From positions 1 to 43,541 of the forward strand of contig CACZKM010000009.1 of assembly GCA_902781745.1 (NCBI GenBank): a stretch of 43,541 nt of DNA, given 5' to 3'. How positions within the stretch are numbered: position 1 is the stretch's first letter; every line of letters begins with the position of its first letter. The stretch is from Oscillospiraceae bacterium. Lineage in GTDB: Bacteria; Bacillota; Clostridia; Oscillospirales; Oscillospiraceae. The position numbers were made by a program, and so were the translations under genes. The notes under the pieces are model-generated. The model was given only the letters and a program-made list of their open reading frames with translations. It searched no databases and was not told the origin of the DNA. This document shows, one piece after another, positions 1 to 43,541 of this stretch.

Positions 1-1063
1 TCCCGCCGCAGGCCTCGCAGAACCGGCCGGGGTTCACCGTGCTGCCGCAGAAGGGGCAGGTCACCATGGACAGGCCCTTCCCCGCCAGAACGCCGGCGGC
101 GTTGGGGATGTTCTGCCCCGCGGGCTGCTGGCCATAGCCCTGCTGGTTCACGGGCTGCTGATAGCCCTGCTGCTGGACGTAGCCCTGCTGCCCCATGGGC
201 TGCTGGTACCCCTGCTGCTGGACGTAACCCTGCTGCCCCATGGGCTGCTGGTACCCCTGCTGCTGGACGTAGCCCTGCTGCCCCATGGGGGGCTGCTGGT
301 ACCCCTGCTGCATCCCATAGCCCTGCTGGCCCATCATGGGCTGCTGCTGGTAGCCGCCCATGGGGGCGCCATAGCCCATCTGCTGCTGGCCCGCGCCCCG
401 CTGCATCCCGGTCTGGCCGGTGAGGGCGGCCACGATCTGGCTGCCCAACTGCTGATACTGCTGGCAAATTGGGTCGTAATTGCCGGGGTTGGACTGGTTG
501 CCGAAGAAGCCCCCGGCGCTGCCCTGGCTGTAGACCTCCACGCTGTTCCGGTTGAGCTTGAAGCGCATATCGTCCACATAGGGGTGGTTCAGGGTGACCT
601 TCACATAGAAGTCATAGGTGTAGCGGTACCGGGGCGGGTTGTAGCTGACCTCCTTGCCGTCGGCCCCCCGCATCTTCTCCTCATGGCGGAAGTCGCTGAC
701 CTCCAGCTTGGCGGAGGTCACCGAAGCGATGTCCAGAACGTCGGGGTTGGCCTCCCGGAGGTTTGACTTCTCTGTGACCATGAATTTTCCCTGGTTATCG
801 TCCAGGTAGACCATGTAGTAGTCCGCCCCCAGGGTCCGGGTGTTCTGGAAGGACGCCACCGCCTGGCGGTTGGCCTCCCGGGCCTGGAGCTGCTGGCCGA
901 TTTCCGCCACGGTGCTCTTCTTCCGGTCCCGGCCGGAGAACCATGGGGAGAGCTTGGCCGCACAGGCCTTGCACATATTGCCGTCCTCCAGCTTGCGGTT
1001 GCCCAGCAGGCCGATCTCGCCGCCGCAGAAATCGCATTCCTTTTTCTTGCCGAATAAACCCAT
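1..1063 (-). CDS. DUF4428 zinc-ribbon protein with Gln-rich repeats, 3' end cut by window edge
   Basis: Last gene of the operon that starts near 6328. The start ATG at 1063 follows AAGGAGGAAGG and the frame stays open to the window edge (at least 354 codons). The N-terminus carries a four-cysteine zinc-binding module (C10, C13, C31, C34) with the [11 protein letters not shown] pattern typical of DUF4428. A middle region of about 150 residues is rich in polar and aromatic residues. Residues about 237-315 form a low-complexity Gln/Gly/Tyr/Met/Pro tract made of 15-residue repeats. A second zinc ribbon starts with CPFC near residue 335 and continues with a CEAC pair before the edge. There is no signal peptide or membrane segment, so it is probably cytosolic. 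Its role is unknown; sharing zinc ribbons with the SPFH and YdjG-like proteins of the same operon suggests it joins the same complex (inference). Confidence 0.85.
120..355 (-). repeat. In-frame 45-bp tandem repeat coding for 15-residue Gln-rich units
   Basis: Three nearly identical 45-bp units (anchored at about 165, 210 and 255; the third carries a 3-bp insertion) encode the unit [15 protein letters not shown] inside the DUF4428 protein. Degenerate copies flank them on both sides. The copies differ by single bases only, which points to recent slippage or unequal crossing-over rather than old divergence. The tract is a multiple of three throughout, so length changes keep the frame and the C-terminal zinc ribbon. 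Confidence 0.9.
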
Positions 1064-1094
1064 GTTCCTTCCTCCTTTGCCGTAAATCAGGGGC

Positions 1095-2267
1095 TCAGCC
1101 CCAGTTGACCTGGATGTCGATCACCGCCAGGTCCGGGTAGATCAGGTCGGTAAAGACCCAGCGGCCCATGCTCTGGTCGAACCGCAGGTGGGTGGTCTGG
1201 CTGCCCATGACCTCATCTCCCGCGTAATAGGTGAAGGTTACCTCATAGCCTTCGCTCTCCGTATCCAGGTCCATGACCGCCCGGTCGATCATAAATCCGC
1301 CCAGGCCCTCTGTTTCGGAGAGGTAGAGTTCCATGCCCTGCTCCAGGATGTTCTTCTCCTCCTTCATCTGCTGGGACACATCGAAGAGGAAGAAGCGGTA
1401 GCCCTGCTCCACCACGTCCTTTTTGGTGTGGAAATAGGGATTGATGACCCTGTCGTAGATCCCGTAGCCGGTGGTGACGTTGTCCGACGGGTCACAGTAG
1501 CTGTTGAAGTAGAACCAGTTGCCCAGATAGGCCGCCGCCTGACGGGTCAGGTTGACGAAATCCTCCTCCTCCAGGTCGCCGAAGGTGGCCGGGTCATAGA
1601 CCAGGCTGGGACAGACGTCGTTTTCCAGCATATAGTACAGGTCCGCGAAGACGTAGGCGATGTCGCCCCGGTTCATCCGATTCTGGGGCAGGAAATATCC
1701 CTCTCTCGTCAGAAGGGACAGATTGTAGTAGACCATGTTGACCACACTGGGCAACGCCCAGGTGCTGATGTCACTGGCGTCGGCGATCTCCGGCTTCCAG
1801 ATGGGCGCGCCGGGAAAGTCGTACCCCTTGAAGTCCAGATACCGGCAAACGATGGCGCAGTACTGCTCCTCGGTGATGATACCGTTGGGGCTGAATTTCC
1901 CGCTGCCGACGCCCTTGACGATATCGCTCTCAGCGGCCCAGTTGATGTAGGGGGCCGCCCAGCCCAGGGAGGGACTCTTGGGGTCCACATCCTGGAAGGC
2001 GGAGCCGGGGTATTGGGCCGTGTCTACCCCCTCCATGCGCCCCAGCATGGTGACGAACATGGCCCGGGTGTAGTAGGAACCGGGGGCGAAGATTCCGTCG
2101 CCCACGCCCTTCATCAGGTCCAGCTCGTAGAGGTACTGGATAGCCTCCCGGGCGGGGTGGTCCTCCGACACGTCGGTGAAGGGATACTCCCCCGCCGCGC
2201 CCGCGGTGACGCTGGCCACCGAGGCCAGCATCAGGGCGGACAGGAGCAGGGCAATGATCTTTTTCAT
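1095..2267 (-). CDS. Secreted protein with three S-layer homology (SLH) domains
   Basis: 390 residues, starting at the ATG at 2267 behind AAAGGAGA; longer upstream reading is out of keeping with the signal peptide that begins at this Met. Residues 1-25 form a signal peptide (MKK, hydrophobic core, Ala-Gly-Ala-Ala end). Three SLH-type repeats follow at about 28-79, 88-147 and 160-214, each with the pattern of a FxDV start and a GxGxGxFxP or similar core; the third is weaker. The remaining 175 residues match nothing I recognise. SLH domains in Firmicutes usually bind pyruvylated secondary wall polymer, so the protein should sit in the cell wall. It is fourth in the SPFH operon, 34 bases after the TPM gene, an unusual partner for that module. 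Confidence 0.88.
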
Positions 2268-2301
2268 ACGGACGCTCTCTCCTTTCCCTGATGACCCGCG
2301 G

Positions 2302-3708
2302 TCAGAACTTCCCGCTGTGTCCCGAGAAGCCGCCGCTGTCGATGGTGGTGCCGCCGCTCCAGCCGCCCTTGTGGTTGTCGTTGTCCACACGGATGGGCAC
2401 CCGGGTGACGGTGGTGTTGATAAACTGGTCGGTGGAGGCCCGCAGGATCAGGCCCCCGGCCACGCCCGCGAAGCCCGCCGCCATGTACTGGGTGGCGTCG
2501 GCCTTGGTCTTGACGGATTTCATCTTTTTCTTCAGACCGCTGCACCGGATGGCAGAGCCGGCGCAGGAGACCGCAGCCCCCACGCCCACGGAGCCCGCCA
2601 CGGCGGTGCCGGTGGGCACAGGCTCCTTCACGGGCACGTCGATGGGCGTCCCCGCATCAGCCTGGCTCATGTAGTAGTCGGACTCGGTGATGAAGTCCTG
2701 AAAGCCGCCGTACCAGTCGTCATTGCGGAAGTTGTCCAGGAACTCCTCCTCCAACTGGGCCTTGCCGTAGTCGGTGAAGGCGTAGTTGCCGAACTCACCC
2801 CGGGCGATGTAGGCGTAGTCCCGGTCGTTCATGCTCAGCAGGAGCATGGCGCCGCTCTGGTCCGCCCCCAGGCCGAAGCCCCCCTGGTTATAGATGGCCT
2901 TGGCGGCCTCATAGGGGCTCTCGGTGCTGAAGTCCCGGTAGTCGTCGACGGTGACGATGTACACGCCGCTGTCGTACTTTGCGGAGGCCTCGGCGGCCAT
3001 CTGATCCAGTTGGGCCCGCTCATCCTCAGACAGGATGCCCGCCTGGTCCACCACGTAGCCGCCGGCGGGGACCTCCGTCTGGGCGGAGATCAGCATGGGG
3101 GTCTCTTCCTCTGCGGCAGCGGCCTCCACGGACTCCCCGGCCGTGGCGTCAGGCACCGCGGGAGGGACAATGGAGCTGTCGCCGGAGAGCTCGGCCAGGT
3201 AACCGGCGTAGGCCGCCAGGCCGTTCTCGCAGGCCATCACGTCCTGGGTCAGGTCTCCGGCGAAGGCCTCGGCGTTGAGGCTGCTGTCCAGCACGCTCTC
3301 CAAATTGGCCTGGTCGTCGGGAGTGATCACATACTCCGCGCCCCCGGCCAGGAAGAGGAAGTAGTCGTCAAAGACCAGGCTGTCCCCGTCCATGTGGGTC
3401 TGGATCATCAGGTTGATACAGCTCTTGGTCTCCCCATAGCCGTAATCATAGGCGTTGTAGTAGGCCTGGGCGTAGTCCTCAATGGTGCGGTCCTCCAGAC
3501 TGGTGACGATGTCCGTCCGGACCTGGACCCCCAGGGCCTCGGTGAGGCGATGGAAGGTATCGGTGCCCAGGGCGTTCATGTAGCCGCCGTCCATGACGTC
3601 GGTGGCGTCATAGGCCAAATCATAGTCTGAGGCGGCCAACGCCCCCAGGGGCAGAGCCAGGGCCAGGCAGAGAAGGGCCGCCAGAACCAATGCAAAGATT
3701 CGTTTCAT
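2302..3708 (-). CDS. TPM-domain secreted/membrane protein (YdjH-like), probably two TPM domains
   Basis: 468 residues with a signal peptide (MKRIFALVLAALLCLALA, Ala-rich end) and ATG at 3708 behind GGAGGGG. A clear TPM domain (TLP18.3/Psb32/MOLO-1 family) covers about residues 215-345, starting VVDQAGILSEDERAQL and including DSGVYIVTVDDYRD. The region about 30-150 has the same order of elements (a DYAQAYYNAYDYGYG stretch, then hydrophobic strands), so it looks like a second, diverged TPM domain. A short hydrophobic segment follows near residues 370-390, and the tail is rich in Gly and Ser, ending GGFSGHSGKF as many TPM proteins do. In B. subtilis the TPM protein YdjH works with YdjG and YdjI at the membrane; the gene order here is the same kind of set. 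Phosphatase activity is not implied. Confidence 0.82.
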   Translation of the reverse strand: MKRIFALVLAALLCLALALPLGALAASDYDLAYDATDVMDGGYMNALGTDTFHRLTEALGVQVRTDIVTSLEDRTIEDYAQAYYNAYDYGYGETKSCINLMIQTHMDGDSLVFDDYFLFLAGGAEYVITPDDQANLESVLDSSLNAEAFAGDLTQDVMACENGLAAYAGYLAELSGDSSIVPPAVPDATAGESVEAAAAEEETPMLISAQTEVPAGGYVVDQAGILSEDERAQLDQMAAEASAKYDSGVYIVTVDDYRDFSTESPYEAAKAIYNQGGFGLGADQSGAMLLLSMNDRDYAYIARGEFGNYAFTDYGKAQLEEEFLDNFRNDDWYGGFQDFITESDYYMSQADAGTPIDVPVKEPVPTGTAVAGSVGVGAAVSCAGSAIRCSGLKKKMKSVKTKADATQYMAAGFAGVAGGLILRASTDQFINTTVTRVPIRVDNDNHKGGWSGGTTIDSGGFSGHSGKF

Positions 3709-3720
3709 GGTCTCCCCTCC

Positions 3721-4869
3721 TTACATCAGAAGCTTGGTCAGGGCAAACAGGATAGCGGACACCACCGCCGTGGAGGGGATGGCGAACTTGATAAAGTGCT
3801 CCCACCACCGCTTGCTGTCCGAGGGCAGGTCGCCCACCATCTTGCCGGTCTGGCCGTTCATGGCGAAGAGATAGTTCTTCCCCTCATACCGGGTGCTGAG
3901 CATCCACACCGGCAGCAGGGCGTAGTCCACCTTTCCCCGGCGCAGGTCCATTTCCTCCCGGACGGGGGTGGCGTTGACGAAGCCCGCGCTGTTGATCACC
4001 GCCTGGCGGGCGGTGTTCCGGGCCCGCTCGTCGGCCCGGGCGGCGCATTCCTCCACGGGAACGTCGTACTTTTCCGCCAGGAAGCCCGGCAGGTAGGCCA
4101 CGGAGAAGGGCTTGAGGTCCCCGTAGTCAAAGGGCTCGATGGAGTCCATGTAGTCGTCGGGCATCTTGGAGGAGCCGTCGGCGGGAATCCGCTCGAAGGC
4201 CACGGTGCCCTCCCGGTGGAGCCGGTAGTGCTTGGTCTCGGTGATCCGCTCGTTGAACTGCTCGTAGCTGTTGTCGCTGGAGGCGTCCATATCCATGTCA
4301 ATGTCCACCTCGCCGTTGAAGAGCCAGAAGGGGACGTAGACGCCCTTGATCTCCTGGACGTGGTTCTCCTCGGAAAAGGCCTTGGGCAGGAGGGGCTTGC
4401 CCTCGTAGTGCTTTTTCAGGGCCCGGACGGCGTCCTCCTTCTTGAGCTTGAAGGGCAGGACGAAATCGGGCTTGAAGGTCCCGGCAAACTGACCGGGGAC
4501 GATGGTGGGGTTGCCGCAGTAGGGGCAGCTTGTGGCTGCGGTGGTGGCGTCGCAGATGAGCTCAGCGGCGCAGGAGGGGCAGCTGTAGGCCTTCATCCCG
4601 GCCCCGTCGGCCCCCCAGTCGGCGTCGCCGCTGTAGCCCCACTCCCCTTCCGGGACATCGGATACCTGGGCGGCCTGCTCCTCCTTTTTGGCCTCCTCCT
4701 TCTGGAAGGTCGTGGAGGCCTGTTCCTCCTTCTGGGCGTACAGAGCCTCGATCTCCGCCACCTCAAAAACGCTGCCGCAGAAATCGCAGGCCAGCTTTCC
4801 GGTGGCGCTGTCAAAATGGAGCGGTCCGGTGCAGGACGGGCATTGATAGTTTACGACTTGGTCCGCCAT
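3721..4869 (-). CDS. TFIIB-type double zinc-ribbon membrane protein (YdjG-like)
   Basis: 382 residues from the ATG at 4869, which sits behind AAAGGAGG; the upstream in-frame ATG at 4893 lacks such a site. The N-terminus holds a zinc ribbon with C10/C13 and C28/C31, then an acidic Glu/Lys/Gln-rich linker (about 45-75), then a second ribbon with C97/C100 and C115/C118. The central part is a conserved-looking alpha/beta region, and the last 25 residues are a hydrophobic helix (FIKFAIPSTAVVSAILFALT), a C-terminal membrane anchor. This is the architecture of B. subtilis YdjG, which with YdjH anchors the SPFH protein YdjI. It lies 37 bases after the SPFH gene and 12 bases before the TPM gene, so translation is likely coordinated. 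No enzymatic function is claimed. Confidence 0.85.
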   Translation of the reverse strand: MADQVVNYQCPSCTGPLHFDSATGKLACDFCGSVFEVAEIEALYAQKEEQASTTFQKEEAKKEEQAAQVSDVPEGEWGYSGDADWGADGAGMKAYSCPSCAAELICDATTAATSCPYCGNPTIVPGQFAGTFKPDFVLPFKLKKEDAVRALKKHYEGKPLLPKAFSEENHVQEIKGVYVPFWLFNGEVDIDMDMDASSDNSYEQFNERITETKHYRLHREGTVAFERIPADGSSKMPDDYMDSIEPFDYGDLKPFSVAYLPGFLAEKYDVPVEECAARADERARNTARQAVINSAGFVNATPVREEMDLRRGKVDYALLPVWMLSTRYEGKNYLFAMNGQTGKMVGDLPSDSKRWWEHFIKFAIPSTAVVSAILFALTKLLM

Positions 4870-4906
4870 GGACCCACCTCCTTTTATCGTCAAATTTTTC
4901 CTGTGA

Positions 4907-6328
4907 TCAGGTGGTCAGATCGTTCTCGTCAAAGGGGTCTCCGCACTCGGGGCAGAACTTGGGCGGCTTGGTGGGATCGGCGGGCTCCCAGCCGCACTTG
5001 TCACATTTATACTTGGGCACGCCCTCGGGCTTCTTGGCGCCGCACTCGGCGCAGAACTTGCCCTTGTTCACCGTGCCGCAGGCCGCGCAGGTCCAGCCGT
5101 TGGCATCGAAGGGGATCTGGGGGGCGGGCTTCTTGCCGCCGCACTCGGGGCAGAACTTCCCGGTGATGCCCTGGGTGCCGCAGGCGGGGCAGGTCCAGGC
5201 GTCGGCGGCTGGGGCGGCCGGCGCGGCGGGGGCCACACCGCCGGCGGGTCCCGCGGGAGGCGGCGTGGGCTGCTGGCCCATCTGCTGGTTCATTTGCTGC
5301 TGCTGCATCATCTGCTGGGCCTGGATCTGCTGCTGGGACAGGTTCCCGGCCATGCCCATGCCCATGTTGCCGACCATGCCCATGCCCATGAAGCCCATGG
5401 CGGCGCCGTTCTCGTTGGCGGCGGCGGTCTGCATGGCGGAGGCGGCGGCCCCGGCCAGGTGGGCGTTGAGCATGGTGGGATCCCGCAGCGCGGCGTTGCG
5501 CTGGAGCTCCTTGATCATCTTCTCGTCTTCCTCGCTGGCCTTCAGGCTGGAGACGCCGAAGGATACGATCTCAATGCCACGGAGGTCCCGCCACTTGGCG
5601 GAGAGCTCCTCGTTGAGGATGTTCCCCAGCTCCTGGGCGTGGCCGGGCACGGCGGAGTAGCGGATGCCCATCTCGGAGATTTTGGCAAAGGCGGGTTGGA
5701 GGGCGGTGAGGAGCTCGGTCTTCATCTGGCTGTCCAGATTCTCCCGGGTATAGTAATCGCCCACGTTGCCGGCGATGTTGGTATAGAAGAGGATGGGGTT
5801 GGTGATGCGGTAGCTGTATTCGCCGAAGCAGCGCACGGCGATGTCCACGTCCAGACCGATCCGGGCGTCTACCACCCGGAAGGGAACGGGGGCGGCGGTG
5901 CCGTATTTGTTGCCCACCAGCTCCTTGGTGTTGAAGTAATACACCCGCTGGTCCTTGGGCGGCTCGCCGCCGAAGGTGAAACGCTTGCCGATGTTCTTGA
6001 ACACATCCTTGATGCCCTGACTCAGGCTTCCGCAGAAGATGGAGGGCTCGGTGGAGAAATCATAGACGTACTCGCCGGGCTCGGCGCACAGGTCCACCAC
6101 CTTGCCCTGCTCCACGATGATCATGCACTGGCCGTCGGCCACGGCGATGACGGAGCCGTTGGAGATGATGTTGTCGCTGCCCTTGGTGTTGGAGGAACGG
6201 CCGGAGACCCGCTTGAGGCCTTTGGTCATCAGCACTTCGGCTTCCAGCGCTTCACAATAGAAGTATTCTTTCCACTGGTCGGCCAGAACGCCGCCGGCGG
6301 CTCCAGCGATGGCTTTGATCAGTCCCAT
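4907..6328 (-). CDS. SPFH/band-7 protein with three C-terminal zinc ribbons (YdjI-like)
   Basis: 473 residues, ATG at 6328 behind GAAAGGAGC, first gene of the operon. Residues about 1-285 are the SPFH (virion-core/YdjI-type) domain, beginning MGLIKAIAGAAGG and containing QWKEYF early on and the GIEIVSFGVSSLK segment near its end. A Met/Gly/Gln-rich disordered linker (about 290-375) with GMGM and QQQ runs follows. Three zinc ribbons close the protein: about 378-401 (CPAC...CPEC), 412-433 (CAAC...CAEC) and 440-463 (CDKC...CPEC). SPFH proteins form membrane-bound oligomers; B. subtilis YdjI recruits PspA to the membrane during envelope stress. No pspA is present in the window, so the effector may be elsewhere or replaced by the downstream zinc-ribbon and SLH proteins (inference). 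Confidence 0.9.
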   Translation of the reverse strand: MGLIKAIAGAAGGVLADQWKEYFYCEALEAEVLMTKGLKRVSGRSSNTKGSDNIISNGSVIAVADGQCMIIVEQGKVVDLCAEPGEYVYDFSTEPSIFCGSLSQGIKDVFKNIGKRFTFGGEPPKDQRVYYFNTKELVGNKYGTAAPVPFRVVDARIGLDVDIAVRCFGEYSYRITNPILFYTNIAGNVGDYYTRENLDSQMKTELLTALQPAFAKISEMGIRYSAVPGHAQELGNILNEELSAKWRDLRGIEIVSFGVSSLKASEEDEKMIKELQRNAALRDPTMLNAHLAGAAASAMQTAAANENGAAMGFMGMGMVGNMGMGMAGNLSQQQIQAQQMMQQQQMNQQMGQQPTPPPAGPAGGVAPAAPAAPAADAWTCPACGTQGITGKFCPECGGKKPAPQIPFDANGWTCAACGTVNKGKFCAECGAKKPEGVPKYKCDKCGWEPADPTKPPKFCPECGDPFDENDLTT

Positions 6329-6650
6329 AGGTATTCGCTCCTTTCAGGCTTCACGGGGCATTGGCCCCTGATTGGTGAGATACTGTTTGTATTATACATG
6401 ATTTACCAATGGGATACAATGAAAATCGTGAAATTCCACCGCAGTTTGAAAAAATTTGTCCGATTCCGCCCCCTTTTCAAAGGCCGGACGGCCTCCGGAC
6501 CCGATCCGGTGCGGAAAAAAGATCCCGCCGCCTCTTGCACTTTTCTCCGCTTTTTGATACACTGTACCCATCGTATGAATCCGTTGGACCTCGCGGAAAA
6601 ACTCCTTCATGCGAGCGTCAAATCATATAAGGAAAGGAAGAGATCGTTCT
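6329..6650. other. Divergent intergenic region between the SPFH operon and mscL
   Basis: 322 bases without a supported gene. The left part holds the minus-strand promoter at 6391-6419. Two short adjacent hairpins lie at 6481-6494 (AGGCC/GGCCT) and 6495-6509 (CCGGA/TCCGG). A plus-strand promoter for mscL must lie to the right; TTGATA at 6554-6559 with TATGAA at 6574 is the only candidate I see and its 14-base spacer is short. The ribosome binding site GGAAAGGAAG precedes mscL. Confidence 0.5.
6391..6419 (-). promoter_or_regulatory. Likely sigma-A promoter of the SPFH operon
   Basis: On the minus strand a perfect TATAAT (6396-6391) follows TTGTAT (6419-6414) with a 17-base spacer, about 60 bases upstream of the SPFH start codon. 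The -35 matches the consensus only in its first three bases. Confidence 0.6.
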
Positions 6651-7103
6651 ATGGAAGAAAAGAAAGGCTTCATCGCGGAATTTAAGGAATTCATCAGCCG
6701 CGGCAACGTGATGGATATGGCAGTCGGCGTCATCATCGCCACCGCCTTCGGCGCCATCACCAACTCCCTGGTCAACGACGTGGTCATGCCCCTCATCGGC
6801 ATGCTCTTCGGCGGCCTGAACCCCGAGTCCCTGAACATCACCCTGAAGGAGGCCGTTGTGGACGGCGCCGGCGAGGTGGTCCAGGAGGCCGTGGTCATCG
6901 GCATCGGCACCTTCATCGGCACCATCATCAACTTCATCCTGGTGGCTCTGGTGGTCTTCTGCGTCATCAAGGCCATCAACACCGCCCGGAAGAAGATGGA
7001 GAAGAAGAAGGAAGAGGAGCCGGAGCCCGATCCCGAGCCCTCCGCTGAGGAGAAGCTCCTCACCGAGATCCGGGACCTGCTGCAGGCCCAGAAGAAGGAA
7101 TGA
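6651..7103 (+). CDS. mscL: Large-conductance mechanosensitive channel MscL
   Basis: 150 residues. The start at 6651 (MEEKKGF) follows GGAAAGGAAG; an earlier in-frame ATG would add 14 residues not found in the family. The N-terminal amphipathic segment [20 protein letters not shown] and first transmembrane helix with the [20 protein letters not shown] pattern are diagnostic. The second helix is about residues 80-105 ([18 protein letters not shown]). The cytoplasmic tail is a Lys/Glu-rich helix ending in [10 protein letters not shown], the five-helix bundle. MscL opens near the lytic tension limit to release solutes on osmotic downshock. It is a single-gene plus-strand unit, convergent with lysS, ending in the terminator at 7174-7215. 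The adjacent divergent operon is also envelope related, but no shared regulation can be seen. Confidence 0.97.
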
Positions 7104-7133
7104 TCGTCCTGCCATCTGCATAGACGGATCAAA

Positions 7134-7166
7134 ACAGCGCCGCGGAGATATTCTCTGCGGCGCTGT
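7134..7166. terminator. Long hairpin after mscL
   Basis: A 15-bp stem (ACAGCGCCGCGGAGA with its complement, one G-U wobble, 3-base loop) 30 bases after the mscL stop. It has no T-run on either strand and may be a processing or stability hairpin in front of the true terminator. Confidence 0.5.
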
Positions 7167-7173
7167 ATGGTTC

Positions 7174-7215
7174 AAAAATGCCTCTGCTGAAAGGAATCCA
7201 GCGGAGGCATTTTTT
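7174..7215. terminator. Bidirectional intrinsic terminator between mscL and lysS
   Basis: Stem of about 16 bp (AAAAATGCCTCTGCTG and its complement with one wobble) around a 10-base loop. The A-run on the left and T-run on the right let it work in both directions, ending mscL and the convergent greA-lysS transcript. Confidence 0.85.
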
Positions 7216-7234
7216 GTATGTATGATGGATCGGG

Positions 7235-8743
7235 TCAGTCCAGGGGCTTCATGGTGGGGAACAGGATCACATCCCGGATGGAATCGGTGCCGGTGAGCAT
7301 CATGACGCAGCGGTCGATGCCGATGCCCATGCCGCCGGTGGGGGGCATGCCGTACTCCATGGCGTTGATGTAGTCCTCGTCCATCATGCCGGCCTCGTCG
7401 TCGCCCTTCTCCCGCATCTCCACCTGCTTCTGGAAGCGCTCCTTCTGGTCGATGGGGTCGTTGAGCTCGGAGAAGGCGTTGCCCAGCTCGCTGCGGCAGA
7501 TGAAGAACTCAAACCGCTCGGTGAGGCGGGGGTCGGAGGGGCTGCGCTTGGCCAGGGGGGAGACCTCCACGGGGTACATGGTGATGAAGGTGGGCTGGAT
7601 CAGGGTCTCCTCCACCTTCTGGTCGAAGCACTCATAGAGGGCGTTGCCCCAGGTGGGGTCCGCCGTCTCAGGCAGCTCCACGCCGATGGACTTGGCCATG
7701 GCCACCGCCTTGGCGTCGTCGGGCTCGGCCATGAAGTCCAGGCCGGTGACGTTCTTCACCGCCTCGGCCATGGTGAGCCGGGGCCAGCCGGGGGTCAGGT
7801 CGATCTTCTCCCCCAGCCATTCCACCTGGTAGGTGCCCAGGAGCTTTTCCGCGGCGGTGGACAGCACGCCCTCGGCGATGTCCATCATGTCGTGGAAGTC
7901 GGCGTAGGCCTGGTAGAGCTCGATGGTGGTGAACTCGGGGTTGTGGCGGGTGTCCATGCCCTCGTTGCGGAAGATGCGGCCGATCTCATAGACCCGCTCC
8001 ATGCCGCCCACGATGAGCCGCTTTAAGGGGAGCTCCGTGGCGATGCGCATGTACATGTCAATGTCCAAGGCGTTGTGGTGGGTGATGAAGGGCCGGGCGG
8101 TAGCGCCGCCGGAGATGGTGTTGAGCACTGGGGTCTCCACCTCGATGTAGCCCAGGGAGTCCATATAGTCCCGGACGTGCTTGATGAACTTGGAGCGCAG
8201 CTCGAAGTTTTTCCGCACGTCGGGGTTCACGATGAGATCCACATACCGCTGGCGGTACCGAAGCTCCTTGTCGGTGAGACCGTGGAACTTCTCCGGCAGG
8301 GGGCGCAGGGACTTGGCCAGAAGGGTGACGTTCTTGCAGCGGACGCTCATCTCCCCCCGCTGGGTGCGGAAGACCTCGCCCTCCACGCCGACGATGTCGC
8401 CGATGTCGTACTTCTTGAACTCGCTGTAGACCTGCTCGTCCATCTCGTCCTTCCGGGCGTAGAGCTGGATGCGGCCGGTCTTGTCCTGCATATCGCAGAA
8501 GCTCACCTTGCCCATGCCCCGCTTGGACATGAGCCGGCCTGCCACGGAGACCGCCTGGCCTTCCATGGCGTCAAAGTTTTCCTTGATCTGACCGGCGGTG
8601 GCGGTGACCTCGTACTTGGTCTGGGTGAAGGGGTCCTTGCCCGCCTCCTGGAGGGTCTTGAGCTTTTCCCGGCGGACCTTCAGGATCTGGGAAAGGTCCT
8701 GCTCCGGGGCCTGGTTGGTTTCCTGGTTCTTCTTCTCTGCCAT
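7235..8743 (-). CDS. lysS: Lysyl-tRNA synthetase, class II
   Basis: 502 residues, the usual bacterial length, with ATG at 8743 behind AAGGAG. It charges tRNA-Lys with lysine using ATP in the cytosol. The N-terminal OB-fold anticodon-binding domain covers about residues 55-160 ([18 protein letters not shown]). The class II catalytic core follows: motif 2 is [18 protein letters not shown] and motif 3 is [15 protein letters not shown] near the C-terminus, with the [19 protein letters not shown] segment of the lysine pocket. It lies 42 bases after greA, so both are likely transcribed from the promoter at 9343-9371. The order greA-lysS is common in Firmicutes. Confidence 0.98.
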
Positions 8744-8785
8744 TGTCAGCGCTCCTTACTGTATCTACTGTTCTCTCAACGGAAC

Positions 8786-9259
8786 TTACCGCTCGATCTT
8801 CAGGATCTGGTACTTGATGTTTCCGGCGGGGGCCTCTACGATGACCTCTTCCCCGATCTTCCGGCCCAGGAGGGCCCGGCCGAAGGGGGACTCCTCGGAG
8901 ATCCGGCCGTTCATAGGATCGGCCTCCTGGGAGCCTACGATCTCATAGGTCAGCTCCTCGTCGAACTCCAGATCCCGCACCACCACGGTGGTGCCCACGT
9001 GGATCATGTCCGCGCTGCGCTCGGCATCCTCGATGAGGGTATAGTTGCTCAGGATCTCCTCCAGCTCCGCCATCCGGGAGTAGAGCTTGCCCTGCTCGTT
9101 TTTCGCCTCGTCATACTCGCTGTTCTCCGACAGATCGCCGAAGGAGCGGGCCTCCTTGATGAGCTCCGCCACTTCCTTTTCCCGGACCGTCTTGAGGTAG
9201 GTCAGCTCCTGCTTGAGCTCCTCCAGCCGCTCGGCGCTGATGCGATATTCTTTGGCCAT
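8786..9259 (-). CDS. greA: Transcription elongation factor GreA
   Basis: 157 residues starting MAKEYRISAERL. The ATG at 9259 is 10 bases after AGGAAGG; a TTG two codons upstream would be only four bases away and is less likely. The N-terminal coiled coil (about 10-75) contains GDLSENSEYDEAKNEQGKL, the acidic tip that enters the RNA polymerase secondary channel and promotes cleavage of backtracked RNA. The C-terminal FKBP-like domain ends with SPFGRALLGRKIGEEVIVEAP. It is the first gene of the greA-lysS operon. Confidence 0.97.
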   Translation of the reverse strand: MAKEYRISAERLEELKQELTYLKTVREKEVAELIKEARSFGDLSENSEYDEAKNEQGKLYSRMAELEEILSNYTLIEDAERSADMIHVGTTVVVRDLEFDEELTYEIVGSQEADPMNGRISEESPFGRALLGRKIGEEVIVEAPAGNIKYQILKIER

Positions 9260-9342
9260 GGTCAATGCACCTTCCTAACCGTTAGTCTTCTATGTAAATA
9301 TCAATAGGTTGAGTCTGTGAGTCACAAAACATACGTCATAGT

Positions 9343-9371
9343 ATTATACGGAATCCGGGGCGGTCTGTCAA
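9343..9371 (-). promoter_or_regulatory. Consensus sigma-A promoter of greA-lysS
   Basis: TTGACA (9371-9366) and TATAAT (9348-9343) with a 17-base spacer, a perfect match to the sigma-A consensus. The -35 box overlaps the TGA stop of the upstream S41 peptidase gene (9368-9370), so greA-lysS is transcribed independently of that operon. Confidence 0.9.
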
Positions 9372-10540
9372 GTACCCACCTCCAAGTCCAGAACGGTCAG
9401 CGCCGCCTGGAGCTGGCCGTCCTTCGCGTGGTCCAGCCGGCCCGTGAGCAGGTCCAACTGGCGATAGTAGTTCAGGCCAACATAGGGGTCCGGGACCAGG
9501 CCGGTACCGATGAGGGAGGTGCCGCCGCCGGTGAAATACCGGGCGGAAGAGAGGTTCACCGCCCCGCCGTCCCGGAGGCGGTAGAGGTTCTGGGAATAGC
9601 CCTTTCCCGTGGTCCGGGTCCCCACCAGGGGGGCCCCGGTGGTCTCATGAATCTGGGCGGCGAGAAGCTCCGCGGCGCTGTAGCTGTTCTCGTTGACCAG
9701 CACCGCCATGGGCAGGTCCACGCAGGAGGGGCCGGAGGTATACACCTTTTCATGCCCGGTAAAGGACGTGATCCGGAAGATATCCCCCTCGGGAAGGAGC
9801 TGGTCCAGGATATCGGTGAGCTCGGTGACGTAGCCCCCGGGGTCGTTGCGCACGTCGATAACCAGGGCCCTTGCCCCCGCCTCCCGGAGCTCCTCCAGGC
9901 AGCGCGCCGCCTGGTCCGCCGCCCCGGTGTAGAAGTTGGCGATGGTCAGCAGGGCCACGTCGTCCTCCAGCATCTCCCACCGGGCGGAGATCACCCGGAC
10001 AGCCCCCCGGGTGACGGTGACCTCCCGCCGGGCGCCGGCCTCATCCAGGAGCTCCAGGACCACCGACGTGCCGGACTCACCTCGAATGGCGTCGATGGAT
10101 TCGTCCCGGTTCCCCGGGGGGACGGGGGCGCCATCCACGGCGGTGATGATCTCCCCGGGCAGGACCCCGGCCTTCTGGGCGGGGCCGTCGGGGTTGACCA
10201 CGGTAATCAGCAGGCCCTCCTCCACGTCCTCGATGGTGATCCCGACGCCTACATAGCTGTTGTTCCGGGTATCCGCGGTCTGTTGGAGCTGCTGGGGGGT
10301 CAGGTAGTAGGACCACCGGTCCCCCAGGGCGTCCACCATGGCGGTCTCGGCGGCCTGGTGGACCTCCACAGGGTCATAGTCCCCCACAAACCGGGTCTGG
10401 ATCAGGGCCTGGGTCTGAAGGAGGGCGATGCCCTCGGCCCCCAGGGTCAGCCGGAGGACCCCGATGACCAGCAGTCCCCCCGCCAGGACGCAGAGGACGC
10501 AGGCGGCCAGGGCCCCCCACAGGGGTATTTTCTTCTTCAC
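9368..10540 (-). CDS. S41 (C-terminal processing) peptidase with PDZ domain
   Basis: 390 residues from a GTG start at 10540, six bases after GGGAGG. An N-terminal hydrophobic segment (about 5-30) is a membrane anchor, so the protease faces outside. A PDZ domain lies at about 95-170 (YVGVGITIEDVEEG, GPAQKAGVLPGEIITAVDG). The S41 domain holds the catalytic Ser in NENSYSAAELLA (about 284-292) and the general-base Lys in TRTTGKGYSQ (about 310), the Ser-Lys dyad of CtpA/CtpB. Such enzymes trim or activate envelope proteins, in Bacillus CtpB for sporulation signalling. It is last in the set that contains ftsE-ftsX, behind a terminator-like hairpin at 10560-10591. The substrate cannot be read from sequence. 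Confidence 0.93.
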   Translation of the reverse strand: MKKKIPLWGALAACVLCVLAGGLLVIGVLRLTLGAEGIALLQTQALIQTRFVGDYDPVEVHQAAETAMVDALGDRWSYYLTPQQLQQTADTRNNSYVGVGITIEDVEEGLLITVVNPDGPAQKAGVLPGEIITAVDGAPVPPGNRDESIDAIRGESGTSVVLELLDEAGARREVTVTRGAVRVISARWEMLEDDVALLTIANFYTGAADQAARCLEELREAGARALVIDVRNDPGGYVTELTDILDQLLPEGDIFRITSFTGHEKVYTSGPSCVDLPMAVLVNENSYSAAELLAAQIHETTGAPLVGTRTTGKGYSQNLYRLRDGGAVNLSSARYFTGGGTSLIGTGLVPDPYVGLNYYRQLDLLTGRLDHAKDGQLQAALTVLDLEVGT

Positions 10541-10559
10541 GGAAACCTCCCTTCCCGGG

Positions 10560-10591
10560 AAAAAGGGGAAGCGGCCCGCAGCCGCTTCCCC
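10560..10591 (-). terminator. Intrinsic terminator directly upstream of the S41 peptidase RBS
   Basis: Perfect 11-bp stem GGGGAAGCGGC/GCCGCTTCCCC with a 5-base loop, then five T on the minus strand. It follows the 40-residue gene and ends eight bases before the GGGAGG site of the peptidase gene, so it must be read through, or act as an attenuator, unless a promoter overlaps it. Confidence 0.8.
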
Positions 10592-10604
10592 GGATGGTTT
10601 GGTT

Positions 10605-10727
10605 TTAGTAGGCCAGGAGTCCCGCCACCAGGGACAGCACCAGCGCCAGGCAGAGGACGATGGCCACCACCGCGGCGAAGCGCTTCTGGAACTTCTGGGG
10701 GTCTCTGTACTTCTTCTGTTTGCTCAT
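10605..10727 (-). CDS. 40-residue single-pass membrane peptide between ftsX and the S41 peptidase
   Basis: Reads MSKQKKYRDPQKFQKRFAAV and then one hydrophobic helix of about 20 residues ending LVAGLLAY, stop TAA at 10605-10607. The start ATG at 10727 follows GGAGG, and that site overlaps the end of ftsX, so translation is probably coupled. The N-terminus is strongly basic (inside) and the helix would leave only a few residues outside. I recognise no family. The place directly after ftsX is where many Firmicutes keep the FtsEX-activated wall hydrolase, so an accessory role in FtsEX function is a reasonable guess. It could also be a lone membrane peptide with an unrelated job. Confidence 0.75.
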   Translation of the reverse strand: MSKQKKYRDPQKFQKRFAAVVAIVLCLALVLSLVAGLLAY

Positions 10728-10740
10728 AGTTCGATCCTCC

Positions 10741-11622
10741 TCACACCTTCAGGAACTTACGGATGGCCAGCGCGGAACCGCCGGCGCCGATGACAAAGCC
10801 CACCGCCAGGAAGACCAGCAGCACCGTCCCGGCCATGTTGGTAAAGGGGATGGTGTCGATGAGGGAGAGGATGCCGCTGTTGGCCATGGCCCGGCCCAGA
10901 AGGCCGTAAATGCCCCACTGGACGAAGAAGGCGATGACCGCCCCCACCAGGCCCAAGATCACGCCCTCGATCATGAAGGGCCAGCGAATGAACCAGTTGG
11001 TGGCCCCGCACATCTTGACGATGGCGATCTCATCCCGGCGGGTAAAGGTTGCCAGCCGGATGGTGTTGGAGATGATGAAGACGGAGATGACCACCAGCAT
11101 CACCACCAGGATGATGGCGATGGCGGAGGCCACGTTCCGCACCATGACGAAGCCGTCGGCGATCTCCAGGGCCGCCTGGACCCGGGCGATGCCCGACACG
11201 TTGCCGATGAGCTTAACGGTCTCCTCCATCTGCTCGATGTCATCGATGTGGATCTGGTAGCGGTCCCGGAGGGTGTTGCTGGGCAGATCCTCAAAGAGGG
11301 AGGGGTCGTCCTGCTGGGACTTGAACTCCGCCATGGCCTGGGCCTTGCTGATAAAGGTGGCGGAGGTCACGTTGGGGATGGCCTCGATGCGGCTCTGGAG
11401 ACTCTCCGGATCGGTAAAGTCATCGTCCACATAAGCCAGGATCTCGTTGTCCCGCTCCAGGTCCGTGAGCATGGAGTTGGCGTTGACCGCCACCAGAGAG
11501 AAGGAGCCCATGATGAGCAGACAGGCCACGATCATGCACACCGAGGCGAAGGACATGAGCCCATGGGTAAAGATGCTCCGGAAGCCCTCCCGGAGATGAT
11601 ACAATGCCTGATTACCTTCCAT
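10741..11622 (-). CDS. ftsX: Cell division ABC transporter permease FtsX
   Basis: 293 residues, ATG at 11622, overlapping the end of ftsE by 11 bases, which implies coupled translation. Four transmembrane helices: about 20-45, then after a large extracellular loop (about 50-165) three at about 170-195, 215-245 and 260-285. The loop is the part that in Gram-positive relatives binds and activates a peptidoglycan hydrolase. The cytoplasmic start MEGNQALYHLREGFRSIFTH is typical. FtsX does not transport; it uses the ATPase cycle of FtsE to control wall cutting in elongation or division. The expected hydrolase gene is not downstream here. Confidence 0.97.
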   Translation of the reverse strand: MEGNQALYHLREGFRSIFTHGLMSFASVCMIVACLLIMGSFSLVAVNANSMLTDLERDNEILAYVDDDFTDPESLQSRIEAIPNVTSATFISKAQAMAEFKSQQDDPSLFEDLPSNTLRDRYQIHIDDIEQMEETVKLIGNVSGIARVQAALEIADGFVMVRNVASAIAIILVVMLVVISVFIISNTIRLATFTRRDEIAIVKMCGATNWFIRWPFMIEGVILGLVGAVIAFFVQWGIYGLLGRAMANSGILSLIDTIPFTNMAGTVLLVFLAVGFVIGAGGSALAIRKFLKV

Positions 11623-12298
11623 TTCTGTAATATCCTCCCGCTGCGTCGCTGATGAGCCTGCCGCTCTCGATGGCCACCACCCGCTTGCCGAAGCGGTTGA
11701 CCAGCTCCCGCTCGTGGGTGACCACCAGGATGGTGGTGCCCATGTCGTTGATCTTCTCCAGCAGGGACATGATCTCCAGGGAGCGGTCCGGGTCCAGGTT
11801 GCCCGTGGGCTCGTCGGCTATGATCACGCTGGGGTTGTTGGCCAGGGCCCGGGCGATGGCGACGCGCTGCTGCTCGCCGCCGGAGAGCTGGGTGGGGAGC
11901 ATGTGCTCCTTCCCCTCCAGGCCCACCAGCCCCAGGATGTAGGGCACCCGCCGCCCGATCTCCCGGGCGGTGGCGCCGGCGGCCCGCATGGCCACCTCCA
12001 AGTTCTCTGCCACCGTCTTCTTCTCGATAAGGCGGAAGTCCTGGAACACCACCCCCAGCGTCCGCCGCATAAGGGGGATCTGCTGGACGCTGATGTCGCT
12101 GAGGTTGTAGCCGTTGACCATGAGCCGGCCGGAGGTCGCCTCCAGCTCGCCGGTGATCAGGCGGATGATGGTGGACTTGCCGGAGCCCGAGGGACCCACC
12201 AGAAAGACAAACTCGCCGTCGTCGATCTGCATGCTGACGCCCTTCAGAGCCTTGGTCCCGTTTTCAAATTCCTTGTGTACATTGGTAAGTCGGATCAA
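11612..12298 (-). CDS. ftsE: Cell division ATP-binding protein FtsE
   Basis: 228 residues, starting at a TTG (12298) seven bases after AAGGAG; the protein begins MIRLTNVHKEFENGTKALKG as FtsE proteins do and no ATG is available nearby. Walker A GPSGSGKST (about 36-44), the ABC signature LSGGEQQRVAIARAL (about 138-152) and Walker B VIIADEPTGNLDP are all intact. It is the cytosolic ATPase partner of FtsX. It lies behind a hairpin at 12315-12349 that separates it from the CdaR-like regulator gene, so its level may be set by read-through. Confidence 0.97.
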   Translation of the reverse strand: MIRLTNVHKEFENGTKALKGVSMQIDDGEFVFLVGPSGSGKSTIIRLITGELEATSGRLMVNGYNLSDISVQQIPLMRRTLGVVFQDFRLIEKKTVAENLEVAMRAAGATAREIGRRVPYILGLVGLEGKEHMLPTQLSGGEQQRVAIARALANNPSVIIADEPTGNLDPDRSLEIMSLLEKINDMGTTILVVTHERELVNRFGKRVVAIESGRLISDAAGGYYRNGR

Positions 12299-12314
12299 AA
12301 TAACACTCCTTCAC

Positions 12315-12349
12315 AAAAGGACACGCGCAGCGAAACCTGCGCGCCGTCC
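12315..12349 (-). terminator. Terminator-like hairpin between the regulator gene and ftsE
   Basis: Stem of about 12 pairs (CGCGCAG/CTGCGCG core plus GGAC/GTCC, one wobble and one bulge) followed by TTTT on the minus strand. It stops three bases before the AAGGAG of ftsE. Confidence 0.65.
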
Positions 12350-12402
12350 TGTTCCGTTAAGGATCCGTCGGGTTGCTGCTTCCGTTCTGATGGTCTCCCC
12401 TG

Positions 12403-13491
12403 TTAAGACTCGATGCCCCGGGAGACCAGATACTTCTTGACCATCAGGGCCACCTTGAAGGTAATGGCGTCGTCGAACTCCCGCAGGTCCAGACCCGTGA
12501 GCTTCTTGATCTTCTCCAGGCGGTACACCAGGGTGTTCCGGTGGACGAAGAGCTTCCGGGCGGTCTCGGACACGTTCAGGTTGTTCTCGAAGAACTTGTT
12601 GATGGTGAACAGGGTCTCCTGGTCCAGGGCGTCGATGGGGTTCTTCTTGAAGACCTCCTGGAGGAACATCTCGCACATCACCGTGGGGAGCTGATAGATC
12701 AGGCGGCCGATGCCTAGGTTCTCATAGTTGATGATGGTCTTCTCGGTGTCGAACACCTTGCCCACGTCGATGGCCACCCCGGCCTCCTTGTAGGCCCGGG
12801 CCAGGTCCCGGATGTGGCCCACCACGGTGCCGATGCCGATGGTGGTCTTGATCTTCAGGGTCTGGGTCAGGTTGTCCTCGATGCTCTTGGCGATCTTGTA
12901 GATCTCTTTGCTGTCGCCGTCGGCCAGCATCTTGATGACGGCGATGTCGGTCTCGTTGATGGAGATGACGAAGTCCTCCTGGCCGTCGGAGAACATATTC
13001 TGGACCACGTCCACCGCGGCGATCTCCGCCGAGCCCACCTGGCGGACCAGGAAGACGGCCCGCTGGGCCTCGGAGGCGAAGTGGAGCTCCTTGGCCCGGA
13101 CGTAGATGTCGCCCAGGAGGATGTTGTCGGAAATGATGCTCTTGACGAAGGCGGTCTTGTCGTACTTCTCCTCGTAATAGGTCTTGGCGCTGTTGAGGGC
13201 CACGGTGACCATGGAGCAGATGAGCCGGGCCTGCTCGTCGCTGCCCTGGACAAAGGCGGCGTAGTCGAAATGGGAGCTGCGGCTGGCCAGGGGCTTGAAG
13301 GTCTTGTCCCCGTAGATGATCACCGCGGACTCATTGACGTTCAGGGCGGAGGCCGCCCCCTCCCACTTTTCTCCGATCCAGGTGAGCTGGTTGCAGGAGA
13401 CCACGGTCCCCTGGTCGTCGATGACGCCGATCACACGGTCGGTGCACTCCTTCATTTGGAGCACGATGCTTTGAAACACTCTGCTTGACAT
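12403..13491 (-). CDS. CdaR/PucR-family transcriptional regulator
   Basis: 362 residues from the ATG at 13491 (MSSRVFQSIVLQ), behind GGGAGG. The N-terminal part (about 1-130) is a sensor with an IGVIDDQGTVVSCN stretch that resembles the sugar-diacid recognition domain, though it lacks the most typical residues. A middle GGDEF-like PucR linker covers about 150-270. The C-terminus is a PucR-type helix-turn-helix (about 300-358) with FFENNLNVSETARKLFVHRN and TLVYRLEKI, nearly invariant in the family. These proteins usually activate genes for carboxylate, purine or amino-acid use; here the neighbours are ftsE-ftsX, so the target is unclear. It has its own promoter at 13623-13651. The ligand cannot be told. 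Confidence 0.85.
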   Translation of the reverse strand: MSSRVFQSIVLQMKECTDRVIGVIDDQGTVVSCNQLTWIGEKWEGAASALNVNESAVIIYGDKTFKPLASRSSHFDYAAFVQGSDEQARLICSMVTVALNSAKTYYEEKYDKTAFVKSIISDNILLGDIYVRAKELHFASEAQRAVFLVRQVGSAEIAAVDVVQNMFSDGQEDFVISINETDIAVIKMLADGDSKEIYKIAKSIEDNLTQTLKIKTTIGIGTVVGHIRDLARAYKEAGVAIDVGKVFDTEKTIINYENLGIGRLIYQLPTVMCEMFLQEVFKKNPIDALDQETLFTINKFFENNLNVSETARKLFVHRNTLVYRLEKIKKLTGLDLREFDDAITFKVALMVKKYLVSRGIES

Positions 13492-13622
13492 ACTGATTCC
13501 TCCCAGATTCCTGCTCAGACCGGCGGGACGATCCGGAACGCGGACAGCTTCCGCTCCCCGCGCCCCTGCGGAGGGGCAGAGCCCTATAATCTCGCCTGGG
13601 CAACTGATGATTCGTGGCATAT

Positions 13623-13651
13623 ATTATATCGAGTCCAGGGAGTGATTTCAA
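13623..13651 (-). promoter_or_regulatory. Sigma-A promoter of the CdaR-like regulator (and perhaps ftsEX)
   Basis: TTGAAA (13651-13646), 17-base spacer, TATAAT (13628-13623) on the minus strand. A leader of about 130 bases follows before the start codon at 13491. Confidence 0.8.
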
Positions 13652-13696
13652 TAGTTTTTTCATGATTTTTTGTGAAAAACGCCGAAAACGTCGTAT

Positions 13697-14398
13697 TTAT
13701 TCCTCGAATGCGGCGATTTCGCCGTCTTTCAGCAGCCGCCATGCCCCGGCAGGCAGGGCCGGGTCCAGGGCCAAAGGACCCATGGAAAGCCGCTTGAGGT
13801 AGGTCACCGGCTTGCCCCGGGCAGCCAGCATCCGCTTGACCTGGTGGTATTTCCCCTCCCGGAGGGTCACCAGGCACCGGCCGGGCTCCTCCAGGGGCTC
13901 CAGCTCCGCCGGCAGGCATTGGGTGCCGTCGGCCAGGGTCATCCCCGCCCGGAAGGCCTCCCGGTCCTCGGGGGTGAGGGACCCGTCCACCTCAGCGTAG
14001 TACACCTTATCCACATGGCGGACGGGGGCCAGGAGCTTGTGGGCCAGGGGACCGTCGTTGGTCAGCAGGAGAAGACCCTCGGTGTCCTTGTCCAGCCGCC
14101 CCACCGGGGCCAGGCCGATCCGGCGGAGCTCCGGGGGCAAAAGGGAGAGGACCGTCCGCTCTCGGGGATCCTCGGTGGCGGAGACCACCCCGGCGGGCTT
14201 GTGGAGCATCACATAGGTGTACTTCCGGGTGGAGATGGGCTGGCCGTCCACGGTGACGGTCTGCGCCCGGTCCACCTTGTCCTCGGGGCCTTTGGGCGGC
14301 GCGCCGTCCACCAGCACCCGGCCGGCCTTCACCAGGGCCTTTGCCTCCTTCCGGGACCACCGGCCGGTGGCCGCCAGAAGCTTGTCCAGTCGTTCCAT
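13697..14398 (-). CDS. 16S rRNA pseudouridine synthase, RsuA/RluB/E/F type
   Basis: 233 residues, ATG at 14398. An S4 RNA-binding domain covers about 1-45 (ERLDKLLAATGRWSRKEAKA). The catalytic domain has the conserved GRLDKDTEGLLLLTNDG, with D103 as the nucleophile, and the RLSMGPLAL strand near the end. The enzyme turns a uridine of ribosomal RNA into pseudouridine. The HKPAGVVSAT stretch and length fit the RsuA branch (16S position 516 in E. coli), but RluB cannot be excluded. It is a single-gene unit upstream of the CdaR-like gene and divergent from the DUF4830 gene. Confidence 0.9.
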   Translation of the reverse strand: MERLDKLLAATGRWSRKEAKALVKAGRVLVDGAPPKGPEDKVDRAQTVTVDGQPISTRKYTYVMLHKPAGVVSATEDPRERTVLSLLPPELRRIGLAPVGRLDKDTEGLLLLTNDGPLAHKLLAPVRHVDKVYYAEVDGSLTPEDREAFRAGMTLADGTQCLPAELEPLEEPGRCLVTLREGKYHQVKRMLAARGKPVTYLKRLSMGPLALDPALPAGAWRLLKDGEIAAFEE

Positions 14399-14496
14399 GG
14401 TCTCCTCCTCGGTTCTATCTCTCCCCCGCCGGGCATAGGCTTCCAGTAACCGATGCCCGCCGGCTGCCGCCGGAGACCCGGAAAGGAGAGGTCATT

Positions 14497-15012
14497 ATGC
14501 TGATCGTTGCCAAAAAAGTCCGTCCCCGCCGCCTGTTTCTGTGGATGATCCTGGCCGCCGCCGCGGTGGGGGTCCTGGGGGCCGGCGCAGGGGTGGCTCG
14601 GGAGGCCCGGGACGCCCAGACCGCCGCCCAGGTCCGGGCGGACCCCGCCGGGATCCGCTCCAATGAGGACCGGGTGGCCTACCTCCAGAAGTGGGGCTGG
14701 ATCACCGGGGAGGAGCCTGCCTCCGTGGAGGAGGTCCTGATCCCGGAGACCTTTGACGCCTCCTACGACGACTACCTGGCCCTCCAGAAGAGCCAGGGCT
14801 TCGACCTGACCGCCTACGCCGGGAAGACGGTGAAGCGGTACACCTACGCCGTGTCCAACTATCCCGGCCTCCGCCAGGACGTGTGGGCCTGCCTGCTGGT
14901 GTATAAGAAAACCATCATCGGCGGGGAGGTCTTCTGCAGCCAGGGGGACGGGTTCACCCAGGGATTGGCCTATCCCCAGGGAACGTCCACCGGGCAAAGC
15001 AAAGGGGCGTGA
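14497..15012 (+). CDS. DUF4830 membrane-anchored protein
   Basis: 171 residues. The ATG at 14497 follows GGAAAGGAG; longer upstream versions would start inside the pseudouridine synthase gene. After a basic start (MLIVAKKVRPRR) comes one transmembrane helix at about 13-33, then an external domain of about 135 residues with NEDRVAYLQKWGWITGEEP and VKRYTYAVSNYPG, the pattern of DUF4830. Function is unknown; the family is common in Clostridia. A hairpin overlaps its stop codon (15004-15031). It stands alone on the plus strand. Confidence 0.85.
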   Translation: MLIVAKKVRPRRLFLWMILAAAAVGVLGAGAGVAREARDAQTAAQVRADPAGIRSNEDRVAYLQKWGWITGEEPASVEEVLIPETFDASYDDYLALQKSQGFDLTAYAGKTVKRYTYAVSNYPGLRQDVWACLLVYKKTIIGGEVFCSQGDGFTQGLAYPQGTSTGQSKGA

Positions 15013-15031
15013 AGGACAGCCTCCACGCCCC
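15004..15031. terminator. Possible terminator between DUF4830 gene and mscS
   Basis: Perfect 8-bp stem GGGGCGTG/CACGCCCC with a 12-base loop. On the minus strand only TTT follows, and none on the plus strand, so termination is uncertain. The left arm contains the TGA of the DUF4830 gene. Confidence 0.45.
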
Positions 15032-15052
15032 GGCCGCTTCGTTGGAATGGAA

Positions 15053-15901
15053 TCAGTTGCCGGCGTTCTGGACCTCCACGGCCATCTTGCCGCAGGGGAC
15101 CGCGATGCCCGCCTGGTCCAGGGCCGCCTTGATCTGCTCGGTGAGATCGAAGTAAACGTCCCAGTAATCCGCGTTCTGGCACCAGGCCCGAACGGTGTAG
15201 TCCATGCCCTTCTCGCCGAACTTCTCCGCCCGGACGAAGGGGGCGGGGTCCTTCAGGACCTTGGCATGGGCGTTCATGACCCCTTCGATGATCTGGTTGA
15301 CCTGCTGGACAGGCACGTTGAAGGGGGCGGAGATGGCCAGGTCCACCCGGCGCTGGGGCAGGGTGGAATAGTTCTGGACCTCGGAGCCGATGACCGTGCC
15401 GTTGGGCAGGATCACCCGGCGGTTGTCCAGGGTGTTGAGCTTGGTGTGGACCATACCGATCTGCTCCACGGTGCCGGCGGTGCCGCCGATCTCGATGAAG
15501 TCACCCACCTTGAAGGGCTGGGTGGCCAGGATGGTGATGCCGCCGGCCAGGTTGGCCAGGCTGTCCTGGACGGACAGGGACAGAGCCAGGCCGATGATGC
15601 TCACCAGGGCCACCAGCACCGTCAGGTTGATGCCCAGGGACTGGCAGACGATCATGGCGGTGACGAACCAGAGGACGATGTTCACCGCGCTGTGGATGAA
15701 GGTATGGAAGCTCTTCTCGATCTTGTTGCTCTTGGACAGGCCCTTCTCCAGGACCCGCAGCAGGACGCTCTTGATGATCATGCAGATGATGAACAGCACC
15801 ACCGCAAGGATCACCAGCTTCAGAGCCCCCTGCCAGCCGTTGGCGGTCAGGTTGCTTACCGCGGTCTGGGCGCCGGTGGTCAGGGCTTCATTGTCAGGCA
15901 T
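15053..15901 (-). CDS. Small-conductance mechanosensitive channel, MscS family
   Basis: 282 residues, ATG at 15901 behind AAAGGAGC. Three transmembrane helices (about 30-55, 70-95, 100-125) lead to the pore-lining helix with the Ala/Gly pattern LSLSVQDSLANLAGGITIL. The beta domain that follows (QPFKVGDFIEIGGTAGTVEQI) and the NGTVIGSEVQNYS segment are signature features of MscS. The C-terminal alpha/beta domain ends with PCGKMAVEVQ. It opens under moderate membrane tension to release solutes. The gene follows tuf on the same strand, separated by a hairpin at 15971-16009. Together with mscL it gives the window two osmotic safety valves, but they are not linked. Confidence 0.95.
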   Translation of the reverse strand: MPDNEALTTGAQTAVSNLTANGWQGALKLVILAVVLFIICMIIKSVLLRVLEKGLSKSNKIEKSFHTFIHSAVNIVLWFVTAMIVCQSLGINLTVLVALVSIIGLALSLSVQDSLANLAGGITILATQPFKVGDFIEIGGTAGTVEQIGMVHTKLNTLDNRRVILPNGTVIGSEVQNYSTLPQRRVDLAISAPFNVPVQQVNQIIEGVMNAHAKVLKDPAPFVRAEKFGEKGMDYTVRAWCQNADYWDVYFDLTEQIKAALDQAGIAVPCGKMAVEVQNAGN

Positions 15902-15970
15902 TGTTCGCTCCTTTCCCGGTGGGACCCGCATCACAGACTAACGGGTCCAGTTTTTTCCAACGGTACGAAT

Positions 15971-16009
15971 AGCAGAAAGGGCAAAGCCGCAGCTCTGCCC
16001 TTTCCTGCT
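15971..16009 (-). terminator. Hairpin after tuf, probable end of the str operon
   Basis: Inverted repeat AGCAGAAAGGGCA / TGCCCTTTCCTGCT, 9-bp core extended by four pairs past a one-base bulge, eleven bases after the tuf stop. There is no strong T-run on the minus strand, so termination may be partial. Confidence 0.55.
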
Positions 16010-16020
16010 GATAAAAGGAA

Positions 16021-17223
16021 TTACTCCTCGATCTCGGTAACAACGCCGGAACCCACGGTACGGCCACCCTCACGGATAGCGAAACGCAGGCCCTTCTCAA
16101 TGGCGATGGGGGTGATCAGCTCAACGTTCATGACCACGTTGTCGCCGGGCATGCACATCTCAACGCCTTCGGGCAGGGAGATGACGCCGGTCACGTCGGT
16201 GGTACGGAAGTAGAACTGAGGACGATAGTTGTTGAAGAAGGGGGTGTGACGGCCGCCTTCGTCCTTGGACAGGACGTAAACCTGGCCGGAGAACTTGGTC
16301 AGGGGCTTGATGGAGCCGGGCTTAGCCAGAACCTGGCCTCTCTCGATCTCCTTCTTGTCGATGCCGCGGAGCAGGGTGCCCACGTTGTCGCCAGCCTCAG
16401 CATAGTCCAGCAGCTTGCGGAACATCTCGATGCCGGTGATGACGGACTTCTTGATCTCGTCGGCCAGGCCCACGATCTCAACGGCGTCGCCCATGTTGAT
16501 CTGGCCACGCTCAACTCTGCCGGTGGCGACGGTGCCGCGGCCGGTGATGGTGAAGACGTCCTCGACGGGCATCAGGAAGGGCATGTCGGACTTACGGTCG
16601 GGAGTGGGGATGTAGGTGTCGACAGCATCCATCAGCTCCTTGATGCAGGCATAGGCGGGATCGTTGGGGTCCTGGCTCTCGCAGGTCAGAGCGTTCAGAG
16701 CGGAACCCTTGATGACGGGGATGTCGTCGCCGGGGAACTCATAGTTGCTCAGCAGCTCGCGGACTTCCATCTCAACCAGCTCCAGCAGCTCCTCGTCGTC
16801 CAGCAGGTCGACCTTGTTCAGGAAGACAACGATGGCGGGCACGCCGACCTGACGGGCCAGCAGGATGTGCTCACGGGTCTGAGCCATGGGGCCGTCGGTG
16901 GCGGCGATGACCAGGATGGCGCCGTCCATCTGCGCAGCGCCGGTGATCATGTTCTTGATATAGTCGGCGTGGCCCGGGCAGTCAACGTGAGCATAGTGAC
17001 GGGCGTCGGTCTCATACTCGACGTGAGCGGTGTTGATGGTGATGCCGCGCTCTCTCTCTTCAGGAGCCTTGTCGATGGAGGCATAATCCTCGAACTGAGC
17101 CTTGCCCTGGAAAGCCAGGTACTTGGTGATAGCAGCGGTCAGGGTGGTCTTACCATGGTCAACGTGACCGATGGTACCGATGTTTACGTGGGGCTTGGTT
17201 CTTTCAAACTTTTGCTTGGCCAT
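16021..17223 (-). CDS. tuf: Elongation factor Tu
   Basis: 400 residues, ATG at 17223 behind GAGGAGG. It is the GTPase that brings aminoacyl-tRNA to the ribosome. The G domain has GHVDHGKT (P-loop, about 18-25), the [20 protein letters not shown] switch II region and NKVD. Domains 2 and 3 follow at normal length and end with [16 protein letters not shown]. It is the last gene of the str operon but has its own promoter in the 140-base gap after fusA, which fits the need for several EF-Tu per ribosome. Codon use is visibly more restricted than in the neighbours, as expected for high expression. Confidence 0.99.
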
Positions 17224-17290
17224 GATTGATGATCCTCCTCAAAATACAAAATCAAAGGGTTTTTGTGGTCAGGATATGTGTGTACCCTGT

Positions 17291-17319
17291 ATTCTACAGG
17301 ATACTGAAGAAAAATACAA
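17291..17319 (-). promoter_or_regulatory. Internal promoter of tuf
   Basis: TTGTAT (17319-17314), 17-base spacer, TAGAAT (17296-17291) on the minus strand, about 70 bases upstream of the tuf start, in the fusA-tuf gap. A small palindrome (CTGTA/TACAG) overlaps the -10 box. Confidence 0.6.
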
Positions 17320-17363
17320 CGGGAAATTTCGCTTTTTTACAGCCAAATTCCAAGAAATCGGTC

Positions 17364-19466
17364 TTAATTGCTGCCGCCGCGCTTCTCGATGATCTTATCC
17401 GTGATGGATTTCGGGATCTCCACATAACTGTGGGGCTCCATGGAGTACTGGCCGCGTCCCTGGGTGCGGCTGCGAAGGTCGGTGGCGTAGCCGAACATTT
17501 CGGACAGGGGGACCAGCGCGTCGATCTGCTGGGCGCCCGGCCGGGCTTCCATGCCCTGGATCTGTCCGCGGCGGGCGTTCAGGTCACCGATGACGTCGCC
17601 CATGTAGTCCTCGGGGACGATGACGTCCACCTTCATGATGGGCTCCAGCAGCGCGGGGTTCGCCTTCCGGCAGGCCTCCTTGAAGGCCATGGAACCGGCG
17701 ATCTTAAAGGCCATTTCGGAGGAGTCCACCTCGTGGAAGGAGCCGTCGTACAAGGTGACCTTGACGTCTACCACAGGGTAGCCGGCCAGCACGCCGGACT
17801 CCATGGCGCCCTGAATGCCGGCGTCCACGGCGGGGATATACTCCTTGGGGATGGCGCCGCCCACGATCTCGTTGACGAACTCATAGCCCTTGCCGGACTC
17901 GTTGGGCTCGACGCGGATCTTGACGTGGCCATACTGGCCCTTACCGCCGGACTGGCGGGCATACTTGGTGTCCTGCTCCACAGACCGCTTGATGGTCTCC
18001 TTGTAGGCCACCTGGGGCGCGCCCACGTTGGCTTCCACCTTGTACTCCCGGAGCAGACGGTCCACGATGATCTCCAGATGGAGCTCACCCATGCCGGCGA
18101 TGATGGTCTGACCGGTCTCCTCATCGGTGTAGGTCTTGAAGGTGGGGTCCTCCTCGGCCAGCTTCATAAGGGCGATGCCCATCTTCTCCTGACCGGCCTT
18201 GGTCTTGGGCTCGATGGCAACGCGGATAACGGGCTCGGGGAACTCCATGGACTCCAGGATGATGGGGTGCTTCTCGTCGCAGAGGGTGTCGCCGGTGGTG
18301 GAATTCTTCAGGCCCACCACGGCGGCGATGTCGCCGGAGTAGACGGTCTCGATATCCTCCCGGTGGTTGGCGTGCATCTGCAGGATGCGGCCGATGCGCT
18401 CTCTCTGCTTCTTGGTGGAGTTGAGCACCTGGGTGCCGGTGTTGAGCTTGCCGGAATAGACCCGGATGAAGGACAGCCGGCCCACATAGGGGTCTGCCGC
18501 GATCTTGAAGGCCAGGGCGGAGAAGGGGGCCTCGTCGTCGGCGGGGCGCTCGTCCTCTTCACCGCTGTCGGGCTCCACGCCCTTGATGGCGGGGATGTCC
18601 AGGGGAGAGGGCATATAGTCCACGATGGCGTCCAGGAGCTTCTGCACGCCCTTGTTGCGGTAGGACGTACCGCAGGTCACGGGAACCAGCAGGTTCTCGA
18701 TGGTGCCCTTGCGGATAGCGGCCCGGATCATCTCGGTGGGGATGGGCTGCTCCTCCAGGGCCAGCATCATGAGCTCCTCGTCCAGGTCAGCGCAGGCGTC
18801 GATGAGCTTGGTGCGGTACTCCTGGGCCAGCTCCAGCATATCCGCGGGGATGTCCTCCACGCGCATATCCTTGCCTTCGGCGTCGTAGTACACGTCGGCC
18901 TTCATCTCCACCAGGTCGATGATCCCCTTGAAGGTCTCCTCGCTGCCGATGGGGAGCTGGATGGGCACGGCGTTGCACTTGAGCCGGTCGTGGATCATGG
19001 TCAGGACGTTGAAGAAGTCGGCGCCCATGATGTCCATCTTGTTGACGTAGATCATGCGGGGGACCTGATAGTGGTCAGCCTGGCGCCAGACAGTCTCGGA
19101 CTGGGGCTCCACGCCGCCCTTGGCGCACATGACGGTCACAGAGCCGTCCAGCACGCGCAGGGAGCGCTCCACCTCCACGGTGAAGTCCACGTGGCCCGGG
19201 GTGTCGATGATGTTGATGCGGGTCTGGGGGAACTGGTTGGCGGTCCCTGTCCAATAACAGGTGGTGGCGGCGGAGGTGATGGTGATACCACGCTCCTGCT
19301 CCTGGGCCATCCAGTCCATGGTGGCGGTACCGTCGTGGGTCTCGCCGATCTTATAGTTGACGCCGGTGTAGTACAGAATACGCTCGGTCGTCGTGGTCTT
19401 ACCGGCGTCGATGTGGGCCATGATGCCGATATTACGGGTGTTTTCGAGGGTAACTTTCCGTGACAT
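17364..19466 (-). CDS. fusA: Elongation factor G
   Basis: 700 residues, ATG at 19466 behind GGGAGGGG. It is the GTPase that moves tRNA and mRNA through the ribosome after peptide bond formation. The G domain has AHIDAGKTT (about 17-25), the DTPGHVDFT motif and NKMD. Domains II to V follow at usual length; domain IV contains the [18 protein letters not shown] region and the C-terminus ends in [18 protein letters not shown]. It is 15 bases after rpsG. Full length and intact motifs mark it as the housekeeping copy rather than a resistance-type relative. Confidence 0.99.
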
Positions 19467-19481
19467 TCTGTCCCCTCCCGG

Positions 19482-19952
19482 TTACCAGCGGAAGTGCGCG
19501 AAGGCCTTGTTGGACTCAGCCATCTTGTGCGTCTCTTCGCGCTTCTTCACAGCGCTGCCGAGATTGTTGGCGGCGTCCATCAGCTCGCCGGCCAGGCGCT
19601 CCTTCATCGTTCTCTCGCTGCGTTTCCGGGCGTAGGTGGTCAGCCAGCGCAGACCCAGGGTCTGCCGCCGCTCGGGCCGGACCTCCATAGGAACCTGATA
19701 GGTGGCGCCGCCCACACGGCGGGCCTTAACTTCCAGGGACGGCATAATGTTTTCCATGGCAGTGGTGAACACTTCGATGGGGTCCTTGCCGGTCTGCTCC
19801 TTGACAATGTCAAAGGCGCCGTAGACCACCTTCTGTGCTACGCCCTTCTTGCCGTCCAGCATAATGCTGTTGATCAGCTTAGTCACCAGTACGGAACGGT
19901 ACATAGGATCGGGCAACACTTCCCGCTTGGGTACGTTTCCTCTTCTGGGCAC
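19482..19952 (-). CDS. rpsG: 30S ribosomal protein S7
   Basis: 156 residues when read from the GTG at 19952, the standard length of S7 ([18 protein letters not shown]). An in-frame ATG six codons upstream lies just before the GGAGG site that serves this GTG with an 8-base spacing, so the GTG is the real start. S7 nucleates the head of the 30S subunit and contacts the exit-site tRNA. In E. coli it represses its own operon by binding the rpsL-rpsG gap; that gap is 240 bases here and holds hairpins. The protein ends in the normal [11 protein letters not shown]. Confidence 0.98.
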
Positions 19953-19970
19953 TTTGCTTCCCTCCTTCAT

Positions 19971-20190
19971 ATTAAAATGATTTCATAGGTACTCGAAAAG
20001 TGTCGTATCGGATGATAGACTTTCCGTGTCGGACAGTCTCCTGTCCTGTGCCTGCCTTGAGAGCTTCCCCATACCATGTACCAAACCGGTTGATATTTAT
20101 ATGGTAAGCGACTCTTGGCAAAGCGCGCGCTTTGCAATGAGCGCAGTAGTTAGCAAATTGATTCAGGCAGAGTGCGAATGCGGTAAATAA
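19971..20190 (-). other. Structured rpsL-rpsG intercistronic region
   Basis: 220 bases with no gene but with marked symmetry: a perfect 18-bp palindrome GCAAAGCGCGCGCTTTGC (20118-20135) and a perfect 6-bp hairpin GGACAG/CTGTCC with a 4-base loop (20031-20046). It ends at the rpsG ribosome binding site. It could be the S7 autoregulatory site or an RNA processing signal; neither is proven. A TATAAA on the minus strand near 20100 has no good -35 box. Confidence 0.5.
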
Positions 20191-20613
20191 TTACTTCTTG
20201 GCACCCTTGGGTCTCTTCGCGCCGTACTTGGAGCGAGCCTGCATACGACCCTGCACACCCTGGGTATCCAGGCTGCCGCGGATGATGTGGTAACGAACGC
20301 CGGGCAGGTCCTTGACACGGCCGCCGCGGATCATGACCACGGAGTGCTCCTGCAGGTTGTGGCCCACACCGGGGATGTAGGCGGTGACCTCGTAGCCGTT
20401 GGTCAGACGCACACGAGCGATCTTCCGCAGCGCGGAGTTAGGCTTCTTAGGCGTAGAAGTACGAACGGCAGTGCAGACGCCTCTCTTCTGGGGGGAGGGC
20501 AGGTTGGTCTCCTTGTTCTTCAGGGTGTTGAGGCCCTTCTGCATAGCAGGAGAATTGGACTTGTAGGTCACTTTGGCTCTACCCTTGCGAACCAGCTGAT
20601 TAAAAGTAGGCAT
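20191..20613 (-). CDS. rpsL: 30S ribosomal protein S12
   Basis: 140 residues, ATG at 20613 behind AAGGAGG. It sits at the decoding centre of the small subunit. The signature [20 protein letters not shown] is intact, including the lysines at the site where streptomycin-resistance changes occur, and the second conserved loop has the usual [13 protein letters not shown]. So the sequence is of the streptomycin-sensitive type. It lies 77 bases after the L7Ae-like gene in the usual Firmicute order and is followed by the structured gap before rpsG. Confidence 0.99.
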
Positions 20614-20690
20614 GTTGTTCCTCCTTTCCTCAAAAATACATATTTATATTCTAACCGAAAAGCCCGAAGGCTATCCGGCGAATACCGAAT

Positions 20691-20933
20691 TTATCCCAGG
20701 ATGGCCGCCACGGCGCTCCCCACGGCGATGCCGCAGGCCGCGCCCAGCTCGGTCATGGTGGGGACGGTCTCAATCTCCACGCCCTGCTCCTGACAGAGGA
20801 GGGCCACAGGATCGGTGACCCGGGGGTCGGCGTCCTGGGCCAGGAAGACCAGGCGGACAGACCCGTTTTTCAGGGCGCGGGTCACCTGCTTGGCCCCGGT
20901 CACCTTACTGGCGGTCTTGAGCTCGCTGAGCAC
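20691..20933 (-). CDS. L7Ae-family RNA-binding protein (YbxF-like)
   Basis: 80 residues from the GTG at 20933, nine bases after AAAGGGAG. A longer reading from a TTG at 20975 has no ribosome binding site and adds residues foreign to the family. The L7Ae fold is shown by KVTGAKQVTRALKNGSVRLV, then LAQDADPRV and TMTELGAACGIAVGSA. In B. subtilis the homologue YbxF binds K-turn RNA and lies between rpoC and rpsL. Here it is first in the operon, directly behind a promoter, with no rpoBC upstream. Its exact RNA target is unknown. Confidence 0.92.
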   Translation of the reverse strand: MLSELKTASKVTGAKQVTRALKNGSVRLVFLAQDADPRVTDPVALLCQEQGVEIETVPTMTELGAACGIAVGSAVAAILG

Positions 20934-21017
20934 GGCGGTCCACTCCCTTTCTTGCGGATGTCCTGCGGTGGGCAAAATGGCCGCAATAAGCCCCTGAAAA
21001 GCTCACCGCAAGGAGAG

Positions 21018-21046
21018 ATTTTAACACACTTTGTTTTCCCCGTCAA
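21018..21046 (-). promoter_or_regulatory. Main promoter of the str operon
   Basis: TTGACG (21046-21041), 17-base spacer, TAAAAT (21023-21018) on the minus strand, about 85 bases upstream of the L7Ae-like gene. A small hairpin GGCGGA/TCCGCC at 21070-21085 lies upstream and may end the DUF1294 transcript. Confidence 0.75.
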
Positions 21047-21122
21047 GTAGGCAGTCTGTGAGAAGTTCCGGCGGAAACCTCCGCCGCCTTGGGCAGATTG
21101 CCGCTGTTTCAGCCCATCTGCT

Positions 21123-21404
21123 TTACCCTGCTAAATAACCACGGAACCGAAGCGCCAGGACCAGAGCGATCTGGAGGGCCAGGATGACGGGCATTCCGAT
21201 GGTGAAGGACAGGTGCTTCGTCTTATGCCGGAAGAGGTACATCCCCGCCAGGGCCCCCACGCTGCCCCCCAGGATGGCGGAGAGGAAGAGGGCCTTTTCC
21301 GGGACGCGCCAGTTGTCATGGCGGGCCTTCCACTTGTCCGCGCCCATGAGAACAAAGGCAATGAGGGTCCAGGCCAGGACCCAGATCAGCAGAGCGGTCG
21401 TCAT
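21123..21404 (-). CDS. DUF1294 small membrane protein
   Basis: 93 residues with three hydrophobic helices (about 3-22, 37-58 and 67-88). The motif GADKWKARHDNWRVPEKALF, then LGGSVGALAGMYLFRHKTKH, is the signature of DUF1294. The ATG overlaps the dinB stop in an ATGA arrangement (21401-21404), so translation is coupled to dinB. Function is unknown. Elsewhere the family is sometimes fused to a cold-shock domain, which is absent here. Confidence 0.9.
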   Translation of the reverse strand: MTTALLIWVLAWTLIAFVLMGADKWKARHDNWRVPEKALFLSAILGGSVGALAGMYLFRHKTKHLSFTIGMPVILALQIALVLALRFRGYLAG

Positions 21405-22639
21405 GGCGTTTCCTCCTTTTCTTCCGTACCGGTGAGAATCCTGTCCGTCCCGGCTCTTCGGCCGGCGTAGCCCACCATCCCCTTGCCGTACCGGGCCCGG
21501 AGCTGGTCCATGGTCCGCTCCAGCTTCTCCTGCCTGTCCCGCCGCTGGGGGGACTGGGGGACGAAGAGGTCCAGCTGCTCCGCCGCCTCCCCCTCGGGAA
21601 GGAGCCCCCCGGCGGTGACGGTGAGGGAGCGCACCGGGGCCTCCCAGCGCCAGAAGCCCCCCAGCAGGTCGATGGCGTGGGCCGCCAGCTCCCGGTAAAG
21701 GTTGGTGGGCACCGTCAGGGTCTTCTGCCGGCTGACGGTCTTCAGGGAGGGGCTGCGCACCGCGATGTGGACCACGGTGGCCTTCATGGCGTGCTTCCGC
21801 AGGCGGAAAGCCACCCGCTCCGCCAGGAGCCGGACCCCGGCCTCGATCTCCTCCCGGCCGGACAGGTCCCGGCGGAAGGTCAGGCCGTTGCCCACGGACT
21901 TGGGGGGCGGCTGCTCCCCGGCGGGGCGGACGGGGCTGGTATCCTCCCCGGCGGCATAGTCGTGGAGCTGGCCCCCGTTCTTGCCCAGGAGCTTCACCAG
22001 GCCCTCCCGGTTGGCCGCCGCAAGCTGGCCGATGGTGTGGATGCCGTGGGCGGCCAGCAGGTCCCCGGAGGCCCGGCCCACGAAGAGGAGGTCGGTGACC
22101 GGCAGAGGCCAGACGATGTCCCGGAAGTTCTCCCGGGTGATGACGGTGGTGGCGTCGGGCTTTTTGTAGTCGCTGCCCAGCTTGGCGAAGACCTTGTTGA
22201 AGGACACCCCCACGGAGATGGTCAAGCCCAGCTCCGCCTTCATCTCCGCCCGGAGGCGGTCGGCCAGGGCCTTCGGGTCCCCGCCGAAGAGATGGAGGGT
22301 GCCGGTGACGTCCAGCCAGCTCTCGTCGATGCCGAAGGGCTCCACCAGGTCGGTGTACTTGTCGTAGAGCTCCGCCGCAAGCCGGGAGTAGTAGCGGTAC
22401 TTCTCATGGTGGGCGGGCAGGAGGATCAGCTCGGGGCACTTCTTCCGGGCCTGCCAGATGGTCTCGGCGGTGCGGACCCCCTTGGCCTTGGCGGGCTCGT
22501 TTTTGGCCAGAATGACGCCGTGGCGGGAGGCGGGGTCGCCGCAGACCGCCACGGGCCGGGTCTTCAGGTCCGGGTGGCTCAGCAGCTCCACCGAGGCGTA
22601 AAAGGAATTCAGGTCGCAGTGCAGGATCACCCGGTCCAT
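21401..22639 (-). CDS. dinB: Y-family DNA polymerase IV
   Basis: 412 residues, ATG at 22639 behind AAAGGAGG. It copies past damaged bases. The palm has the catalytic acidic residues in ILHCDLNSFYASVE (start) and PFGIDESWLDVT; the helix-hairpin-helix region follows at about 180-220, and a little-finger domain to about 350. Near the end QLDLF is a clear beta-clamp binding motif. Stop overlaps the start of the DUF1294 gene. No LexA box is visible upstream; instead an intrinsic-terminator hairpin (22664-22695) ends ten bases before the ribosome binding site, so expression seems to depend on read-through from ribU or an unseen promoter. Confidence 0.96.
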   Translation of the reverse strand: MDRVILHCDLNSFYASVELLSHPDLKTRPVAVCGDPASRHGVILAKNEPAKAKGVRTAETIWQARKKCPELILLPAHHEKYRYYSRLAAELYDKYTDLVEPFGIDESWLDVTGTLHLFGGDPKALADRLRAEMKAELGLTISVGVSFNKVFAKLGSDYKKPDATTVITRENFRDIVWPLPVTDLLFVGRASGDLLAAHGIHTIGQLAAANREGLVKLLGKNGGQLHDYAAGEDTSPVRPAGEQPPPKSVGNGLTFRRDLSGREEIEAGVRLLAERVAFRLRKHAMKATVVHIAVRSPSLKTVSRQKTLTVPTNLYRELAAHAIDLLGGFWRWEAPVRSLTVTAGGLLPEGEAAEQLDLFVPQSPQRRDRQEKLERTMDQLRARYGKGMVGYAGRRAGTDRILTGTEEKEETP

Positions 22640-22663
22640 GGGCTCCCCTCCTTTCGGGATAGA

Positions 22664-22695
22664 AGAAAAGCGACGGGCAGCCCCATCGCTTTTCT
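22664..22695 (-). terminator. Terminator of ribU, just upstream of dinB
   Basis: Perfect 10-bp stem AGAAAAGCGA/TCGCTTTTCT with a 12-base loop; the minus strand continues with TTCTTCT after the stem's own T-run. It lies 18 bases after the ribU stop and 10 bases before the dinB ribosome binding site. Confidence 0.8.
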
Positions 22696-22712
22696 TGTGT
22701 GTTTGAAAGAAA

Positions 22713-23306
22713 TTATTCCACAGGCTCTCCGTTGAGCTTGGCCTTCTCCTCCTTCTTCTTCCAGCCCTCGCCGTGGATCACGTGGCGGGAGATGGTCTTG
22801 TAGATCAGGAAGGTCACCAGGGAGTTGATGCCGGCCTTGATGAGGTTGAAGGGCAGGATCACCGGCAGGAGCATGGCGTCCACCACCTCGACGGGGGCGC
22901 CCATGAAGGCGGGGGTGATGAAGTGGTTGGCCACCATCATCACGAGACCCATGCAGACGGTGCCGCAGACCAGGCCGATGATGGCGCCGACGCGGGTGTG
23001 GCGGATCTTGTAGATGCCGCCGGCCACCAGGACCAGCACGCCGGTGGCAATAATGTGCATGATGACGCCGTATAGACCGCTGCCGGCGCTGACCGTCAGG
23101 CCCTGGATCACTGCGGCCACCACGGTGATGAGCAGGCCGGCCAGGGGGCCGTAGGCGAAGGCGCCGATGAGAATGGGGATGTCGGCGGGGTCATACTCCA
23201 GGAAGGCCGCGGCGGGGAAAATGGGGAAATGGATCAGCCAGACCAGGACGATGGACACGGCCACCAGCATGGCCATGACCACAATTTTGCGAATCTTCTC
23301 ACTCAT
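22713..23306 (-). CDS. ribU: Riboflavin ECF transporter substrate-binding subunit RibU
   Basis: 197 residues from the ATG at 23306 (MSEKIRKIVVMAML), with GGGAGC ten bases upstream; a GTG three codons earlier is too close to that site. Six hydrophobic helices fill the protein, with FLEYDPADIPILIGAFAYGP, the conserved stretch of RibU-type S components. It binds riboflavin outside the cell and works with the shared EcfT and EcfA subunits, which are not in the window. The FMN riboswitch upstream confirms the substrate. The C-terminal tail is Lys/Glu-rich and cytoplasmic. Confidence 0.95.
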   Translation of the reverse strand: MSEKIRKIVVMAMLVAVSIVLVWLIHFPIFPAAAFLEYDPADIPILIGAFAYGPLAGLLITVVAAVIQGLTVSAGSGLYGVIMHIIATGVLVLVAGGIYKIRHTRVGAIIGLVCGTVCMGLVMMVANHFITPAFMGAPVEVVDAMLLPVILPFNLIKAGINSLVTFLIYKTISRHVIHGEGWKKKEEKAKLNGEPVE

Positions 23307-23318
23307 AAAAAACACGCT

Positions 23319-23380
23319 CCCTATTTTTGATGTGACACCCGAAAAAACAAAATGTCTCCCAGGTGCCGCACAAAATAGGG
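23319..23380 (-). promoter_or_regulatory. Ribosome-binding-site sequestering pair downstream of the FMN riboswitch
   Basis: On the minus strand CCCTATTTT (23380-23372) is complementary to AAAATAGGG (23327-23319), and the latter contains most of the ribU ribosome binding site. The same CCCC run can instead pair with GGGC at 23402-23399. The two pairings exclude each other, which is what an expression platform needs. Inferred from complementarity alone. Confidence 0.6.
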
Positions 23381-23436
23381 GCGCTTCAAAACCGCAAAGC
23401 CCAAGGCTTCACGAAGTCACACCAAAGTGCCTGCAC

Positions 23437-23559
23437 GTCTTCTCCCATCCAGACTGTTACTGTCGGTCCCGGAATTACGCCGGGTCAGCTGCCTTACCCT
23501 TTCGGATAAGCGCTCGCGGACTGTACCGCCGGTGGGGACTTTCACCCCGCCCTGAAGAC
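23437..23559 (-). ncRNA. FMN riboswitch (RFN element)
   Basis: Read on the minus strand, the element opens with GTCTTCAGGGCGGGGTGAAA, continues with CCACCGGCGGTA and AGTCCGCGAGCG, and closes with GACAGTAACAGTCTGGATGG then GAGAAGAC. These are the conserved blocks of the FMN aptamer, and P1 pairs GTCTTC with GAAGAC. FMN binding should lower ribU expression. It lies 130 bases upstream of ribU with an apparent translational expression platform in between. Confidence 0.97.
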
Positions 23560-23582
23560 ATCGTATTTCGTTGTCATCTCCT

Positions 23583-23610
23583 ATTATAGCCCGTTCCCGG
23601 GGAAAAGCAA
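23583..23610 (-). promoter_or_regulatory. Promoter of the FMN riboswitch-ribU transcript
   Basis: TTGCTT (23610-23605), 16-base spacer, TATAAT (23588-23583) on the minus strand, about 25 bases upstream of the aptamer. Confidence 0.7.
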
Positions 23611-23655
23611 GTCCCAAAAGGTACATCCTCTCCCAAATTCCGCCCTTCTTTTTCG

Positions 23656-23684
23656 TTGACTTTCCACAGCCCGGGGGGTACCAT
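23656..23684 (+). promoter_or_regulatory. Possible promoter of the YpsA-like gene
   Basis: TTGACT (23656-23661), 17-base spacer, TACCAT (23679-23684), 32 bases before the start codon. The spacer contains an unusual CCCGGGGGG run. Confidence 0.5.
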
Positions 23685-23716
23685 ATCGTTGAGCCAACAA
23701 GAGAGGAGGAGAGCCC

Positions 23717-24223
23717 ATGGAACCCAGCGCCACCTGCTGCTTCACCGGGCACCGCACCGAGCGCCTGCCCTGGGGAGAGGACGAAAACGATCCCCGGTGT
23801 CTGGCCCTGAAGGACGACCTGGACCGGGCCCTGGCAGGGATCTACGACCGGGGCTACCGCCACTTTGTCTGCGGCATGGCCCGGGGGGCGGACCTCTACT
23901 TCTGCGAGGCCGTCCTGGCCCTCCGGCAGGCTCACCCCGAGGTCACCCTGGAGGCCGCCGTCCCCTACCAGGGCCAGGCGGACCGCTGGCCGGAAACCGA
24001 CCGGCGGCGGTGGGAGATCCTTCTGGGCCAGTGCGACTATGAGACCGTGGTCCAGCACCGGTACACCGCCGGGTGCCTGGCCCGCCGGAACCGGTATATG
24101 GCGGACAAGTCCTCCCTGGTCCTGGCGGTCTACGACGGACAGCCCAGGGGCGGGACCATGTATACCCTCCGGTACGCAATGGCCCAAGGGCTGGAGACCA
24201 TCATCCTGGACGTTCCCGCGTAA
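23717..24223 (+). CDS. DUF1273 / YpsA-like SLOG-domain protein
   Basis: 168 residues, ATG at 23717 behind GAGGAGGAG. The protein starts with TCCFTGHRTERLPWG, the hallmark of DUF1273, and has the Rossmann-like SLOG elements GYRHFVCGMARGADLYFCEA and DKSSLVLAVYDGQPRGGT. SLOG proteins bind nucleotide-derived ligands; B. subtilis YpsA affects cell division when overproduced, and some SLOG families act in conflict systems. Here it is a lone plus-strand gene next to ftsZ (convergent, sharing the terminator at 24239-24273), which fits either a division-linked or an unrelated role. No effector partner is visible beside it. Confidence 0.9.
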   Translation: MEPSATCCFTGHRTERLPWGEDENDPRCLALKDDLDRALAGIYDRGYRHFVCGMARGADLYFCEAVLALRQAHPEVTLEAAVPYQGQADRWPETDRRRWEILLGQCDYETVVQHRYTAGCLARRNRYMADKSSLVLAVYDGQPRGGTMYTLRYAMAQGLETIILDVPA

Positions 24224-24238
24224 CACGCATAGCGACAG

Positions 24239-24273
24239 AAAAACACCCCGCTGCGTCTGTGCAGCGGGGTGTT
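24239..24273. terminator. Bidirectional terminator between the YpsA-like gene and ftsZ
   Basis: Perfect 13-bp stem AACACCCCGCTGC/GCAGCGGGGTGTT with a 6-base loop. The A-run on the left gives TTTTT after the stem on the minus strand, so it ends the ftsZ transcript; the plus-strand side is weaker. Confidence 0.88.
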
Positions 24274-24288
24274 GCGGGTTCTGTGATA

Positions 24289-25410
24289 TTATCTTTCCCG
24301 GTTGAAGATCTTGAAGATCTCCTTGTAGGGATCGTCGTCATCCACAGGGGCGGAGGCGGAACGGCGGTCGCTTCCTCTGCTCCGGTCCCCGCCGGAAGAG
24401 GGGCGGGCGGAGGGACGGCCGGCGTCGGAGGCGCCGCTCTTGTTGTTCATGACGGACTCGTCAAAGCCGGTGGCGATGACGGTGACCACGATCTCGTCCT
24501 CCAGGGACTCGTCGAAGGTGGCGCCGAAGATGATGAGGGCGTTGGGGTCGGCGGCCTCCTGGACCAGGTTGGCGGCCAGCTCCACTTCCTCCAGGCCCAC
24601 GTCGGTGGAGCCAGTGACGTTCACCAGCACGCCCCGGGCGCCGTTGATGGAGGTCTCCAGCAGGGGGCTGGAAACGGCCCGGCGGGCGGCTTCCTCGGCC
24701 TTGTTCTTGCCGGCGGCCCGGCCCACGCCCATGTGCGCCATGCCCGCGTCCTTCATGACGGCGGACACGTCGGCAAAGTCCAGGTTGATGAAGCCGGTGT
24801 TCTTGATGAGGTCGGAGATGGACTGCACCGCCTGGCGGAGCACGTCATCGGCCACCTCGAAGGCGTTGGACAGGGTGATCTTCTGCTCGGTGACGAATTT
24901 CAGCCGGTCGTTGGGGATGATGACCAGGGAGTCCACCCGGGTGCGGAGGTTCTCGATGCCGTCCTCCGCCTGCTGCATCCGGCGGCGGCCCTCGAAGGAG
25001 AAGGGCTTGGTGACCACGCCCACGGTGAGGATGTCCATCTCCTTGGCCAGGTCGGCCAGGATGGGCGCCGCGCCGGTGCCGGTGCCGCCGCCCATGCCGG
25101 CGGTGATGAAGACCATGTCGGTGTCCTCCAGGACCTTGGAGATGGCCGCGCGGCTCTCCTCGGCGGACTGGCGGCCCACGTCGGGGTTGGAGCCTGCGCC
25201 CTGACCCTCGGTGAGCTTCTCGCCGATCTGGATCTTCTGGTTGGCGCTGGACCCGGACAGGGCCTGCTTATCGGTGTTCACTGCGATGAAGTCCACGCCC
25301 TGAACGCCCGACTCCACCATGCGGTTGACCACATTGCTGCCGCCGCCGCCGACGCCGATTACCTTGATGCTAACAACGGATTCTGCTCCGGTATCTAATC
25401 CAAACGCCAT
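24289..25410 (-). CDS. ftsZ: Cell division protein FtsZ
   Basis: 373 residues from the ATG at 25410 behind AGGAGG. This tubulin-like GTPase forms the division ring. GTP-binding features are intact: GVGGGGSNVVNRM (about 19-31) and the tubulin signature GGGTGTG (about 107-113), then KPFSFEGRRR and the T7-loop region NLDFADVSAVM. The disordered linker is rich in Ser, Arg and Gly. The tail ends DPYKEIFKIFNRER, which is not the common DIPxFLR-type peptide that binds FtsA and other partners. No ftsA lies nearby. It has its own promoter at 25513-25541, though it follows ftsQ. Confidence 0.98.
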   Translation of the reverse strand: MAFGLDTGAESVVSIKVIGVGGGGSNVVNRMVESGVQGVDFIAVNTDKQALSGSSANQKIQIGEKLTEGQGAGSNPDVGRQSAEESRAAISKVLEDTDMVFITAGMGGGTGTGAAPILADLAKEMDILTVGVVTKPFSFEGRRRMQQAEDGIENLRTRVDSLVIIPNDRLKFVTEQKITLSNAFEVADDVLRQAVQSISDLIKNTGFINLDFADVSAVMKDAGMAHMGVGRAAGKNKAEEAARRAVSSPLLETSINGARGVLVNVTGSTDVGLEEVELAANLVQEAADPNALIIFGATFDESLEDEIVVTVIATGFDESVMNNKSGASDAGRPSARPSSGGDRSRGSDRRSASAPVDDDDPYKEIFKIFNRER

Positions 25411-25512
25411 GATCGATCCTCCTAAGTATATGTCAATGTCTGATGTATCTGGTCCGGCCCCCAAGCTGTCTCAGGCTGCGGGGCACCGATGGTAATACGC
25501 TATTATTGTACT

Positions 25513-25541
25513 ATTGTATCTCCCTTTCCCCGGCAGGTCAA
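25513..25541 (-). promoter_or_regulatory. Sigma-A promoter of ftsZ
   Basis: TTGACC (25541-25536), 17-base spacer, TACAAT (25518-25513) on the minus strand, in the 201-base gap between ftsQ and ftsZ; leader of about 100 bases. Confidence 0.8.
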
Positions 25542-25611
25542 TAGAAAAATCAAATTTCTTGGACCGCTTTCCCAAAATCCGGGATCTGTTTTCCCGGTGG
25601 GATCACAGGGA

Positions 25612-26370
25612 TCAGAAGGGGGAATAGAAGTTTTTCTCGGTCTTCATGTCCAGAACGCCCTGCTCCTCGTCCCCCAGGACCGCCACGATCTCCTCCAGGA
25701 TGAGGATCTTGCGGTTGAAGTCCACGTTGTTGAGAAGCTTGGCCTGGATGCGGCCCTGGTAGACCATCACCAGCTCGGTCCGGGAGGAGGCGTTGATGGA
25801 GTTAATCTGACTGGTCATCCCCCGCTCCTGGAGGACCTGGAGAAGGCCCAGCAGGCCGTTGAGCTGGCTGATGTGCCCCTCCCCTACGTCCACGGGCTTG
25901 CTGATCTGGGGGGAGACGGCGTAGAGGCCCAGGATCCGGGTGTAGTTCTCCGCCGTGGCGGCGTCGATCTGCTCCAGGATCTTCCCCTTGCCGTCCATGA
26001 GCCACCAGGAGCTCTCATCCTCCGTGGCGATGACCGCCGCCGGGGCGGTCTCCGTGATCACCAGACGCAGGGTGGTGGGAAAGCGCTTTTTCACCGTGAC
26101 GGAATCGATATAGGGCAGGGTGTCGTAGAGCCGCTGGACGATAACATCCTTCTGGGTGAGAATGAGATTCTCCCCCATGTTGATGTGGGCTGCCTCCAAA
26201 ATCTGCTCCTCGGAGTAGCGGGCGTTGCCCTCCACCTCCACGAACTCCACCCGGAAAAACACCGTGCAGGCCCCCACCAGGGCCACGGCGATGAGAAGGA
26301 CCATCAGGACCAGAAAGACGATCCGGCCCCGGTTCCTGCGATATGCGGTTTCCTTGTTTTTCTTGGCCAT
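25612..26370 (-). CDS. ftsQ: Cell division protein FtsQ/DivIB
   Basis: 252 residues, ATG at 26370. A short basic cytoplasmic tail (MAKKNKETAYRRNRGR) leads to one transmembrane helix at about 17-39. The POTRA domain follows (FFRVEFVEVEGNARYSEEQI, about 42-110), then the beta domain (YIDSVTVKKRFPTTLRLVIT, WWLMDGKGKILEQ). It joins FtsL and the partner DivIC in the complex that activates septal wall synthesis. It lies 27 bases after murA. The order murA-ftsQ-ftsZ fits the end of a dcw cluster. Confidence 0.95.
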   Translation of the reverse strand: MAKKNKETAYRRNRGRIVFLVLMVLLIAVALVGACTVFFRVEFVEVEGNARYSEEQILEAAHINMGENLILTQKDVIVQRLYDTLPYIDSVTVKKRFPTTLRLVITETAPAAVIATEDESSWWLMDGKGKILEQIDAATAENYTRILGLYAVSPQISKPVDVGEGHISQLNGLLGLLQVLQERGMTSQINSINASSRTELVMVYQGRIQAKLLNNVDFNRKILILEEIVAVLGDEEQGVLDMKTEKNFYSPF

Positions 26371-26397
26371 GTCGGTCGTTCCTTTGTGTGATGGGTC

Positions 26398-27651
26398 CTA
26401 TCCCCGGACCCGTTTGATGGCCGCGCCCAGGGAGGACAGGTCCTCCTCCAGCCGCCGGTAGCCCCGGTCGATGTGGGACAGGCCGGTGATCCTGCTCTCC
26501 CCCGCCGCCCCCAGGGCCGCGATGGTCAGAGCCGCGCCGCCCCGGAGATCCATGGCCTCCACAGCGGCGCCGTGAAGGGGCCGTCCGACGAGGCGGGCGG
26601 TGGTCCCCTCCACCGTCAGGTCCGCCCCCATGGCCCGCAGGCCCTCGGCATAGCGGAAGCGGCGGTCGAAGACGGTCTCCCGGATGACGGTCTCCCCGGT
26701 CCCCCCGGCCAGGGCCCCAGCCAGAAGGGGCTGGGCGTCGGTGGGAAAGGCGGGCCAGGGGCCGGTGGTCAGGGCGCCGATCCCCCGGAGGGGACGGTCA
26801 GCCTGTAAGATGATTCGTGTGGGCTCCCGCCGGACCTGGCAGCCGGCGGCCTCCAGGGCCGCCAGGACGGGAGTCAGGTCGCCGGGGCGCACGTCGGTGA
26901 GCTCCCCTTCCCCGCCGGCGGCGGCCACCGCGCAGAGGTAGGTGGACGCCACGATGCGGTCGGGCATAACGGCATAGTCTGCGGGGTGGAGGGGCAGGCC
27001 GCCCCGAATCACCACCCGGTCGGTGCCGCCCCCCTGGACCGAGGCCCCCATGGCCCGGAGAAAGCCCTGGAGATCCTCGATCTCCGGCTCCCGGGCGGCG
27101 TTGCAGATCTCGGTGACCCCCGCCGCTCCGCAGGCGCAGAGCATGGCGTTCTCCGTGGCCCCCACGCTGGGGATGGGCAGATAGAGGCGCCGGCCCCGGA
27201 GGGAAGCGCTCCGGCAGGAGAGCCGGCCGTCCCGGTCCAGCACCGTGGCCCCCAGGGCCTGAAAGGCCCGGATATGTAAGTCGATGGGCCGGTCCCCCAG
27301 GGCGCAGCCTCCGGGCCAGCCCGCCTGAGCCTCCCCCGTCCGGGCCAGCAGGGCCCCCAGGAAGAGGACCGAGGCCCGCATCCGGCCCATGAGGCCGTCG
27401 GGGATGGCGCTGCCGCAGAGCGGGGCCGTGTCGATGACCACGTCCTCCCCGGTCCGCGCCACCCGGCAGCCCAGACAGGACAGGATGCCCAGGGCGGTCC
27501 ACACGTCGGCCAGGTCGGGGCAGCGGCGAAGCACGCTCTCCCCTCGGGCCAGCAGAGTGGCCGCCAGCAGCGGCAGGGCGCTGTTCTTGGCCCCGTGGAC
27601 CCCGACGGTCCCCCGAAGGGGGCGGCCGCCCTCGATGCGGAAATAGTCCAT
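26398..27651 (-). CDS. murA: UDP-N-acetylglucosamine 1-carboxyvinyltransferase
   Basis: 417 residues, ATG at 27651. First committed step of peptidoglycan synthesis: moves enolpyruvate from PEP to UDP-GlcNAc. K22 in GAKNSALP and the catalytic cysteine C116 in GWPGGCALGDRPIDLH are present, so it should be fosfomycin-sensitive by the classical mechanism. Many Firmicutes keep two MurA genes; whether a second exists here cannot be seen. It is placed between murG and ftsQ, 67 bases after murG. Glycine- and Arg/Ala-rich composition reflects the high G+C content of this region. Confidence 0.97.
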   Translation of the reverse strand: MDYFRIEGGRPLRGTVGVHGAKNSALPLLAATLLARGESVLRRCPDLADVWTALGILSCLGCRVARTGEDVVIDTAPLCGSAIPDGLMGRMRASVLFLGALLARTGEAQAGWPGGCALGDRPIDLHIRAFQALGATVLDRDGRLSCRSASLRGRRLYLPIPSVGATENAMLCACGAAGVTEICNAAREPEIEDLQGFLRAMGASVQGGGTDRVVIRGGLPLHPADYAVMPDRIVASTYLCAVAAAGGEGELTDVRPGDLTPVLAALEAAGCQVRREPTRIILQADRPLRGIGALTTGPWPAFPTDAQPLLAGALAGGTGETVIRETVFDRRFRYAEGLRAMGADLTVEGTTARLVGRPLHGAAVEAMDLRGGAALTIAALGAAGESRITGLSHIDRGYRRLEEDLSSLGAAIKRVRG

Positions 27652-27718
27652 TGGATCTCCCCCTCCTCCGGTGGTTCATGCCATGCTATGCCGGAGGGGC
27701 GGGAGAGGTGAAGGAAAG

Positions 27719-28879
27719 TCAGGTGGGCATGCCCCGGGTGATCTCCGCCGGGAGCTCCGGCCGGATGTCCTCGGGGAGGAGCTCCACCAGGGCGCGGTAG
27801 ATCTTCTCCGCCGCGTCGGGGATGCCCATGGCCCCCATGGAGAGGGACATGGCGTTGAGCCGGGGCACGTCAGCCAGCAGGCCCTGGACGGTCTGGTACA
27901 GGACCTGGCCGCTGCACACCGGCTCCAGGAGGACCACCGCGCCGCCCTGGTTGGCCAGGACGTTGGCGTTCTTCTCCTGGTGGTGGTTGGTGACGTTGGG
28001 CGAGGGGACGATGACCGCCGGCTTGCCGATGGCGGTGAGCTCCGACAGGGTGGAGGCGCCCCCCCGGCAGAGGACCAGGTCCGCCGCCAGCATCACCTGG
28101 GGCATATCGTAGATGTACTCCCGGAGCTGGATATTCTCCGGCAGGGCCGTGTCGGCCAGGGCGACCTTCATCTCGTCGTAGTTCCGCCCGGCCCCGTGGA
28201 TGTGGACCCAGGGGGCGCCGTCGGCGGCCTCCCGGCGGATGAAGTCGATCATATACTCGTTCATATCCTCGGCCCCCAGGCTCCCCCAGTAGGACAGGAG
28301 CACCGGGCGGTCGTCCTTGACCCCCAGGGCGTCCCGGGCCTGGTGCCGGCCGGTCTGGAAGAACTCCAGGCGGACGGGGGTGCCGGTGACCACCACCTTA
28401 TCGGGGTCGCTGTAGTTCTCCCGGGCCTCCTCATAGCCCACCAGGACCCGGTCGGCCACCTTGGACAGGCGCTTGGTGGTCAGGCCGGGGACGGCGTTGG
28501 CCTCGTGGACGGCGGTGGGGATCCCCCGCTTTGCCGCGGCGGAGACCACGGGATAGGAGGCGTAGCCCCCGGTGCCCACCACCAGGTCGGGCCGGAAATC
28601 GTCCAGGATGGCCTCGGCCTCCTTTTTGGAGACCGACAGATTCCGGACGGTGCGCAGGTTGTGCTTGAGGCCGGAGGGGCTGACGCTCCGCCAGAAGTTG
28701 CTGATGGTGACGGTCTTCAAGGGGAAGCCCTCCTTGGGGACCAGCTTCTCCTCCATGCCGCCCTTGGCCCCCACGAAGAGGACCTGGCAGTCCGGGTTCC
28801 GCTCCTGGAACATCCGGGCCAGAGCCACGGCGGGGTTGATATGTCCGGCGGTGCCGCCGCAGGTAAATAATACATTCAT
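27719..28879 (-). CDS. murG: UDP-GlcNAc:lipid I N-acetylglucosaminyltransferase
   Basis: 386 residues from the ATG at 28879 (MNVLFTCGGTAGHINPAVAL), with GGAAAGGAAG upstream; longer readings would put 14 extra residues before the conserved first strand. MurG adds GlcNAc to lipid I to make lipid II on the inner face of the membrane. The donor-binding motif region CRGGASTLSELTAIGKPAVIVPSP is clear in the C-terminal half, and the N-terminal glycine-rich loop is intact. It lies 81 bases after ftsW and before murA. Confidence 0.97.
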   Translation of the reverse strand: MNVLFTCGGTAGHINPAVALARMFQERNPDCQVLFVGAKGGMEEKLVPKEGFPLKTVTISNFWRSVSPSGLKHNLRTVRNLSVSKKEAEAILDDFRPDLVVGTGGYASYPVVSAAAKRGIPTAVHEANAVPGLTTKRLSKVADRVLVGYEEARENYSDPDKVVVTGTPVRLEFFQTGRHQARDALGVKDDRPVLLSYWGSLGAEDMNEYMIDFIRREAADGAPWVHIHGAGRNYDEMKVALADTALPENIQLREYIYDMPQVMLAADLVLCRGGASTLSELTAIGKPAVIVPSPNVTNHHQEKNANVLANQGGAVVLLEPVCSGQVLYQTVQGLLADVPRLNAMSLSMGAMGIPDAAEKIYRALVELLPEDIRPELPAEITRGMPT

Positions 28880-28960
28880 AGCTTGATCTGCTTCCTTTCC
28901 GAACAGCACGATTCCTCGCACAGACGCACCGGCAGTTTCCTCTTCGGGACGACCGGCGCG

Positions 28961-30166
28961 CTAACTGGCCGGATTCTGCCGGGAGATGGCCAGCACCAGC
29001 CCCATTTCCGCCAACTGGATCAGCAGGGCCGTGCCCCCGTAGCTGAAGAAGGGCAGGGAGATGCCCGTCACGGGGAAGAGGTTGGTCACCACCGCCACGT
29101 TGGCGAAGACCTGGAAGGCGAAGAGGGTGGTGATGCCCACGATGATCAGGGAGCCGAACTTGTCCCTGGCGTGGAGGGCCAGCCAGTATCCCCGGATGAT
29201 CAGCAGGGCAAAGAGGATAAGCACCAGCACCGCCCCGATGAAGCCCAGCTCCTCGCAGACGATGGAGAACACGAAGTCGTTCTGGGGCTCAGGGAGGTAG
29301 AGGAACTTCTGCCGGCTCTGGCCCAGGCCCAGGCCGGTGAGACCGCCGGAGCCGATGGCCATGAGGGACTGGATGGCCTGGAGGCCCTTGTCCAGGGGGT
29401 CGCTCCAGGGGTCCCGCCACATCTGGAGGCGGGAGGTCATATAGTCCGTGGCGAACATGATGTAGGTCAGGCCCGCGCCGGCCAGGGCGCCGCCGGTCAC
29501 AAACCACCCCAGCTTGATGCCCGCGGCAAAGAGGATGGTGGCGGCGATGACCAGCATCTGGATGGTGGCGGACATATGGGGCTCGATGGCCAGCAGGCCC
29601 ACCATGATGACGATGATGAGGATATAGGGGACGAGCTCAAAGAACCCCGCCCGCTCCAACAGATTCAGGAACCGGCCGAAAATGGTCCGTCGGCCGAATT
29701 CCAGGGGCCGCCGCTCGTCCCGCTTGGACAGGCGGGCGGCGAAAAAGAGGATCAGGGCGAACTTGCCCAGCTCCGAGGGCTGCCACTGGACGGGGTAGTT
29801 CAGCCACCGGTAGGCGCCGTTGGCGTAATGGCCGATGCCCGGGACCCGGACCAGGGCCATACAGAGAAAGGCCAGGGCCAGCACGATCCAGGTCATGTCC
29901 CGGAGGCCCTGGTAGTTGAGCCGGGAGACGAAGATCATGACGGCGATGCCGCCGGCGGCAAAGACGGCCTGCCGCTTAAAGTAGTAGAAGGCGTCGCCGC
30001 CGGTGATGTTCTTGATGTCGTAGATGGCGGTGGGATAGGAGGCCGACAGAAGCATGATGAGCCCCACGACCACCAGGACCACCACCAGCAGGAAGAAGGG
30101 CATATCCATCTGCCCCCAGGCGCTGGTCTTTTTCGGTTTTTCCTTCAGACGCATGGCTTTCGGCAT
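28961..30166 (-). CDS. ftsW: SEDS glycosyltransferase FtsW (FtsW/RodA/SpoVE family)
   Basis: 401 residues, ATG at 30166 behind AAAGGAGGG. About ten transmembrane helices with the family stretch NGAYRWLNYPVQWQPSELGK, the large-loop region IGSGGLTGLGLGQSRQKFLYLP and PEPQNDFVFSIVCEELGF, and the closing GISLPFFSYGGTAL. It polymerises lipid II into glycan strands together with a class B PBP; the PBP gene lies three genes upstream. Position between mraY and murG fits FtsW or the sporulation version SpoVE, and sequence alone does not separate them. Confidence 0.95.
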   Translation of the reverse strand: MPKAMRLKEKPKKTSAWGQMDMPFFLLVVVLVVVGLIMLLSASYPTAIYDIKNITGGDAFYYFKRQAVFAAGGIAVMIFVSRLNYQGLRDMTWIVLALAFLCMALVRVPGIGHYANGAYRWLNYPVQWQPSELGKFALILFFAARLSKRDERRPLEFGRRTIFGRFLNLLERAGFFELVPYILIIVIMVGLLAIEPHMSATIQMLVIAATILFAAGIKLGWFVTGGALAGAGLTYIMFATDYMTSRLQMWRDPWSDPLDKGLQAIQSLMAIGSGGLTGLGLGQSRQKFLYLPEPQNDFVFSIVCEELGFIGAVLVLILFALLIIRGYWLALHARDKFGSLIIVGITTLFAFQVFANVAVVTNLFPVTGISLPFFSYGGTALLIQLAEMGLVLAISRQNPAS

Positions 30167-30205
30167 GATCCGTCCCTCCTTTCCGTTGGATTGTGCATGG
30201 ACAGA

Positions 30206-31231
30206 TTACAGGGTGGGATACCGCCCGATGGCCCCGGCCAGTGCCAGCAGGCAGAAGGCCAGAGAGATGATGGTAAAGACGAAGAAGAGCTTGGCCTCGC
30301 TCCATCCCCCCATCTCCAGATGGTGGTGGAGGGGGGCCATGCGGAAGATCCGCTTGCCGTGGGTGGCCTTGAAGTAGACCACCTGGATGATGTCCGACAG
30401 GGTCTCCGCGATGTAAATGATACCCACCAGGATGAGGATCAGGGGCATATCCAGGGCAAAGGCCATACCGCAGACCATCCCCCCCAGGAAGAGGGAGCCG
30501 GTGTCCCCCATGAAGACCTTGGCGGGGTGGAAGTTATAGACCAGAAAGCCGATGAGAGCCCCGAAGAGGGCGGCGGACAGCACCGCCATGCCCCGTCCCC
30601 CGGGCTGGTCCCAGTGGAAGGCCCCGTAGGCGAAGGCGGCGGTAAAGAAGGCGCACACGGGAAGGGTGACGCCGGTGGCCAGGCCGTCCACCCCGTCGGT
30701 GATGTTCACGGCATTCACCGTGCCGGTGATAACAAAGGCGGCAAAGATCAGATAGACCACCCAGGGCAGGTGCCACACGGTCCCGAAGAAGGGGACGTAC
30801 AGATCCGGGGACAGGATGCCCAGCCGCCGCAGGATGACGATGAACAGGATGGCCGCCGCAAGCTGGAGGAGGAACTTCTGGGCGGCGGTGAGGCCGGTGT
30901 TCTCCTTCTTCTTCAACTTGGCGTAGTCGTCAATGAAGCCGATGACCCCGAAGATCAGGGCAAAGAGGAGGACCACCAGCCAGGTCCAGTCCCCCCGGGC
31001 CGCCTCGGCCAGGTTCAGGACCAGAGCCGTGACCACGGTGGCGGCGATGAACATGATGCCGCCCATGGTGGGGGTCCCCTGCTTGGACATGTGCCAGGTG
31101 GGGCCGTCCTCCTTGATGGACTGGCCCGCCTTCAGCCGGCGGAGCATGGGGATGAGGAACTTGCCCAGGACCGCGCTGATGGCAAAGCCCAGGATCACCG
31201 CGGCCAGGATCTTTATCGATGTAGGGTCCAT
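30206..31231 (-). CDS. mraY: Phospho-N-acetylmuramoyl-pentapeptide-transferase
   Basis: 341 residues, ATG at 31231 behind GGAGG. It loads UDP-MurNAc-pentapeptide onto undecaprenyl phosphate to give lipid I. About ten transmembrane helices; the catalytic loops KEDGPTWHMSKQGTPTMGG, FIDDYAKLKKK and NITDGVDGLATG are intact, as is APLHHHLEMGGWSE. In most relatives murF lies between murE and mraY; here the gap is 148 bases and holds no gene. A TATAAT on the minus strand at 31384-31379, overlapping the murE stop, may start a separate transcript, but its -35 region is poor. Confidence 0.97.
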   Translation of the reverse strand: MDPTSIKILAAVILGFAISAVLGKFLIPMLRRLKAGQSIKEDGPTWHMSKQGTPTMGGIMFIAATVVTALVLNLAEAARGDWTWLVVLLFALIFGVIGFIDDYAKLKKKENTGLTAAQKFLLQLAAAILFIVILRRLGILSPDLYVPFFGTVWHLPWVVYLIFAAFVITGTVNAVNITDGVDGLATGVTLPVCAFFTAAFAYGAFHWDQPGGRGMAVLSAALFGALIGFLVYNFHPAKVFMGDTGSLFLGGMVCGMAFALDMPLILILVGIIYIAETLSDIIQVVYFKATHGKRIFRMAPLHHHLEMGGWSEAKLFFVFTIISLAFCLLALAGAIGRYPTL

Positions 31232-31378
31232 ACCTTTGTACCTCCGGGTCTTTCTTCTGTTCTCTCTTGGGCCGCTCCCGGGGCCGGAACACTAAATCTT
31301 GCTATTCTCTCGCCGGAGATCACAAGAATTTGCGGTTTTGCGCCGGTTGGCGGGGCGGCCATGCGATTGCAGTCTATT

Positions 31379-31384
31379 ATTATA
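31379..31384 (-). promoter_or_regulatory. Possible -10 box in front of mraY
   Basis: Perfect TATAAT on the minus strand overlapping the murE stop codon, about 150 bases upstream of mraY. No convincing -35 box at 16-18 bases, so this is only a candidate. Confidence 0.3.
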
Positions 31385-32825
31385 GCGTATCTTTCTGAAA
31401 AAAGAAAGCAATTTCTTCACGTTCGTCAAAATGAATAGCTTTCCCCCCGATCTCTTGTGTAGTTTCATGACCCTTTCCAGCCAGCAGCAGCACATCCCCC
31501 GCCCGGCACAGGGAGAGGGCGGTCTGGATGGCCTCCCGGCGGTCCGGGTCCCGGATGTAGGGGCTGGAGCCCTCGCCGAATCCCGCCGCCACCTGGTCCA
31601 GGATAGCCTCCGGGTCCTCGGTGCGGGGATTGTCGGAGGTGAGGATCACCAGGTCCGCCAGGTCCCCGGCGATCTCCCCCATGATGGGCCGCTTGGTGCG
31701 GTCCCGGTCCCCGCCGCAGCCGAAGAGGCAGAGGAGCCGCCCCGCCGTGCTGTCCCGGAGGGTCAGAAGGATGTTCTCCAGGGCGTCTGGGCTGTGGGCG
31801 TAGTCGATGACCACCGTGAAGGGGGCGGGCACCGGCACCACCTCCGCCCGGCCCTTCACCCCGGGGGCACGGGCCAGGGCGGCGGCGGCCCGGTCCAGGG
31901 GAATGCCCAGGGCCGGGCAGCAGGCCAGGACCCCCATGGCGTTGCACACGGTGAACCGGCCGGGGATGGGGACCTCTACGGGGAATTCCGCCCCGCCCCG
32001 GCGGAGGGTGAAGGCCACCTTGTCCGGGAAGAGGCGGAGGTCCTCCCCCGTCAGGTCCCCCCGCCGGCCCAGGGACCAGGTCACCCTTTGGCAGGGGGCC
32101 GTCCGGGCCAGGCTGCGGCCCCCGGGGTCGTCCAGGGGAAAGACGCCGGTCTCGCACTGGAAAAAGAGCCTGCTCTTGGCCTTGAAGTAGTTTGCCATGG
32201 TGCCGTGGAAGTCCAGGTGGTCCCGGGTCAGGTTGGTGAAGATCCCCGCCCGGAAGGTCAGCCCCGCCGTCCGGTCCAGGGCCAGGGCGTGGGAGGAGAC
32301 CTCCATGACCACATGGGTGCAGCCCGCCGTCCGCATCCGGGCCAGGAGGCTGTAGAGCGCGTAGGCGTCGGGGGTGGTGCGCCGGGCGGGCAGGGCCCGG
32401 TCCCCGATGAGGTTCTGGTTGGTGCCGATGAGACCCACCTTGGCGCGGAGGACCTCCTCCAGGACGGTCTTCATCAGGTAGGTGGTGGTGGTCTTGCCGT
32501 TGGTGCCGGTGACCCCCACCAGGGTCATTCCCGCCGCCGGGTCCCCGAACCAGGTCCGGCACAGCAGGGCGAAGGTCCGCCGGGGCGCCGGGGTGACCAG
32601 CCAGGGGCCCGGAGCGTCCGGCGGGGTCCGGCACAGCACCGCCGCCGCTCCCCGGTCCAGGGCCGTCTGGATGTAGTCATTGCCGTCGGCCCGGGTCCCG
32701 GGCAGGGCGGCGAAGAGGTTCCCGGGCCGGAGGGTCCGGGTGTCGCAGGTGAGGCCGGTGATCTCCGGGTTGCCGGGGAAGGTTTTCTCCACCGGCAGGT
32801 CCCGGGTCAGATCAGCGAGTTTCAT
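31380..32825 (-). CDS. murE: UDP-MurNAc-L-Ala-D-Glu:diamino acid ligase MurE
   Basis: 481 residues, ATG at 32825 behind GGGAGG; the ATG overlaps the PBP stop (ATGA). The Mur ligase P-loop GVTGTNGKTTTTYL is near residue 106 and the carbamylated-lysine region follows. The DNPR motif (TSDNPRTEDPEAI, near residue 396) is the mark of enzymes that add meso-diaminopimelate, so the wall should be of the DAP type. The protein ends EIAFFFQKDTL. No murF gene follows. Confidence 0.96.
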   Translation of the reverse strand: MKLADLTRDLPVEKTFPGNPEITGLTCDTRTLRPGNLFAALPGTRADGNDYIQTALDRGAAAVLCRTPPDAPGPWLVTPAPRRTFALLCRTWFGDPAAGMTLVGVTGTNGKTTTTYLMKTVLEEVLRAKVGLIGTNQNLIGDRALPARRTTPDAYALYSLLARMRTAGCTHVVMEVSSHALALDRTAGLTFRAGIFTNLTRDHLDFHGTMANYFKAKSRLFFQCETGVFPLDDPGGRSLARTAPCQRVTWSLGRRGDLTGEDLRLFPDKVAFTLRRGGAEFPVEVPIPGRFTVCNAMGVLACCPALGIPLDRAAAALARAPGVKGRAEVVPVPAPFTVVIDYAHSPDALENILLTLRDSTAGRLLCLFGCGGDRDRTKRPIMGEIAGDLADLVILTSDNPRTEDPEAILDQVAAGFGEGSSPYIRDPDRREAIQTALSLCRAGDVLLLAGKGHETTQEIGGKAIHFDEREEIAFFFQKDTL

Positions 32826-35005
32826 GATGACACCTCCCGTTCATCCACAAAGCGTTTCAGACTGAGAAAGGCCGCCCGGTCCGCGTCCAATTGGTCCGGA
32901 GCCTGATCTCCCAGGGTCAGGGCCACAGACCCGCCCGCGGGCATGGCGGTCCCCGGGGCGGGGACCTGCTCCGTGACCACAGTCCCCTCTCCCAGCAGCC
33001 GGGCCTCCAGGCCCAGCTCCGCCAATTCTGCCCGGGCCTGGGCGGGGGGCTCCCCCACCACGTCAGGGAGGGACACCTGGGCCCCGCCCTCCTTTTCATA
33101 GCCCAGATAGTCCAAAATATTGGCGATGAGCTCCCCTGCCATGGGGGCCGCCATAAAGCCGCCGCTGATGGTCACCCCCCCGGCGGTGAGGGTGCTCCCC
33201 GGCGCCGCAGGCCGCGGCCAGTCGTAGGCCAGGAGCACCAGGAAGGCCGGGTCGTCCGCCGGGGCGAAGCCCGCGAAGGAGACGATGGTGTGGTCGGTCT
33301 CCCCGGTCTGGGAGCTCCCCGTCTTGCCGCCGATGCGGTAGCCCGCCACCGCCGCGTTCTTCCCGGTGCCCGCCGCCACCACCTGCTCCATGAAGCCCCG
33401 GACGGTGTCCGAGGTCCCCTGGCTGATGACCCGGCGGACCTCCTTGGGGGGATGGCTCCGGAGGACCGTCCCGTCAGGTCCGGTGACCGAAGCCACCAGG
33501 TAGGGCTCCATGAGATGGCCCCCGTTGACCACCGCCGACAGGGCGGCGGCCATCTGCATGGGGGTCACCAGGAACCGCTGGCCGAAGGAGGCCGTGGCCA
33601 GGGAGGTGAGGCCGTTGGGGCTGAGAAAATCCTCCGCCGGCCAGAAGCGGCTGCCGGACTCCCCGGGGAGCTCCACCCCGGTCTTGTCCGGGAAGCCGAA
33701 GGCTTTCCAGTATGCGTAGAACTTCTCCGCCCCCAGCCGCTGGCCGATGGCGATGTGGGCGGGGTTGCAGGAGTTCATCAGGGCCTCCTGGAGGGTCTGG
33801 GTGCCGTGGCCGGTGCGCTTGGAGCACCGGATGGGCCAGCCCCCCACGTTGACCACCCCGGCGCAGTGGAACCGGTCCTCGGGAGTCACCGCCCCCTCCT
33901 CCAGGGCGGCGGACATGACGATGGGCTTGAAGGTGGAGCCGGGCTCGTAGGCGGTGTTGAGGTACTTGCTGCTCCACTGAACGAACTGGGCCTGGGCTTT
34001 GGCCCTGCCGTAGGAGTCCTCATCCACCGAGGGGTCCCGGGCCAGGCGGTCCAGCCGGTCCGCCGTTCCCCGGTCCGCGATGTCCAGGGGATGGTTCAGG
34101 TCGTAGCCGGGATAGCTGGCCAGGGCCAGGAGGGCCCCGGTCTTGGGCTCGATGACGATGCAGAAGCCTCCGTGGAGCGCGTCGTACTTCTGCACCCCCT
34201 CCTCCAGGGCCTTTTCCGCGAACCGCTGGATCCCCGCGTCCAGGGTCAGGTGGAGGTCGCAGCCGTCCAGGCCGTCGGCGTAGCCGGTGTAGGGCTGGGG
34301 CATCTCCGTGCCGGCGGCGTTTTTGGCGGTGAGGACCTTGCCGTTCTCCCCCGCCAGGTCCCCGTCGAAGGCGGCCTCCAGGCCGTAGGCCCCCCGGTCC
34401 TCCCCGTTGACAAAGCCGATGGCGTGGCAGGCCAGAGAGCCCTGGGGGTAGTACCGCCTGGTGTCGGCGGTGAGGGTAAGGCACCCCGACAGGCCGTTTT
34501 CCTCTACGAAGGTCCGGACCCCGTCGGCGGTCCCCTCCTCCACCTTCCGGGCCAGGACCTCCCAGGCGGAGTTTGTTTTTTCCAGGCGCCGCCGGATGGA
34601 CGCCTCGTCGGTATCCAGCAGGTCCGCCAGGGCGGGGGCCAGGCGGTCCCAGGTTTCCTCCAGCTTTCGTCGTCGGTCCGCCTGCCGGGCCTGGGGGGTG
34701 GCCCCCTCCCCCTGGGGCACCAGGGCCAGGAGGTCCCGGGGGGAGAGGACCACGTTCTGGGCTGAGGCGCTCACCGCCAGCTCCTCCCCGTTCCGGTCGA
34801 AGATGGTCCCCCGGCGGGCGGTGGCGGTCACCTCCCGGGTCTGCTGGTCGATGGCCTTCCCCTCCAGCTCCCCATGACGGACCATTTGAAGCTGCCACAG
34901 CCGTGCGGACAGAAGAGCGAAGGTCAGCACGCCGAAAACCAAGGTCAGGACCAGGACCCGCCCCATCATGGGCGGGTCGGGTCGGGGCGGGCGGGGCAGA
35001 GCCAT
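32822..35005 (-). CDS. Class B penicillin-binding protein with one PASTA domain (FtsI/SpoVD type)
   Basis: 727 residues from the ATG at 35005, behind GGAGGG. One N-terminal transmembrane helix (about 14-36), PBP dimerisation domain (about 55-240, starting RRGTIFDRNGEELAVS), then the transpeptidase domain with S357 in STFK, S412-C413-N414, and K561-T562-G563. A single PASTA domain covers about 644-699 (SLPDVVGEPPAQARAELAEL). It cross-links septal or spore wall peptides and pairs with FtsW. PASTA presence and the place after ftsL fit either vegetative PBP2B/FtsI or SpoVD. A strong terminator at 35040-35074 lies right upstream, so it may be controlled separately from rsmH-ftsL. Confidence 0.95.
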   Translation of the reverse strand: MALPRPPRPDPPMMGRVLVLTLVFGVLTFALLSARLWQLQMVRHGELEGKAIDQQTREVTATARRGTIFDRNGEELAVSASAQNVVLSPRDLLALVPQGEGATPQARQADRRRKLEETWDRLAPALADLLDTDEASIRRRLEKTNSAWEVLARKVEEGTADGVRTFVEENGLSGCLTLTADTRRYYPQGSLACHAIGFVNGEDRGAYGLEAAFDGDLAGENGKVLTAKNAAGTEMPQPYTGYADGLDGCDLHLTLDAGIQRFAEKALEEGVQKYDALHGGFCIVIEPKTGALLALASYPGYDLNHPLDIADRGTADRLDRLARDPSVDEDSYGRAKAQAQFVQWSSKYLNTAYEPGSTFKPIVMSAALEEGAVTPEDRFHCAGVVNVGGWPIRCSKRTGHGTQTLQEALMNSCNPAHIAIGQRLGAEKFYAYWKAFGFPDKTGVELPGESGSRFWPAEDFLSPNGLTSLATASFGQRFLVTPMQMAAALSAVVNGGHLMEPYLVASVTGPDGTVLRSHPPKEVRRVISQGTSDTVRGFMEQVVAAGTGKNAAVAGYRIGGKTGSSQTGETDHTIVSFAGFAPADDPAFLVLLAYDWPRPAAPGSTLTAGGVTISGGFMAAPMAGELIANILDYLGYEKEGGAQVSLPDVVGEPPAQARAELAELGLEARLLGEGTVVTEQVPAPGTAMPAGGSVALTLGDQAPDQLDADRAAFLSLKRFVDEREVSS

Positions 35006-35039
35006 GGGACATCCCTCCGAACATATCTTTTCATATAGC

Positions 35040-35074
35040 AAAAAAAGGACGTGAGAACCAGGTCTCACGTCCTT
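35040..35074 (-). terminator. Strong intrinsic terminator between ftsL and the PBP gene
   Basis: Perfect 12-bp stem AAGGACGTGAGA/TCTCACGTCCTT with a 6-base loop, followed by seven T on the minus strand (35046-35040). It sits inside the dcw cluster, 29 bases after the ftsL stop and 21 bases before the PBP ribosome binding site. Confidence 0.9.
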
Positions 35075-35103
35075 GCTATTCTCGGCGCTATTTTATTGTC
35101 CCG

Positions 35104-35655
35104 TCAGATGAAATATTCCTTCACCGCCTGGGCAAAGGAGTGGAGCATATCCGTCAGATCCCCCCGCCAGGTGGATTCCTGGAAGTACTCCACCGCGTCC
35201 GGCTCTGAGAGCTCCAGGGTGTAGGTCTGCCAGCTCTGGATCTTGTTCATCTGGCCGCTGTTGATCATGTCGGTCTCGATCTCCTGGAGGTCGTAGGCCA
35301 GCTCGTACTCCGCCTGGAGCTTGGTGGCGTCGCTCTGGAGCTGGGACAGCTCGCTGCGCAGGCCAACCACCTGGTCGTTGACCATAACAAGCTGGGCGTA
35401 GCTGAACAGGGTCAGCACCACCACCGCCGCCACGGCCAGGACCCCCACCAGGATGGCGGGCGCCGCCCGGCGGCGCTGCTGGGGCTCAGACTCAGACTCC
35501 CGCCCGGAGGACGCGCGGGCCGCCTCCACAGGCCGGGTCCGCCTGGCCGCCTCCCGCCGGGGGCGGCGGTTCGCCTCCGGGGCGGATTCCAGTTTCAGCG
35601 CGGCGCTTCCGTCCACAGGGGCGGACTGCCGGTACACTCTCCCATTCACAGCCAC
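35104..35655 (-). CDS. ftsL: FtsL-like septum protein
   Basis: 183 residues from a GTG at 35655 behind GAGGTGG. A long basic, disordered cytoplasmic part (about 1-65, with RRPRREAARRTRP) precedes one transmembrane helix at about 66-88, then a heptad-rich coiled coil (about 95-125, LRSELSQLQSDATKLQAEYE) and a short tail. This is the layout of FtsL/DivIC-type proteins, and the position between rsmH and the PBP gene identifies it as FtsL rather than DivIC. The cytoplasmic part is longer than in B. subtilis FtsL. Confidence 0.85.
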   Translation of the reverse strand: MAVNGRVYRQSAPVDGSAALKLESAPEANRRPRREAARRTRPVEAARASSGRESESEPQQRRRAAPAILVGVLAVAAVVVLTLFSYAQLVMVNDQVVGLRSELSQLQSDATKLQAEYELAYDLQEIETDMINSGQMNKIQSWQTYTLELSEPDAVEYFQESTWRGDLTDMLHSFAQAVKEYFI

Positions 35656-35722
35656 TGTCTGACCACCTCAATCGTTCCGAACCGGTCCCCGGCAAAGCCG
35701 GCGGGACCGGGCATATCCTTGG

Positions 35723-36664
35723 TTATACCTTCTCCGCCACCCGGAGCTTGGCGCTGCGGGCCCGGGGGTTCTCTTCCAGCTCGTCTTCGCCCGGCAGGAT
35801 GGGCTTCCGGGTCACCAGCTTTACCTGGGGCGTCTTGCCGCAGACGCACACCGGAAACTCCGGCGGGCAGGTGCAGCCCTTGGCCGCCGCCGCCAGCTCG
35901 CTCTTGACGATGCGGTCCTCCAGGGAGTGGAAGGAGATGACCGCCAGCCGTCCGCCGGGATTCAGCCGGGGGATGGCCGCCTGGAGCATCCGGGAGACGG
36001 AGGCCAGCTCGTCGTTGACGGCAATACGGATGCCCTGAAAGCTCCGCTTGGCCGGGTGCTGCTTCTCCCGAAGAGCCGCCGCGGGCAGGGCCCCCTTGAT
36101 GACCTCCACAAGCTGGCCGGTGGTCTCGATGGGCGCCTTCCGCCGGGCCTTGTCGATGGCCGCCGCGATGGGGCCGGCATACCGCTCCTCCCCGTACTGG
36201 GAGAGGACCCGCCGGAGCTCCTCCCGGGGCCACTGGTTCACCACCGTCCAGGCGGTGAGGGCGTCGTCCCGGTCCATCCGCATATCCAGGGGGGCGTCGT
36301 GCATATAGGAAAAGCCCCGCTCAGGGTCATCCAGCTGGGGAGATGAGACCCCCAGATCAAAGAGCATCCCGTCCGCCGCCGCCACCCCGGCCCGGTCCAT
36401 GAGGGCATCCAGGTCGGCGAAGTTGCCGTGGAGAAAGGTGATCCGGTCTGCCCAGGGGGCCAGCCGCCGGCCAGCCTCCTCCAGGGCCTGCCGATCCCGG
36501 TCGACGCACAGGAGGCGGCCCTTGTCAGACAGCCGCTTTGCGATCTCCTCGGAGTGCCCGCCCCGGCCCAGGGTCCCGTCCAGATAGATCCCGTCGGGCC
36601 GGATGGCCAGGGCCTCGATACATTCGTGCAGCAGCACGGGCCGGTGCAGATACGTCTCCCCCAT
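35723..36664 (-). CDS. rsmH: 16S rRNA (cytosine-N4) methyltransferase RsmH
   Basis: 313 residues, ATG at 36664. It methylates cytidine 1402 of 16S rRNA using S-adenosylmethionine. The SAM-binding loop GTLGRGGHSEEI (about 30-41), the DLGVSSPQLDDPERGFSYMH segment and SFHSLEDRIVK near the C-terminus are signature motifs. It is the first gene of the dcw cluster here; the usual mraZ upstream is missing and a promoter lies at 36732-36760. RsmH is full length. Confidence 0.97.
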   Translation of the reverse strand: MGETYLHRPVLLHECIEALAIRPDGIYLDGTLGRGGHSEEIAKRLSDKGRLLCVDRDRQALEEAGRRLAPWADRITFLHGNFADLDALMDRAGVAAADGMLFDLGVSSPQLDDPERGFSYMHDAPLDMRMDRDDALTAWTVVNQWPREELRRVLSQYGEERYAGPIAAAIDKARRKAPIETTGQLVEVIKGALPAAALREKQHPAKRSFQGIRIAVNDELASVSRMLQAAIPRLNPGGRLAVISFHSLEDRIVKSELAAAAKGCTCPPEFPVCVCGKTPQVKLVTRKPILPGEDELEENPRARSAKLRVAEKV

Positions 36665-36731
36665 GGGTCAGCCTTTCCCTCGTTCGCGGCAGGGCGAAGA
36701 GAATTTTGTTTCTATTTTGTAACCATTTCCC

Positions 36732-36760
36732 ATTATAGAGGACCTTGCCACAAAATGCAA
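36732..36760 (-). promoter_or_regulatory. Promoter in front of rsmH
   Basis: TTGCAT (36760-36755), 17-base spacer, TATAAT (36737-36732) on the minus strand, about 70 bases upstream of rsmH. No MraZ-type repeated GTGGG boxes are evident. Confidence 0.65.
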
Positions 36761-36874
36761 TAGTTTTTTGTCCTGCGCCTCCGTCCGGACAACAGCAGGA
36801 AAAGCCCCGGGGCCAAGCCGCAGGCTCAGCCACGGAGCGTTCCGAACTCACCGGGGTTCCGGCGGCGCGTCAAA

Positions 36875-37423
36875 TCAGTCTTCGTCCAGCTCAGCGTCGT
36901 ACATGGCCCGGCGGGGGGGCTGCTGGGGACGGTCCGCCGGCCCGGCGTTTTTCTCCGGCTCCAGGGCGCTCAGGACGCTGCGGAACTGGGCATGGGAGCG
37001 CTTGACCTCCTCGTAGGCCTCGGTGACAGCCTCCTCCAGGCGGCGGAGGGTTTCCTCGCAGTACTCGTTGGCCGCCCGCTGGAGGACCCGGCTCTTCTCC
37101 TCGGCCTCGGCAATGATCTCGTCGGCCCGCTCCTGGGCCTCCTGGACCACGGCTTCCTTATCCAGCAGGTCCTTGGCGTAGTCCTTGGCCTTGTCCCGGA
37201 TCTCGTCGGCCTCCCGCTTGGCGGAGGCGATATAGTCGTTCCGGTTGGCCACCAGGTCCTGGGCCCGCTTGACCTCCACGGGGATCTCGGCCTTCACATC
37301 GTCGATCATGTCCAGGATGCGGTCCCGGTCCAGGACGCACTTGTCGGCGTTGAAGGCGGGGGATTTGGCTTCCTCGACTTCCGTATACAACAGTTCCAAC
37401 AGTTCTTCAATATTGGCTGCCAT
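36875..37423 (-). CDS. Coiled-coil protein of unknown function downstream of coaD
   Basis: 182 residues from the ATG at 37423 (MAANIEELLELLYTEVEEAK) behind GGAGC; an in-frame ATG at 37447 overlapping the coaD stop has no site. Most of the protein is one long charged helix (about 25-150) with heptad pattern and runs such as KREADEIRDKAKDYAKDLLD and EAQERADEIIAEAEEK, similar to ATP-synthase b-type or DivIVA/SepIVA-type coils. The tail is Pro/Arg-rich and ends in acidic residues (DAELDED). There is no membrane segment. Its place between coaD and the dcw cluster invites a role in wall growth, but no motif proves one. Some databases call relatives simply 'ATPase', which the sequence does not support. 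Confidence 0.75.
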   Translation of the reverse strand: MAANIEELLELLYTEVEEAKSPAFNADKCVLDRDRILDMIDDVKAEIPVEVKRAQDLVANRNDYIASAKREADEIRDKAKDYAKDLLDKEAVVQEAQERADEIIAEAEEKSRVLQRAANEYCEETLRRLEEAVTEAYEEVKRSHAQFRSVLSALEPEKNAGPADRPQQPPRRAMYDAELDED

Positions 37424-37437
37424 GGGGTCATCGCTCC

Positions 37438-37932
37438 TTATCTGCATTTTTCTTTTTCTGCGATCTTACTTTTTACATCCTCGAGGATCTCCCGAGGTAA
37501 AAATTCCGTCAGGTCGGCGTGATACCGGGCCAGCTCCTTGACCACCGAGGAGCTGAGGTAGGTGTACTTCTCGCTGGAGGGGAAAAACACGGTGTCCAGG
37601 TCGGGGTTGAGCTTGCCGTTGATCAGAGCCATCTGGACCTCAGACTCATAGTCCGACACCGCCCGCAGGCCCTTCACCAGGACCCGGGCGTTCTGCTGCT
37701 TGGCGTATTCCGCCAGCAGGCCCCGGTTGATATCGAATTCCACGTTGTCCACGTGGATGCTTTTCTTGAGCAGTTCCAGCCGTTCCTCGGGGGTGAACAG
37801 TCCGCTGTCCTTGGCGGCGTTGACCATCACGCAGACGATGACCTTCTCAAAGGCCGCGGCGGCCCGCTTGATGATGTTGATGTGGCCCAGGGTGACGGGA
37901 TCGAAGCTCCCGGGATAAATGGCGGTCTTCAT
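37438..37932 (-). CDS. coaD: Phosphopantetheine adenylyltransferase
   Basis: 164 residues from the ATG at 37932 (MKTAIYPGSFDPVTLGHINI) behind GGAAAGG. It makes dephospho-CoA from phosphopantetheine and ATP, the next-to-last step of CoA synthesis. The first strand with T/SFDPxTxGH contains the catalytic His; the second nucleotide motif is YTYLSSSVVKELARY. Length matches the family. It follows rsmD with a 32-base gap, an order (rsmD-coaD) very common in bacteria. Confidence 0.97.
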   Translation of the reverse strand: MKTAIYPGSFDPVTLGHINIIKRAAAAFEKVIVCVMVNAAKDSGLFTPEERLELLKKSIHVDNVEFDINRGLLAEYAKQQNARVLVKGLRAVSDYESEVQMALINGKLNPDLDTVFFPSSEKYTYLSSSVVKELARYHADLTEFLPREILEDVKSKIAEKEKCR

Positions 37933-37964
37933 GCTATCGTGGTCCTTTCCTTCGCCGGCGGGTC

Positions 37965-38516
37965 TCATGCGTCCCCCTGCCGGCGGTACAGGGCTGTTTT
38001 GATCTTGCCGTACCGGTACTCCTTCTGGAGGCGGTAGGGCGGCGAAACCATGGGCCAGCCTGCACTCGACCCATTTTCGCAGACTATTATACCATTTTCC
38101 GATACAATGTCAATCGTTCCGACCAGTTCCATGGTTTTTTCCAACAGGCCGCTGCCGTAGGGCGGGTCCAGGAAGATGACGTCGAAGGTCTCCCGGCACC
38201 GGCTGAGAAAAGCCAGGGCGTCTCCCTGGACGATCTGAGCTCTGTCCGCAAAGCCGGTGAGGGCCACGTTCTCCCGGATGATGGCCACGGCCTCCTTCCG
38301 CAGGTCCACGAAGGTGCAGTGGGCCGCCCCCCGGGACAGGGCCTCGATGCCCATCTGGCCGGTGCCGCCGAAGAGGTCCAGCACCCGCCGGCCCTCCAGC
38401 TCGAACTGGATGCTGGAAAAGATGCCCTCCTTCACCCGGTCGGTGGTGGGGCGGGTCTCCATGCCCGCGGGCTCCTTGAGCTTTCTCCCCCGGGCGGTGC
38501 CTGTGATCACTCGCAT
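37965..38516 (-). CDS. rsmD: 16S rRNA (guanine-N2) methyltransferase RsmD
   Basis: 183 residues, ATG at 38516 behind GGAGG, overlapping the end of uvrC by ten bases. It methylates G966 of 16S rRNA. MRVITGTARGRKLKEPAG at the start, the SAM loop DLFGGTGQMGIEALSRGA and the catalytic DPPYG are intact. The coupling to uvrC and the following coaD suggest one transcript uvrC-rsmD-coaD-coiled-coil gene. Confidence 0.96.
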   Translation of the reverse strand: MRVITGTARGRKLKEPAGMETRPTTDRVKEGIFSSIQFELEGRRVLDLFGGTGQMGIEALSRGAAHCTFVDLRKEAVAIIRENVALTGFADRAQIVQGDALAFLSRCRETFDVIFLDPPYGSGLLEKTMELVGTIDIVSENGIIVCENGSSAGWPMVSPPYRLQKEYRYGKIKTALYRRQGDA

Positions 38517-40381
38517 ATCTGGCCCTCCTTCTGGCTGTCCGATGTCTCGTCTGGTTCCGTGTCTCCTGCGTGGAAGTAGTCATATACGGCCCTGGCCGTC
38601 CCCTTGGGCACCACCGAGGCCAGGTCCGCGTAGTCCGCCTGGCGGATGGCCCGGATGCTGCCGTAGTGCTTGAGAAGCTCCTTCCGCCGGGCGGGGCCCA
38701 CCCCCGGGATCTTCTCCAGGGTGGAGCCGGTGCCCGTCTTGGTGTGGCGCTTGTGGTGGAAGCCCACGGCGGTGCGGTGGGTCTCCTCCTGGATCTGCCC
38801 GATGAAGGCAAAGAGGGCGGGGACGGCCTGGATGCCGATCTCCCGTCCGTCGGCGGTGATGAGGGCCCGGGTCCGGTGGCGGTCATCCTTGACCATGCCG
38901 TAGACCGGGATGTTCAGGCCGAAGTCCCCCAGCACCCGGGCGGCCACCGCCGCGTGGGTGTCGCCGCCGTCGATGAGGAGGAGGTCGGGCAGGGTCTCGG
39001 CAAAGGCCGCGTCCCCCTCCTTCTGCCGTTTGAACCGGCGGGTAAGGGTCTGCTCCATGGAGGCATAGTCGTCGGGAGCCTCCAGCCCCTTCATGATAAA
39101 CCGGCGGTAGGCGCTCTTCTTTGGCTTCCCGTCGGCAAAGACCGTCATGGCGGAGACGATGTCCGAGGCCCCGGTGTTGGAGATGTCGTAGGCCTCGATC
39201 CGCCGGGGCGGGCCGGGCAGCTCCAGCTTTTCCGCCAGGAGCTGCAGGATCTTGGCGGTCTTTTCCTCCCGGGTGGTCACCCGCAGGCACTCCTCCCGGG
39301 CGTTTTCCGCCGCCATGCGGATGAGGTCCATTTTGGCCCCCCGCTGGGGAGTGGCCAGCTCCACCTTCCGCCCGGCCTTGTCCGACAGCAGGCGCATGAT
39401 GGGCACGGCGTCCTCCACCTCGTCGGGGAGGAGGATCTGCCTGGGCAGGATGCCCCGATTGGCGTAGAACTGCACGAGAAAGGCGGAGAGGATATCCGAC
39501 GGGCCCTCGCCCCCGGTGGGAAAGAGCTCCAGGTCCCGGCCGGTCAGGTCCCCCTCCCGGAAGTGGAGGGCCGCCACGGCGGTGCGGACCTCATCGGAGA
39601 AAAGACCCAGCACGTCAGTGTCCGCCAGATAGCCCGCCACCACCTTCTGGCGCTTGCCCAGCAGGGCGATGGCCTTGATCCGGTCCCGGAGGGCGGCTGC
39701 TTTTTCAAACTCCAGGTCCTCGGCGGCCTGGAGCATCTGGGCGGTGAGGTCCTGCTCCACCTCCCGGAACTTTCCCTCCAGCAGGCCAATGGCCTGGTCG
39801 ATGGCCTGGTCGTGGCGGGCCTTCTCCGCCTCGGGGCGGCAGTACCCGTCGCATTTGCCCATGTGGTAGTTCAGGCAGGGCCGCTCCTTCCCGATATCCC
39901 GGGGAAAGCGCCGCCCGCAGTCAGGGAGCTTCAGCGCCCCCCGGAGGGCGTCCAGGATGGTCTGGGTGTCGTGCCGCCCGCCGAAGGGGCCGAAGTACCG
40001 GGCCCCGTCGTCCTGCATCCGGCCCGCCATGGAGAACCGGGGGTAGGGGTCCTTCACCGACAGGCGGATGTAGGGGTAGCCTTTGTCATCCTTTAATAAA
40101 ATATTGTATCGGGGCTTGTGGCGCTTGATGAGGGAGTTCTCCAGCACCAGGGCCTCAAACTCCGACCCGGCGATGATGGTGTCGAAATGGTCGATCTGGG
40201 CCACCATGGCCCGGGTCTTCTCCGTGTGGCTGGCCTGGTCCTGAAAGTAGCTGGACACCCGGTTTTTCAGGGCCTTGGCCTTGCCCACATAGATCACCGT
40301 GCCGGATTTGTCCATCATGAGATAGACCCCCGGCTTCAGGGGCAGGCTGTGGGCCTTGTCTTTCAGTTCCTCAAAGGTCAC
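38507..40381 (-). CDS. uvrC: Excinuclease ABC subunit C
   Basis: 624 residues from a GTG at 40381, behind AAGGAGG. It makes both cuts beside a lesion in nucleotide excision repair. The N-terminal GIY-YIG nuclease domain (about 10-90) has KPGVYLMMDKSGTVIYVGKA; a cysteine cluster (CLNYHMGKCDGYC) follows, then the UVR motif that binds UvrB (about 200-235), the RNase H-like C-terminal nuclease (IEAYDISNTGASDIVSAMTV) and a helix-hairpin-helix end (IPGVGPARRKELLKHYGSI). It begins only 30 bases after the HPr terminator. Confidence 0.97.
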   Translation of the reverse strand: MTFEELKDKAHSLPLKPGVYLMMDKSGTVIYVGKAKALKNRVSSYFQDQASHTEKTRAMVAQIDHFDTIIAGSEFEALVLENSLIKRHKPRYNILLKDDKGYPYIRLSVKDPYPRFSMAGRMQDDGARYFGPFGGRHDTQTILDALRGALKLPDCGRRFPRDIGKERPCLNYHMGKCDGYCRPEAEKARHDQAIDQAIGLLEGKFREVEQDLTAQMLQAAEDLEFEKAAALRDRIKAIALLGKRQKVVAGYLADTDVLGLFSDEVRTAVAALHFREGDLTGRDLELFPTGGEGPSDILSAFLVQFYANRGILPRQILLPDEVEDAVPIMRLLSDKAGRKVELATPQRGAKMDLIRMAAENAREECLRVTTREEKTAKILQLLAEKLELPGPPRRIEAYDISNTGASDIVSAMTVFADGKPKKSAYRRFIMKGLEAPDDYASMEQTLTRRFKRQKEGDAAFAETLPDLLLIDGGDTHAAVAARVLGDFGLNIPVYGMVKDDRHRTRALITADGREIGIQAVPALFAFIGQIQEETHRTAVGFHHKRHTKTGTGSTLEKIPGVGPARRKELLKHYGSIRAIRQADYADLASVVPKGTARAVYDYFHAGDTEPDETSDSQKEGQICE

Positions 40382-40410
40382 GGCGGCCCCTCCTTCCCCT
40401 GTCTCTCACG

Positions 40411-40441
40411 AAAAAAGCGCCGCGAAGAACGCGACGCTTTT
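40411..40441 (-). terminator. Terminator of the HPr gene, just upstream of uvrC
   Basis: 12-bp stem AAAAGCGCCGCG / CGCGACGCTTTT with one wobble and a 5-base loop, followed by TTTTTT on the minus strand. It lies 21 bases after the HPr stop and 15 bases before the uvrC ribosome binding site. Confidence 0.85.
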
Positions 40442-40462
40442 CGTAGGTGCTTCTTTGTTCGA

Positions 40463-40726
40463 TCAGTCAGCGAAATCAGAGCTGATAAGCTCCACCAGCG
40501 CGTCCACAGCGTCCTTTTCATCGGTGCCGTCGGCGATCAGGTCGATGGTGCTGCCCTTGATGATTCCGAGGGAGAGAACGCCCAGCAGGCTTTTGGCATT
40601 GACCCGCTGCTCATCCTTCTCCACCCAAATGGTGCTCTTGAATTCGTTCGCCTTCTGAATAAAGAAGGTGGCAGGTCTTGCGTGGAGGCCTACCTGGTTG
40701 TTGACCGTTGCCTGCTTGATGTACAT
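40463..40726 (-). CDS. ptsH: HPr family phosphocarrier protein
   Basis: 87 residues, ATG at 40726 behind GGGAGGG. H15 in GLHARPAT is the site phosphorylated by enzyme I, and S46 in NAKSLLGV is the regulatory site for HPr kinase of Firmicutes, so it could serve both sugar uptake and catabolite control. No enzyme I, HPr kinase or EII gene is nearby. The terminator at 40411-40441 and promoter at 40766-40794 make it a single-gene unit between mutS2 and uvrC. It might also be a Crh-like paralogue, but the presence of H15 argues for HPr. Confidence 0.92.
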   Translation of the reverse strand: MYIKQATVNNQVGLHARPATFFIQKANEFKSTIWVEKDEQRVNAKSLLGVLSLGIIKGSTIDLIADGTDEKDAVDALVELISSDFAD

Positions 40727-40765
40727 AATAGTCCCTCCCAGTTTCGTTCCCTAGTTGCTGGTTTA

Positions 40766-40794
40766 AGAATAGCAAATTTCTACCTTTCCGTCAA
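40766..40794 (-). promoter_or_regulatory. Sigma-A promoter of the HPr gene
   Basis: TTGACG (40794-40789), 17-base spacer, TATTCT (40771-40766) on the minus strand, 40 bases upstream of the start codon. Confidence 0.8.
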
Positions 40795-40816
40795 TGCTTA
40801 TTTTTATGTCATTGCA

Positions 40817-40837
40817 GAAAAAAAACACTTTTTTTTC
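40817..40837. terminator. A8/T8 hairpin downstream of mutS2
   Basis: Perfect 9-bp stem GAAAAAAAA/TTTTTTTTC around CAC, in the gap between mutS2 and the HPr gene, flanked by TGCA-type short repeats that could add an outer stem (TTGCA/TGCAA). It is an all-A/T stem, unlike the G+C-rich terminators elsewhere in the window, and may end the mutS2 transcript or mark an upstream element of the HPr promoter. Confidence 0.45.
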
Positions 40838-40864
40838 GTCATTTTGCAAGAAGAGCTCCCGCCG

Positions 40865-43243
40865 CTATTTCAGCTCCACGATGGTGACCCCGGTCTCGCC
40901 CTCGCCGTAGCGGCCCAGGCGGAAGGACGCCACGCCCTTGGCCCGCTTGAGGTAGGCGTGGACCGCCTTGCGCACCGCCCCGGTGCCCTTGCCGTGGATG
41001 ACGGTGATCTGGGTGAGGTTGGCCAGGATGGCCCGGTCCAGGAACTGGGCCAGGACCCCTTCGGCCTCGTCGGTGGTCATGCCCCGCAGGTCCACCTCGG
41101 CCTTGGCCCCCAGGCTGCGGAGCTGGTGCTCGGAGCGCTGGATGAACTTTTTGGCCTCCTTCTGGGCCTGGGTCTCCCCTTCCACCACCCGGACCTCCTC
41201 CTGTTTGGCGGTGATCCGGAGGATGCCCGCCTGGAGCTGGAGGACGCCGTCCTTGTTCACCGACAGGACGCTGGCCTGGGTGCCCGTCTTGAGGATGGTC
41301 ACCGTGTCCCCCTTCTGGGCGGGGCGGAGCATGGGCGGGGCCTCGGGCTCCTCCTTGGCCCCCAGCCTGCCCTCGGCCTCGTTGAGCTGGTGGCGGAGGT
41401 CCGCCCGCCGCTCGTTTTCCGCCTGGATATCGCCCCCCTGCTTCCGGGCCTGCTTCCGCATGTCGGAGAGCTCCCGGAAAACCTGGTCGGCGGTGCGCCG
41501 GGCATCCTCTAAGATGGCCCGGGCCTCGGCCTTGGCGGCGGCCTCGTTCTTTTCCTTCTCCTTCTGCAGGGAGTCCCGGTAGGCCTGGGCCTTGGCGGCG
41601 GCCTCCTCCATCTCCCGGCGGAGCTGGGCGGCCTTGACCTGCTCCTTCTCCATCTCCTGGCGCTGGGCCTCCAGCTTGGTGAGCACGTCCTCAAAGCGGA
41701 CGTTCTCGGCGCTGACCCGGTCGCTGGCCTTCTGGATGATCTCCTGGGGCAGCCCCAGCCGCCGGGAAATGGCAAAGGCGTTGGACTTGCCGGGGATGCC
41801 CACCAGCAGCCGGTAGGTGGGGGCCAGGGTCTCCACGTCAAACTCGCAGGAGGCGTTCTCCACCCCGGCGGTGGTCATGGCGTAGACCTTCAGCTCGGCG
41901 TAGTGGGTGGTGGCGGCCACCAGGGCCCCCAGGGACCGGGCGTGCTCGATGATGGCAGCGGCCAGGGCCGCGCCCTCCACCGGGTCCGTGCCGCCCCCCA
42001 GCTCGTCGAAGAGGATGAGAGTATCCGGGTCGGTCTCGGCCAGCATCCCCACGATGTTGCTCATGTGGGAGGAGAAGGTGGACAGGGACTGGGCGATGGA
42101 CTGCTCGTCCCCGATGTCCGCCAGGACCCGGTCAAAGACCCGGACGGCGCTGCCGTGGTCGGCGGGGATGTGGAGGCCGCACTGGGCCATGAGGGTGAGC
42201 AAGCCGATGGTTTTTAAGGTGACGGTCTTGCCGCCGGTGTTGGGGCCGGTGATGACCAGGGTGTCGAAGCCCTCCCCCAGGGACAGGTCGTTGGCCACGG
42301 CGGTCTTTTTGTCCAGCAGGGGGTGCCGGGCTTTTTTCAAGAAGAGACTCTTCCGGGACAGGGCGGGCTCCATGGCCTCCATGTTCACCGACAGCCGCCC
42401 CCGGGCGAAGATGCCGTCCAGCCGGATGAGCAGGGCGTAGTCCTCGCTGATGTCGTCCTTGAAGGCGGCGCACTCGGCGGAGAGCTCCGCCAGGATGCGG
42501 TCGATCTCCTTCTCCTCCTTGGCCTGAAGCTCCCGGAGCTCGTTGTTGGCCTTCACCACCCCCATGGGCTCGATGAAGAAGGTGGAGCCGGAGCCCGACA
42601 GGTCGTGGACCAGGCCGGGGATCTCGTTCTTATACTCCGACTTCACCGGCACCACGTACCGGCCGGACCGCTGGGTGATGATGGCCTCCTGTAAGTACTT
42701 GGCCTGGGAGGAGGAGATGATCTTCTGCAAAATATCCCGGACCTTGCTCTCGGTGGCCCGCATGTGCCGCCGGATGGAGGCCAGCTCCGGGCTGGCGGAG
42801 TCGGCCAGCTCCCCGTCCCCTACGATGGAGCCGGTGATCTTGTCCTCCAGGAACCGGTTGGGGTGGAGGGAGCGGAAAAACTGGTCGATGACCGTCTTTT
42901 TCTCGGCGTCGCTCTCGCCGTAGTCCTTGGCGGACCGGGCGGCGGCCAGGACCCCGGCGATGTCCAGCAGCTCCCGGGTGTTCAGGCTTCCCCCCATGTC
43001 CGCCCGCTGGAGGTTCCCCGCCACGGGCTTTACCCCGGAGAAGGACGGGGAGCCCTTCAGGACCATCATGTCCACCGCGGCGGTGGTCTCCTGGAGGCGG
43101 CGGCGGACCTCGTCGGGATCGGTCTCGGGGCGGAGGGACAGGGCCCGCTCCTTCCCCTCCTGGGTCACCGCCTGGGCGGCCAGCAGCTCCAGCACCCGGG
43201 GCAGCTCCAGGGTCTCCATGGATTTTTCAAACAGATCGCTCAT
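40865..43243 (-). CDS. mutS2: Endonuclease MutS2
   Basis: 792 residues from the ATG at 43243 (MSDLFEKSMETLELPRVLEL), behind AAGGAG. A much longer reading frame exists upstream but runs through the hairpin array, has no ribosome binding site and matches no MutS2. The core and lever domains come first (about 1-320), the ATPase P-loop GPNTGGKTVTLK is near residue 335, Walker B and signature follow (TLILFDELGGGTDPVEGAAL). A charged coiled coil (about 510-620) and the Smr nuclease domain (about 716-790, VDLRGMTTDEAEGVL and HGKGTGAVRKAVH) finish the protein. MutS2 suppresses recombination and acts on stalled ribosomes in Firmicutes. It lies in front of HPr. Confidence 0.96.
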   Translation of the reverse strand: MSDLFEKSMETLELPRVLELLAAQAVTQEGKERALSLRPETDPDEVRRRLQETTAAVDMMVLKGSPSFSGVKPVAGNLQRADMGGSLNTRELLDIAGVLAAARSAKDYGESDAEKKTVIDQFFRSLHPNRFLEDKITGSIVGDGELADSASPELASIRRHMRATESKVRDILQKIISSSQAKYLQEAIITQRSGRYVVPVKSEYKNEIPGLVHDLSGSGSTFFIEPMGVVKANNELRELQAKEEKEIDRILAELSAECAAFKDDISEDYALLIRLDGIFARGRLSVNMEAMEPALSRKSLFLKKARHPLLDKKTAVANDLSLGEGFDTLVITGPNTGGKTVTLKTIGLLTLMAQCGLHIPADHGSAVRVFDRVLADIGDEQSIAQSLSTFSSHMSNIVGMLAETDPDTLILFDELGGGTDPVEGAALAAAIIEHARSLGALVAATTHYAELKVYAMTTAGVENASCEFDVETLAPTYRLLVGIPGKSNAFAISRRLGLPQEIIQKASDRVSAENVRFEDVLTKLEAQRQEMEKEQVKAAQLRREMEEAAAKAQAYRDSLQKEKEKNEAAAKAEARAILEDARRTADQVFRELSDMRKQARKQGGDIQAENERRADLRHQLNEAEGRLGAKEEPEAPPMLRPAQKGDTVTILKTGTQASVLSVNKDGVLQLQAGILRITAKQEEVRVVEGETQAQKEAKKFIQRSEHQLRSLGAKAEVDLRGMTTDEAEGVLAQFLDRAILANLTQITVIHGKGTGAVRKAVHAYLKRAKGVASFRLGRYGEGETGVTIVELK

Positions 43244-43267
43244 AGGCTCTCTCCTTTTATGTCGGCA

Positions 43268-43520
43268 CACCCGGCAGGCGGGTGATCTGCTTATCCTATT
43301 CTCCAATAAAAACAATACATTGTTTTTATTGCCATGGGCCATAGCCCATGGCGGCCGCATCGACTGTGCGGCCGGAGAAGCCGTGCAAAACCGAATCCTG
43401 CAAACCTTTGGTTTGCAGACCACGGCATTTTGCCGTGGTCGATTAATACTATTCCCAAATTAAAAACTTTAATTTGGGAATCCGCGTGCTGCGCACGCTC
43501 ATGCCGCGCAAGCGCGTCAT
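43268..43520. repeat. Array of about nine back-to-back perfect or near-perfect hairpins upstream of mutS2
   Basis: No recognised gene in 43244-43541. Stems, arms and loops: 43268-43284 CACCCG/CGGGTG, loop 5; 43304-43331, 13 bp CAATAAAAACAAT, loop 2; 43331-43352, 9 bp GCCATGGGC, loop 4; 43352-43374, 8 bp CGGCCGCA, loop 7; 43398-43418, 9 bp CTGCAAACC, loop 3; 43418-43440, 10 bp GACCACGGCA, loop 3; 43451-43481, 14 bp ATTCCCAAATTAAA, loop 3; 43484-43498, 6 bp GCGTGC, loop 3; 43501-43520, ATG-CGCGC arms with one mismatch, loop 2. Neighbouring stems share or nearly share a base. Stem sequences are unrelated, so this is not a tandem repeat of one unit. Long A/T stems alternate with G+C stems. If transcribed leftward it would be a multi-hairpin leader of mutS2; it could also be a DNA-level or mobile palindromic element. 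Confidence 0.9.
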
Positions 43521-43541
43521 ACCGTCTCATGCAGTCTCAAA

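Follow-up and report, generated by a model that had tools for sequence, protein, structure and literature searches.

The dense block of hairpins upstream of mutS2 in this Oscillospiraceae genome consists, as far as sequence can show, of two nested MITEs, here called elements A and B. We consider it probable that A inserted into recO and B into A, that an IS630-type transposase mobilised them in trans, and that their stems are kept at the DNA level. A composite mobile palindromic element had been among the readings offered in the initial annotation, and this one is borne out by two nested mini-transposons with target duplications, other copies, and an empty site in relatives. The striking array is accounted for by mobile DNA rather than by a mutS2 device.

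A dense array of perfect hairpins

The window, meaning the whole stretch of 43,541 nt analysed here, is the complete contig C9 of a draft genome (2.05 Mb, 95 contigs, 89% complete). All eight stems reported upstream of mutS2 were found, between positions 43304 and 43516. Perfect stems in element A measure 13 bp (hairpin 1, 43304-43331), 9 bp (hairpin 2, 43331-43352), 8 bp (hairpin 3, 43352-43374), 9 bp (43398-43418), and 10 bp (43418-43440); element B follows with perfect stems of 14 bp (43451-43481) and 6 bp (43484-43498) and a 5-bp stem (43505-43516). The claim that chance could not produce such an array held against 2000 dinucleotide shuffles of positions 43294-43541: four perfect stems that do not overlap, with loops of 2-8 and arms of 8 bp or more, were observed (shuffled mean 0.03, maximum 1), and the longest arm was 14 bp versus at most 11 bp in the shuffles. 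Both 9-bp stems share one base with a neighbour and were therefore left out of this count. For arms of at least 5 bp the contrast is weaker (6 stems versus a shuffled mean of 1.6, maximum 6). A ninth stem, noted just outside the array, is also present (43268-43284) and belongs to the displaced coding end of recO. Since the contig terminates within element B, the array extends past the window.

Probable insertion of element A into recO

A similarity search of the own genome divides the hairpin block at position 43446 into two repeat families. The first, element A, is represented by its left 153 bp (43294..43446, plus strand), delimited from own-genome copies, fold, and covariation. It holds five complete hairpins and a sixth that is cut by B; hairpins 1-3 (43304-43374) are enclosed by TTCTCC pairing with GGAGAA, and the linker reads GCCGTGCAA... 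Two more scored copies lie in the own genome (contigs C3, 92%, and C56, 80%), in addition to fragments and another copy on C68, and further copies with unchanged hairpin order occur in genome G150 and in a red-deer MAG. Complete copies (n = 5) span 175-189 bp, start with TACTATTC.., and end in ..GTA or ..ATA.

Element A is preceded by its target duplication (43291..43293; TTA on the plus strand, TAA in the sense of recO), which recurs as TAA on the recO side on contig C23. Next to it lies the displaced 3' coding tail of recO with its stop codon (43257..43290, minus strand). On C23, recO now ends ..TLDYYKTILRL*, followed by the right end of A and then by the right end of B with TAA. When the flanks from C9 and C23 are joined with a single TAA, they yield the protein end ..TLDYYKQITRLPGVPT* and the sequence GACTACTATAAGCA, letter-identical to locus L085, and the RecO tail of relatives reads ..TLDYYKQL.., resembling the joined version. 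As the joined flanks restore a RecO C-terminus like that of relatives, A appears to have inserted at a TAA in the last codons of recO. We infer from their matching ends, and not from a read, that the two contigs adjoin.

The end of recO is found at most 420 bp upstream of mutS2 in 11 of 14 same-genus relatives with a readable mutS2 start, and none of the 14 has a match to A or B in these 420 bp. The site is thus empty in 14/14 relatives, as is characteristic of MITE insertions, and the joined flanks restore recO. In the proposed course of events, A would have entered the recO-mutS2 gene pair at a TAA among the final codons of recO, giving recO a new short ending and leaving the old tail (43257-43290) behind as presumably non-coding DNA; B would later have entered a TAA in the last hairpin of A. 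The locus would then be a case of a gene ending rewritten by a MITE.

Element B, a repeat of the own genome

The target duplication of element B is the TAA at 43444..43446, within the last hairpin of A, and TAA is found again after B's right end on C23. The window holds the left 95 bp (43447..43541, plus strand) of about 147 bp, with the hairpins at 43451-43481, 43484-43498, and 43505-43516, the linker CGTCTCAT (43523-43530), and the 5' arm of the right-hand domain, AGTCTCAA (43533-43540), before the contig ends inside B. B occupies 38 or more sites across the own genome, the one in the window included, a count that rests on scoring 40 of 82 first-look candidates. Sixteen of these 38 places are within 5 bp of a contig end, so that the repeat probably broke the assembly. 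Copies with flanks show a full-length B of about 147 bp, from TACTATTCCC.. to ..GAGACTAGTA, and in its commonest form the two ends agree, by eye, at 15 of 19 positions. At its other places B has differing flanks and occurs in both orientations. Damaged copies lack the GC hairpin (L025) or hairpin 2 (L067), and others carry inserts or duplications. The elements, mostly 145-200 bp, are short, non-coding, repeated, and bounded by terminal inverted repeats, as MITEs are; their ends have TACTA in common and agree on average at 4.15 of the next 7 bases.

The same IS1182 gene, with B in its leader, was observed in two genomes of different genera and in different surroundings (L109/L047 on G000:C10, and L058 on G026:C60, 1074-2694), meaning either that B spread laterally on an IS or that the DNA was mis-binned. 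An IS5/IS1031-type partner, guessed at from the TNA target that we presume for such elements, was rejected: the genome's only PF01609 match is this IS1182 transposase with B in its leader, a carrier and not a partner.

Several other repeats were seen near A and B. A hairpin insert of about 50 nt (GTGAGACYCGAAATC..GATTTCG..GTCGAA..ATGCA.AGC) interrupts A or B elements, where three different insertion positions were seen, seemingly without target duplication, in the own genome (L033, where it is shortened, L040, L045, L051, L054, L068, L076) and in Christensenella UBA5399 (L166, L182). One A and one B element are interrupted in their right end, at CTAG or TTAG, by a repeat starting GGCCTTGTTTGAAAAATAGGCAGTATGACC (L021:491, L037:84-89). 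Solo hairpins of about 31-47 bp, with a single stem-loop between TACTA-like ends, were found at L066 (G000:C4:24349-24392), L062 (C13:20449), L065 (C73:119-163), and L110 (G145:C7), those at L065 and L066 being flanked by unequal TNA. Genome G145 further contains repeats starting TACTAATCTCCATTC.GCCGCGAAGCGGC that consist of strings of small hairpins (L112, L115, L117) and probably represent another MITE family.

Three-base target duplications

Locating the ends without using the right flank gave a set of 40 rows, from which the three copies of G011, having another left end, were left out. The same 3 bases (TAA, TGA, TTA or TCA) stand on both sides in 34 of these rows, and four-base agreement occurs in 1/40. 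The left flank is TNA in 40/40, by construction wherever a TNA pattern served to retrieve the locus; of the rows whose loci were retrieved by similarity (L021-L058), 14/14 have TNA and equal flanks. The six unequal rows are L065 (one palindromic site read on both strands, two rows), L066, L129 (112 bp), L165, and L174. In a wider set, 20 of 24 elements with a right end found have a left end behind the identical 3 bp; the other four rows, which lack such a left end, were dropped from the comparison of end pairing given below, L217 has no row, and L216 repeats L173. The elements thus possess the target-site duplication of MITEs, as 3 bp of the form TNA, in place of the TA duplicated by IS630-mobilised MITEs of the RUP-like class. 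Because of this difference, we place A and B as a variant of that class and not as a member.

A probable IS630-type partner

Among the named genomes, TNATACTATTCTCCAATAAAA was found in 51 stretches, most of them from rabbit-gut Oscillospiraceae MAGs and one Christensenella MAG, and also from the red-deer MAG, Papillibacter, and a few others. Two stretches without the hairpin chain (L144, Neobacillus; L146, Thermoflexibacter) were taken as chance, as was the single match in viral contigs (L183), which has neither a second end nor an IS. At six loci (L135, L138, L143, L161, L164, L180) no hairpin comes after the end; instead a leader common to these loci runs to an ATG at the edge of the contig, and L161 continues for 39 codons. 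This IS start and the MITE L145 have 23 nt in common (TACTATTCTCCAATAAAAAGTAG), so that IS and MITE share ends in relatives.

Locus L184 of genome G232 is a complete IS, reading TAA, the end TACTATTTTCTAATAAAAC, two overlapping reading frames, the end TACTAAACTCTAATTAAAGC, and TAA. Its frames match the Pfam families HTH_33 and DDE_3, and the locus matches NF033545 and PF13358; with the NCBIfam IS630 transposase model, the second frame scores 146 bits (cut-off 100) and the first 54, below the cut-off. The complete IS with both ends was read in one copy, so its own 3-bp duplication rests on one case. The N-terminus of the IS was matched in 3 of 300 family genomes, and its orfB has 21 matches in G333. 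IS and MITE also co-occur: in G232 a B-type match shares a contig with the IS, and G270 and G340, probably one genome (their IS sequences are the same and lie on identically numbered contigs), have the IS together with two B-type matches in G270 and A-type elements in G340. The own genome, in an assembly that is 89% complete and breaks at repeats, has no DDE_3 match and no match to the IS proteins.

We infer, with good support, that an IS630-family transposase most likely mobilises both elements: A and B would be non-autonomous and moved in trans by an enzyme that recognises the TACTA.. ends and duplicates 3 bp (TNA). Studied IS630 elements such as ISY100 duplicate TA (PMC2170065), and for the MITEs the TNA duplication is a real difference from them. 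Together with an IS630-type partner it would widen the known target choice of the family.

Distribution in related bacteria

Built from 15 copies, the covariance model R1 for the right half of B matched 44 of 400 family genomes, among them the own genome and some of the source genomes; the matches fall in 24 genera out of 106. The corresponding model for the right half of A (R2), with just 7 pairs, was set aside. In copies printed with their left part, the B-type order judged by eye is one end, hairpins 1-2-3, CGTCTCAT, a closing helix surrounding a GC hairpin and an A/T-flanked hairpin, and the other end. This order was seen in all copies of one printed set and most of another (L217 is in neither the first set nor the end-pairing rows), with hairpin 3 broken in L151 and the linker constant apart from rare changes. 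Christensenella and a relative have different stems, and linkers GCCGTGCAAT (L163), GCCGTTCAAT (L167), and GCCATCTAAT (L160). In this repeat family, found in 24 of the 106 genera sampled from one bacterial family, the stems vary in both arms and intermediates are few.

Covariation of the stems and its possible causes

Compensatory changes were sought in alignments of copies and are present: the covariation score exceeds that of all 500 shuffles, which ignore relatedness, in each of five alignments. Both-sided change affects 16/65 pairs in nine A copies (shuffled mean 5.3), 10/56 in nine same-genus B copies (7.5; reached in 24/500 shuffles), 10/61 in ten rabbit and other copies (5.0), 16/32 in 19 B copies (11.2), and 13/20 in 23 model-aligned matches (7.9; 82 cells versus 21.7), the last alignment being fitted to its own model. 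The count of further pair types was reached by 5, 486, 402, 500, and 107 of 500 shuffles, respectively, and is above most shuffles only in the A alignment and, weakly, in that of the 23 matches. When the pairings are slid, 30-56% of cells remain paired, versus 93-98% in the true register.

The stems are also nearly pure in pair type. Three alignments together contain 1487 Watson-Crick, 28 G-T, 31 A-C, and 70 other cells in structures taken from single-sequence RNA folds, and G-T and A-C are even in sum (28/31) but stand at 9/10, 13/6, and 6/15 in the individual alignments. A wide set for B's right half has 438 Watson-Crick, 11 G-T, 4 A-C, and 6 other cells, and without the four outermost pairs 359, 1, 3, and 5. 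An RNA acting from one strand is expected to favour G-U on that strand. Covarying, nearly pure Watson-Crick stems with no overall strand preference would thus speak, if not uniformly across the alignments, against a strand-specific RNA and for a cause at the DNA level.

Each element consists of two hairpin domains, and each terminus pairs with an internal partner to close the base of its domain. In 20 of 24 elements, the two ends match their own internal partners at 6.8 and 6.7 of 7 positions and the opposite end at 4.15, which indicates that local pairing, more than the likeness of the two ends, is kept; between elements, the same comparisons give 3.8, 4.7, and 2.8 of 7 (2.82 for the opposite end). 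We propose that a folded single strand, for instance at a replication fork, would favour mobilisation and would also template the copying of one arm onto the other. It is most likely, in our opinion, that the stems are kept perfect at the DNA level by folded ends, arm copying, or both. The initial annotation had offered, as one of two alternatives, that selection on pairing keeps each hairpin. This is partly borne out, since the stems covary, but so few G-U and A-C intermediates would fit arm-copying mutation as well.

Arm copying by itself is a serious candidate, if short of an even chance. Template switching at quasi-palindromes would copy arm onto arm, the structure would have no function, and the covariation would be mutational in origin; common both-sided changes with rare G-U or A-C intermediates agree with it, and so does one A hairpin whose loop varies between TTT and AAA from copy to copy, as expected of spacer inversion. 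There is precedent for template switching that creates and maintains perfect stems (PMC8794818). However, closing helices around other hairpins (about 40-70 nt) covary too, and the hairpin order and the linker are constant across genera. Folded DNA ends and template switching fit the perfect stems alike, which opens a testable general question: do perfect hairpins persist through selection or through template switching?

A function of the stems in RNA of either orientation, where a folded transcript renders the insert harmless (no occlusion, controlled termination or processing), seems somewhat doubtful. Selection on two strands would purge G-U and A-C equally, and the elements lie in both senses relative to the neighbouring called gene (19 same, 24 opposite, and 7 unscorable of 50, with a crude gene caller; B next to a gene start alone is 2 same versus 10 opposite, an unevenness without explanation). 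Transcripts of bacterial MITEs are described in a review as folding stably and as able to affect mRNA (PMC2229807). Against this, the elements have no Rfam match, in the window or in L046, L211, L137, and L136, and one terminator-like site was found versus 0.5 expected. A promoter or terminator role was rejected on counts of 0 and 1 sites versus 0.4 and 0.5 expected. The dedicated structured RNA that had been suggested finds no backing either, given the lack of an Rfam match and the occurrence of B in either orientation. Other Rfam matches were a tRNA in L136 and, elsewhere in the window, an FMN riboswitch (23433-23563, minus strand).

We tentatively consider, as a doubtful proposal, that such mini-transposons form a widespread class with ends that are recognised, or become accessible, as folded DNA hairpins. 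Each terminus would then have to close its own hairpin domain, and the IS630-like, TNA-duplicating transposase would act on the fold, perhaps on the lagging strand. If true, this would be a structure-dependent variant of the IS630 family, which is thought to use linear duplex ends. It is rather improbable that a co-evolving transposase binding four copies of the terminal repeat is the sole reason for covariation of the end-proximal stems: left and right ends are indeed more alike within an element (4.15/7) than between elements (2.82/7), but the local internal partner is matched better (6.8/7, 6.7/7) than the other end, and both-sided variation also occurs in hairpins other than the terminal repeats. 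Hardly credible is a mutS2-specific regulatory RNA or a MutS2/Smr DNA substrate, and with it the suggested mutS2 leader or MutS2/Smr-tied landing site, for which only the position of the array speaks, against 0/14 relatives with A, B or the array upstream of mutS2 and the presence of B elsewhere with other flanks and in either orientation. The mutS2 gene (40865..43243, minus strand, 792 aa) is intact, with no internal stop in its translation, and 15 of the genus's 16 genomes, this one among them, have a mutS2 match. In genomes G011 (L081) and G012 (L091), a mutually similar hairpin-rich repeat without a match to A or B lies directly upstream of mutS2.

Comparison with known elements

A search of the open-access literature returned no description of the A/B element family. 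In size (100-200 bp), terminal repeats, and stable folds, A and B resemble Correia/NEMIS and ERIC, but there the 5' end pairs with the 3' end, whereas in A and B each end pairs locally; CIR repeats of Caulobacter and Brucella similarly have a linker joining two arms, but are listed in the review's table without terminal repeats, carry a GANTC motif, and belong to alpha-proteobacteria (both PMC2229807). GTAG- and CGTC-tagged REPs are palindromes with a conserved unpaired tag, and CGTCTCAT likewise starts with CGTC; the GTAG type is linked to RAYT tyrosine transposases and the CGTC type to none known (PMC3733652). REPs measure 20-40 bp, unlike the elements described here, which have TNA duplications and an IS630-type partner, and the palindrome size of REP/BIME elements differs from ours (mostly 145-200 bp, with 3-bp duplications). 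The putative partner IS resembles ISY100 of the IS630 family in its DDE transposase and terminal inverted repeats, and on its one complete copy differs in duplicating 3 bp, TNA, where ISY100 duplicates TA (PMC2170065).

The best parallel, differing in target, is RUP of Streptococcus pneumoniae with IS630-Spn1, of which RUP is described as a MITE inserting at TA (PMC2229807). RUP is likewise small, present in many copies, and non-coding, has ends in common with an IS630 element, and also occurs inside IS elements, as B does in an IS1182 leader; it differs in its TA target versus TNA here, and here each end pairs internally within a hairpin chain. The elements are a variant among bacterial MITEs, of which RUP is one, and what appears to be new is the build of two hairpin domains and the TNA target with an IS630-like partner.
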